Shown piece by piece: positions 1-43,870 of a stretch of 43,870 nt of DNA. Under the pieces are notes generated by a model. The model ran no database searches and had not been told where the DNA came from. It saw nothing but the letters and a program-made list of their open reading frames with translations. The translations under genes were made by a program, and so were the position numbers. Each line of letters begins with the position of its first letter. Within the stretch, counting starts at the first letter, position 1. The DNA lies in assembly GCA_016936215.1 (NCBI GenBank), contig JAFGPL010000313.1:1-43870 (forward strand), in the 5' to 3' direction. Source of the DNA: Bacteroidales bacterium. GTDB taxonomy: Bacteria > Bacteroidota > Bacteroidia > Bacteroidales > UBA10428.

Positions 1-89
1 ACAGGCCTGCCTGGATGAACCAGTCAGACAGGCCTGCCTGGATGAACCAGTCAGACAGGCCTGCCTGGATGAACCAGTCAGACAGGCTT
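1..89. repeat. 27-bp direct tandem repeat at window edge
   Basis: Three identical 27-bp units (1-27, 28-54, 55-81) start ACAGGCCTGCCTGG and end CCAGTCAG. A fourth unit breaks off after about 7 bases at 82-89. The units abut with no spacer, so this is a simple tandem array and not CRISPR. The array may continue to the left of the window. Confidence 0.9.
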
Positions 90-146
90 CGCTTAGTTCG
101 CTATCGCTCAACATGACAAAGAAGGCTTGACATGACACTAGCTGCT

Positions 147-242
147 TTTTGTCATTCTGAACGCCTGCATGCAGCAGTCAGGAAGTAAAGAATCTGATTA
201 CCAGTACAATAAAAATCCTTCCCTTTGGTCAGGATGACAAAA
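147..242. repeat. Inverted-repeat intergenic element
   Basis: Fourteen-base arms TTTTGTCATTCTGA (147-160) and TCAGGATGACAAAA (229-242) are inverted copies with one mismatch and enclose about 70 bp containing AAAGAATCTG. From memory, GTCATTCTGA...AAGAATCTG modules are common dispersed intergenic repeats in environmental bacterial genomes. The interior GCCTGCATGCAGCAGTCAG resembles the left-edge 27-bp repeat unit. No coding sequence was recognised in 1-332; 243-332 shows nothing beyond AT-rich sequence. Confidence 0.5.
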
Positions 243-332
243 GATAGACTTTTTACACAGCCTCAAAACAAGTACTTTAATAAGCAATAATTCGTTAAAA
301 GTGTGGAAGTGAGAAAAGAATATACAGGGTAT

Positions 333-1124
333 TTATTCTTCTTTTTCGTCAAAATAGCCCCTGATGATGCCTCTTTTTGAATTTCTCACAAACATGATCA
401 CATCATCGCGTTCGTCGGTAGCCGGCAGGTTTGCTTCAATATAATCAATAGCATCTGAATTGTTCATTCCACGCTGGTAGATAATCCGGTACAACTCCTG
501 TATTTCATTGATTTTTTCAATTGAATAATTTCTGCGCCTTAAGCCAATTGAATTGATGCCGGCATAAGAGAGCGGGTCGCGCCCGGCTTTGATATAGGGG
601 GGCACATCTTTCATTACTTTACTTACGCCGCTTATCATCACGTGTTTTCCGATATGCACAAACTGGTGTACACCGGTCATTCCACCCACTATCGCCCAGT
701 CATCCACTTCTACTTCGCCTGCAAGGCCGACACTGTTGTTGAGGATTACGTTATCGCCAATAACACAGTCGTGGGCAACATGCACATAGGCCATCAGGAG
801 GCAGTTGCTGCCAATAATGGTTTTGCCTTTGGCAGATGTACCGCGGTTTACCGTTACACATTCGCGAACAGTTGTATTGTCGCCTATTTCAGCAGTAGTC
901 TTTTCTCCCTTAAATTTTAAGTCTTGCGGAATCGCCGATATTACAGCCCCCGGGAAGACACGGCAGTTTTTCCCGATCCTGGCGCCTTCCATAATGGTTA
1001 CATTCGGGCCTATCCAGGTACCTTCGCCTATTTCAACATCTTTGGCAATGGAAACAAAAGGTTCTATGACCACATTATCTGCAATAATGGCGTCGGGATG
1101 TACATATGACAAAGGCTGGTTCAT
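333..1124 (-). CDS. lpxA: Acyl-ACP--UDP-N-acetylglucosamine O-acyltransferase LpxA
   Basis: This cytoplasmic enzyme catalyses the first step of lipid A synthesis, moving a 3-hydroxyacyl chain from acyl carrier protein to the 3-OH of UDP-GlcNAc. The 263-residue protein matches the usual LpxA length. Its first two thirds are hexapeptide repeats of a left-handed beta-helix (IGEGTWIGPNVTI, IGDNVILNNSVGLAG). The catalytic histidine is H118 in HVAHDC, equivalent to E. coli H125. The C-terminal part is helical, as in the family. It lies 31 bp downstream of lpxC/fabZ on the same strand and is the last gene of the lipid A cluster in the window. The ATG start gives the expected N-terminus just before the first repeat. 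Confidence 0.96.
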   Translation of the reverse strand: MNQPLSYVHPDAIIADNVVIEPFVSIAKDVEIGEGTWIGPNVTIMEGARIGKNCRVFPGAVISAIPQDLKFKGEKTTAEIGDNTTVRECVTVNRGTSAKGKTIIGSNCLLMAYVHVAHDCVIGDNVILNNSVGLAGEVEVDDWAIVGGMTGVHQFVHIGKHVMISGVSKVMKDVPPYIKAGRDPLSYAGINSIGLRRRNYSIEKINEIQELYRIIYQRGMNNSDAIDYIEANLPATDERDDVIMFVRNSKRGIIRGYFDEKEE

Positions 1125-1155
1125 AATCCTATATCTTTATTATCTATAAAAATGT

Positions 1156-2556
1156 TTATAGTCCCGGTTTTTTCGAAAGCTGTGCCATAAATTCACATTC
1201 TATGACAAGTTTGTTGCCCACAAACCCTTGCCCGTATGTTAGTGCGATTCCCCTGCGCACTGGTTCTTTAAGCACCATCCTGATATTCAGGGTATCACCC
1301 GGTACAACTTTTTGCTTAAACCGCACATTTTCAATCTTCATAAAATAGAGCACATAGTTTTCAGGGTCGGGTACAAAACTCAGTAAAAGAATACCCCCGA
1401 CCTGCGCCATTGATTCTATCTGCAACACACCGGGCATAATGGGTTCGTCGGGATAATGGCCGACAAAAAATGCCTCGTTCATGGTTACATTTTTTATACC
1501 GCAAACGGCCCATTCATCAAGAAAAGTAATTTTATCAACCAGCAGAAAGGGTGGGCGATGGGGCAGCCGTTTCATTATTTCGTTAACATCATAAACGGGT
1601 GTTTTGTTTTCGTCATACTCCGGGGGATTGGGTTTTGACAATTCAATTTTAATGTGTTTGCGCAGCATTTTGGCAAACTCGGTATTGATATAATGTCCCG
1701 GTTTGTTTGCAATAATTTTTCCTTTCAGTCTTACCCCAACAAGTGCAAGATCCCCAATTACGTCAAGTAGTTTATGTCTTGCCGGCTCGTTATTGAAATA
1801 GAGATCAATATTGTTGAGTATCCCTTCGGGTTTTACATGAATTTTTGGTTTATTGAACAACTCTGCAAGCCGGTCGAGTTCTTCCTGCTCAATTTTTCTG
1901 TCAATTAAAACTATTGCATTATCAAGGTCTCCGCCTTTTATCAGGTTGTTCTTTAAAAGCAGTTCAACTTCATGCAAGAATACAAAAGTACGACAGGGCG
2001 CGATCTGGGTTTCAAAATCTTCAAAGTTGCTCAGGCGCGCAAACTGGTTATCAAGTAATTTTGAATCAAAACCTATGTGAACGTCTACGCTGAAAGTATC
2101 ATCTGGATAACCGGTTATTTCAAGGCCTTTTTGTTCATCCCTGAAAACCATTTTTTCTTTAATCTGAAAATACTTTCTTTCTGCTTCCTGCTCAACGGTT
2201 CCTACACTTTTGATGGCTTCGACAAATTTAATGGCACTGCCGTCAATAATAGGTACCTCAGGCCCGTTGATTTCGAGCATGGCATTGTCTATGCCAAGTG
2301 CATAAAGCGATGCAAGCAAATGTTCAACAGTAGAAACCCTGGCTTTTTTTTCTTCGAGTGTGGTACCGCGTGCAGTAGTAACTACATTGTCGGCAATAGC
2401 CCTTATGGTTGGTTGTTCGGGAAGGTCTGTACGTTTAAATACATATCCGTGATTTTCGGGGGCAGGCATTATGGTAACCTCGGCATTCTCTCCACTATGT
2501 AACCCGCGTCCTTTAAGTGTTACTGGTTTGGAAATAGTTCTCTGTTTATCGGTCAT
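1156..2556 (-). CDS. lpxC/fabZ: Bifunctional LpxC deacetylase / FabZ dehydratase
   Basis: This natural fusion is typical of Bacteroidota. Residues 1 to about 305 are LpxC, the zinc deacetylase that commits UDP-3-O-acyl-GlcNAc to lipid A. The zinc ligands are visible as H79 (STVEHLL) and H261/D265 (HKLLD), with the catalytic histidine at H288 (PGHYIN). Residues from about 320 to 466 are FabZ, the 3-hydroxyacyl-ACP dehydratase. It has the HRPPFLLVDKI segment, H367 in GHYPDEPIMPG and E381 in IESMAQ. The 466-residue length equals the sum of the two families. Fusing them couples use of 3-hydroxyacyl-ACP for lipid A with its use for fatty acid elongation. It sits between lpxD and lpxA on the same strand, probably in one operon. 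Confidence 0.97.
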   Translation of the reverse strand: MTDKQRTISKPVTLKGRGLHSGENAEVTIMPAPENHGYVFKRTDLPEQPTIRAIADNVVTTARGTTLEEKKARVSTVEHLLASLYALGIDNAMLEINGPEVPIIDGSAIKFVEAIKSVGTVEQEAERKYFQIKEKMVFRDEQKGLEITGYPDDTFSVDVHIGFDSKLLDNQFARLSNFEDFETQIAPCRTFVFLHEVELLLKNNLIKGGDLDNAIVLIDRKIEQEELDRLAELFNKPKIHVKPEGILNNIDLYFNNEPARHKLLDVIGDLALVGVRLKGKIIANKPGHYINTEFAKMLRKHIKIELSKPNPPEYDENKTPVYDVNEIMKRLPHRPPFLLVDKITFLDEWAVCGIKNVTMNEAFFVGHYPDEPIMPGVLQIESMAQVGGILLLSFVPDPENYVLYFMKIENVRFKQKVVPGDTLNIRMVLKEPVRRGIALTYGQGFVGNKLVIECEFMAQLSKKPGL

Positions 2557-2628
2557 CTTTAATTAAATGCTTAATAGTTTGGGAAATAAAACGCAAAAGT
2601 CATAAAAATTTATACAAACCAAAAGAAA

Positions 2629-3678
2629 TCAGCTCTTTTTTTCTCCATCTTTTAACCGCTGTACTTCTTTTTCAAGGTCGGTGATTTTTTTATAAATGTT
2701 GGGTAACTGCCTGGCGACAGCAAATTCCCTTCGTTTTTCACTTATATTGTATGCCGGTGACCCGAGAATAATTTCCCCTTCTTTGTCTATGCTGTTTGTA
2801 ACGCCAGACTGGGCGCCAATCTTTACACCATCGGCAATTCTTATATGCCCTACGATGCCAACCTGTCCGGCAATCATTACATCCTTACCAATCTTTGTTG
2901 AACCCGAAATACCAGATTGTGCGGCAATTACAGTATTCGCGCCAATTTCAACATTGTGTGCAACCTGTATAAGATTATCAATCTTAACACCCTTACGGAT
3001 AATGGTCGAACCAATAGTAGCACGGTCAATCGAAACATTTGAGCCAATCTCTACCGAGTCTTCAATAATGACATTGCCGATCTGGGGTATTTTTTTATAC
3101 TCATTGTCCTGCTGCGGCGCAAATCCAAAACCATCGCTGCCTATAACCGTACTGCCGTGAATGGTGCAACCTGAACCAATAATGCAATCGTGGTAAATCT
3201 TAACCCCGGGATAGATAATAGTGTTGTCACCAATGGTAACATTATCACCAACATACACCTGCGGGTAGAGACTAACGTTATTGCCAATTTTAACATTTTC
3301 ACCAATGTAGGTAAATGCCCCGATATAAATATCTTTGCCATACTTGCAGGTAGAAGAAATATATACTTCCTTGTCAATTCCCAGTTTTTTCGGAAGAGAT
3401 TGTGTATAAAGCTGCAACAGCGAGGCAAACGCTTCGTAAGCATTATCAACAAGTATGAGGGTAGCTTTCACCTTATCTTCAAGAGTCAGGTCTTTGTTTA
3501 CCAGTACTATTGATGCATCGGTGGTATATAAATATTTGGTGTATTTAGGATTCGAAAGAAAAGAAAGCGATCCTTTTTTCCCTTCTTCGATCTTTGATAT
3601 TTCAGATACTTTTTCATCAGGGTTTCCAACAATTGTGCCCCTTAGAAATTCTGAAATTGTTTTTGCAGTAAATTCCAT
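2629..3678 (-). CDS. lpxD: UDP-3-O-(3-hydroxyacyl)glucosamine N-acyltransferase LpxD
   Basis: This enzyme adds the second 3-hydroxyacyl chain to UDP-3-O-acyl-glucosamine in lipid A synthesis. The 349-residue protein has the LpxD layout. Residues 1-100 form an N-terminal uridine-binding domain ([22 protein letters not shown]). A long hexapeptide-repeat beta-helix runs from about 105 to 320, with catalytic H241 in QVAHNVEIG and the motif [13 protein letters not shown]. The tail is a short helix rich in charged residues ([16 protein letters not shown]). The gene is transcribed ahead of lpxC/fabZ and lpxA, the common Bacteroidota order. A hairpin with a T-tract lies just upstream, between it and the HD-domain gene. 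Confidence 0.96.
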
Positions 3679-3717
3679 ATAATACCGTCATTAATAATAT
3701 ATAAAAAAATATCCGGC

Positions 3718-3778
3718 TTAAACTATTTTGCTGGTATCAAAACAGATATAGGGATGTTTTTGATACAAAACAGTTTAA
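3718..3778 (-). terminator. Long hairpin between HD-domain gene and lpxD
   Basis: TTAAACTATTTTG (3718-3730), a 4-nt bulge and TATCAAAACA (3735-3744) pair with the reverse-complementary stretch at 3755-3778, giving a stem of about 22 pairs with small imperfections and a 10-nt loop. Read on the minus strand it is followed by a run of T (ATTTTTTTAT) at about 3700-3709. It could terminate or attenuate transcription leaving the HD-domain gene before lpxD. The low GC content of the stem makes this uncertain. Confidence 0.45.
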
Positions 3779-3800
3779 AATTTGGGCACAAAACTAATCA

Positions 3801-5054
3801 TTAAAATGAAACTCCACAATTTTTGGGGTAACATAAAAAAAATTTCCTGGTGGTTTTATATAATGCATTTAAATTAAAAATGTCTGAAGCATGTGTTATG
3901 TCTTCGGTTTCTCCAGAATTGTAAATGATGTCTATCCTGTCGTCAAACTCGCTGTATGCTTTATTTGAAATAATGTTGTCAAATACAACGTAATCCGTCA
4001 TTTCATCAGGCCAATTAAGACATTCCGATACTTTATGCTTGATTTCTTCAAGCCTTTGCCTGTTGAAGGGTTGTTTCTGTATTTTTATTTTGGGAAGTAC
4101 CCTGTTTACAAGGTTATATGCAAGCATTGAGAGCACAGGGTCAGGATGGTCCATCCATGCTTTGGCCGATACCATTATATCATCATCGTCGAGGTGTATA
4201 AAATTGCTGATTACAACATCTGCAATACCTTTGCTGCCGGATTTAGATATTTTATTCTTAAGGAAAAAGGACAAGGGTGGAGAAGCAAAAATTTCAACCC
4301 CTGTAAGTGCAAGTTCTTTAGCCCGCTGCAATAGTTTTACAAGTAAAAATTCTGCAGCAATAACTGTTTTGTGAAAATAAACCTGCCAGTACATTAACCT
4401 TCTGGCAATCAAAAACTTCTCGATTGAATATATACCTTTGGCTTCAACCACAAGGTGATCATTTTCAACTGTAAGCATTTTGATTATTCTGTCGCTGCCT
4501 ATCACACCTTCTGTTACCCCTGTAAAAAAGCTGTCCCTCCGAAGATAATCAAGCCTGTCCATATCAAGTTGGCTTGAAACCAGTTGATGAAGAAATTTTT
4601 TGCGGTACCGGTTGTTAAAAATATCAAGGGCAAGCGACAATTTTCCGTTATATTCGTCATTCAGCCGGTGCATAAGCAAAGCCGAAAGGTCTTCGTGTGT
4701 ATAGTTGTGTATGATGCTTTCTTCAAGGGCATGCGAAAATGGCCCGTGACCAATATCATGCAGTAAGATGGCAATAAGCACGGCTTCGGCTTCATCGTCT
4801 GTGATTTCAATACCTTTTAACCGTATGTTTTGAATCGCCTGCTCCATGAGGTGCGCTGCACCAATGGCATGCTGAAACCGGGAATGTGTAGCCCCCGGGT
4901 AAACATAATAGGTAAGCCCGAGCTGCTTAATTCTTCGCAATCTTTGAAAGACCGGATGCTCAATAAGTTCATATACCATTTTCGATGGAATTTTTATGAA
5001 CCCGTATACCGGATCATTAATTATTTTTGCTTTATACACCAGGTCGGGACTCAT
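3801..5054 (-). CDS. HD-domain phosphohydrolase (dNTPase/SAMHD1-like)
   Basis: A 417-residue member of the HD superfamily. Metal ligands are visible as H57/H62 (HSRFQH), the H99-D100 pair in LLHDIGHGPFSH, and the nearby H103 and H108. The opening IINDPVYGFIKIP and the segment HPVFQRLRRIKQLG are typical of the family annotated as HD-superfamily or deoxyguanosine triphosphohydrolase-like proteins. The substrate is not evident; dNTP hydrolysis is a family-level guess. I chose the internal ATG at 5054 over an in-frame start 24 bases upstream, because family homology starts at MSPDLVYKAKIINDP. A gene of this family commonly precedes lpxD in Bacteroidota, as here, although a hairpin separates the two. 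Confidence 0.85.
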   Translation of the reverse strand: MSPDLVYKAKIINDPVYGFIKIPSKMVYELIEHPVFQRLRRIKQLGLTYYVYPGATHSRFQHAIGAAHLMEQAIQNIRLKGIEITDDEAEAVLIAILLHDIGHGPFSHALEESIIHNYTHEDLSALLMHRLNDEYNGKLSLALDIFNNRYRKKFLHQLVSSQLDMDRLDYLRRDSFFTGVTEGVIGSDRIIKMLTVENDHLVVEAKGIYSIEKFLIARRLMYWQVYFHKTVIAAEFLLVKLLQRAKELALTGVEIFASPPLSFFLKNKISKSGSKGIADVVISNFIHLDDDDIMVSAKAWMDHPDPVLSMLAYNLVNRVLPKIKIQKQPFNRQRLEEIKHKVSECLNWPDEMTDYVVFDNIISNKAYSEFDDRIDIIYNSGETEDITHASDIFNLNALYKTTRKFFLCYPKNCGVSF

Positions 5055-5174
5055 CGGTATTTTTAAAGAAAAAAGCAATTATCATATATCGTGTCAATAA
5101 CATTGCAAATTAAACCACAAAACAGATAAAATGCTAATCACTGGCAAAAATTGATGAAATATTATAGTAAATTT

Positions 5175-5205
5175 TTTGATATTTAAACAATTATTCATAA
5201 TTTTG
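5175..5205 (+). promoter_or_regulatory. Bacteroidota-type promoter of rimP-nusA-infB
   Basis: A TTTG -33 element (5175-5178) and a perfect TAnnTTTG -7 element (TAATTTTG, 5198-5205) are separated by 19 bp. Transcription would start near 5212, leaving an untranslated leader of about 60 nt. Confidence 0.7.
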
Positions 5206-5229
5206 CATCCGAAATATTGGAGATGGATG

Positions 5230-5254
5230 ATAGGGGACCCGAGTCCCCTATTTT
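5230..5254 (+). promoter_or_regulatory. Hairpin in the rimP 5' leader
   Basis: ATAGGGGAC (5230-5238) and GTCCCCTAT (5243-5251) form a perfect 9-bp stem with a CCGA tetraloop, followed by TTTA. It lies about 20 nt after the predicted transcription start and about 20 nt before the rimP start codon. Shape and position suggest a leader attenuator, a protein-binding site or a 5' stabiliser. The T-run is short, so it should be a weak terminator at most. Confidence 0.6.
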
Positions 5255-5272
5255 ATTAACAAACTTTTAATA

Positions 5273-5737
5273 ATGATTACTGCCGGACTAATTCAATCAA
5301 TTATAAACCAGAAATTTGAAGATGAAAATATCTTTCTGGTAGATTTAACTGTTGATTCAAAAAACCGGGTAAAAGTAATTGTTGACACAATTGAAGGAAT
5401 TTCAATTGATAAATGTGTGGAAATATCCAGGATGATTGAAAGCAATCTTGACAGGGATTCAGAAGATTACGATCTTGAAGTTTCTTCACCGGGTATTGAC
5501 AGGCCTTTGACAATGCCTTTTCAGTTTGCTAAAAACATCGGCAGGCAGCTTTCGGTTACAACACAATCCGGAAAAGAATATAAAGGAACTTTGCTTGCTG
5601 CTGCAAACGATAAGCTGGAACTGGAAATTAAAACAAAACAAAAAACTGGTGATAAAAAAAAGAAAGAAACTGTCATTAAAAAAGAAACAATTGATTATAA
5701 AGATATTAAACTGGCTAAAGTTATTTTAACATTTTAA
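5273..5737 (+). CDS. rimP: Ribosome maturation factor RimP
   Basis: RimP is needed for late maturation of the 30S ribosomal subunit. The 154-residue protein shows the family core: the N-terminal domain with VDLTVDSKNRVKVIVDTIEGISIDKCVEISRMIE and the motif DYDLEVSSPGIDRPL. A smaller C-terminal SH3-like domain (GRQLSVTTQSGKEYKGTL) follows, then a lysine-rich stretch. It is the first gene of the conserved rimP-nusA-infB operon, with nusA starting 13 bp after its stop. A promoter and a leader hairpin precede it. Confidence 0.96.
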   Translation: MITAGLIQSIINQKFEDENIFLVDLTVDSKNRVKVIVDTIEGISIDKCVEISRMIESNLDRDSEDYDLEVSSPGIDRPLTMPFQFAKNIGRQLSVTTQSGKEYKGTLLAAANDKLELEIKTKQKTGDKKKKETVIKKETIDYKDIKLAKVILTF

Positions 5738-5750
5738 AATTTTATACAGG

Positions 5751-6989
5751 ATGGAAAATATTAACCTGATAGAAACATTCTCGGAGTTTAAAGAGCTCAA
5801 AAATATAGACAGGACGACCATGATGAGCGTCATCGAGGATGTGTTCAGAAATATGCTGATAAAGATGTACGGTACCGCCGACAATTTCGACATTATTATT
5901 AACATAGACAAAGGCGACTTTGAGATATGGAGAAACCGTGAAGTAGTTGAAGACGGACAGGTTGAAGACCCTAACCTGCAGATTTCACTTACTGAAGCTA
6001 AAAAAATTGACGAGGATTACGAAATCGGTGAAGATGTAACCGATGAGGTAAAACTTATTGATTTCGGACGCAGGGCAATACTTTCCCTCAGGCAGAACCT
6101 CACCTCGCGCATCCTCGATCTTGAAAAAAACAATGTTTACCTGAAATACCGGGACCGTATCGGTGATATTGTCACAGGCGAGGTTTACCAGGTTTGGAAA
6201 CGCGAAATGCTTGTGCTTGATGAAGAAGGCAATGAACTCATTATGCCCAAAACAGAGCAGATTCCTTCAGATTTTTTCAGAAAGGGAGACTCTGTTCGTG
6301 CTGTTGTTATTAAAGTGGAAATGAGAAATAATAATCCGCTGATTATCCTGTCAAGAACTTCACCGGTATTTCTCGAAAGGTTGTTTGAACTTGAGGTGCC
6401 CGAAATATTCGACGGCCTCATAACCATTAAAAAAATTGTGCGTGTTCCCGGCGAAAGGGCAAAAGTGGCTGTTGAATCCTACGATGAACGTATTGACCCG
6501 GTTGGGGCCTGCGTGGGGATGAAGGGTTCAAGGATTCACGGTATTGTACGTGAGCTGAAAAATGAAAATATTGATGTGATCAATTTCACCAACAACCTGC
6601 AGCTATACATCACCAGGGCTTTAAGTCCTGCCAAGATTTCAAGCATTAAGATAGACCAGGAACACAAACGTGCCGAGGTTTATTTGAAACCTTCTGAAGT
6701 ATCACTTGCTATTGGAAAAGGAGGGTTAAATATCAAACTGGCCAGCCAGCTAACCGGTTTCGAAATAGATGTGTTCCGTGAAACAGTTACCGAAGATGAA
6801 GAAGACGTAAGCCTAGAGGAATTTGCCGATGAAATTGACAGCTGGATTCTTGACGAACTGAAAGCAGTAGGCTGTGATACGGCAAAAAGTGTCCTGGACC
6901 TGAGCGTGGACGACCTCGTAAAACGCACCGATCTGGAGGAAGAAACCATCAGGGAAATAATGAAAATATTGCGGTCTGAATTTGAATAA
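5751..6989 (+). CDS. nusA: Transcription termination/antitermination factor NusA
   Basis: NusA binds RNA polymerase and nascent RNA and controls pausing, termination and antitermination. The 412-residue protein has the family order: an N-terminal polymerase-binding domain; an S1 RNA-binding domain from about residue 137 (DIVTGEVYQVWKREMLVLDEEG); two KH domains with ERIDPVGACVGMKGSRI and EVSLAIGKGGLNIKLASQLTG; and an acidic C-terminal part ending in a helix-hairpin-helix-like segment. Its place between rimP and infB is the classic arrangement. Confidence 0.97.
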   Translation: MENINLIETFSEFKELKNIDRTTMMSVIEDVFRNMLIKMYGTADNFDIIINIDKGDFEIWRNREVVEDGQVEDPNLQISLTEAKKIDEDYEIGEDVTDEVKLIDFGRRAILSLRQNLTSRILDLEKNNVYLKYRDRIGDIVTGEVYQVWKREMLVLDEEGNELIMPKTEQIPSDFFRKGDSVRAVVIKVEMRNNNPLIILSRTSPVFLERLFELEVPEIFDGLITIKKIVRVPGERAKVAVESYDERIDPVGACVGMKGSRIHGIVRELKNENIDVINFTNNLQLYITRALSPAKISSIKIDQEHKRAEVYLKPSEVSLAIGKGGLNIKLASQLTGFEIDVFRETVTEDEEDVSLEEFADEIDSWILDELKAVGCDTAKSVLDLSVDDLVKRTDLEEETIREIMKILRSEFE

Positions 6990-7047
6990 ATTAATCTATT
7001 AATTATAAATTAGCCGATTTACATCAGATAAAAACTATACTGCTTAT

Positions 7048-9963
7048 ATGTCAGAAATAAAAGTCACACGATTGAGTAAGATTGCAAGGGAGTTGAATGT
7101 TGGGATTTCCACAATTGTTGATTTCCTTCATAAAAAGGGAATTAAAATTGATACGAACCCCAACACCAAAGTCACGCCCGAACAGTACGAACTGCTTCTG
7201 CAGGAGTATAGTAACGATCTGTCTGTAAAAAAGGAATCTGAAAGATTAAACCTCAGGCACCTGAAAGAAAAACACGAAACGGTAACCCTGAATGATATGT
7301 CTGAAGAGGGTGAAAGTGAAAACCAGGATTTTGATGAGGTTTTAATAAAAGATTCGAGTTCTACGGTTAGTACTTTTGAAACCGAAACCGAAAAGGAAAT
7401 AGAACGCGGTGAACACATAAAACTCAATATTCTCGGGAAAATAAACCTTGAGAAAAAAGAGAAGAAAAAACCTGAGAAGCAGGAAGAACCAAAAGTACCC
7501 GAGCCGGTTATTGTCCCTGAACCCGAAGAATTGAAACCGGTTGAAGAAGAAAATATTGTTGAGGAAATACCCGGGCCGGAAGAATTTGAAGAAGAACCGG
7601 AAGAAACAGAACTGCCAGAAGAAATTATCCCTGCAGACGAGGTTGATATAATCAGGCATGAGAAAAAAGAACTTGAGGTTAAAGTTATTGGTAAAATAGA
7701 CCTCGATTCGATGAACCAGCGCACCCGGCCGCCAAGAAAAACAAAAGAACAAAAAGAGAGTGAGCGTAAAGCCCGTATCGCTTCAAGATATAAAGAAGGA
7801 TCAGCCCTTAAACCGGGTGAAGAAGGAGCCGGGCCTGAAACATCTGAAGCTGCAGGCTATAAACCAAAATTGGTTAAAGGAACTCATATTACCGAAGAAA
7901 AAGAAGACTCCTCAGATACTTCCGATCCTAAGAAAAAAAGAAAGCGGATAAAAAAAGAAAAAGAGCGTGTAAGGCTTGATGATGGGAAAACCGATAGAAA
8001 ATCTGAAGAGGGAAAAGATAAATTCAAAAAGAAGAAACTAAAGAAAGGATATAAGCCTGAAGTTAGCGAAGACGAGGTAGACAAGCAGATTAAAGACACC
8101 ATGTCGCGCCTTGCGCCGAAAGGGAAATCAAAAGGATCGAAATACCGTCGAGAAAAACGTGAAATCATTAGCCAGAAAATGCAGGCTGAAGAAGAAAAAC
8201 GACTGCAGGATATTAACATTCTTAAAGTTACTGAGTTTATCTCGGTAAGCGAATTGGCAAACATGATGAAAGTACCTGTTACAGATGTTATTTCAACCTG
8301 TATGAACATGGGGCTGTTCGTTTCGATTAACCAAAGGCTCGATGCAGAAACCATGGCACTCGTTGCCGATGAGTTTAATTTCAAGGTTGAATTTGTAAGT
8401 GTTGAATTACAGGAATCTATTAGAGAAGAAGAAGATAAGGAAGAGCAACTGGAGCCGCGTCCCCCGATAGTAACTGTCATGGGGCATGTTGACCACGGTA
8501 AGACCAAACTGCTCGACCACATCAGAAATACCAATGTTATCGCCGGTGAAGCAGGGGGTATTACACAGCATATCGGCGCTTACAATGTTGAGCTCGCCAA
8601 TGGCAGGAAAATTACTTTTCTTGACACTCCGGGCCACGAAGCATTTACTGCTATGAGGGCTCGAGGTGCACAGATCACCGATGTGGCAATTATTGTGGTT
8701 GCTGCCGACGACGGGGTGATGCCACAAACCATTGAGGCCATCAACCACGCACAGGCCGCCGGCGTGCCAATGGTATTTGCCATTAATAAAATTGATAAAC
8801 CCGAAGCCAACCCCGAAAAGATTAAAGAAGCGCTTGCCAATATGAACATACTGGTTGAAGATTGGGGAGGTAAATACCAGTCGCACGAAATTTCAGCCAA
8901 AAACGGCCTGTATGTTGAAGATCTTCTTGAGAAAGTGCTTCTTGAAGCCGAATTGCTGGAACTTAAAGCCAATCCGAATAAACATGCAACAGGTACTGTT
9001 ATCGAGTCTTCACTTGACAAAGGAAGGGGATATATTGCAACCATACTGGTACAGGCAGGTACGCTTTATATTGGTGATATGGTGCTTGCCGGGACGCACA
9101 CGGGCAAGGTAAAAGCCATGTTCAACGAAAGAGGTAAAAAAATTGATGAGGCAGGGCCTTCAACCCCGGTTATGATACTCGGCCTTGACGGTGCACCGCA
9201 GGCTGGCGACAAATTTAATGTAATGGAAAACGAACGCGAAGCCAAGGAAATTGCAACCAAACGTAATCTTTTGCAACGCGAACAGGGCTTGCGTTCACAG
9301 AAACATATCACCCTCGACGAGATAGGCCGACGAATCGCAATCGGGAACTTCCAGGAACTTAATGTAATTGTTAAAGGTGATGTGGACGGTTCGGTTGAGG
9401 CACTTTCCGATTCGCTTATCAAGCTGTCAACAGATGAAATACAGGTGAACATTATCCATAAAGCTGTCGGGCAGATATCAGAAGGTGATGTGCTGCTGGC
9501 TGCCGCCTCCAACGCGATTATTGTTGGGTTCCAGGTACGGCCTTCGATGCAGGCCCGGAGACTGGCAGAAAAAGAAGAGATAGAAATAAGGCTATACTCC
9601 ATAATCTATAATGCTATCAACGAGGTGAAGTCGGCGATGGAGGGTATGTTGTCACCCGAAATAAGAGAAGACATTGTTGCTACTTTGGAAGTCGTTGAAA
9701 CCTTTAAAATAACCAAAGTGGGCACCATTGCCGGATGTATGGTAAAAGAAGGCAAAATTAAACGAGATACCAGGGTGAGGGTAATCCGCGAGGGTATTGT
9801 GGTTTACACCGGCGAACTCGGTTCACTGAAGCGCTTTAAGGACGATGCAAGAGAAGTCTTAAGCGGTCTTGAATGTGGACTGAATATTGCCAATTTTAAC
9901 GATATTAAAGTCGGCGATATCATCGAAGGTTACGAAATTAAAGAGATTAAAAAGAAATTATAA
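7048..9963 (+). CDS. infB: Translation initiation factor IF-2
   Basis: IF-2 is the GTPase that brings initiator tRNA to the 30S subunit. The 971-residue protein opens with an IF2_N helix domain ([21 protein letters not shown]). A low-complexity linker rich in Glu, Lys and Pro covers roughly residues 80-370, and a second N-terminal domain ([18 protein letters not shown]) follows. The G domain starts at about residue 472, with G1 GHVDHGKT (479-486), G3 DTPGHE and G4 NKID. The remaining domains form the C-terminal half. The long charged linker is usual in this phylum. It completes the rimP-nusA-infB operon. Confidence 0.97.
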
Positions 9964-10005
9964 ACACGGTAGCCCATCCGTTTCTTTTCTCAGCATTAAA
10001 TAGTT

Positions 10006-10929
10006 ATGCAGGGAAAAAATTATTCTGAACAGATCAAATCCGAAGCCATCCGCCTTGGTTTTAATGCCTGTGGTATTGCCCGTGCAGAACCTTTAAAAAC
10101 CGATGAAACAAACCTGAAAACATGGCTTGATAAAAAGATGCATGCCGGGATGGCATATATGTCAGGCTATTTTGAAAAAAGAATTGATCCTGTTCAGTTA
10201 GTTCCCGGAACGAAATCAATCATTTCCGTTTTGTTAAGTTATCATACAGGTGTGAGGCAGGAAGATGGTAATGCACCTATAATATCCACTTATGCTTATG
10301 GTAAAGATTACCACCGGGTAATGAAAAAGAAACTCAGGCTTTTACTTCAATATATTCAAAATATTATTGAAGGGGCCGATGGCCGGGTATTTGTAGACTC
10401 GGCGCCTGTGCTCGAAAGGGCATGGGCCGCAAGGGCTGGTCTTGGATGGATAGGTAAAAACTCAATGCTGATCTCCCCGAAATGGGGTTCTTTCGTTTTT
10501 ATCGGCTCGGTTTTTATTAATATTGAACTTGAATATGATGAACCCATAAAAGAGATGTGCGGCGGCTGTGCAAAATGCCTTGAAAACTGCCCAACAGGTG
10601 CCATCATCCGCCCGAAAGTTATTGATGCACACAAGTGTATTTCATATCTTACCATCGAGAATAAAGGACCAATACCTGAAATTTTCAGGCATAAGATGCA
10701 TAACAGGGTCTTCGGGTGTGATATATGCCAGGATGTATGCCCATGGAACAGAAAAGCCCCGTTTCATAACATTACCGATTTTGTGCCACGAAAAGAACTG
10801 CTGGAGATGAAAGGTGCAGACTGGGCAAATATTACCGAAGAAAATTTTAACCGCCTCTTTGAAGGTTCAGCAGTAAAAAGAGCTAAATATCAAGGTTTTA
10901 AAAGAAATATTGAATTTCTTTTAAAGTAA
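10006..10929 (+). CDS. queG: Epoxyqueuosine reductase QueG
   Basis: QueG carries out the last step of queuosine synthesis, reducing epoxyqueuosine in the anticodon loop of tRNAs with GUN anticodons. It uses cobalamin and two 4Fe-4S clusters. The 307-residue protein is the typical short form. It has the N-terminal KSEAIRLGFNACGIARAEPL, the substrate-binding segment DSAPVLERAWAARAGLGWIGKNS, and two ferredoxin-like cysteine clusters: CGGCAKCLENCP from residue 185 and CDICQDVCPWN from residue 238. The start lies 42 bp after infB on the same strand, so it may be cotranscribed. Confidence 0.95.
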   Translation: MQGKNYSEQIKSEAIRLGFNACGIARAEPLKTDETNLKTWLDKKMHAGMAYMSGYFEKRIDPVQLVPGTKSIISVLLSYHTGVRQEDGNAPIISTYAYGKDYHRVMKKKLRLLLQYIQNIIEGADGRVFVDSAPVLERAWAARAGLGWIGKNSMLISPKWGSFVFIGSVFINIELEYDEPIKEMCGGCAKCLENCPTGAIIRPKVIDAHKCISYLTIENKGPIPEIFRHKMHNRVFGCDICQDVCPWNRKAPFHNITDFVPRKELLEMKGADWANITEENFNRLFEGSAVKRAKYQGFKRNIEFLLK

Positions 10930-11042
10930 ACCAAGGATTTATTAATCCAAATGCATTTGTTACCTGTTATTATGTCGGGGTTTTTGTACTGGTTGCAGAA
11001 ACCTGACAATATAATTTAGTAATTTTACAAAAACCTTACATC

Positions 11043-11507
11043 ATGGCATCATACGACAGTGATTATTCAGGGTCAAACGACAGGCAATATACCAACGGGG
11101 AGATAACGGTTTTCTGGAAACCAAACAAATGTATCCATGCAACTACCTGTTACAAAGAACTGATTGAAGTATTCAATCCGAGAAAACGCCCGTGGGTTAA
11201 CATGAACGGGGCATCAACAGAAGAGATTATCAGGGTTGTGAACTTGTGCCCTACAGAAGCGCTTACATTTAAATATAATAAAAACCTTTCTGAGCAGCCT
11301 GTACGGCAAATTCTTCCTGAAACCGAAAATGAAGTTAGGGTGATGAGGGACGGACCGCTTGTTATTAAAGGAAATTTCAAAGTCTATGGCCCTGATGGTA
11401 CCGAATACAAAAGAATGAAAATGGTTTCTATTTGCCGGTGCGGGGCATCGCTGCAAATGCCTTTTTGCGACGGCACACACAGAAAAATAGGATTCACCGG
11501 AAAATAA
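11043..11507 (+). CDS. Fer4_19 (YjdI-like) plus CDGSH iron-sulfur protein
   Basis: A 154-residue protein with two cofactor domains. Residues about 15-80 match the divergent ferredoxin-like Fer4_19 family (KCIHATTCYKELIEVF...NLCPTEAL). Residues about 125-154 form a CDGSH domain with the ligand set CRCGASLQMPFCDGTH, three Cys and one His that bind a 2Fe-2S cluster. This combination is known in bacteria, but its role is not settled; proposals include electron transfer and redox sensing. The next gene, 7 bp away, encodes a stand-alone CDGSH protein, so the two are probably cotranscribed and may act together. Confidence 0.88.
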   Translation: MASYDSDYSGSNDRQYTNGEITVFWKPNKCIHATTCYKELIEVFNPRKRPWVNMNGASTEEIIRVVNLCPTEALTFKYNKNLSEQPVRQILPETENEVRVMRDGPLVIKGNFKVYGPDGTEYKRMKMVSICRCGASLQMPFCDGTHRKIGFTGK

Positions 11508-11514
11508 ATGAATT

Positions 11515-11712
11515 ATGAATGACGAACAGACATTTGAAATACATATCATCGAAAACGGCCCTACCCATATAAAGGGTAAATTCTCATTCAAAGACTCAGC
11601 AGGAAATTTAAGTGCTGAACACAATGAGTTGTTTTTTTGCAGGTGCGGTAGGTCTAAGAACAAACCCTTTTGTGATGGCTCGCACAAAAATCAGTGGCAA
11701 ACCCCTGAATAG
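11515..11712 (+). CDS. Small CDGSH iron-sulfur domain protein
   Basis: A 65-residue protein consisting almost entirely of one CDGSH domain. The 2Fe-2S ligands are in CRCGRSKNKPFCDGSH near the C-terminus. The N-terminal half (IIENGPTHIKGKFSFKDSAGNL) forms the beta strands usual before the ligand loop and mirrors the corresponding part of the upstream gene. A recent duplication of the CDGSH domain is possible, but the two sequences are clearly diverged. There is no membrane anchor. Confidence 0.87.
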   Translation: MNDEQTFEIHIIENGPTHIKGKFSFKDSAGNLSAEHNELFFCRCGRSKNKPFCDGSHKNQWQTPE

Positions 11713-11731
11713 TTAATATTTTCATTGCAAC

Positions 11732-12523
11732 ATGTTAAGAAAACAACTTCAGGGTATTAACATCAGGCAGTTTGAATTGTTATCAGGTTTAAAACCTGTT
11801 TTTCATTTTGTTACCGACAGACATGGGGGTGTAAGCGAGGGCTCTTATGCCAGCCTTAACCTTAGTCACAAAGTAAACGACCTGCCCGGTAATGTATGCG
11901 CCAACAGGAAGTTACTTGCCAAAAACCTGGGAATTGAAGAAACCATGTTTTATTTTCCCGACCAGTGCCACACAGCAACGGTAAAAGAAGTTAACCATGA
12001 AACAACAGATTTAGACCTGGTATCTGCCGATTCACTTATTACAAATACTATGGGGAAAGTGATCTGTGTTACAACAGCCGATTGTCTGCCCATACTCCTC
12101 TTCGACCCCGTTAAAAATGCCTGTGGCGTTGTTCATGCAGGCTGGAGGGGACTTGCTGAAAAGATTATTTTGTATGCCATTTACGCTATGAAGAGAAATT
12201 ACGGTTGCCTGCCATGCGATATCATAGCATGCATTGGCCCTGCGATTTCGGCTGCCAGGTACGAAGTGGGAACAGACGTTCCTGAAAAAATAGCTGATAA
12301 TAACGCCACTAAAGGTGCAATAAGAAGTATTCCCCGAAAAAAGGATAAGGTACTTCTTGATTTAAGAAGAATAGCTTGTAACCAGTTAATTTATGCAGGG
12401 GTTGATGTGAACAAAACAGAGATTTCAGATTGTTGCACCTTCATGCAAAACAGTGATTTTTATTCGGCCAGGAAAGAAGGTTTTCATACAGGTAGGTTCT
12501 GTACCGGAATAATGTTGTTGTAA
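11732..12523 (+). CDS. pgeF: Peptidoglycan editing factor PgeF (laccase-domain, YfiH family)
   Basis: PgeF family proteins remove misincorporated residues from peptidoglycan precursors; older annotations call them multicopper polyphenol oxidases. The 263-residue protein has all family hallmarks: FHFVTDRHGGVSEGSYASLNLS near the N-terminus, and the metal site formed by DQCH, TTADCLPILL and VVHAGWRG. CIGPAI and a C-terminal CTFMQNSDFYSARKEGFHTGRFC follow. It starts 19 bp after the second CDGSH gene and closes the plus-strand gene run that begins with rimP. Confidence 0.93.
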   Translation: MLRKQLQGINIRQFELLSGLKPVFHFVTDRHGGVSEGSYASLNLSHKVNDLPGNVCANRKLLAKNLGIEETMFYFPDQCHTATVKEVNHETTDLDLVSADSLITNTMGKVICVTTADCLPILLFDPVKNACGVVHAGWRGLAEKIILYAIYAMKRNYGCLPCDIIACIGPAISAARYEVGTDVPEKIADNNATKGAIRSIPRKKDKVLLDLRRIACNQLIYAGVDVNKTEISDCCTFMQNSDFYSARKEGFHTGRFCTGIMLL

Positions 12524-12890
12524 ATTGATATTTAACCATAATTAACAATTTTTTAATATTTTTTTCAGATTTATTTACAACATTTACAGTAATTAACGGT
12601 TATATAATTATTACCGAAATCAAAAAAATGATTGTGTTCTTTGAATTGCATTTTTGAAGCTTTAATTGTTAACAAAACTATTAACTTTTATTGCTATTGT
12701 TTATAAGTTTTGTTAAAAAGGTTTTTATTCAGGAAATAACCAGAGCAGGACTATGATTGATTTATCAGAATATTGGTGATATGGATCACCTTTATAGGGT
12801 AATTAACATCATATCGCTATTCTTGTTATCACCTTTAGGATTCGGTATTTTTACAAGCAGAATTAAGCACAAAACAAAAAACAACCAACT
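12524..12890. other. AT-rich gene-free stretch after pgeF
   Basis: No gene was recognised in these 367 bases. Visible structure is a short dyad GGTGAT-ATGG-ATCACC (12775-12790) and a repeated ATCACCTTTA at 12785 and again about 45 bases later. These could be regulator sites for the small gene that follows. The promoter match upstream of that gene is poor. Confidence 0.4.
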
Positions 12891-13097
12891 ATGCTTGATG
12901 TCAAATATAATATTAAGGGTTTAATTTCCAGCATCTACGAATGCCAGAAAAAGATTATTATCAACAAGCGTTTCATTCGCGAACTGGAAAATGAAGGCAG
13001 CGATACCACCAAACTCAGAAATGAAATTGGTGAACTTGAGGGTAAAATATCTGATTACCAGAAAGAGTTAAGAAGGAAGTATCAGTTTTCGTATTAA
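12891..13097 (+). CDS. Small coiled-coil protein of unknown function
   Basis: A 68-residue ORF I do not recognise. Residues 5-62 are predicted to be almost entirely helical and highly charged, with heptad-like spacing of Ile and Leu (LISSIYECQKKIIINKRFIRELEN, interrupted at GSDTT, then KLRNEIGELEGKISDYQKELRRKY). This suggests a helical hairpin or coiled coil. There is no signal peptide or metal motif. A strong intrinsic terminator 25 bp after the stop and a separate upstream intergenic region suggest a monocistronic gene and support it being real. Confidence 0.6.
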   Translation: MLDVKYNIKGLISSIYECQKKIIINKRFIRELENEGSDTTKLRNEIGELEGKISDYQKELRRKYQFSY

Positions 13098-13122
13098 GGA
13101 TTTTTAGCAGATACAAATAAAG

Positions 13123-13158
13123 AGCCATCCTTTAAACGGGGATGGCTTTTTAATTTTT
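13123..13158 (+). terminator. Intrinsic terminator
   Basis: AGCCATCC (13123-13130) pairs perfectly with GGATGGCT (13140-13147) across a 9-nt loop and is followed by a T-rich tail (TTTTTAATTTTT). It ends transcription of the small coiled-coil gene. Confidence 0.85.
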
Positions 13159-13224
13159 GTTCAATGCCTTCAGCGTTATCCTGTTATTTCAAAGGACATA
13201 ATGCTTAGATGCAAATCTCAGAAA

Positions 13225-15459
13225 TCAGTTTTGAAGAATCACTTTTTCTTTTATCGGGTCAAAACCTTGCGGGAACAGGGTATAGCGATCTGCAACAGCG
13301 CCTTCGAATTTAACACCGGCCAGTTTGGCCTCGCTTAAATCGGCAAATTTAAGGTTTGCGCCCCGAAGGTCGGCTTTTGTCAGGTCTGCCTCACGAAGAT
13401 TAGCATTGCTGAAGTCACAGTCCCTTAAATCGGAGAGGCTGAGGTCTGCTTCTTTAAGGTTGGCATAATTAAAGAATACGCCACGCAGGTTCTGGCGGCT
13501 TAAATTTACTTCTTTTAGATCGGCACCTGTTAGATCGGCACCTGCAAGTTTTGCCCCGTTAAGTGACGCTTCTTTTAATATTGTATACCGCATACTCGCG
13601 CTTTCAAGATTTGCCCAGTCGAGTGTTGCCTCGCTTAGGTTAGCGTTATCGAGCAGTGCAAATCGAAGGTCTGCAGAGGTAAGGTTGGCTTCGGGTAAAA
13701 CAACACTTCTAAGGTCAGGTACTTCATCAGGGTGTTCGCTTCTCCATTTGTTCCATACCCCCGGTCCTTGTTTTAAGAGGATGATGTGTTCGTCATTGCC
13801 CCTGTTTATTTCATCATTTACCTGGTTAACAACCTGGTTTTCTACGATGGTGTTAAAATTGATTTCTTCGAGCGCAAACCTTACCCCTGAAAGTATTTCT
13901 GATGCAATCAGGTTGAGATCGGTTTCTACAAGGGCTGCACGGATACCATCGAGTATCTCGGCCGAAATCGCCAATGCGTCAACGGCTTCAAGCCCTGCAT
14001 CAACACCCTGTAATGCTTCATTTACAATTAAATTCAGGTCCACCTGGTTTATACCGGCTTCTGCGCCTTTTGCAGCCTCATCTACAATTATATCTACATC
14101 TATTTCATCAAGCCCGGTTTTTACCCCCCGTATGATTTCCTCTTCAAGCATTTGTTCTTCCTCTCCTGATCTGATATAAGCCGAATCTTCTTTAATATCA
14201 TTTTCACCTGCACCTGCATTTGGCCCTGCAGTTTTATTATTGTTACTTTCCAGATCCATCAGCATGTCTTCTGGCGAAGCCTTTTCGTTATGTCGCGGGG
14301 TTATAACACCGGAGGTGTCTTCAACAGACCAAAGCGGGATGTTTTTCCGGGTGTTAAAGTTCTCAGGGTCTTTTGCCCTGCTAATATATTCCGACATACC
14401 TGTATTGAACATCATAATCAGAACTCCTGCAAAGATGACACAGGAAGCGGTAAATCCACCATTAAAATTTGTTTTCATGTTTGGTTGGTTTAATAATCTT
14501 TTAATACGTTTGAATAAATTGTTATTATTTCCATTGATGGCCATAGCCAGTTTTTCATTTAGCAAAAACTGTTCCTGAAAATTCGCAAGCGCTTTTGCAA
14601 AAGCAATTGAATCACCCGATTTTTCGATGGCTATGTCATCACAACAGTTTTCACGCTCTGCCCGAATGGTTTTTGACATCCACCACACAGCAGGGTGAAA
14701 GAAAAAAATGATTTCCACCAGTGACTGCATAATATTTACAAGATAATCACGCCTGATGATGTGGGCAAGTTCATGCATAATGATCATCTCAAGTTCTTTT
14801 GCCGGTAAACCCGTAAAAGCAGATACGGGAAAAAGTATCACCGGCCTGAAAAATCCGATGGCTGCAGGCACTTTCACCATTGCTGACTGCAGGATTTTCA
14901 CCGAAGTAGTAACTTTAAGGTTTTCGCACAGTTTTTTAAATTTATCCTGCCATTGCTGGCTTACCGGTTGTGTGCGGTAATGCTTTAACCTTTGTGTATA
15001 TGCCAGACCGCCAAGAAATTTCAGCATAAAAAACAACATACCAAGTAACCAGCAGGTAACTATCAGGGGAATATTCTGTGAAAAATAGGTATTGAAAGTC
15101 TTTAGCGAAAAATCCCGGTTGACCTTATGCTCAATGGCCTTGACAGTCTGGGATTTTTTCGCGGATTCTATAATACCCCGGGCAGGTGCAGCCTGTTCAG
15201 TCATTACCGGGACAACTGCTGAAATGTGTTTTTCGGCCTGGTAGTATTTAACAAATGTAAAAACCGAAATAACCGGCATAGAGATAAAAAAGGCAACAGC
15301 AATAAAATAACGGCTTTTAGCACTGAATTTTCGGGTAAAAAGCAGCATCAGCCCCATTAACAATGAAACCGCCGCACCCTGCCACAGCGACTGGATAATC
15401 ATGTGGCCAAAAGCCTCTACCAATGGTGAAGGCATTAGGTTCTCTATAAACTGCTTCAT
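13225..15459 (-). CDS. BlaR1-like M56 metallopeptidase with 20-residue and pentapeptide repeats
   Basis: A 744-residue membrane protein. The N-terminal half has about four membrane segments (near 22-42, 52-72, 130-150, 335-355) and an M56 zinc peptidase site, HELAH at 229-233 followed by FFHPAVWW and AERENCCDD. Such proteins sense a signal outside the cell and trigger inactivation of a BlaI-type repressor. Here no penicillin-binding sensor domain is present. After the last membrane segment come five abutting 20-residue repeats (445-544), the linker GVWNKWRSEHPDEVPDL and about 130 residues of pentapeptide repeats (A-D/N-L-x-x, about 583-715). The start overlaps blaI by 4 bp, so the pair is translationally coupled. 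By topology the repeats should lie in the periplasm, an inference. The ligand is unknown. Confidence 0.88.
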   Translation of the reverse strand: MKQFIENLMPSPLVEAFGHMIIQSLWQGAAVSLLMGLMLLFTRKFSAKSRYFIAVAFFISMPVISVFTFVKYYQAEKHISAVVPVMTEQAAPARGIIESAKKSQTVKAIEHKVNRDFSLKTFNTYFSQNIPLIVTCWLLGMLFFMLKFLGGLAYTQRLKHYRTQPVSQQWQDKFKKLCENLKVTTSVKILQSAMVKVPAAIGFFRPVILFPVSAFTGLPAKELEMIIMHELAHIIRRDYLVNIMQSLVEIIFFFHPAVWWMSKTIRAERENCCDDIAIEKSGDSIAFAKALANFQEQFLLNEKLAMAINGNNNNLFKRIKRLLNQPNMKTNFNGGFTASCVIFAGVLIMMFNTGMSEYISRAKDPENFNTRKNIPLWSVEDTSGVITPRHNEKASPEDMLMDLESNNNKTAGPNAGAGENDIKEDSAYIRSGEEEQMLEEEIIRGVKTGLDEIDVDIIVDEAAKGAEAGINQVDLNLIVNEALQGVDAGLEAVDALAISAEILDGIRAALVETDLNLIASEILSGVRFALEEINFNTIVENQVVNQVNDEINRGNDEHIILLKQGPGVWNKWRSEHPDEVPDLRSVVLPEANLTSADLRFALLDNANLSEATLDWANLESASMRYTILKEASLNGAKLAGADLTGADLKEVNLSRQNLRGVFFNYANLKEADLSLSDLRDCDFSNANLREADLTKADLRGANLKFADLSEAKLAGVKFEGAVADRYTLFPQGFDPIKEKVILQN
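13828..14127 (-). repeat. Five 20-residue protein repeats inside the M56 gene
   Basis: Residues 445-544 divide exactly into five 20-residue units starting at 445, 465, 485, 505 and 525, each 60 bp. The consensus is G-V/A-x-x-G/A-L/I-x-x-V/I-D-x-x-x-I-x-x-E-x-x-x. The units differ enough at the DNA level that the array looks old. Hydrophobic and acidic positions alternate as in amphipathic helices. Confidence 0.85.
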
Positions 15460-15839
15460 TTGTTTTCCTCCAGCTTTTGAATATATGCTTTTATCAGCTT
15501 TAATTCCTCAAAAGTTGTGCGATGGTTTCCCAAAACCTGCATAACCAAAGACGAGGCAGAACCTCCAAAGGTTGCATCGAGAAATTTGTCAAGCAATAGT
15601 TCACGGGTTTCTTCTTTCTTTACAAGAGGAATGTAAAGATGTCCCCTTCCATCCTGTTCTCTTGCCAACAATTGTTTTGCAGCCATATTCTGCATGATTT
15701 TAAGGGTAGTGGTATATCCCACATTTTTATTACGGTTTATTTGCTCATGCACAAACTTTACGGTAGCCGGATTGTGTTCCCACAATATTTGCAGTATTTC
15801 GAGTTCTGCCGCTGTAGGTTTCTGGATATTGGTTTTCAT
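15456..15839 (-). CDS. blaI: BlaI/MecI-family transcriptional repressor
   Basis: A 127-residue winged-helix repressor (PTAAELEILQILWEHNPATVKFVHEQINRNKNVGYTTTLKIMQNMAAKQLL, then the wing DGRGHLYIPLV). The C-terminal half (about 80-127) is the dimerisation helices. It is followed by and overlaps the M56 peptidase gene, the standard blaI-blaR arrangement. I chose the ATG at 15839, which gives MKTNIQKPTAAELEIL, the normal N-terminus of the family. A longer in-frame start at 15863 would put the start codon next to a predicted operator. Three matching dyads in its own promoter indicate autorepression. Whether the target includes other genes is unknown. Confidence 0.92.
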   Translation of the reverse strand: MKTNIQKPTAAELEILQILWEHNPATVKFVHEQINRNKNVGYTTTLKIMQNMAAKQLLAREQDGRGHLYIPLVKKEETRELLLDKFLDATFGGSASSLVMQVLGNHRTTFEELKLIKAYIQKLEENK

Positions 15840-15844
15840 TCTAT

Positions 15845-15913
15845 TACGATTTATGTCGTACAAATATACGACATAAATCGTAATAACAAAATTTTTATAC
15901 GATTTTTTTCGTA
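15845..15913 (-). promoter_or_regulatory. blaI promoter with three BlaI-type operators
   Basis: Three 16-bp dyads of the form TACGA-N6-TCGTA lie at 15845-15860, 15867-15882 and 15898-15913. Their centres are 22 and 31 bp apart, close to two and three helical turns. On the minus strand a TTTG element (15887-15890) and a perfect TAnnTTTG element (TATATTTG, 15861-15868) are separated by 18 bp. The middle dyad fills that spacer and the first covers the expected transcription start. Occupied dyads would block the promoter. Confidence 0.85.
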
Positions 15914-15956
15914 CCCTATTCAGATAATTCTAAATAGTATTTGTCCATAAAGTCGT

Positions 15957-16020
15957 GTGACTGTTCTTTAAAGTTCGCAGACGAGCGCAACGAAGTATGC
16001 GGACTTTAAAGAACAGTCAC
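15957..16020. repeat. 64-bp long palindrome
   Basis: GTGACTGTTCTTTAAAGT (15957-15974) is repeated inverted at 16003-16020 as ACTTTAAAGAACAGTCAC, a perfect 18-bp match that extends to about 23 bp with one mismatch. The loop contains a CGAGCGCAACGAAG core. It sits downstream of the second HmuY-like gene and upstream of the blaI promoter. It may be a dispersed palindromic repeat or may end transcription of the heme locus; there is no T-tract. Confidence 0.8.
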
Positions 16021-16029
16021 TACTTTGAG

Positions 16030-16088
16030 CCTTTGTGCCTCCGCCTGTCAGATCCGCCTGAGGCGGAGGCGGACAGGTTTGTGGCAAC
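16030..16088. repeat. GC-rich inverted module shared with the MITE
   Basis: The module reads GTGCCTCCGCCTG ... GGCGGACAGGTT with an inner dyad TCCGCCT-G-AGGCGGA (16053-16067) and outer CCTGTC/GACAGG arms. The same flanking strings, GTGCCTCCGCCTG and GGCGGACAGGTT, occur inside the 174-bp MITE near 23214-23251. This points to a dispersed repeat family. Confidence 0.6.
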
Positions 16089-16134
16089 TCATTACATTTT
16101 TCAACACTTAATTGGCATAAATATTTACAGGTAT

Positions 16135-17133
16135 TTAAGGCAAAACGGGCCTGAACTCGAATCGGGGGAAGCCGTATTTGCCATCAAGCGTATAGCTAAG
16201 AAAACGTAAACTAAAGTAATTGCCTTCAACCGATTTTAAAAGGTAAACCCTGTTGGTTTTTACATTGTAGGTTGCTGTTCCGCCTGCAAAATCAATACTT
16301 ACATCTTTCCAATCCCACCCGATTATATTTTGCCTGTCAACAAATTTTGCTGATAAAACCTGTTCATAGTCAATATTTTCAAAGTTTAAATTTTCGTACA
16401 TGCAAGCCTCTGTTCCATCCGGATTGAGCAGGGCACCCCTTACCAGGTATGGCATCGGAAAAGCAACAATACCGTAAACAAGGTCGTAATAAGGCATGAA
16501 CACGATATCATAACTGCCTTTAAGTGGTTCAAGGTTTTTTTGTTCTTCTTCTTTGAAGTTATAGTATGTAAAATTAAATGAGTCGGCTTTAAGCACGTCA
16601 AGCTGCTTTAAAACAGTTTCTCCGGGTTTTAGGTATTGAAGCAGGTAACAGGAAGAATCGGAAGAAAACATTTGAAACCTTAGATATTCGCTGTAACCCT
16701 GTACACCCTTTTGTGCCAGAATGTAGACCTTATTGTGCGATAAATAAGGAAATACAGAGGTGTCGCACCAGGTTCCAACAGCAGAGGAATCAGGGTATCC
16801 AGTAGGATTGTCATACTGCCATTCCTCATTTCCTGAGATATTATAAGGCTCATTCAAATCTATCAGTGCCGACCTGTAAACAAACAATTCATTTCCTGAG
16901 TTGACCTTTATATGCCAGGAACGGGCATCGCAACCAAATGCCAGGTCCCATTCATCGCGATGGTGTGTTTTGACAACGCTGTTGGTTTCAAAATCAAAAT
17001 AGCCCTGGTAAAATGTGATATCATATTCAATGGTTGAAACCAGCCCGGGATAGGGGGGTACCCTTTGGTCTTCTTCAAAACATGATACAGATAAAAATGC
17101 AATGGCCAGGATGTTAAATAAATATTCTTTCAT
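16135..17133 (-). CDS. HmuY-like lipoprotein (second copy)
   Basis: A 332-residue predicted lipoprotein. The signal peptide MKEYLFNILAIAFLSVSC ends in a lipobox cysteine at residue 18. The body resembles the HmuY family: an N-terminal half with YQGYFDFETN...DEWDLAFGCDARSWHIKVNSGNELF, and a C-terminal half with YDIVFMPYYD, then IIGWDWKD and LLKSVEGNYFSLRFLSYTLDGKYGFPRFEF. HmuY proteins capture heme at the cell surface and pass it to a TonB receptor. The start overlaps the stop of the receptor gene by 4 bp, so they are coupled. HTHHRDEW-type histidines are possible metal or heme ligands but not proven. Binding of another ligand cannot be excluded. Confidence 0.78.
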   Translation of the reverse strand: MKEYLFNILAIAFLSVSCFEEDQRVPPYPGLVSTIEYDITFYQGYFDFETNSVVKTHHRDEWDLAFGCDARSWHIKVNSGNELFVYRSALIDLNEPYNISGNEEWQYDNPTGYPDSSAVGTWCDTSVFPYLSHNKVYILAQKGVQGYSEYLRFQMFSSDSSCYLLQYLKPGETVLKQLDVLKADSFNFTYYNFKEEEQKNLEPLKGSYDIVFMPYYDLVYGIVAFPMPYLVRGALLNPDGTEACMYENLNFENIDYEQVLSAKFVDRQNIIGWDWKDVSIDFAGGTATYNVKTNRVYLLKSVEGNYFSLRFLSYTLDGKYGFPRFEFRPVLP

Positions 17134-19364
17134 GATGATTTACTTTTCAGGATATAATTTACCCTGATGAAAAATGTCCTTCCCCATCCAACCGGCATCT
17201 GGCTGTTGTTTACCCCATGAATTGAAGCTGACGCAGTGGAAAACACCGTAATATTGTTCAACAGGTTTCTGCACCCGGCTGAAATTCTGAGATCCTGGCT
17301 AAGAAAACGGCCGTTAAGAGAGATGTCCACATTATGGTATGGATCGGTGTACTCTTTGGAAATATAGGCTGCTGTTGTAGCATCCCCGATATTGTTTTTG
17401 TAAAAATATTTTTTCCCCGTGTATTTATAGTATGCAACCAGGCTGAGATATTTTCTGTGAACATTATATTGAATCTTGGCAGTTACATCAGGACTGAAAT
17501 CTATTTTTTCCAGGTTACCGGGTGACGAAATTGCGGTTAAAGCTATCCCGGTTTTTACATGAATAAGGTCTTTGTAAGAAATTCCCGTGTTAAGTGCTAT
17601 GCCTTTGGTCTGATATAAACTTCCCGGAAGATTGAAATAAGTGGCAGATTTAAGTTTCCCGGACTGGTCGTAATCAAACAGAAAATCAATTTTGTTTTTA
17701 ACCCGCACCAGGAAGAAGTCGCCTGAAAAGTCATACTGAAACCGGTGAGCAGCATGAATATATGAAACTGAAATATTGTAGTTATGCGCAGTTTCGGCTT
17801 TCAGGTTTTGGTTGCCGAAAACCCTGTGGTTCTGATCGAGAAATTCCATATAAAGCTCTTTAAGGGAAGGCGTTCTGAAACCATTGGCAACCGATGCCCT
17901 GAGCTTTAACCCTGCCAGGTTGTATTTGAGGTTGAAAGAATAGATTAACGGGGGTTTATACCTTGTATTATAACTAACCCTCAATCCGGGCTGAATTTGC
18001 AACCCGGAAAGGATATCCCAGATAAAGCTTGAAAACAGTGCATAATCGCCAATGCTTTTTTCACCGCTGAGCCGCTTACCATAACCGTTTTCATAATTCA
18101 TATCTGTACCGGTAATTATTTCAAGATTTTTCAACCTGAAGGTATGGGCAAGCCGGCCGGAAATCATCCTGAAATTCGTGGTATCATGCATTGACGGGTC
18201 AGTAATAAGGTGTTTCTCCAGATCAACAAGGTTGATATGATAAGAGTTCTTTGCCCTGTTATAAACTGAAAAACCTGCCTGGGCAGTGATTGCAGAAACC
18301 GGGGAGAACCGGTAACCAATACTCAACCCCAAGTTGAGGCGTTTAGTAAAATAGTACCTGTCGTCTGCGGATTCATATAAATTATCACGCGAAAGAGAGT
18401 CTTTGTCCCGGAGTTCTTCGTGTAAAAAATCAACATACACATCTGCCTGAATTTTATTTCCCCTGTAAGCATAATTTACACCGGGCATGTATTGTAGTTT
18501 GGGTTTCCAGACATCAAACCTCGAATTTTTGTCAGGGTTGAAACCAGCAAAAAAATTTCGCGCCATATTAAGCCCAAAACAGTGTTTTTTCAAACCATAG
18601 AACAGGTTCAGGTTCATATTATAGATGCCTGCGGTTTCGTAATTGATCCCGGCTTCTGCCTTCAGTTTTTTTCCCGCAGCAGCCTGTGTAATTATATTTA
18701 TGGCGCCTCCAAGCGCGTTGCTTCCGTATATCACCGATAGTGGCCCTTCAATAATTTCAATATGGTTTGCGTGATGTATCCCTATCTGGTCGAGATCAAT
18801 AATACCCAATTGGCGCCCCGATACAGGCATACCATTATAAAGAATTTTGATATGTTCTCCGCCAAGCCCCCTGATGGAAATTGTCCGCCCGAGCACATTC
18901 TGTTGCATGAGATTGATGTTAAGCTCATTCATAAGCAATCCTGAAAGGTTTACAGCAGCTTTGTGCTCAATGTCTTTTTTTGAAAGCAGGGTAACTTTGT
19001 AAACCGATTGATCGCACCTGCGCGGGGTAACCTGACCGGTTATCACAACTTCTTCTATGTCAAGAAGATCGGGGATGAGTTCGATTTGATTATCGTACTC
19101 AGATGTGAGCGTATCGCTCAAAGTCTTATACCCCATACCCGAAATTTCTAAATAAACCGGCTGTGAAACATCAGTACAGAATTTACCTTCTTTGTCAGAA
19201 AGGATATTCATGGTTTTGCCTTCACTGCATAGCTTCAGTGTTGCAAAGCATATCGGTTCACCTGAATATTTGTCCCTTATTTGGTAACATTTATCCTGCC
19301 CAACCGCAGCGACAAAGGGCACAAGGTATAAGACCAGGGTAATTACTCTAATAGTATAAGCCAC
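17130..19364 (-). CDS. TonB-dependent receptor, HmuR-like (heme or related cofactor)
   Basis: A 744-residue outer-membrane receptor. Residues 1-22 are a signal peptide (VLYLVPFVAAVGQ). A CarboxypepD_reg-like domain follows (about 27-95). The plug domain spans about 105-235 (SIRGLGGEHIKILYNGMPV, IEIIEGPLSVIYGSNALGGAINII). The C-terminal beta-barrel ends in FFIRVNYILK. The segment NGFRTPSLKELYMEF...NHRVFGNQNLKAET resembles the FRAP/NPNL signature of heme receptors, with an intervening histidine. That signature also occurs loosely in other cofactor receptors such as BtuB. Its position between two HmuY-like lipoprotein genes favours heme or an iron-porphyrin. It starts 18 bp after the first lipoprotein. 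Confidence 0.85.
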   Translation of the reverse strand: MAYTIRVITLVLYLVPFVAAVGQDKCYQIRDKYSGEPICFATLKLCSEGKTMNILSDKEGKFCTDVSQPVYLEISGMGYKTLSDTLTSEYDNQIELIPDLLDIEEVVITGQVTPRRCDQSVYKVTLLSKKDIEHKAAVNLSGLLMNELNINLMQQNVLGRTISIRGLGGEHIKILYNGMPVSGRQLGIIDLDQIGIHHANHIEIIEGPLSVIYGSNALGGAINIITQAAAGKKLKAEAGINYETAGIYNMNLNLFYGLKKHCFGLNMARNFFAGFNPDKNSRFDVWKPKLQYMPGVNYAYRGNKIQADVYVDFLHEELRDKDSLSRDNLYESADDRYYFTKRLNLGLSIGYRFSPVSAITAQAGFSVYNRAKNSYHINLVDLEKHLITDPSMHDTTNFRMISGRLAHTFRLKNLEIITGTDMNYENGYGKRLSGEKSIGDYALFSSFIWDILSGLQIQPGLRVSYNTRYKPPLIYSFNLKYNLAGLKLRASVANGFRTPSLKELYMEFLDQNHRVFGNQNLKAETAHNYNISVSYIHAAHRFQYDFSGDFFLVRVKNKIDFLFDYDQSGKLKSATYFNLPGSLYQTKGIALNTGISYKDLIHVKTGIALTAISSPGNLEKIDFSPDVTAKIQYNVHRKYLSLVAYYKYTGKKYFYKNNIGDATTAAYISKEYTDPYHNVDISLNGRFLSQDLRISAGCRNLLNNITVFSTASASIHGVNNSQMPVGWGRTFFIRVNYILKSKSS

Positions 19365-19382
19365 AACAGGTGTATTTGCTGT

Positions 19383-20357
19383 TTACTTTATCTTCTTTTT
19401 TGAGAAACCAAGATTGCCTGTTGCTGCCCCTTCAAAACTTGTAAAGTACAATTGATATACGCTTCCCTGTGTAGTTTTGACAAAATAACTTACATCGTCG
19501 GCGATGGTGTATGTATTTGATTGCATGTCGAATTCTTTCCAGTCATAACCGATGGGTGCCACAGCAGAAACAAAAGTTGCATTTGCAGTGTCGGCCTCCG
19601 ATGGGGTTACTCCTGTTAATTTGGCAACTTTTACGCCCGGTTTCGACAATACCCCTGTAACGATGTAATTGATCTGTGTATCAAAATATTTGGTAAATAA
19701 CAAATCCCAGTTTTCTTTTGCGGGTTCACGGTCTGCTACAGCATTGTCCTTAAGTGAATAATAGATATATTCTTTACCGGCATAAGCATTGTTGGACAGG
19801 GCAACCACCTGCTCATCAGAACCGTCAATATTGGCAAAAAGAAAATGCACTGTGTTTTCATAACCGTTTTTCTGGCGAATAAAAATTTTCTTTACCGAAT
19901 TATCTGCCAGTTTTATAAGATACAGTGCAGCGCCGTTGACATTTTTAGTGGTATGGTTGTAAATACCCCATCCGAAATTAAATCCGCCGCCCATATTGGC
20001 GCTGAATGCGCCTACATCCCATAACTCGAGTGAATTTTGAAGGGCTGTCCAGGAGGCCATGCCGTTGGTGTCTACAGGGTTATAGTAATCTGAGGTGTCA
20101 TTGGAAACTTCAAACAATTTTATTCCGTTACCGCTGTTTATGATAATTGACGGGCTCATTACATAGGTTCCGAAAGCAATGTCCCATCCGGCACGGTTTG
20201 CCGATTGTTTGCTGTCATCTTCAAGGCTGTAATAAATATCATTTTCATAACCGGCACCCATCGTAAGGGTGATATCGCTTTCGGCAGGGCTGTTTTTTTC
20301 CTTTTCACAGGAAGCAATAACCAGTAAAAGAAGAAATAGAATGAATATATTTTTCAT
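19383..20357 (-). CDS. HmuY-like heme-binding lipoprotein (first copy)
   Basis: A 324-residue predicted lipoprotein with signal MKNIFILFLLLLVIASC and lipid-modified C17. Two half-domains share the pattern YYSL-x-D followed by WD: YYSLEDD at 42 with WDIAF at 58, and YYSLKDN at 199 with WDLLF at 217. The C-terminus IGYDWKEF...YFVKTTQGSVYQLYFTSFEG is typical of HmuY (PF14064). The family binds heme outside the cell. It is upstream of the TonB receptor with an 18-bp gap. No convincing promoter was seen in the 70 bp before it, so it may rely on readthrough from the regulator genes. Confidence 0.82.
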   Translation of the reverse strand: MKNIFILFLLLLVIASCEKEKNSPAESDITLTMGAGYENDIYYSLEDDSKQSANRAGWDIAFGTYVMSPSIIINSGNGIKLFEVSNDTSDYYNPVDTNGMASWTALQNSLELWDVGAFSANMGGGFNFGWGIYNHTTKNVNGAALYLIKLADNSVKKIFIRQKNGYENTVHFLFANIDGSDEQVVALSNNAYAGKEYIYYSLKDNAVADREPAKENWDLLFTKYFDTQINYIVTGVLSKPGVKVAKLTGVTPSEADTANATFVSAVAPIGYDWKEFDMQSNTYTIADDVSYFVKTTQGSVYQLYFTSFEGAATGNLGFSKKKIK

Positions 20358-20427
20358 TGTGATGAATTTTAAAGTTTATAATAAAATAAAAATTGCTAAT
20401 GGTATCTACCAGTAAGGCAGGGAGTTT

Positions 20428-20778
20428 TTATGCTGGCGGCGCCCTGAAAGAGATACAACCCTGCAGGCATCGCCTGTCCCCTCCGCTAACGCAAAATACA
20501 TTTAACGGGAATGGTATGAGGGTAATTTCAAAATAGTCATTTTGTAAATGAGTGGTGTTGCTATCCTTTTGGTTTTTCAGATTATCTGAGTAATAACAAA
20601 CATTATCCTTTGCAATAATGAACGAATCTTCAAGTATATTTTCAGAGGCTATCTTCCTGTTTTTCTGATATTTCACAGACTGATGCGCCAGCCCGTTTAC
20701 CAAGAATACACCCCATATAAGGAGCAGGTAAAACAGATAAGGTAATATGGCGCTTCCACTTCCGAAGAAAAACATCAA
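20428..20778 (-). CDS. Small single-pass membrane protein, unknown function
   Basis: A 116-residue ORF with one clear hydrophobic segment near the N-terminus (SAILPYLFYLLLIWGVFLVNGLA), followed by a charged basic stretch (KYQKNRKIASENI). I recognise no domain. It lies between the LuxR-type regulator (31 bp upstream) and the first HmuY gene, on the same strand, consistent with one transcript. The last 25 or so residues (SGGDRRCLQGCISFRAPPA) are encoded by GC-rich sequence resembling dispersed intergenic repeats, so the C-terminus may be a late addition or the reading frame may have decayed there. Confidence 0.55.
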   Translation of the reverse strand: MMFFFGSGSAILPYLFYLLLIWGVFLVNGLAHQSVKYQKNRKIASENILEDSFIIAKDNVCYYSDNLKNQKDSNTTHLQNDYFEITLIPFPLNVFCVSGGDRRCLQGCISFRAPPA

Positions 20779-20809
20779 TATTGAGTTTTATGTCAGCAAA
20801 GATAATTCA

Positions 20810-21388
20810 TTAATTTAAACCAATATCCGAGGGCAGAATAATCTTATTCAAAAGGGCATAAACAGTAAATCCTGCAATAGTCTTAATGCCGAGCTTTGAT
20901 GATATATTTTTCCGGTGGGTGATTACCGTATGGGCGCTTAAAAAAAGTTTGTCGGCAATTTCACGGTTTGTTAACCCTAAGGCGACATATTTCAGGATAT
21001 CTTCTTCACGGCGGCTGAGGATCCTGACCTCGTTGCCGCTTTTCCTTACTTTTTGAAAATTATCAAGCAGATTATTTAGCTTCTTAATAATTGTAACAGG
21101 TTCTTCATCAATAAAAATAGTTTTCAGGTCATTCATTTGAGCAGCTTTTTCGCAACTTATTTTCACCACATTTATTTCTTTAAATTTTGCCAGCTCAATT
21201 TCGTCTTTTTCGGTAAGCAGGCATTCATTAATAACAATAATGCAGTTGTTTCGTTTACCCTTGTTTGCAAAAAATGCTTTCAGTGAAATCATTTCGTGTA
21301 TTTGAAATGATACAAAATGTTCTGAAATAAGCTTTTGAAGCGCCGATCTTATTAAAAAAGAATTTTCTATGATAAAAATATCTTTCAT
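20810..21388 (-). CDS. LuxR-family regulator with degenerate receiver
   Basis: A 192-residue DNA-binding protein. The C-terminal LuxR helix-turn-helix is complete (about 123-185: LSRREEDILKYVALGLTNREIADKLFLSAHTVITHRKNISSKLGI). The N-terminal domain has the size and strand pattern of a receiver but lacks its chemistry. The first strand reads IFIIENS instead of ending in an acidic pair, and the phosphorylation-site strand reads CIIVINECLL, with Asn54 in place of Asp. It should not be phosphorylated in the normal way. It overlaps the hemerythrin gene by 4 bp, and no histidine kinase is adjacent. The likely input is therefore the hemerythrin protein, an inference. Confidence 0.87.
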   Translation of the reverse strand: MKDIFIIENSFLIRSALQKLISEHFVSFQIHEMISLKAFFANKGKRNNCIIVINECLLTEKDEIELAKFKEINVVKISCEKAAQMNDLKTIFIDEEPVTIIKKLNNLLDNFQKVRKSGNEVRILSRREEDILKYVALGLTNREIADKLFLSAHTVITHRKNISSKLGIKTIAGFTVYALLNKIILPSDIGLN

Positions 21389-22125
21389 TTTCTTTTTATG
21401 CTGCCCAGGATTGCTTTTTCCATAGCCCTTACTTTGGGTACCAGCACTGTGTCTTCAATGCGGGCATGATTGTTCAGGTCTTTTTCCAACCTGAAGAGCT
21501 CTGTGAGGATATTGATGCAAATGAAAACATCTTTAACCGGAGGAAGATATTTGATGATAATATTTTTCAAATCAAACAATTTATCTTCAATGTTATCGTG
21601 TTCATCGGCAAAATCATCAATCGAATAGTTCTTTATTTTTTCAGCAACCTGTTTTTCAAGCCTTTTAGTGAGAAATGCTTTTTCTACTTCAAGTACATAC
21701 GAGAATACGTGGTTCTCTTCGCGATCAATGTGTGTCAAAAACTCCTGCCTGTAGTCAAGGAAAAACCGGTTGATAAGCTCCAGGCTTTCAAGGTTTCCCG
21801 GGTTAGAGTTATCCAGAAGTTGCTGTATATATAAACCTATCTGGGGGATCTTTACTTCAAGGTAATATTGATGCGTTTTTCTAAGGTAATTCACTATATC
21901 GGTAAGTCTAAAATTTTGCAGCTCTTTATCCGGAAAATAATCAGGATCGTGAAACGAATTCACTATTTCGAGAAAAAAATTAACATCTATACCTTGCCCC
22001 CTGCAAACTTCTTCAATTGTCTTGTTCCCAAATCCAAGCCTGATATCAAACCGTGTAATTACCTGCAGCAGTGAATAGTTTATATGAATTATATCTGCCA
22101 TTGGCATGGCGCGGTGAATCTGCAT
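21385..22125 (-). CDS. Hemerythrin-domain protein (ScdA/RIC-like)
   Basis: A 246-residue protein. Residues about 8-55 resemble the N-terminal DUF542/ScdA_N domain (MADIIHINYSLLQVITRFDIRLGFGNKTIEEVC), although its usual cysteine-rich ligand pair is reduced to one Cys. Residues about 80-240 form a four-helix hemerythrin-like bundle with candidate di-iron ligands in LRKTHQYY, FLTHIDREENHVF, ADEHDNIEDKL and NNHARIEDTVLVP. Related RIC/YtfE proteins handle nitric oxide or repair iron-sulfur clusters; other hemerythrins sense oxygen or iron. It is translationally coupled to the LuxR-type gene. Together they head the heme-uptake gene run, which suggests a sensor role. Confidence 0.85.
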   Translation of the reverse strand: MQIHRAMPMADIIHINYSLLQVITRFDIRLGFGNKTIEEVCRGQGIDVNFFLEIVNSFHDPDYFPDKELQNFRLTDIVNYLRKTHQYYLEVKIPQIGLYIQQLLDNSNPGNLESLELINRFFLDYRQEFLTHIDREENHVFSYVLEVEKAFLTKRLEKQVAEKIKNYSIDDFADEHDNIEDKLFDLKNIIIKYLPPVKDVFICINILTELFRLEKDLNNHARIEDTVLVPKVRAMEKAILGSIKRK

Positions 22126-22141
22126 GATTGTCTTTTTTCAG

Positions 22142-22149
22142 CAAATTTA
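22142..22149 (-). promoter_or_regulatory. Candidate -7 element upstream of the hemerythrin gene
   Basis: On the minus strand TAAATTTG is a perfect TAnnTTTG match. It would start transcription around 22135, only about 10 nt before the chosen ATG. The -33 element at the expected distance is poor. If this promoter is real, the whole locus down to 16135 could be one transcript. Confidence 0.4.
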
Positions 22150-22178
22150 GTTATTTATAATGAATTTAAATAACGACC

Positions 22179-23099
22179 TTAATCTGAAAACGAATCACGC
22201 GAGAGGCCTATTTTTTTTTCAGAAATTATATCACCGATTGGCTCGACGTGTATGGCTACATCAAAAATATTGTCTATCTGGCTTTTAAGGCTCCTTTCAA
22301 CTTCATGGGCAATTTCATGGGCCTGGCTCAGCGGCATTTTGCCATCAACCTCAATATCTGCCGAAACCATTATTTTATCGCCGATTTTTCTTGTGCGCAC
22401 CCTGTGCGGATTATGAACCCCATCAACCTGTTCGATAGCCTGGAATATTTTATTATAAATACTGCAGTCAAGTGTGCCATCCATCAGGTCTACATTCGAT
22501 TGCATAAAAATCTGGAACCCTACCTTAAGGATCCATGCACTTACAAAGAGGGCTATAATCGGGTCAATAAGAGGGACCCTGAGAATATAAGTTAGCAGCA
22601 ACCCTGTTAAAACAGAGGAGGAGATGAGGATATCGTTCTGCATGTTACGACCGTTGGCTATCAGCATGTTACTGCCGGTTTTTTTCCCGACATTTTTCTG
22701 GTGCCTTGCAAGGAGCAGTTTCCCTATAATTGAAAACAACGTAATCCCGACGGCAATTTTTGAGGGTGCTTCGGTGACAGTTCCTTCAATAAGTTTATGT
22801 ATGGTTGATATGGCAAGTTGCGCGCCGGCAAACAAAATGATAAATGACAGCGCCTTGGTGGCAATGGTATCGGCCTTGCCATAGCCATAGGGAAACCTAA
22901 CATCCGGGGGGCGTGACAATACCCGCGCCGCTATAAGTGTTACAACAGATGCAAGGATGTCGCTCATAGAATCAATTCCATCGGCAACAACAGCCAGGCT
23001 GCCTGAGATTAAACCCACAACCATTTTCGACGCTGCAAGCAGCGCGTTTCCAATAATGCCGGTCCAGGAGGCAACTTTAATTTCTCGTTCCCTGTTCAA
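22179..23099 (-). CDS. Cation diffusion facilitator family metal transporter
   Basis: A 306-residue inner-membrane metal/proton antiporter, with six predicted membrane segments in the first 210 residues and a cytoplasmic metal-binding domain (VDGVHNPHRVRTRKIGDKIMVSADIEVDGKMPLSQAHEIAHEVE). The transport site can be read by alignment with E. coli FieF/YiiP. Helix 2 has D-S-M-S-D (DxxxD), but helix 5 has N-M-Q-N-D, with Asn where zinc and iron exporters have His or Asp. Substrate is therefore uncertain; manganese or iron export is as plausible as zinc. It is on the same strand as the hemerythrin locus, 53 bp upstream, and the MITE lies just in front of it. Confidence 0.9.
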   Translation of the reverse strand: MNREREIKVASWTGIIGNALLAASKMVVGLISGSLAVVADGIDSMSDILASVVTLIAARVLSRPPDVRFPYGYGKADTIATKALSFIILFAGAQLAISTIHKLIEGTVTEAPSKIAVGITLFSIIGKLLLARHQKNVGKKTGSNMLIANGRNMQNDILISSSVLTGLLLTYILRVPLIDPIIALFVSAWILKVGFQIFMQSNVDLMDGTLDCSIYNKIFQAIEQVDGVHNPHRVRTRKIGDKIMVSADIEVDGKMPLSQAHEIAHEVERSLKSQIDNIFDVAIHVEPIGDIISEKKIGLSRDSFSD

Positions 23100-23155
23100 A
23101 TCAGATTGTTTTTAAATGAAGTGTGTAAAAATAAATAAATTCATTATTCTTTTAC

Positions 23156-23329
23156 CAATGTCGTTTAATTAAGAGAATAATCTTACTATTCTTATTCGCT
23201 TTGTGAAACCTTAGTGCCTCCGCCTGCCAGAGCAAAGCGGCGGACAGGTTAGAGACTTAGTGGCTATGGTTTTTATGCCACCAAGACACGAAGTCTCAAA
23301 GTTTCTCAAAGCTTAATTAAACGACATTG
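23156..23329. mobile_element. 174-bp MITE with perfect TIRs and 10-bp target duplication
   Basis: Terminal inverted repeats CAATGTCGTTTAATTAAG (23156-23173) and its exact reverse complement (23312-23329) bound a 174-bp non-coding element. The flanks are an identical 10-bp direct repeat ATTCTTTTAC at 23146-23155 and 23330-23339, as left by transposition. The interior holds a GC-rich dyad (CCTCCGCCTG...CGGCGGACAGG) and CTTTGTG/CACGAAG-type inverted segments. There is no transposase, so movement would need one supplied elsewhere. It sits between divergent genes, the CDF transporter and leuS, and ends 51 bp before the leuS promoter. Confidence 0.88.
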
Positions 23330-23379
23330 ATTCTTTTACTCCTGACAAAAACAATAAGATATTTAACTGCAAACTAAAA

Positions 23380-23409
23380 TTTGAATTTTTACAATATTTT
23401 ATACTTTTG
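23380..23409 (+). promoter_or_regulatory. Bacteroidota-type promoter of leuS
   Basis: TTTG (23380-23383) and TACTTTTG (23402-23409, a TAnnTTTG match) are separated by 18 bp. Transcription would begin near 23416, about 33 nt before the ATG. Confidence 0.7.
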
Positions 23410-23448
23410 TCCATTCCAATCTGGAACAAAAAACAATATTGAAATATA

Positions 23449-26145
23449 ATGGATTACAATTTCTCTGAGATAGAAAAAAAGTGGCAGGCATTCTGGGAAG
23501 AAAATAAAACTTTTAAAGCTACCGAAGACCCCTCTTTTCCGAAAAACAGGCGGATGTATGTACTTGACATGTTTCCATACCCTTCGGGGAGTGGTTTACA
23601 TGTAGGGCACCCTGAGGGTTATACCGCTACCGATATTGTTTGCCGATATAAACGCATGATGGGATTTAACGTCCTCCATCCCATGGGGTGGGATGCTTTT
23701 GGCCTGCCAGCCGAACAATATGCCATTCAAACCGGCACACACCCTGCTGTGGTCACCAATAAAAACTGTGATACCTTCCGCAGGCAGATTAAATCGCTCG
23801 GGCTCAGCTACGACTGGGACAGGGAAATAAATACCACCGATATCAAATATTATAAATGGACACAATGGATTTTTGCAAGGCTTTACAACACCTGGTTTGA
23901 TGAAAAACTTCAAAAAGGAAGGCATATTGACGAACTGGATATACCGGCTGAAATCTTGCAGGAAGGAGCTGGGTCGGTAAGGGCATACAAAGACAGCAAA
24001 CGCCTTGCCTATTATGATGATGCACAGGTTTGGTGGTGCAACAAGTGTAAAATTGTATGTGCCAATGAAGAAATTCTTAATGACGGCTCGCATGAAAAGT
24101 GTGGCAGCAGGGAGGTTGAGCGCAGAAACCTGAAACAATGGATGCTTAAAATTCCGCTTTATGCCGAACGCCTGTTAAAAGGCCTTGATGAGCTAAAAGA
24201 ATGGCCCGAAAGCGTGAAAGAGATGCAGCGTAACTGGATCGGAAGGTCAACAGGGGCGGAAGTTGATTTTGAAATTGACGGTACTGGTGAAGAACTTAAA
24301 CTAAAGGTTTTTACCACCAGGCCCGATACTTTGTTTGGCGCCACTTACATGGTTATAGCGCCTGAACATGAATTGCTTGGCAAAATTGTAATTCCCGAAA
24401 ACGAAAATAAAGTAAAACAATATGTGCAGTCTGCTTCACTGAAATCCGATCTCGACAGGACAGACCTTGCCAAGGAAAAGACCGGTGTGTTTACCGGTAG
24501 ATTTGCCTTAAATCCCGTTAATGGAAAAAAAATTCCCATCTGGGTAGCCGACTATGTGCTTACAGGATATGGCACCGGGGCTATCATGGCTGTTCCGGCG
24601 CATGATACGCGCGACTTTGAATTTGCACAGAAATTCGGTTTGCAGATACACCCGATCATGGACCCTGCCACCCCCGATTCAGAATTAAGAAACAAAGTGC
24701 TTGCAGGAGAAGCCTGCTGGACCGAAGACGGGGTTTATATCAATTCATCAGATGATGCCCGGGGCATTGACATCAACGGATTGAATAAAGAACAGGGTGT
24801 CGCCCGCATTACCGAATGGCTCGAAAAAAGAGGTATTGGAAAAGCAAAAGTAAATTATAAGCTGCGCGACTGGCTTTTCAGCAGGCAGCGATACTGGGGC
24901 GAGCCATTTCCCGTCATCCACTGGGAGGATGGTGAAATATCGGTGCTTGATGACGAAGAGCTGCCAGTGGTGCTGCCGGCGCTTGAAAAATATCAGCCGG
25001 GCGAAAAGGGTGAATCCCCACTTGCCAATGCCGGCGAATGGCTCGAATATACCGATACCGAAGGCAGGTATGGCCCGAAAAACCGTAAAGGACGACGAGA
25101 AACCAACACCATGCCACAGTGGGCCGGCTCATGCTGGTACTATCTTCGGTTTGTTGACCCAAACAACAATGAAGCACCTTTTTCAGCAAAAAACGAACAC
25201 TACTGGATGCCCGTTGACCTTTATATCGGGGGTGCGGAACATGCTGTGCTGCATTTGCTTTACAGCCGGTTCTGGCACAAGGTACTTTTTGACCTGGGCA
25301 TTGTCTCAACCAACGAACCCTATACCAAACTCTTTAACCAGGGCATGATACTGGCATTTGCCTATGAAACCAAATCGGGATCAAAAGTACCCAGCGACGA
25401 AGTTGAAGAACGCGATGGAAAATTCTGGTCTAAAATCACCGGCGAAGAGCTGCTGCAAATAGTTGCCAAAATGTCAAAAACCCTTAAAAATGTTGTAAAT
25501 CCTGACGATGTGGTGAAAAAATACGGCGCCGATTCTCTCAGGCTATACGAGATGTTCATGGGGCCGCTCGAAGCAACAAAACCATGGACAGAGACGGGAG
25601 TGAAAGGTGTATTTGGCTTCTTATCAAGGGTCTGCAAATTTTTTGGAGAAACTTCAAACATTACCGAAGGGGAAGAAAATCCCGAAACTTTAAAACTGCT
25701 GCACCAGACCATTAAGAAGGTACAATCTGACATCGAAAACCTGCGTTTCAATACCGCTATTTCGAAAATGATGGAATTCACCAACCACTGCATGAAAGCG
25801 GGCAAAGTAACCGCCAACACAGCGATGGATTTCATCAAATGCCTTGCCCCGTTTGCACCGCACCTGGCAGAAGAAATTTGGCATATTCATGGAAACAAAG
25901 AAACCCTGGCTTATCAATCTTTTCCGGAATATGATGAGAAATACCTTGTAGAACACACCTTTGAATATCCGGTTTCAATAAATGGCAAGTTACGTTTTAA
26001 GCTTCCGCTGCCTGTTGATATTTCTGAAGAAGAAATACGGGCAAAAGTGTTTGAACATGAAACAGCTCAAAAATGGCTTTCGGGCCAGCAGGTGAAAAAG
26101 GTAATTATCGTACCAAAAAAAATCATCAATATTGTTGCAGGTTGA
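23449..26145 (+). CDS. leuS: Leucyl-tRNA synthetase
   Basis: LeuS charges tRNA-Leu with leucine in the cytoplasm and proofreads in a separate editing domain. The 898-residue protein carries HVGH at 51-54, the class I HIGH signature, and KMSKT at 674-678. A zinc-binding insert has CNKC...[14 protein letters not shown]. The editing domain includes [19 protein letters not shown] and [32 protein letters not shown] and the C-terminal anticodon-binding region complete it. Length is a little above the E. coli enzyme. It is followed 44 bp later by an M23 peptidase gene. Confidence 0.97.
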
Positions 26146-26189
26146 TTTCTGAATATGTCGTACACTGAATTTAATAAATATATAAGCTG

Positions 26190-27434
26190 ATGAATAAGAG
26201 ATTGTTGTGGTATATTATTCCGTTACTGATTATTTCAATTCTGGTATTTCTTTACATATTTGTAATTCGAAAAACAGATGATATTACCATTGAAGCGCGG
26301 GCAGACACCTTAAAAACAGAAATTCTTCCAATAAACCTGCTGTACGATGTACCGGTGGATTCTTTTTTCATTGAAAAAGGAAGGGTAAAACAAAACCAGA
26401 ACCTTGTTCAGATATTAAAGCAGTTTAATCTTCCGGAAGGAAGCATAAACAGGTTAATACTTAACGGGCAGAAAGCCTTCGACCTTAGAAAGATTAAAGC
26501 GGGAAATAACTTCACTGCGTTCCTCAGCCAGGACACCCTGTATCAGCTCAGGTACTTTGTTTACGAGCATACACCGGTAGACTATGTTTTTTTTGATTTT
26601 ACCGACAGTCTTAAAATTGATGTAAGACAAAAAGAGGTAAAAAGCATCAGGAAAAAAGCCGCGGGAATTATCGAAAGCTCTTTGTGGAATGCCATGAAAG
26701 ATGCCGGAATACACCCGATGGTAGCTATTGAGTTGTCGGAAATTTACGCATGGACAATTGATTTCTTCGGTTTACAGGTTGGTGACAGCTTCAGGATTAT
26801 TTACAACGAGATACTGGTAGATACCATGTCTGTTGGTATTGAAAAAATTGAAGCAGCCTACTTCAGGCACGATAACAGGGATTATTATGCCATTCCTTTC
26901 ACACAGGACAGCACAGAAAGCTATTTTGATACAGACGGAAACAGTCTCAGGAAAGCATTTCTCAAAGCCCCTCTCAGGTTTTCACGTATCAGTTCTAAAT
27001 TTTCGCATAGCCGCCTGCACCCTATATTAAAAATAAGGAGGCCTCATCATGGTGTTGACTATGCAGCACCTGTCGGCACTCCCGTTGTGGCCATCGGAGA
27101 TGGTAAAATAATAAAACTGGGTTACCAGGGTCAGGCAGGGAAAATGGTAAAAATTAGGCATAACAGTATTTATTCAACAGCCTATCTTCATTTAAGCAGC
27201 TATGGTAAAGGTGTCACCAACGGTGCTTATGTGAAGCAGGGAGATGTGATCGGATACGTGGGAAGTACAGGATTGTCAACAGGCCCGCATCTCGATTTCA
27301 GGTTTTACAAAAACAATGTCCCTGTTGACCCGTTAAAAGTTGAAGCCCCCTCGGTTGACCCTGTAAAAGAAGAAAACATGGCCGCATTTGACTCCGTGAA
27401 AAGCAGGATAATCAGGCAGCTTGATTCGTTCTGA
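26190..27434 (+). CDS. M23 (LytM-type) metallopeptidase, membrane-anchored
   Basis: A 414-residue predicted cell-wall endopeptidase. An N-terminal membrane anchor (LLWYIIPLLIISILVFLYIFVI) precedes a periplasmic domain of about 230 residues. The C-terminal M23 domain has HHGVDYAAPVGTPVVAIGDG, with the zinc ligands H and D in H-x3-D, and ends in STGLSTGPHLDFRFYKNNVPVDPL. The usual H-x-H zinc motif reads H-L-D, so the second histidine ligand is replaced by Asp. Several Bacteroidota M23 proteins share GPHLDFR, as far as I recall, so this is probably a subfamily trait. It may keep altered activity or act as a regulator of other hydrolases. It converges with purN. Confidence 0.88.
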   Translation: MNKRLLWYIIPLLIISILVFLYIFVIRKTDDITIEARADTLKTEILPINLLYDVPVDSFFIEKGRVKQNQNLVQILKQFNLPEGSINRLILNGQKAFDLRKIKAGNNFTAFLSQDTLYQLRYFVYEHTPVDYVFFDFTDSLKIDVRQKEVKSIRKKAAGIIESSLWNAMKDAGIHPMVAIELSEIYAWTIDFFGLQVGDSFRIIYNEILVDTMSVGIEKIEAAYFRHDNRDYYAIPFTQDSTESYFDTDGNSLRKAFLKAPLRFSRISSKFSHSRLHPILKIRRPHHGVDYAAPVGTPVVAIGDGKIIKLGYQGQAGKMVKIRHNSIYSTAYLHLSSYGKGVTNGAYVKQGDVIGYVGSTGLSTGPHLDFRFYKNNVPVDPLKVEAPSVDPVKEENMAAFDSVKSRIIRQLDSF

Positions 27435-27446
27435 CCAGAAGGACTG

Positions 27447-28019
27447 TTATTTACAGATTAGATTCTCAATTACTTCGGGATAGTGTTTGTACTCAAGGCC
27501 ATGCACCTTTTCTGCAATGGTTTCAGGGGTATCGGAAGGATCAACCGGGCACCGTGCCTGGAAAATAATATTGCCTTTATCGTACTCGTTGTTCACATAA
27601 TGAATGGTAATTCCCGACTCTTTTTCCCCGGCAGATTTAACCGCCTGGTGCACTTTTTCGCCATACATACCTTTGCCTCCGTATTTTGGGAGCAATGCAG
27701 GATGGATATTTACTATCCTGCCGGGAAATGCTTCAGTAATGCTGGCAGGCACCAGCCAGAGAAAACCGGCCAGGATTATCCATTGTATCTGGTCCGATTT
27801 AAGGTCATTAATTATTAAACCGGTCTCATAAAACTCATGCCGGTTAAAAACCCTCACCGGGACATTAAGATTTTTTGCCCGGTCAATTACATATGCATTG
27901 GGGTTGTTTGTGAGTACCTTTTTAATACGAATAGATGAATGATTTGAAAAATAGCGTATGATGTTTTCTGCGTTCGACCCCGAACCGGATGCGAAAACTG
28001 CAAGATTTACAGAATCCAT
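27447..28019 (-). CDS. purN: Phosphoribosylglycinamide formyltransferase
   Basis: PurN transfers a formyl group from 10-formyltetrahydrofolate to GAR, the third step of purine synthesis. The 190-residue protein has the N-terminal nucleotide-binding loop VFASGSGSNAENI. The catalytic region is RIVNIHPALLPKYGGKGMYG, containing the Asn and His of the active site, followed by HYVNNEYDKGNIIFQARCPV, which supplies the Asp. Length matches the short form of the family. It ends 12 bp from the stop of the convergent M23 gene and starts divergently from acpP, 254 bp apart, so it is likely transcribed on its own. Confidence 0.95.
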   Translation of the reverse strand: MDSVNLAVFASGSGSNAENIIRYFSNHSSIRIKKVLTNNPNAYVIDRAKNLNVPVRVFNRHEFYETGLIINDLKSDQIQWIILAGFLWLVPASITEAFPGRIVNIHPALLPKYGGKGMYGEKVHQAVKSAGEKESGITIHYVNNEYDKGNIIFQARCPVDPSDTPETIAEKVHGLEYKHYPEVIENLICK

Positions 28020-28196
28020 TTTTTTTATTCTGATTTTGATTTAAAAATACCGAATATAATCGAAAATTGACCTTAAACAAACAAAACATCTGCAATAATA
28101 TAAGAGGAATACGGGTGTATTCTAAACAATTTATTGATGTAATGCATTGTTTTATAATAAAAAAACATAATTTTGAATAAGAAAAATATTTTTTTG

Positions 28197-28227
28197 TTTG
28201 ATTTTTTTCAATTTTGCATTTTCTTTG
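28197..28227 (+). promoter_or_regulatory. Probable promoter of acpP
   Basis: TTTG (28197-28200) and TTTCTTTG (28220-28227, one mismatch to TAnnTTTG) are 19 bp apart. Transcription would start near 28234, about 40 nt before the acpP ATG. Confidence 0.5.
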
Positions 28228-28273
28228 CACTTTCAAATTAACGAATATAAATTAATAATTAAAACTTGGTATT

Positions 28274-28510
28274 ATGTCTGACATTGCATCAAGAGTAAAA
28301 GCAATTATTGTTGACAAACTCGGAGTTGACGAAAATGAAGTGACACCTGAAGCTAGTTTTACTAACGATTTAGGTGCAGACTCACTTGATACTGTTGAAT
28401 TAATCATGGAATTCGAAAAAGAATTCAACATTGGTATTCCCGATGATCAAGCAGAAAATATCTCTACAGTAGGCGAAGCTATTAAGTACATCGAAGAAAA
28501 CGCAAAGTAG
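28274..28510 (+). CDS. acpP: Acyl carrier protein
   Basis: A 78-residue acidic four-helix protein that carries growing acyl chains on a phosphopantetheine arm. The attachment serine is S37 in [19 protein letters not shown]. It is the first gene of the acpP-fabF-rnc cluster, with fabF 25 bp downstream. Its product also supplies acyl chains to LpxA, LpxD and FabZ encoded at the start of the window. Confidence 0.98.
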
Positions 28511-28535
28511 GATTTTCAACTAATTTTTCATTTTT

Positions 28536-29789
28536 ATGGAATTAAAGCGTGTAGTTATTACAGGTTTAGGAGCTGTTACGCCTCTCGGTAACAACGTAAA
28601 AGATTACTGGGAAAACCTTATTAATGGTGTCAGCGGTGCCGAATTAATCACACGCTTTAATACCGAAAAATTTAAGACAAAATTTGCCTGCGAGGTTAAA
28701 AACCTGAACCCTGAAGATTATTTCGATAAGAAAGAGGTCCGCAGGCTTGATTTGTTTACCATTTTTGGCCTGATTGCTACCGATGAAGCAATCAAAGATT
28801 CGGGCATAGACCTGGAAAAAATTGACCACGACAGGGTTGGTGTTATTTATGGTTCCGGTATCGGAGGGTTTGGTACTTTTTACTCAGAACTAAGGGGTTA
28901 TGTAGAGAGTGATAACACTCCCAGGTTCAATCCCTTTTTCATACCCAAGATCATTCCGGATATCACTGCAGGACAGGTAGCCATGCGTTACAGCTTCAGG
29001 GGGCCGAATTATGCCACGGTGTCGGCGTGTGCCACATCAACACACAGCATTATTGATGCTTTTAACCTGATTAGGCTGGGCAAAGCAGACATTATGGTAT
29101 CAGGGGGTTCTGAGGCAGCAATCAACGAACCCGGTGTAGGTGGTTTCAACGCCATGCAGGCCATTTCAACCAACAATGAGAATTACAAGACAGCTTCACG
29201 GCCATTTGATGCCACTCGCGACGGTTTTGTTATGGGCGAAGGCGGTGGGACGCTTATCCTTGAAGAACTTGAACATGCCAAAGCGCGCGGGGCAAGAATT
29301 TATGCCGAACTCATCGGAGGAGGAATGACTGCCGATGCTTATCACCTTACCCAGCCCCATCCCGAAGGGCTTGGTGCTGCCAATGTTATGAAGCTGGCTA
29401 TTGAAGACGGCGGCATAAAACCTGAAGACATTGATTATGTCAATGTGCATGGCACAGCCACTCCGCTTGGGGACCGTGCCGAAGCCAAAGCTATTTTGAA
29501 AGTCTTTGGTGAGCATGCATATAAGGTCAATATCAGCGCGACCAAATCAATGACAGGTCATTTGCTCGGCGCCGCCGGTGCAATTGAAGCCATTGCAGCC
29601 ATTCTTGCCATCAAATATGACATTGTGCCGCCTACCATTAACCTTGCCACTCCTGATCCTGAAGTTGACCCAAAGCTTAATCTTACTGTTAACAAGGCAC
29701 AGAAAAGAACAGTTAATGCAGCGCTGAGCAATACATTCGGTTTTGGTGGTCATAACAGTTCAGTCGTTGTGAAAAAATATTCATCTTAA
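28536..29789 (+). CDS. fabF: 3-oxoacyl-ACP synthase II (KAS II)
   Basis: FabF condenses malonyl-ACP with acyl-ACP to lengthen fatty acids. The 417-residue protein has the catalytic triad of the family: C165 in VSACATSTHSI, a histidine in VHGTATPLGD, and a second histidine in KSMTGHLLGAAG. NTFGFGGHNSSVV near the C-terminus is also characteristic. It lies between acpP and rnc, a common arrangement in this phylum. rnc begins 3 bp after its stop, suggesting tight coupling. Confidence 0.98.
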   Translation: MELKRVVITGLGAVTPLGNNVKDYWENLINGVSGAELITRFNTEKFKTKFACEVKNLNPEDYFDKKEVRRLDLFTIFGLIATDEAIKDSGIDLEKIDHDRVGVIYGSGIGGFGTFYSELRGYVESDNTPRFNPFFIPKIIPDITAGQVAMRYSFRGPNYATVSACATSTHSIIDAFNLIRLGKADIMVSGGSEAAINEPGVGGFNAMQAISTNNENYKTASRPFDATRDGFVMGEGGGTLILEELEHAKARGARIYAELIGGGMTADAYHLTQPHPEGLGAANVMKLAIEDGGIKPEDIDYVNVHGTATPLGDRAEAKAILKVFGEHAYKVNISATKSMTGHLLGAAGAIEAIAAILAIKYDIVPPTINLATPDPEVDPKLNLTVNKAQKRTVNAALSNTFGFGGHNSSVVVKKYSS

Positions 29790-29792
29790 TTT

Positions 29793-30512
29793 GTGCTTGG
29801 CTCAATATTTACACCGAAAAAATCTTTATATCCTCCGGAAAAAACATTTCTTAAATTACTCAGGCATATTTTAGGTTTTATCCCCAGGAACCGTGAGTTA
29901 TACCAACTGGCGCTGGTACACAAGTCTATTTCTTTTAATATCTTCAAAAACCTTAGCATTAACAACGAACGCCTTGAATATCTTGGCGATGCCATTTTGG
30001 ATGCAATCGTTGCAGAACATCTTTTTAACCGGTTTCCTGATAAAGACGAAGGTTTTCTTACCCAAATGCGGTCTAAAATTGTAAACCGGGAAAACCTCAA
30101 TCATATTGCAATTAAACTGGGAATTCCGAATATTATTAAATCGAAGCTGAACAGCGAAAACCATAAATCAATATATGGCGATGCCCTCGAAGCATTGATA
30201 GGCGCACTTTATCTTGACAAAGGATTTAAAATTACCCGGAATATCGTGCTCGAACGGATTATCCAGAACCATATTAACCTGAGTAAACTGCAGGATACCG
30301 AAAGCGACTTTAAAAGCAGGATCATTGAATGGGGACAGAAGAACAAAAAAGATGTGAGTTTTACAAACTTCGAAGAACAAAACGATAACAATACCGTTTT
30401 TATTTCCCATTTGGTAATAGTTGATGAAATCATTGGCAGGGGAGTTGGTTCATCAAAAAAAGAAGCAGAGCAAAATGCTGCCAAACAGGCGTTGAAATTT
30501 ATTGAAGAATAA
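29793..30512 (+). CDS. rnc: Ribonuclease III
   Basis: RNase III cuts double-stranded RNA and processes rRNA precursors. The 239-residue protein has the nuclease signature NNERLEYLGDAILDAIVAEHLF, the second catalytic region YGDALEALIGALYLDKG, and a C-terminal double-stranded RNA-binding domain (GRGVGSSKKEAEQNAAKQALKFI). The start chosen is GTG at 29793, 3 bp after fabF, because the N-terminal extension it gives (GSIFTPKKSLYPPEKTFLKLLRHILGF) resembles Bacteroidota RNase III. Confidence 0.96.
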   Translation: MLGSIFTPKKSLYPPEKTFLKLLRHILGFIPRNRELYQLALVHKSISFNIFKNLSINNERLEYLGDAILDAIVAEHLFNRFPDKDEGFLTQMRSKIVNRENLNHIAIKLGIPNIIKSKLNSENHKSIYGDALEALIGALYLDKGFKITRNIVLERIIQNHINLSKLQDTESDFKSRIIEWGQKNKKDVSFTNFEEQNDNNTVFISHLVIVDEIIGRGVGSSKKEAEQNAAKQALKFIEE

Positions 30513-30522
30513 AACAACCCGG

Positions 30523-30948
30523 GTGAAAAAGAAAATTCATAAACTGTCTGTTGAATTACGTTCCAGGTTATATATAGCCGGAATCTCCTCGCACGAAAAC
30601 GATTACAGGTTAAGCTGGGCTATTAACAACAAATTGGGTTACAACCTGTCCAAATCGGATAATTTAAGCCTTACAAACAATAAAACGGGTGAAATCCAGC
30701 AATTCAGCGTCTTTGAATTTACCAATGAAGATGATGAGTGCAAGTACCACCTGGTTTCAAACAGGTGCGATAACGGGTTTTTACTTGCGGAGTATAAAAA
30801 TGTTGATTTTTTCCTGCTAATCCAGGGTGAAATGGCCCCTTATGAGTTTGACCTTATTGTAACAAACCTGAAACAGATTGAGATCATAACCCTTGCTTTT
30901 ATGATTTCTGACCTTAGCACAAAATCGCTTGAAAAACTGCATTTCTGA
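30523..30948 (+). CDS. IPExxxVDY-family protein
   Basis: A protein of about 141 residues belonging to a Bacteroidota family named after its IPExxxVDY motif. Here the motif reads LAEYKNVDFFLLIQG, with several substitutions. Function is unknown. The family typically follows rnc, as seen here. I prefer the GTG at 30523 to the TTG at 30502, because the TTG would overlap rnc by 11 bp and add only unsupported residues. The protein is soluble, without signal or membrane segment. Confidence 0.8.
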   Translation: MKKKIHKLSVELRSRLYIAGISSHENDYRLSWAINNKLGYNLSKSDNLSLTNNKTGEIQQFSVFEFTNEDDECKYHLVSNRCDNGFLLAEYKNVDFFLLIQGEMAPYEFDLIVTNLKQIEIITLAFMISDLSTKSLEKLHF

Positions 30949-31309
30949 TCATTAGAAGGGTACAGGCGATAATCCCACTTTATTAGAGTATTACAACGGG
31001 TTTTTAGGATGCAAAATATAAAAAAAGGCGGCAATTTATGCCGCCTTTGTTAACCCTAACCTACTTAATTAACCTAAAACCACTAAAAAACCATTATACT
31101 AAACCTATGAAAAACTAACCCTCATTTTCATTGCATCAATTACATGAACAAAGATACCCCCGTAATTAGTTAACAAAAACCAACTTATGTTAAAGATTGT
31201 TAAATTATTAATCAATGAAAAATCTGCTGCTATCTTTGTAAATGTATAAATCAGACCATTAGATAATGATGGTTAACAAATCCGGATGCCAAAAAGAATA
31301 TAATAACAG
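30949..31309. other. Gene-free stretch before the histidine kinase
   Basis: These 361 bases hold one strong hairpin (31024-31048) and a run of short AACCTA/TAACC motifs (31051-31110) of unknown meaning. A perfect TAnnTTTG element (TATCTTTG, 31231-31238) lies about 70 nt before the kinase start, but without a good -33 element. No gene was recognised. Confidence 0.45.
31024..31048. terminator. Strong hairpin after the IPExxxVDY gene
   Basis: AAAGGCGGCA (31024-31033) and TGCCGCCTTT (31039-31048) form a perfect 10-bp stem with a 5-nt loop. On the plus strand only three T follow the stem, while on the minus strand six T follow. It probably ends the acpP-to-IPExxxVDY transcript, although the T-run is better placed for the other strand. 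Confidence 0.6.
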
Positions 31310-32866
31310 ATGAAAAAAAGCTGGATATGGATAACGCTTGTTTTTATTGGCCTTGTGATGTCGGGCCTTATCTTTTTCCAGTTTTACTGGATAAAAAACT
31401 CATTTTCGATTAAAGAACAGCAATTTGACCAGCTTGTAATAAGAACACTTTCTGAAATAGCCCTGGCGATTCAGAAGCAGGAGGCCCGCGAACAGGTCAT
31501 TACAAGAATTGATCCCGCATATATAGACTCAAACCTTTACAGGCTTGGAAATGCCTATAGTGCAGATACCCCGGTGTACAATGAAAATATGATGATTAAA
31601 CTTCAGCACGATATTGCCATCAGCGATGAACAGTATGAAAAAGACATCCGCCGCAATTCACAGAGAAAAGACAAAAAAAGTAGTGAGGATAACAATAAAG
31701 GACTAAACCATGAGGATGATCAAACCCTGTATGAACCAAAAGCTACCGAACTGTTGAATAAGCGTAAGGCTTTAATCAACAGCATTATAGAAAACATGTT
31801 CAGGTTTAGTCCGCGAATTGAAAACCGGATTAGCAAACAGGTGCTTGAGGAATTTCTCAGAAAAACATTTGCCGACAGGGGTATTACCCTTCCTTTTGAA
31901 TTTGCAGTTACCAAATGGAATACAATGACTGCTTTTAAATCACATAATTTTGTCCTGAACGATGAAATTGAATATTACAAAGTACAGCTTTTCCCGGATG
32001 ATTTTTATTCCGAGTCGAATTACCTGTTGCTTTATTTCCCCGATAAAAAGCAATCAATAGTTAAATCATTGGGATTTATGGCTATAGCCTCAATATCGCT
32101 TGCTGTAATATTGATTATTGGTTTTACCTTAACTGTTTTTATAATTTTCAGGCAGAAGAGATTGTCAGAAATAAGAAGCGATTTTGTAAGCAATATGACC
32201 CACGAACTGAAAACCCCTATTTCAACAATATCGCTGGCTTCACAAATGCTTACAGATCCGGGGATACCGAATGAATCAAAAAATGTAGGGTACTTATCAG
32301 GAATTATTTCCGAAGAAAGCAGAAAACTTGGTTTCCAGGTAGAGAAAGTGCTCCAACTGGCTATTTTCGAGAAAGGCAACCTTGACCTTAAGTTCAAAAT
32401 GTGCGATATCCATGAAATAATTACGAACGTAATCAACACATTCAATATTCAAGTCAAACACAAGGAGGGTGCTATTACCCCGGCCCTGACAGCTACCAAT
32501 TATACCATTCAGGCAGACCAGGTGCATATCACCAATGTTTTTTCAAACCTGCTCGACAATGCCATAAAATACTGTGAAGTAAATCCTGATATTAAAATCA
32601 GTTCCAGGAACGAGAATGGTCATCTTATTGTAGAAGTGAAAGATAATGGTATTGGTATGAACCGCCAGGAACTGAAGAAAATTTTTGAAAAATTTTACCG
32701 AATCCCCACCGGAAATATTCATACGGTTAAAGGGTTCGGGCTCGGGTTAAGCTATGTTAAAAAAATTGTTGACGAACACAAAGGGCATATAGATGTTGAA
32801 AGTCAACCCTACGAGGGTAGTACCTTTAAAATTTATTTGCCGGTAAATAATAATATTCAGTCATGA
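31310..32866 (+). CDS. Membrane sensor histidine kinase
   Basis: A 518-residue kinase. Membrane segments are near residues 5-27 and 255-280, bracketing a periplasmic sensor region of about 220 residues that is rich in charged residues (RRNSQRKDKKSSEDNNKG). The HisKA domain contains the phosphorylated H298 in FVSNMTHELKTPIST. The ATPase domain has NLLDNAIKYC (N box), VEVKDNGIGM (G1) and GFGLGLSYVKKIVDEH (G2). There is no HAMP domain. The stop overlaps the start of the response-regulator gene by 4 bp, so it is a cognate pair. The arrangement resembles the RprX/RprY family of Bacteroidota. The signal is unknown. Confidence 0.93.
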   Translation: MKKSWIWITLVFIGLVMSGLIFFQFYWIKNSFSIKEQQFDQLVIRTLSEIALAIQKQEAREQVITRIDPAYIDSNLYRLGNAYSADTPVYNENMMIKLQHDIAISDEQYEKDIRRNSQRKDKKSSEDNNKGLNHEDDQTLYEPKATELLNKRKALINSIIENMFRFSPRIENRISKQVLEEFLRKTFADRGITLPFEFAVTKWNTMTAFKSHNFVLNDEIEYYKVQLFPDDFYSESNYLLLYFPDKKQSIVKSLGFMAIASISLAVILIIGFTLTVFIIFRQKRLSEIRSDFVSNMTHELKTPISTISLASQMLTDPGIPNESKNVGYLSGIISEESRKLGFQVEKVLQLAIFEKGNLDLKFKMCDIHEIITNVINTFNIQVKHKEGAITPALTATNYTIQADQVHITNVFSNLLDNAIKYCEVNPDIKISSRNENGHLIVEVKDNGIGMNRQELKKIFEKFYRIPTGNIHTVKGFGLGLSYVKKIVDEHKGHIDVESQPYEGSTFKIYLPVNNNIQS

Positions 32867-33549
32867 TAAAAATTAAAGTACTGTTAGCCGAAGACGATGA
32901 AAACCTGGGATCGCTGCTCATGGAGTATTTAATAGCCAAGTCTTACGACTGCGATTGGTTTGTAAATGGCGAAAAAGCGTATAAAAGCTTCGTGAAAAAC
33001 CATTACGATCTCTGCATCCTCGATATAATGATGCCTGTTAAAGACGGTTATACACTGGCAAGGGAAATACGGATGACTAATACTGAGATACCGATTATTT
33101 TCCTTACAGCCAAGTCGCTCAAAGAAGATGTAATTGAAGGGTTCAAAGCCGGTGGAGATGATTATATCACCAAACCCTTCAGCATGGAAGAGCTCATTTT
33201 TCGTATAGAGGCCATTATACGCCGGGCAAAAAAAGAGATGATCTCTCCGCAGTCGGAATATAAAATTGGGAGGTATATCTTTAATGCCGACAAGCAGTTG
33301 CTAATCTATGAGAATACCGAACATAACCTTACCACAAAAGAATCTGAACTGTTGAAACTCTTATGTAACAACAAGAACATGGTGCTGGAGCGTAATTTTG
33401 CGTTGAAAACCATCTGGATTGATGATAACTATTTTAATGCCAGAAGCATGGATGTTTACATTGCCAAATTGCGAAAATACCTGAAAGAAGATCCTGCTGT
33501 TCAGATCTTAAATATTCACGGTAAAGGGTTCAAGCTTATAGACAAATAG
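32863..33549 (+). CDS. OmpR-family response regulator
   Basis: A 228-residue regulator. The receiver domain (1-120) has the acidic pair AEDDENLG, the phosphorylated D54 in LCILDIMMPVKDG, and the conserved Thr and Lys in FLTAKS and ITKPFSM. The C-terminal winged helix (about 135-228) contains TTKESELLKLL and DVYIAKLRKYLKEDP...NIHGKGFKLI. It is coupled to the upstream kinase by a 4-bp overlap. It resembles RprY; its targets are not visible here. Confidence 0.94.
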   Translation: MIKIKVLLAEDDENLGSLLMEYLIAKSYDCDWFVNGEKAYKSFVKNHYDLCILDIMMPVKDGYTLAREIRMTNTEIPIIFLTAKSLKEDVIEGFKAGGDDYITKPFSMEELIFRIEAIIRRAKKEMISPQSEYKIGRYIFNADKQLLIYENTEHNLTTKESELLKLLCNNKNMVLERNFALKTIWIDDNYFNARSMDVYIAKLRKYLKEDPAVQILNIHGKGFKLIDK

Positions 33550-33660
33550 TTCTGTTTGTCAATAATTCACACCAGCCTGTTAAAAACTTCCTGGTCAATA
33601 TTCGGTTTCCCTTACAAATACACATTAGCTTCACCTCCTGAAACCGAATAAAGATATAGA

Positions 33661-34020
33661 ATGGTACATAAGCAATTTTATGATGAAAAGCTGGTTATTT
33701 CCTTTAGCGATGTAAAAAGGATGAACCTGTTGAATATTCGTATTGTTGAAGAATTTCTCCGCAAAGAAATCGGTAAAGGTGTTAAATATCTTTACCTTAA
33801 CATGGAGGGCATTGCCTTTATTGACTCATATGCCTACAGCAGGTTGATTGCAATAAATAACGCGGCCACTCTTTTTTGCACGCGTTTCAGGCTTTTTAAT
33901 GTTTCAGAAGAGCTTGAAGAAATTTTCGGGTTATTAAACAATAAGAACCAGTTGAGATTTGCCGGCAGGCACGAAATAGTCATGCCCGGGCCCGCAACGG
34001 TTCAAAAATCATATTCATAA
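33661..34020 (+). CDS. STAS-domain protein
   Basis: A 119-residue protein with the fold of STAS proteins such as SpoIIAA. The central segment YLNMEGIAFIDSYAYSRLIAINNAA aligns with the strand-loop-helix around the regulatory serine (D-S) of anti-sigma-factor antagonists, and CTRFRLFNVSEELEEIFGLL matches the C-terminal helix region. In related systems the serine is phosphorylated by a partner kinase. No partner kinase or sigma factor is next to it. It follows the two-component genes on the same strand, 111 bp away. Confidence 0.75.
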   Translation: MVHKQFYDEKLVISFSDVKRMNLLNIRIVEEFLRKEIGKGVKYLYLNMEGIAFIDSYAYSRLIAINNAATLFCTRFRLFNVSEELEEIFGLLNNKNQLRFAGRHEIVMPGPATVQKSYS

Positions 34021-34178
34021 CATAACCAGGCACATACCCTGTTGTTTTGTATAATGTCCAGTCCCCCGGGGTTATGCGGATTGTCTTTTTATCAAATTCT
34101 ACCAAGTTCAACAAGTTTCGTGATTGTTGTATTCTTATAAATTCATTCGTGAAATATTTCTCAATTTCCTAAAATTTG

Positions 34179-34186
34179 TAATTTTG
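34179..34186 (+). promoter_or_regulatory. Candidate -7 element before the YebC gene
   Basis: TAATTTTG is a perfect TAnnTTTG match. The -33 region at the expected distance (TATTT) is weak. Transcription would begin about 30 nt before the start codon. Confidence 0.45.
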
Positions 34187-34222
34187 CTACGCTTGAAATT
34201 AAAACATAAATAATAAAAGTAT

Positions 34223-34966
34223 ATGTCAGGTCATAGCAAATGGTCCACTATTAAAAGAAAAAAAGGTGCACTCGATGCCAAAAGGAGCAAGATATTTTCA
34301 CGTATTGTGAAAGAGATACAAATAGCCGTGAAAGAAGGAGGGGCAGAACCGGATGGTAACCCGCGCTTAAGGCTTGCCATTCAGAATGCCAAAGGGGTAA
34401 ATATGCCCAAAGACAATATAGAACGCGCTATCAACAAAGCAGACAAAGAAGGGGAAAACATTCAGGAAGTTACCTTCGAGGGGTATGGTCCCAAAGGCAT
34501 TGCCATTTTTATTGAATGCCTCACCGATAACAACCAGCGTACCGTAAGTATCATCAGGTCAATTTTTAATAAACGGGGCGGCAATTTGGGCACCAATGGT
34601 TCCCTTAGCTTTCTTTTTGAGCGCAAAGGCACATTTACCGTGAAAAAAGGTAAATGGGACCCCGACGAGTTCCAGCTTGAAATAATTGATGCAGGGGTTG
34701 AGGAATGTGAGCTTGAAGGCGATGTTTTCATGATCACCACTGCCATGGAAGATTTTGGCAGTGTACAGAAAAAACTCGATGAAATGGGCGTTGAAATAGA
34801 AAATGCGAACCTGCAGCGGATACCCAACGATACCAAAGTGCTGGATGTTGAAGCTGCACAGAAAGTCCTGAAAATTATTGAAGATTTTGAAGATGTGGAT
34901 GATGTACAGAATGTGTATCACAACCTCGAGGTTACAGAAGAACTGATGGCTGCAATGGAAGAATAG
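34223..34966 (+). CDS. YebC/PmpR-family protein (TACO1-like)
   Basis: A 247-residue member of the YebC family, which acts in transcription control or in translation at difficult peptide stretches, depending on subgroup. The hallmark start MSGHSKWSTIKRKKGALDAKRSKIFSRIVKEI is present, followed by PDGNPRLRLAIQNAKGVNMPKDNIERAI and TFEGYGPKGIAIFIECLTDNNQRT. The three-domain length is normal. It precedes the leu operon, but a separate promoter and leader lie between them. Confidence 0.93.
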   Translation: MSGHSKWSTIKRKKGALDAKRSKIFSRIVKEIQIAVKEGGAEPDGNPRLRLAIQNAKGVNMPKDNIERAINKADKEGENIQEVTFEGYGPKGIAIFIECLTDNNQRTVSIIRSIFNKRGGNLGTNGSLSFLFERKGTFTVKKGKWDPDEFQLEIIDAGVEECELEGDVFMITTAMEDFGSVQKKLDEMGVEIENANLQRIPNDTKVLDVEAAQKVLKIIEDFEDVDDVQNVYHNLEVTEELMAAMEE

Positions 34967-35032
34967 AAGGAAAGTTGAGGCATTTGTATCTGCCTGCTTT
35001 CACTAAAATTTTCATAAAATTCTTTTCATTGT

Positions 35033-35062
35033 TTTGAAATATGATTTTTATCAATATCTTTG
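35033..35062 (+). promoter_or_regulatory. Promoter of the leu-cimA operon
   Basis: TTTG (35033-35036) and the perfect TAnnTTTG element TATCTTTG (35055-35062) are separated by 18 bp. Transcription would begin near 35069, about 14 nt before the leader-peptide ATG. Confidence 0.75.
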
Positions 35063-35082
35063 CCAAAGATTATTTTAAATCA

Positions 35083-35145
35083 ATGAACAATATTATCGCT
35101 ATACTCGGACTAATTCTTATCGGTATTCTTGGAATATCCGAATGA
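35083..35145 (+). CDS. Ile/Leu-rich attenuator leader peptide
   Basis: A 20-codon ORF, MNNIIAILGLILIGILGISE, lies between the operon promoter and leuA. It has 7 Ile codons (ATT, ATC, ATA, ATT, ATC, ATT, ATA) and 4 Leu codons (CTC, CTA, CTT, CTT), 11 of 20 residues, and no Val. This composition is typical of leader peptides that sense charged tRNA levels by ribosome stalling. Its TGA stop (35143-35145) overlaps the segment predicted to form the antiterminator, so a ribosome reaching the stop would mask that segment. The peptide itself probably has no function. Confidence 0.85.
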   Translation: MNNIIAILGLILIGILGISE

Positions 35146-35211
35146 GAATGGTTTTGTACAAGCGATAGTCTGATATTAACAGCCATTCTCAAAAAAGAGG
35201 ATGGCTTTTTT
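35144..35211 (+). promoter_or_regulatory. Attenuator: antiterminator and intrinsic terminator before leuA
   Basis: The terminator is AGCCATTCTC (35181-35190), an A6 loop and GAGGATGGCT (35197-35206), a 10-bp stem with one G-U pair followed by T-rich sequence to 35211. The competing antiterminator is GAGAATGGTT (35144-35153), which pairs with the same 35181-35190 arm by 10 bp including one G-U. The two structures exclude each other. Ribosomes stalled on Ile or Leu codons free 35144-35153 and allow readthrough; ribosomes at the leader stop cover it and the terminator forms. A weaker upstream pairing of TATTCTT (within 35123-35129) with 35144-35150 could form the protector. Confidence 0.85.
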
Positions 35212-35253
35212 AATTTATAATAAATGAAGTATTAAACCTTAAAACAAATCAAC

Positions 35254-36750
35254 ATGAGCGACAGATTGTACATTTTCGACACCACGCTTAGGGACGGTGA
35301 ACAGGTTCCGGGATGCCAGTTAAACACAGTAGAAAAAATTGAAGTGGCAAAAGCGCTTGAACTACTCGGTGTTGATGTTCTGGAAGCCGGTTTCCCCATT
35401 TCAAGCCCGGGCGATTTCCAGTCCGTCATGGAGATTTCAAAAGCTGTTAAAAATCCCATAATCTGCGCATTAACAAGAGCTGTCGAAAAAGATATCGAAG
35501 TGGCTGCCGACTCGCTTAAATATGCAAAAAGGAAAAGGATTCATACTGGTATTGGTACTTCCGAATACCACATCAGGTATAAATTCAATTCAAACCAGGA
35601 CGATATTTTACAAAGGGCTATTGCCTGCGTGAAATATGCCAGGCGTTTTGTCGAAGATGTGGAGTTTTATGCCGAAGATGCAGGGCGTACCGAGAATGAG
35701 TATCTTGCGAGGGTTATTGAAGCGGTTATTGCAGCAGGGGCTACAGTGGTAAATATCCCCGACACCACGGGCTATTGCCTTCCGGAAGAATACGGGGCAA
35801 AAATCAGGTACCTGAAAGAAAACGTGAAGGGCATAGATAACGCAATTATTTCAACACATTGCCATAACGACCTGGGCATGGCAACTGCAAATACTGTTTC
35901 GGGGGTAATAAACGGCGCCCGCCAGGTTGAAGTTACCATCAATGGTATTGGGGAAAGGGCAGGCAACACTTCGCTCGAAGAGGTGGTAATGACCATGAAG
36001 AGCCGGAAAAACCTGAATATTGTCACAGGTATACAGACGAAGAATATTTTCAAAACCAGCAGGCTCGTTTCAAGCCTTATGAATATGCCTGTTCAGCCTA
36101 ACAAAGCCATCGTGGGCAGGAATGCTTTTGCCCATTCATCGGGAATTCACCAGGACGGGGTACTTAAACACCGTGAAAACTACGAAATTATTGATCCGCT
36201 CGAAGTTGGCATCAGCGAATCTTCTATTGCGCTTACAGCAAGAAGCGGAAGGGCTGCGCTTAAACACAGGCTTTCTTTATTGGGATACAATCTGAACAAA
36301 GAGCAGCTCGATGAGGTTTATAAGAGGTTCCTTGAACTGGCAGACAAGAAAAAAGACATTCGGGATGAAGACCTTGAAATACTCATCGGGAATACTACCA
36401 CCAGGAAGAATAACAAAATTAAACTTGAACACCTGCAGGTATTATGCGGTAAATCAACCATACCAATGGCAACTGTAACACTCAACATAAACGGTGAAAC
36501 ATTTTCGCATACCGCACCAGGTAACGGCCCGGTAGATGCTTCCTTTAGGGCCATTAAGCAGCTTATCCACCACCATTTCAGGGTTGAAGAATATCTTGTA
36601 CAGGCTATTACCAAAGGAAGTGATGATATTGGCAAAGTGCATATACAGATTGAAAACAAAGGAAATTATTATTATGGATTTTCTGGTAATACCGACGTGG
36701 TTACCGCATCTGTTGAGGCACTTATTGATGCAATAAATAAAATTGTATAA
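35254..36750 (+). CDS. leuA: 2-isopropylmalate synthase
   Basis: LeuA condenses acetyl-CoA with 2-ketoisovalerate, the first committed step of leucine synthesis. The 498-residue protein has the DRE-TIM catalytic barrel: [14 protein letters not shown] (D9, R13), the metal-binding histidines H202 and H204 in [11 protein letters not shown], and [18 protein letters not shown]-terminal LeuA dimer/regulatory domain (about 370-498) follows, which normally binds leucine for feedback inhibition. It is the first gene after the attenuator. It is distinct from the citramalate synthase paralogue later in the operon. Confidence 0.95.
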
Positions 36751-36768
36751 CATTTAAAACTTACTACA

Positions 36769-38169
36769 TTGGCAGGAAAAACATTATTTGACAAGGTTTG
36801 GGACAGTCATGTCGTTGAACAGATAGAAAATGGTCCCAGTGTACTGTATATTGACAGGCATCTTGTGCACGAAGTTACAAGTCCGGTAGCATTTGGAGGA
36901 CTTGAAAAGAGAGGGCTTAAAGTCTTCAGGCCCCAGAATACTGTAGCAACAGCAGACCACAACGTACCAACTGTTGACCAGCATTTACCCATTAAAGATT
37001 TATTATCGCGTTCGCAGGTAGATAAGCTTACTCAAAACTGTAACAAACATGGCATTACGCTTTACGGATTGAACCATCCATACCAGGGCATCGTGCATGT
37101 TATCGGGCCCGAAACAGGGCTTACCCAGCCGGGAATGACCATTGTTTGCGGCGATAGTCATACAGCAACGCATGGCGCCTTTGGCAGTGTTGCCTTTGGA
37201 ATTGGCACCAGCGAAGTTGAAATGGTGCTGGCTACACAGTGTATCATGCAGCCGAAACCAAAAAAGATGCGCATAACCATTGACGGTGAGCTAAAAAAGG
37301 GGGTGACCGCGAAAGACATCATCCTTTATATCATCTCTAAAATATCTGCCTCGGGTGGTACCGGGTATTTTATCGAATATGCCGGTTCAGCTTTCAGGAA
37401 CCTTACCATGGAAGGCAGGATGACTGTGTGCAATATGAGCATAGAATGCGGCTCAAGGGGTGGTTTGATTGCTCCCGATGAGGTGACATTTGAATACCTT
37501 AAGGGAAAAGATTTTGCCCCGAAAGGCGAGGCATGGGACAAAGCAGTTAATTACTGGAAAACCCTGAAGACTGACCATGATGCCGTATTCGATCTGGAAC
37601 TGAAGTACGACACGGCAGACATCGAACCCATGATTACGTACGGTACCAATCCGGGAATGGGGATAAAAATTACCGGGAAGGTGCCTGTTGGAACCAGTCT
37701 TCCTGAGAACGAAAAGCCTTCGTTCTACAAATCGCTCAGCTACATGGGTATTGAAGAAGGAAGCGCTATGCTCGGAAAACAGGTTGACTATGTTTTTGTG
37801 GGCTCCTGCACCAACGGACGTATTGAGGATTTGCGTGAATTTGCCAGGTTTATTAAAGGAAAGAAAAAGGCAGACAATATAACGGCCTGGATTGTACCCG
37901 GTTCTAAGCAGGTTGAAAAACAGGCCATTGAAGAAGGTATCATGAAGGTACTTGAAGATGCCGGTTTTAAAATGCGCCAGCCTGGTTGCTCAGCGTGCCT
38001 GGCAATGAACGATGATAAAATACCCGAAGGAAAATACGCGGTATCTACAACCAATCGTAATTTCGAGGGGCGCCAGGGGCCGGGTGCACGAACATTCCTT
38101 GCAAGCCCGATTACCGCTGCAGCCGCTGCTATTACAGGAAAAATTACCGATCCCAGGGATTTTTTGTAA
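36769..38169 (+). CDS. leuC: 3-isopropylmalate dehydratase large subunit
   Basis: LeuC with LeuD isomerises 2- to 3-isopropylmalate, and citramalate to 3-methylmalate when the isoleucine branch is used. The 466-residue protein has the aconitase-type 4Fe-4S ligands in [13 protein letters not shown] and GCSACLAMN. It also has [32 protein letters not shown] and [22 protein letters not shown]. The start is TTG at 36769, giving [15 protein letters not shown], the usual N-terminus; no ATG fits as well. It follows leuA by 18 bp. Confidence 0.95.
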
Positions 38170-38218
38170 AATTTCAGCAAAGATTAAAAAGTAATAATTT
38201 GTTAATTAAGTAATAACT

Positions 38219-38818
38219 ATGCCGATAGATAAATTTGTAACAATAGAATCATCCTGTGTCCCATTGCCAATGGACAATGTGGATACAGACCAGATAATCC
38301 CGGCCAGGTTCTTAAAAGCAACCAGCCGCGAAGGTTTCGGGGATAATCTTTTCAGAGACTGGAGATATGATAAGAACAACCAGCCAAAGCCCGATTTTGT
38401 GTTAAATAACAGCACTTATAGCGGTTCTGTTCTGGTTGCCGGTAAAAATTTCGGAAGCGGTTCAAGCCGTGAGCATGCCGCGTGGGCTATTTACGACTAC
38501 GGTTTTAAAGTAGTGGTTTCAAGCTTTTTTGCCGATATTTTTAAAAATAATGCCTTGAATGTTGGTCTTTTGCCTGTTCAGGTATCGGAAAATTTCCTGT
38601 CAAAGCTTTTCAAAGCCATTGACGAAAACCCTTCAGTAAAAGTAAAAGTTGACCTTGAAAATCAGCTTATCACCCTGCTTTCAACCGGAGAATCAGAAAA
38701 GTTTGAGATAAACCGGTATAAGAAGACCTGCCTGATTAATGGTTACGATGATATTGACTATCTTTTGAGCCTCAGGGACAAAATAGAGGTTTTTGAAAAC
38801 AACAGGATGGCTTTTTAG
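38219..38818 (+). CDS. leuD: 3-isopropylmalate dehydratase small subunit
   Basis: LeuD is the swivel-domain subunit that completes the LeuC isomerase. The 199-residue protein has [13 protein letters not shown] near the N-terminus and the [42 protein letters not shown] motif. Its length is normal. It begins 49 bp after leuC. An imperfect long hairpin lies between it and cimA. Confidence 0.95.
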
Positions 38819-38842
38819 CAAAAACACATCGGGTAAACTTAT

Positions 38843-38889
38843 GCAGCCTGCACGATAAAAGGCTCCTGAAAGCTGAACAGGCAGGCTGT
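38843..38889 (+). other. Intercistronic hairpin between leuD and cimA
   Basis: GCAGCCTGC (38843-38851) pairs with GCAGGCTGT (38881-38889), 9 bp with one G-U, over a 29-nt loop, and is followed by AATTTTTCAATTT. It may be a weak terminator, a processing site or a stabiliser setting cimA expression relative to leuACD. Confidence 0.4.
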
Positions 38890-38929
38890 AATTTTTCAAT
38901 TTCAAAATTTCAATTTAAAATATCTGGCA

Positions 38930-40456
38930 ATGAAAAGCTATGTAGAGATTATGGATACCACGCTCAGGGATGGCGAACAGACTTCGGGTGTTTCGTTTAC
39001 CGCGAACGAGAAACTGAGTATTGCAAAGTTCCTGCTTGAAGAGGTTAAGGTTGACAGAATAGAGATAGCTTCTGCCAAAGTTTCGGAAGGTGAATTTGAA
39101 GGCGCCAAAAAAATTGTAAAATGGGCATCGGAAAACAATTACCTCGGGAAAATAGAGGTGCTTGCCTTTATTGATGGAACAGCCTCGCTCGACTGGATTA
39201 ATTCGGCCGGGGTAAGAGTCGTTAACCTGCTTACAAAAGGATCGCGCAGGCATGTGGAAAGCCAGTTGCGCAAAACCCCCGAACAACATCTTAAGGATAT
39301 TTTGTTTTCTATTGATTATGCAACCAAAAACCAGATAGATGTAAACCTTTACCTCGAAGATTGGTCAAACGGTATGAGAAGTTCTAAGGACTATGTTTTC
39401 TTCATGATTGATAACCTTATAAACCAGCCGGTAAAAAGGTTTATGCTGCCTGATACACTTGGTATCTTAAACCCCGACGAAACATTTAGTTTTTGTAAGG
39501 AAATTGTTGACAGGTATCCCGGCAAACATTTCGACTTTCATGCCCACAACGACTACGACCTGGCAGCGGGTAACATTTTTGCGGCCCTAAAAGCCGGTGT
39601 GAGGGGACTTCACACTACTGTAAACGGTTTGGGTGAACGCGCCGGCAACGTACCGCTTTCAAGCGTAATTGGCGTTATCCTCGATCATCTTCACCTGAAA
39701 GTCTCGGTAAATGAAAAGAAACTTTACATGATGAGCAAGCTGGTAGAAACCTTTTCGGGCATAAGAATTCCTGCCAACAGGCCTGTAATTGGTGACAACG
39801 TTTTTACGCAAACCTGCGGCGTGCACGCCGATGGCGACAACAAAGACAACCTCTATTTTAACGACCTGTTGCCTGAACGTTTCGGCAGGGTACGTAAATA
39901 TGCCCTGGGTAAAACCGCCGGCAAGGCCAATATCCTGAAAAACCTCCAGGAGCTTGGTATTGAACTCAGTAAAGAAGAGATACAACGTGTAACAGAGAAA
40001 GTGATTGAGCTGGGCGACAGGAAAGAAACCATTACCACCGAAGACCTTCCCTATATTGTGTCTGATGTGCTCAACAGCGATATGGTTGATAATAAAATTA
40101 AAATTGTAAATTTTTTTCTCTCCTCCGCCAATGGCCTGAAATCTGTTGCCACCCTGCAGATCGAAATTGAAAACAGGATATATGAAGAAACTTCATCGGG
40201 CGACGGACAATACGATGCTTTTATGAAGGCTTTGAGAAAAATATATAAAACGCTGAAAAAAGAAGTTCCCCGGCTGGTGGACTATGTAGTGACCATCCCC
40301 CCGGGAGGAAAGACAGATGCATTGGTATCGGCAGTAATCACCTGGGACGATATAAAGAAAGGGCGGGAACTTAAAACCCGGGGACTTGACCCCGACCAGA
40401 CAGTTGCCGCCATTAAGGCTACGATGAAAATGTTGAATATCATTGAACAGTATTGA
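38930..40456 (+). CDS. cimA: Citramalate synthase, Leptospira type
   Basis: A 508-residue DRE-TIM enzyme with a LeuA-type regulatory domain. It closely resembles, from memory, the citramalate synthase of Leptospira interrogans: [62 protein letters not shown], and the end motif GLDPDQTVAAIKATMKML. The residues reported for pyruvate selectivity in the Leptospira enzyme (L81, L104, Y144) correspond to L78, L101 and Y141 here with a constant offset of 3. It makes citramalate from acetyl-CoA and pyruvate and opens the threonine-independent route to isoleucine. LeuCD and LeuB homologues in the same operon can complete that route. It is not a second LeuA. Confidence 0.88.
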   Translation: MKSYVEIMDTTLRDGEQTSGVSFTANEKLSIAKFLLEEVKVDRIEIASAKVSEGEFEGAKKIVKWASENNYLGKIEVLAFIDGTASLDWINSAGVRVVNLLTKGSRRHVESQLRKTPEQHLKDILFSIDYATKNQIDVNLYLEDWSNGMRSSKDYVFFMIDNLINQPVKRFMLPDTLGILNPDETFSFCKEIVDRYPGKHFDFHAHNDYDLAAGNIFAALKAGVRGLHTTVNGLGERAGNVPLSSVIGVILDHLHLKVSVNEKKLYMMSKLVETFSGIRIPANRPVIGDNVFTQTCGVHADGDNKDNLYFNDLLPERFGRVRKYALGKTAGKANILKNLQELGIELSKEEIQRVTEKVIELGDRKETITTEDLPYIVSDVLNSDMVDNKIKIVNFFLSSANGLKSVATLQIEIENRIYEETSSGDGQYDAFMKALRKIYKTLKKEVPRLVDYVVTIPPGGKTDALVSAVITWDDIKKGRELKTRGLDPDQTVAAIKATMKMLNIIEQY

Positions 40457-40567
40457 TCATGCATATTGTATTTTCCTAATCCGGGTTATTTAAGACAGGT
40501 TGTAAAAAACTATAAGCTATTATTGAGGTTATCAAAAGCCCTATGCTGTAATACTAAAACCATTTTA

Positions 40568-41290
40568 ATGAATTCCAATTACTTAAACAAATCTACCGTT
40601 GAAGATATAAGGCAAAAGTTCAATATGCTCGTTGAGAGCTATTCAGACCTCGAATCAGGACAAAAAACAGCGGTAGATTCGGTACTAATTGCCAGTATTA
40701 TCGCAGGTGTGGTTTCGAACCTTCATCCTCATGCAAAAGACCTTTTAGACATAGGCTGTGGCGCTGGTAATTATTCAATAAGAATTGCAACCGCAATGAA
40801 TTCACTGAATATTACCCTGGTTGATCTTAGCGAGAAAATGCTTGAAAGGGCTGAAGAACGTCTGCATAAGGTGATAACAGGAAAGATTATTGCCATAAGG
40901 GAAGATATCAGGAACCTGCGATTCAATGAAGGATCATTCGATATGGTGGTGGCAGGCACATCGCTTCATCATCTGAGAACTGATGAAGAGTGGCATGCCG
41001 TGTTTTCAAATATCTATCGCTCGCTTAAGCCGGGAGGTTCGTTCTGGGTTTCAGACCTTATAACACACGATAATAGCCGGGTACATGAGGTATTATGGAA
41101 AAAATACGGAAACTACCTGGGGCAAAACCTGGGAAAAGAAATTGAAAACTGGGTATACGAACAGATGGAAGTGGAAGACACCCCAAAGTCTGTAGGATTT
41201 CAACTTGATTTAATGAAAACTGTTGGTTTCAGCAACACCGAAATACTTCATAAAAATATGATATTCGCCGCATTCGGTGGTATAAAATAA
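40568..41290 (+). CDS. Class I SAM-dependent methyltransferase
   Basis: A protein of 240 residues with the Rossmann SAM-binding motif LLDIGCGAGNYSIRIA (motif I), LVDLSEKMLERAEERL (motif II), FDMVVAGTSLHHL and LKPGGSFWVSDL. The substrate is unknown. The ATG at 40568 is preferred to a TTG 102 bp upstream, because the extra segment has no methyltransferase character. It lies inside the branched-chain amino acid operon between cimA and the dehydrogenases, without an obvious pathway role. Both flanking gaps are about 100 bp, looser than elsewhere in the operon, so it may be a later insertion. Confidence 0.85.
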   Translation: MNSNYLNKSTVEDIRQKFNMLVESYSDLESGQKTAVDSVLIASIIAGVVSNLHPHAKDLLDIGCGAGNYSIRIATAMNSLNITLVDLSEKMLERAEERLHKVITGKIIAIREDIRNLRFNEGSFDMVVAGTSLHHLRTDEEWHAVFSNIYRSLKPGGSFWVSDLITHDNSRVHEVLWKKYGNYLGQNLGKEIENWVYEQMEVEDTPKSVGFQLDLMKTVGFSNTEILHKNMIFAAFGGIK

Positions 41291-41393
41291 AAATATATAT
41301 ATTGATGAAGTACCTGAAAATTCTAAAAGTTGTCTATTTATAAATTATTAATTATCATTGCGCTCGATTTTTCAACCTTAAACATAAAATTCT

Positions 41394-42458
41394 ATGGCCA
41401 ACAAGTCTTATAACATTGCAGTTCTTCCCGGTGACGGAACGGGACCCGAAGTAGTTAACGAAGGTGTAAAAGTTTTAAAGGCAGCCGCTGCCAAATATGG
41501 TTTTTCGCTAAATTTTCAAACTTATGATTTTGGTGGTGACCGCTACCTGCGCACAGGCGAAGTATTGCCAGAAAATGCCGCTGAAGAGCTGAAAAAGCAT
41601 CATGCCATTTTCCTGGGCGCTATCGGGCATCCCGATGTTAAACCCGGCATCCTTGAAAAAGGTATCCTGCTGAAACTGCGTTTCGACCTTGATCAGTACA
41701 TTAACCTCAGGCCGGTAAAACTTTATCCTGGTGTCCCCACACCACTTAAAGACAAAGGACCCGAGCACATTGACTATGTAGTTGTGCGTGAAAACTCCGG
41801 CGATGTTTACACTGGTATGGGAGGTACAATGATGAAAGGAACACCCGACGAAGTGGCCATTCAAAATATGGTTTACAGCCGTATGCAGGTTGAACGTTGC
41901 CTGCGCTATGCTTTCGACTATACCCGCAAACGCAATAAAAAGAAAACCCTTGCCCTGTGCGGTAAAACCAATGTGCTGACCTACGTGTTCGACCTGTGGG
42001 AAAGGGCTTTTCACGAAATAGGCGACAAAGATTATCCCGATATCAAACGTGAATATTACCACGTGGATGCCACCTGTATGTGGATGGTTAAAAACCCCGA
42101 GTGGTTTGACGTGATTGTAACAGCCAACATGTTCGGCGACATTATCACCGACCTGGGCGCGATCACGCAGGGAGGTATGGGAATTGCTGCCGGTGGCAAT
42201 ATCAACCCTAAAGGGGTCTCGATGTTTGAACCTATTGGTGGTTCGGCACCTAAATATACGGGTAAAAATGTTATTAATCCCCTGGCGGCTATTGCATGCG
42301 GCGGAATGATGCTCGAACACCTTGGCGAAGAGGCAGCAGCCAAAGCTGTTGAAGCCTCCATCATCAATGTAACATCAACCAAGCTGAAAAGCCTGGCAGC
42401 AGGTCAGATGGGTTATTCGACCACAGAGGTAGGAGACCTGGTGGCTAAAGGCATTTAA
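41394..42458 (+). CDS. Isopropylmalate-dehydrogenase paralogue, actinobacterial LeuB-like
   Basis: A 354-residue member of the beta-decarboxylating dehydrogenase family (isopropylmalate, isocitrate, tartrate, methylmalate). It has the N-terminal [19 protein letters not shown] and a substrate-helix region with [25 protein letters not shown], where actinobacterial LeuB has a similar [40 protein letters not shown] and [17 protein letters not shown] follow. It differs clearly from the LeuB encoded 9 bp downstream. In an operon with cimA, a likely job is oxidation of 3-methylmalate to 2-ketobutyrate, an inference. The reverse division of labour is equally possible. Confidence 0.88.
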
Positions 42459-42467
42459 CATAAAGGA

Positions 42468-43538
42468 ATGAAAACCAGGATAGCAGTCTTACCGGGCGAC
42501 GGTATAGGGCCGGAAATAATAAGGGAAGCAGTGAAAGTGCTGAAAGCCGTTGAATCAAAATTCTCACACAATTTTGAATTCAGCGAGGCACTGGTGGGCG
42601 CCATTGCCATTGAAGAAACCGGCAACCCGTTTCCGGATGAAACTTATCATTTGTGCAAATCTTCCGACGCGATATTGTTTGGTGCCATTGGCGACCCGAA
42701 ATACGATAACAACCCGAAGGCAGGGGTACGCCCGGAACAGGGACTGCTTGCCATGCGTAAAAAACTGGGCCTTTATGCAAATATCAGGCCGGTTACCACG
42801 TTCCCTTCACTGCTTGATAAATCGCCCCTAAAAAAGCATCTTATCGAGGGGGTTGACTTTGTGATGATACGCGAACTAACAGGTGGGATTTATTTTGGTG
42901 AGCTTCGCGGGCGTACAGAAGACGGGACAAAAGCTTACGATACCAATGTCTATTCAAAAGAAGAGATATCGAGGGTAACAAAGCTTGCCTTTGAATATGC
43001 CCTGAAGCGGAAGAAAAAACTTACTGCAGTGGATAAAGCCAATGTACTTGCTACCTCACGCCTTTGGCGCGAGACCATACAGGATATGGAAAAAGATTAC
43101 CCTGAAGTAGAGGTTGAATACATGTTTGTTGACAATGCTGCCATGCAGATTATCACCTGGCCGAAGAGGTTCGATGTAATTGTGACCGAAAATATGTTCG
43201 GCGACATACTCTCTGACGAATCGTCGGTGATAACGGGTTCGCTGGGGATGTTGCCGTCAGCCTCTGTTGGTTTGCAGACTTCGGTGTTTGAACCGATACA
43301 CGGTTCTTACCCCCAGGCCGCGGGCAAGAATATTGCCAATCCGCTGGCCACTATTCTTTCAGCCGCCATGATGCTTGATTCTTTAGGTTTGATGAAAGAG
43401 GCACAAGCCGTTCGTGCCGCGGTGGATGCATCGCTTGCTGAACAAGTGGTTACCGAAGACATTGCCACAGGTAAAGCTTACAAGACATCGGAAGTAGGGG
43501 ACTGGATTGCCGGGTATATTGCAAAAAACAGTTTTTAG
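42468..43538 (+). CDS. leuB: 3-isopropylmalate dehydrogenase
   Basis: LeuB oxidises and decarboxylates 3-isopropylmalate to 2-ketoisocaproate. The 356-residue protein follows the classical bacterial type: [97 protein letters not shown], and [30 protein letters not shown]. It is the last gene of the operon. The start lies 9 bp after the paralogue, with AAAGGAATG in front, the nearest thing to a ribosome binding site in the window. Confidence 0.95.
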
Positions 43539-43560
43539 CCAAAAGGATAGCTGTTTTTAT
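43524..43560 (+). terminator. Possible terminator after leuB
   Basis: AAAAACAG (43524-43531) pairs with CTGTTTTT (43551-43558) over a 19-nt loop. The stem begins within the last codons of leuB. It is AU-rich and weak. Confidence 0.35.
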
Positions 43561-43710
43561 TACGAATAACCGGTTAAGGCCATAGGCCTTATGCCTTAGG
43601 CGTTAGGTATTAGGGGTTGGGGAAGAAAGGCGTAAGGCTTTAGGGGAAGAAAAGAATTTCCGGGTTTCTCGTGGCCCGGGGCTTCTTTATATGGTTTTGG
43701 GCGTTCAGAG

Positions 43711-43743
43711 AACCCTGTCAGGGTTTCAAACCCTGACAGGGTT
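43711..43743. repeat. 33-bp near-perfect palindrome
   Basis: AACCCTGTCAGGGTTT and its exact reverse complement AAACCCTGACAGGGTT flank a single central base. Each arm contains AACCCTG and CAGGGTT, so the structure is nested. AACCCTGACAGGGTT-type palindromes are, as I recall, frequent dispersed repeats in Bacteroidota. Confidence 0.8.
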
Positions 43744-43819
43744 AAAATCCAAAGCTGTGAATGGTTTTCACGGTAAACTGCAATGTTTTATATCCCGCTT
43801 TTTAGTCATAAAGGTCACC

Positions 43820-43870
43820 TGGTAACGTCTTAAAGAACTTCGGTAACGTCGGAAAGAACTTCGGTAACGT
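43820..43870. repeat. 21-bp tandem repeat at window edge
   Basis: Units at 43820-43840 and 43841-43861 read (T/C)GGTAACGTC(TT/GG)AAAGAACTT, and a third starts at 43862 and is cut by the window end. There are no spacers, so it is not CRISPR. Confidence 0.85.

Follow-up and report, generated by a model that had tools for sequence, protein, structure and literature searches.

Hemerythrin-LuxR pairs of Bacteroidales as a proposed two-piece transcription factor, with one pair beside a HmuY-TonB module

Pairs of a hemerythrin gene and a response-regulator-type gene have been described in Porphyromonas gingivalis (PG1236-cdhR, the latter being PG1237) and Bacteroides thetaiotaomicron (BT0519-BT0520), together with a fused protein, PIN17_RS10465, in Prevotella intermedia (PMC10434189, published in 2023, in its available portion). 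According to the same extract, iron depletion induces the pair 6.9-7.3-fold in P. gingivalis and 16.3-20-fold in B. thetaiotaomicron. CdhR regulates hmuYR in P. gingivalis (PMC2671838, PMC3832793 and PMC10434189, each available in part), as a repressor in PMC2671838 and as an activator in PMC3832793, and the extract of PMC10434189 calls its mechanism on hmuYR unclear, on the ground that iron binding by CdhR has yet to be demonstrated. A title cited in that paper also ties CdhR to SigCH in P. gingivalis. This work, as far as the extracts go, backs the link to heme uptake drawn by a first-pass annotation of the locus studied here and corrects its remark that it knew of no described system of this kind.

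Receivers without a phosphorylatable aspartate are likewise known. RitR and the aspartate-less receiver (ALR) class (PMC4395418, PMC5965902, from partial texts) resemble our regulator in this respect, and RitR acts on an iron/heme uptake operon, the role we propose here. RitR is an OmpR-type protein that senses peroxide through its own Cys128, whereas the regulator studied here has a LuxR-type HTH and a proposed separate di-iron-type input; members of the ALR class tend to keep their dimer interface largely intact (PMC4395418, available part). Like YtfE/ScdA, the hemerythrin is a four-helix bundle with a helical domain at its N-terminus and ligand motifs that correspond to theirs; it differs from them in lacking the CC motif, in falling below the TIGR03652 cut-off and in being paired with a regulator. 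YtfE/ScdA proteins are known from nitrosative and oxidative stress. Among eukaryotes, FBXL5 is a proposed hemerythrin iron sensor and a ubiquitin ligase. BRUTUS is a ubiquitin ligase as well; neither is a transcription factor, and both are likened to our hemerythrin by description. In BRUTUS a hemerythrin bundle is proposed to serve as an iron sensor governing iron uptake (PMC12022348, in the part available), as proposed here for the hemerythrin.

The window, that is, the whole 43,870-nt stretch of contig JAFGPL010000313.1 that was analysed, carries the six minus-strand genes of the first-pass annotation at unchanged coordinates, along with the elements around them:

22179..23099, minus strand: CDF cation efflux protein (PF01545, 2.1e-42), upstream of the hemerythrin gene, given as context
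22153..22171, no strand assigned: Fur/PerR-type 7-1-7 box ATTTAAATTCATTATAAAT, upstream of the hemerythrin gene
22142..22149, minus strand: putative Bacteroidota-type -7 box TAAATTTG of the hemerythrin-LuxR unit, adjoining the Fur-type box, proposed from the sequence
21385..22125, minus strand: RIC/YtfE-like hemerythrin, 246 aa (Pfam PF01814, 4.6e-8)
20810..21388, minus strand: LuxR/NarL-type regulator, 192 aa, degenerate receiver plus GerE HTH (GerE, 9.2e-17)
20797..20804, minus strand: putative -7-like box TATCTTTG, immediately beyond the stop of LuxR, likewise proposed
20428..20778, minus strand: small protein whose gene opens the HmuY module, with a hydrophobic N-terminal stretch and a RAPP motif at the C-terminus
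19383..20357, minus strand: HmuY-family lipoprotein-like protein 1 (PF14064, 1.5e-10)
17130..19364, minus strand: TonB-dependent receptor, presumed heme cargo (PF00593, 2e-25; PF07715, 1.9e-16)
16135..17133, minus strand: HmuY-family lipoprotein-like protein 2 (PF14064, 7.3e-14)

The hemerythrin and LuxR genes overlap by 4 bp on the same strand, hemerythrin first. This order matches PG1236-cdhR and BT0519-BT0520, a likeness of architecture taken together with the available text of PMC10434189; by locus number, PG1236-37 lies far from hmu (PG1551-56), unlike the pair in the window. A CDF gene stands near the pair in some relatives too. Searches of the organism's own whole genome returned a single match to the hemerythrin query and two to PF14064, all in the window, and two further hemerythrin-domain proteins are encoded outside it. 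As to the claim that no kinase lies nearby, scanning 29 of the 37 listed window ORFs, part of them at E <= 1e-10, gave one histidine kinase (31310-32866), which overlaps its own OmpR-type regulator (32863-33549), and otherwise none.

By sequence and fold, the hemerythrin contains a di-iron ligand set in a four-helix bundle, a predicted metal site comprising H85, H132, E136, H176, (E180), H220 and E224. Across 193 distinct hemerythrin ORFs (duplicates removed on the basis of the last 120 residues), each of the six metal ligands is kept in 183-190 sequences and Cys41 in 192. The fold matches YtfE at Z 14.6 (rmsd 3.0, 147 aligned) and the family profile matches ScdA at 4.3e-10, while the window protein scores 68.6 bits against a cut-off of 204.7 in the NCBIfam RIC model TIGR03652; the RIC dicysteine region (FCCGG type) is replaced by LGFG, with Cys41 nearby. 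Six proteins form a clade in which most ligands are lost and LuxR is still paired or fused, so pairing can outlive the metal.

In the regulator, Asn occupies the phospho-Asp column at residue 54, as the first-pass annotation had noted, and the conserved receiver Lys is Ile. The acidic pair, described there as absent, is gone as a pair, with one acidic residue retained (E9-N10). The receiver-like fold is borne out by an AlphaFold model (pLDDT 89.9), which known receivers match at Z 12.5-13.7, RitR C128D being among the listed matches (Z 13.2); the modelled monomer has no helix alpha4. Response_reg gave no match to the window protein at E up to 10 and matched 14 of 64 relatives at E <= 1 (best 6.8e-5). 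Some Asp lies within two columns of the phospho-Asp column in 50 of the 159 rows of a deduplicated alignment of LuxR proteins of 170-240 aa, and one of three comparison regulators carries Thr at that column.

LuxR is the next gene downstream in 165 of the 193 hemerythrin ORFs (161 by ORF calling and four by six-frame check); one further ORF has LuxR upstream, five have none found and 22 are fused to the HTH, a share that overstates fusions because loci L123-L142 (partly), L143-L172 and L184-L197 were picked for long frames or likeness to a fused protein. The 22 fusions measure 296-361 aa and correspond to five changes on the tree, and the HTH begins at most about 60 residues after the hemerythrin part. 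As a control, none of 10 CC-motif RICs in a phylum sample stands beside a LuxR gene. The pair was known before; the new observation is that hemerythrin-HTH fusions occur in at least 21 of 392 genomes of the order, as counted with a query that itself lacks a receiver and favours receiver-less fusions, and that none of the 22 examined has room for a receiver domain. Further fusions are L125 and, outside the order, L252 and L338.

Adjacency and natural fusions both support the direct coupling of hemerythrin and regulator proposed earlier, and the hemerythrin is probably the regulator's sensor, given that relatives sometimes encode both as a single fused protein. We therefore favour, with a probability of about 0.6, the reading that they form one two-piece transcription factor in which a RIC-like di-iron bundle acts as the input domain in trans. 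By contact between its two pieces, such a factor would sense iron or redox and act, with either sign, on heme uptake and flavodoxin. Very improbable, in our estimate, is an enzymatic or iron-repair role for a hemerythrin that shares the operon by chance, with LuxR answering another ligand or tyrosine phosphorylation. YtfE, earlier considered an iron donor for repair, has since been described as a nitrite reductase (PMC9052748, partial text), and CdhR has been linked to tyrosine (de)phosphorylation in P. gingivalis (PMC4082711, partial text), both of which would suit that explanation; the receiver-less fusions, the ligand-poor clade and the lost RIC dicysteine argue against it.

Downstream of the pair, a HmuY-family protein adjoins the TonB receptor, as in HmuYR systems, and the receptor scores far below the cut-offs of the NCBIfam hemin and B12 models. 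Neither Pfam nor NCBIfam yields a match for the small ORF. We rejected the idea that it is spurious, since in 19 of 31 loci chosen for HmuY the HmuY or TonB gene is directly preceded by a small ORF with an R(A/G)PP end (none is seen in the other 12); the small membrane protein of the first-pass annotation is thus a conserved gene, its membrane nature being judged by eye. Small gene, HmuY, TonB receptor and HmuY make up a module of their own, which is also found where no pair is close by. A fixed pair-heme operon found no support: only 4 of 61 loci have HmuY inside the stretch that was fetched, which counts against such an operon by the first-pass annotation's own criterion of a pair conserved without heme-uptake neighbours. 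Pair and module are split by two opposite-strand genes in L062 and L065, and in agreement with this TATCTTTG is a possible promoter of the module's own.

Of 392 genomes of the order, 286 encode the hemerythrin, in most cases not close to HmuY. The module may be a chance neighbour of a pair that controls other genes in this organism. We consider this rather unlikely. It would fit the 4 of 61 loci, the lack of significant co-occurrence (hemerythrin in 22/28 versus 47/71, p 0.33) and the absence of a clear LuxR motif upstream of the module (log-likelihood 47.8, against 36.1-44.0 in six shuffles run with fewer starts). Pair and HmuY nevertheless lie within 25 kb in 6 of the 22 genomes holding both, which is above a simple chance estimate (P 2e-7 to 2e-4, assuming a 1.25-4 percent chance each); four of the six belong to one family, and counted per family the figure is 3/14 (P 6e-4 to 0.017). 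The module is downstream on the same strand in 8 of 80 named loci, and the CdhR-hmuYR regulation in P. gingivalis (PMC2671838, PMC3832793, in part) also speaks against mere chance. The pair may act on the HmuY module here.

An AT-rich palindrome upstream of the hemerythrin gene was considered as a LuxR site and rejected, since flavodoxin and a FUR-family gene have the same box upstream; we read it as a Fur/PerR-type box, by what we take to be the Fur-type 7-1-7 consensus. ATTTAAATTCATTATAAAT matches the pattern exactly and scores 19.3 bits on a matrix trained on flavodoxin upstreams of relatives. At <= 1 mismatch the organism's genome has 26 such sites, this one included, and the reversed pattern gives 2. 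One exact site is centred 57 bp before one of the genome's three FUR-family genes, others lie ahead of genes for SufB, Fe/Mn-SOD and [2Fe-2S] proteins, and several precede genes without an evident iron link. The adjoining TAAATTTG was matched to TAnnTTTG, presumably the Bacteroidota -7 consensus.

Boxes of at least 14 bits precede 11 of the 188 hemerythrin ORFs with full upstreams; among other genes the count is 14 of 2024 (p 1.9e-6), and of 940 shuffles one reaches that score. A strong box is thus present in only 11-13 of 188; among module upstreams 1 of 19 reaches 12 bits (the window's own scores about 0), a rate no different from 13/188 (p 1.0), so it is from the window that the order Fur, pair, module is drawn. 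There, the pair lies under a Fur-type box and would thus be made when iron is scarce; the two-piece factor is probably Fur-controlled, with Fur as the presumed box-binding protein.

The same box leaves room for a second signal, and the hemerythrin may sense NO or oxygen/redox instead of iron supply, iron starvation only raising its level. This we regard as unlikely, if less so than a chance neighbourhood. Its closest matches in fold and sequence are YtfE/ScdA, Cys41 (192/193) could be redox-active, and PG_0686, another P. gingivalis hemerythrin-domain protein, affects hmu and cdhR expression (PMC10101095, available part). Against it stand the loss of the RIC dicysteine and, weakly, the recurrence of iron-starvation genes as neighbours (19 of 193 ORFs have HmuY and/or flavodoxin nearby, and CDF genes recur too).

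In the favoured two-piece factor, the metal state of the hemerythrin (iron-loaded or empty, or else oxidised or nitrosylated) would set the activity of the partner HTH. The receiver-like domain would be a docking platform and no longer a phospho-acceptor, and would hence be dispensable once hemerythrin and HTH are fused; the fusions that discard it suggest that it is a mere adaptor. The pair would then act on iron-saving genes, the HmuY-TonB-HmuY module here and flavodoxin in relatives. More specifically, and tentatively, Bacteroidota may control iron scavenging with a two-piece one-component system: cytosolic iron would be sensed directly by a hemerythrin of RIC descent, which would dock to the receiver of an aspartate-less LuxR regulator, possibly at helix alpha1 in the manner of a histidine-kinase bundle, and thereby gate it.

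If true, this would give bacteria a transcriptional equivalent of the hemerythrin iron sensors of eukaryotes, and the partner hemerythrin is an obvious candidate for the iron site missing in CdhR. Published relatives of the hemerythrin occur in gut and oral species, and the natural fusions and the ligand-poor clade offer ready-made test objects.

By ORF calling and Pfam search, we recovered all six genes that the first-pass annotation had described, a hemerythrin gene and a LuxR-type gene followed by a four-gene module, each in its place:

21385-22125, minus strand: hemerythrin protein (Hr)
20810-21388, minus strand: LuxR-type partner regulator
20428-20778, minus strand: small protein with a hydrophobic N-terminus
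following these, minus strand: HmuY, TonB receptor, HmuY

Judged from its sequence, Hr is a RIC/YtfE-like four-helix protein. Searched with its family profile, S. aureus ScdA aligns along almost its whole length (4.3e-10) and E. coli YtfE along the bundle part (1.6e-8). The predicted structure (pLDDT 93.5, pTM 0.89) aligns with YtfE over 147 residues (Z 14.6, rmsd 3.0); de novo helical bundles reach similar fold scores against the model, so the assignment rests on the sequence match. Among 193 Hr sequences, the metal ligands H85, H132 and E136 are each retained in 187, H176 in 183, H220 in 190 and E224 in 187, and E180 is variable. Cys41 is retained in 192, more than any ligand; it sits in the domain where RIC proteins bear their dicysteine, and may have a redox or metal role. 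In a six-member clade of paralogs (L043, L047, L088, L089, L122 and L125), most ligands are replaced, by one change on the tree, and LuxR pairing or fusion persists. For five of these six proteins, the same genome also yields a metal-type copy (G041, G043, G047, G052, G081).

At E <= 1e-3, 286 of the 392 genomes in the window's order contain a match to the Hr profile, the weakest of these matches possibly representing other hemerythrins; across the phylum, 28 of 296 genomes have one at 1e-30. Of 193 distinct Hr ORFs, 165 have LuxR as the next gene downstream, 22 are fused to it and one has it upstream; no LuxR partner was found for five. The gap between the two genes is -30 to +12 bp in 139 of 161 pairs. 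In the phylum-wide sample, where 20 of 29 listed Hr places were fetched, LuxR lies directly downstream in five and is fused in one, ten are dicysteine-bearing RICs without LuxR, three have neither the dicysteine (first 60 residues only) nor an adjoining LuxR, and one Hr ORF was not recovered. The pair also occurs in two human faecal records labelled Bacteriophage sp. (L121, MT836993.1; L122, MT837938.1), where the surrounding genes resemble ordinary bacterial ones; these are possibly host DNA in phage records.

The partner regulator has a receiver fold that lacks alpha4 and, after it, a GerE HTH (predicted structure and fold comparison). An alignment of 159 partner proteins bears out the earlier claim that the window's receiver has no phospho-Asp. 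In this column, Asn occurs 81 times, Ser 24 and Asp 21; Glu (80) outnumbers Asp (10) at the first acidic position, the second has 8 Asp and 11 Glu, and the receiver Lys is retained in four. The receiver is thus degenerate family-wide, with some members still carrying the Asp. The single kinase among the 29 scanned of 37 window ORFs is a histidine kinase that overlaps its OmpR-type response regulator (31310-33549). Conservation within the receiver-like domain (relative entropy) is high in alpha1 (1.43), beta1 (1.43) and beta3 (1.52), and lower than alpha1 in alpha2, alpha3 and alpha5 (0.42-0.70). Ordinary response regulators use alpha1 as the docking site for the four-helix bundle of the kinase; by analogy, we infer that the hemerythrin bundle might dock on this helix. 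The conservation of alpha1 may be inherited, since its RxGL motif is common to ordinary regulators in the comparison alignment.

Hr and HTH share a single open frame in at least 21 of 392 genomes (12 family codes), counting frames that span nearly the entire fused query. The 22 fusions among the 193 ORFs measure 296-361 aa, and in none is the stretch separating the Hr part from the HTH long enough to hold a receiver. One is ligandless (L125) and one carries the record title Ignavibacteriae (L252); a further fusion of 359 aa (L338) likewise comes from outside the window's order. Parsimony gives five fusion changes on a quick tree in which 71 of 190 inner branches are weak. A P. intermedia fusion was already reported, in an account whose excerpts do not mention receiver loss (PMC10434189).

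In the annotated representative loci, neighbours of the pair include housekeeping functions, among them Era/Der-type GTPases, DnaG, RF3, a HemN/HemW-like protein and the DNA polymerase beta subunit. A minority (19 of 193) have an FldA-type flavodoxin, above the TIGR01752 cut-off, and/or HmuY in the fetched stretch. The order Hr, LuxR, flavodoxin, small gene, HmuY, TonB, HmuY recurs in L213, L214, L218, L219 (with two flavodoxin genes), L233 and L235; L062 and L065 carry two genes of the opposite strand between pair and module. HmuY was found in 28 of 99 relatives, 22 of which also match Hr, and in six of these 22 the two lie <=25 kb apart (P 1.3e-5 at a 2.5 percent chance per genome; P 0.005 counted as 3 of 14 families; both rough, given relatedness). 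By locus number, excerpts of PMC10434189 put the B. theta Hmu genes (BT0491-99), flavodoxin (BT0517) and pair (BT0519-20) near one another. The window shows an unusually direct link of the pair to a heme-uptake-type module. About 31 bp separate LuxR from the small gene there, and pair and module may share a transcript. Small proteins with a hydrophobic N-terminus, chosen by their C-terminal R(A/G)PP motif, are encoded directly ahead of HmuY or TonB in 19 of 31 HmuY-chosen loci (the window, L213:12056-12427 and 17 others); those tested gave no Pfam or NCBIfam match. Directly downstream of the locus (13225-15863) lie a pentapeptide-repeat M56 peptidase of the BlaR1 type and a BlaI/penicillinase-repressor gene.

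Upstream of the pair, ATTTAAATTCATTATAAAT (22153-22171) scores 19.3 bits with a matrix trained solely on 19 flavodoxin upstreams of relatives, and we take it to resemble Fur/PerR 7-1-7 boxes. Allowing <=1 mismatch, the window's own genome holds 26 sites of this pattern versus 2 of the reversed one. One exact match is flanked by a FUR-family gene, 57 bp away, and by a glycosidase gene running divergently. Further sites lie ahead of genes encoding SufB-, Fe/Mn SOD-, [2Fe-2S]- and NuoF-like proteins, and several stand before genes with no obvious connection to iron (AdoHcyase, DnaA, aspartate decarboxylase, glycosidases). A box is present in 13 of 188 Hr upstreams, the majority having none, and reaches >=12 bits in 1 of 19 upstreams of the small gene-HmuY module. 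Because the box precedes the window pair and is mostly absent before modules, the control order Fur, pair, module is suggested for the window. A CDF cation efflux gene (22179-23099), also near the pair in L052, L062, L065, L271 and L276, may belong to the iron theme.

The first-pass annotation knew of no such system; excerpts of PMC10434189 do describe a hemerythrin-CdhR operon, CdhR being the LuxR-type partner, as well as the P. intermedia fusion. They report that iron starvation induces the operon, both in P. gingivalis and in B. theta, and themselves call the mechanism unclear; the excerpts of PMC2671838 and PMC3832793 conflict over whether CdhR is a repressor or an activator. Among regulators of iron uptake that cannot be phosphorylated, the ALR class and RitR come nearest as precedents, as far as excerpted accounts go. 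The gene pair itself is known; what is new is the evidence on its likely way of working, together with its unusually direct link to the module in the window.
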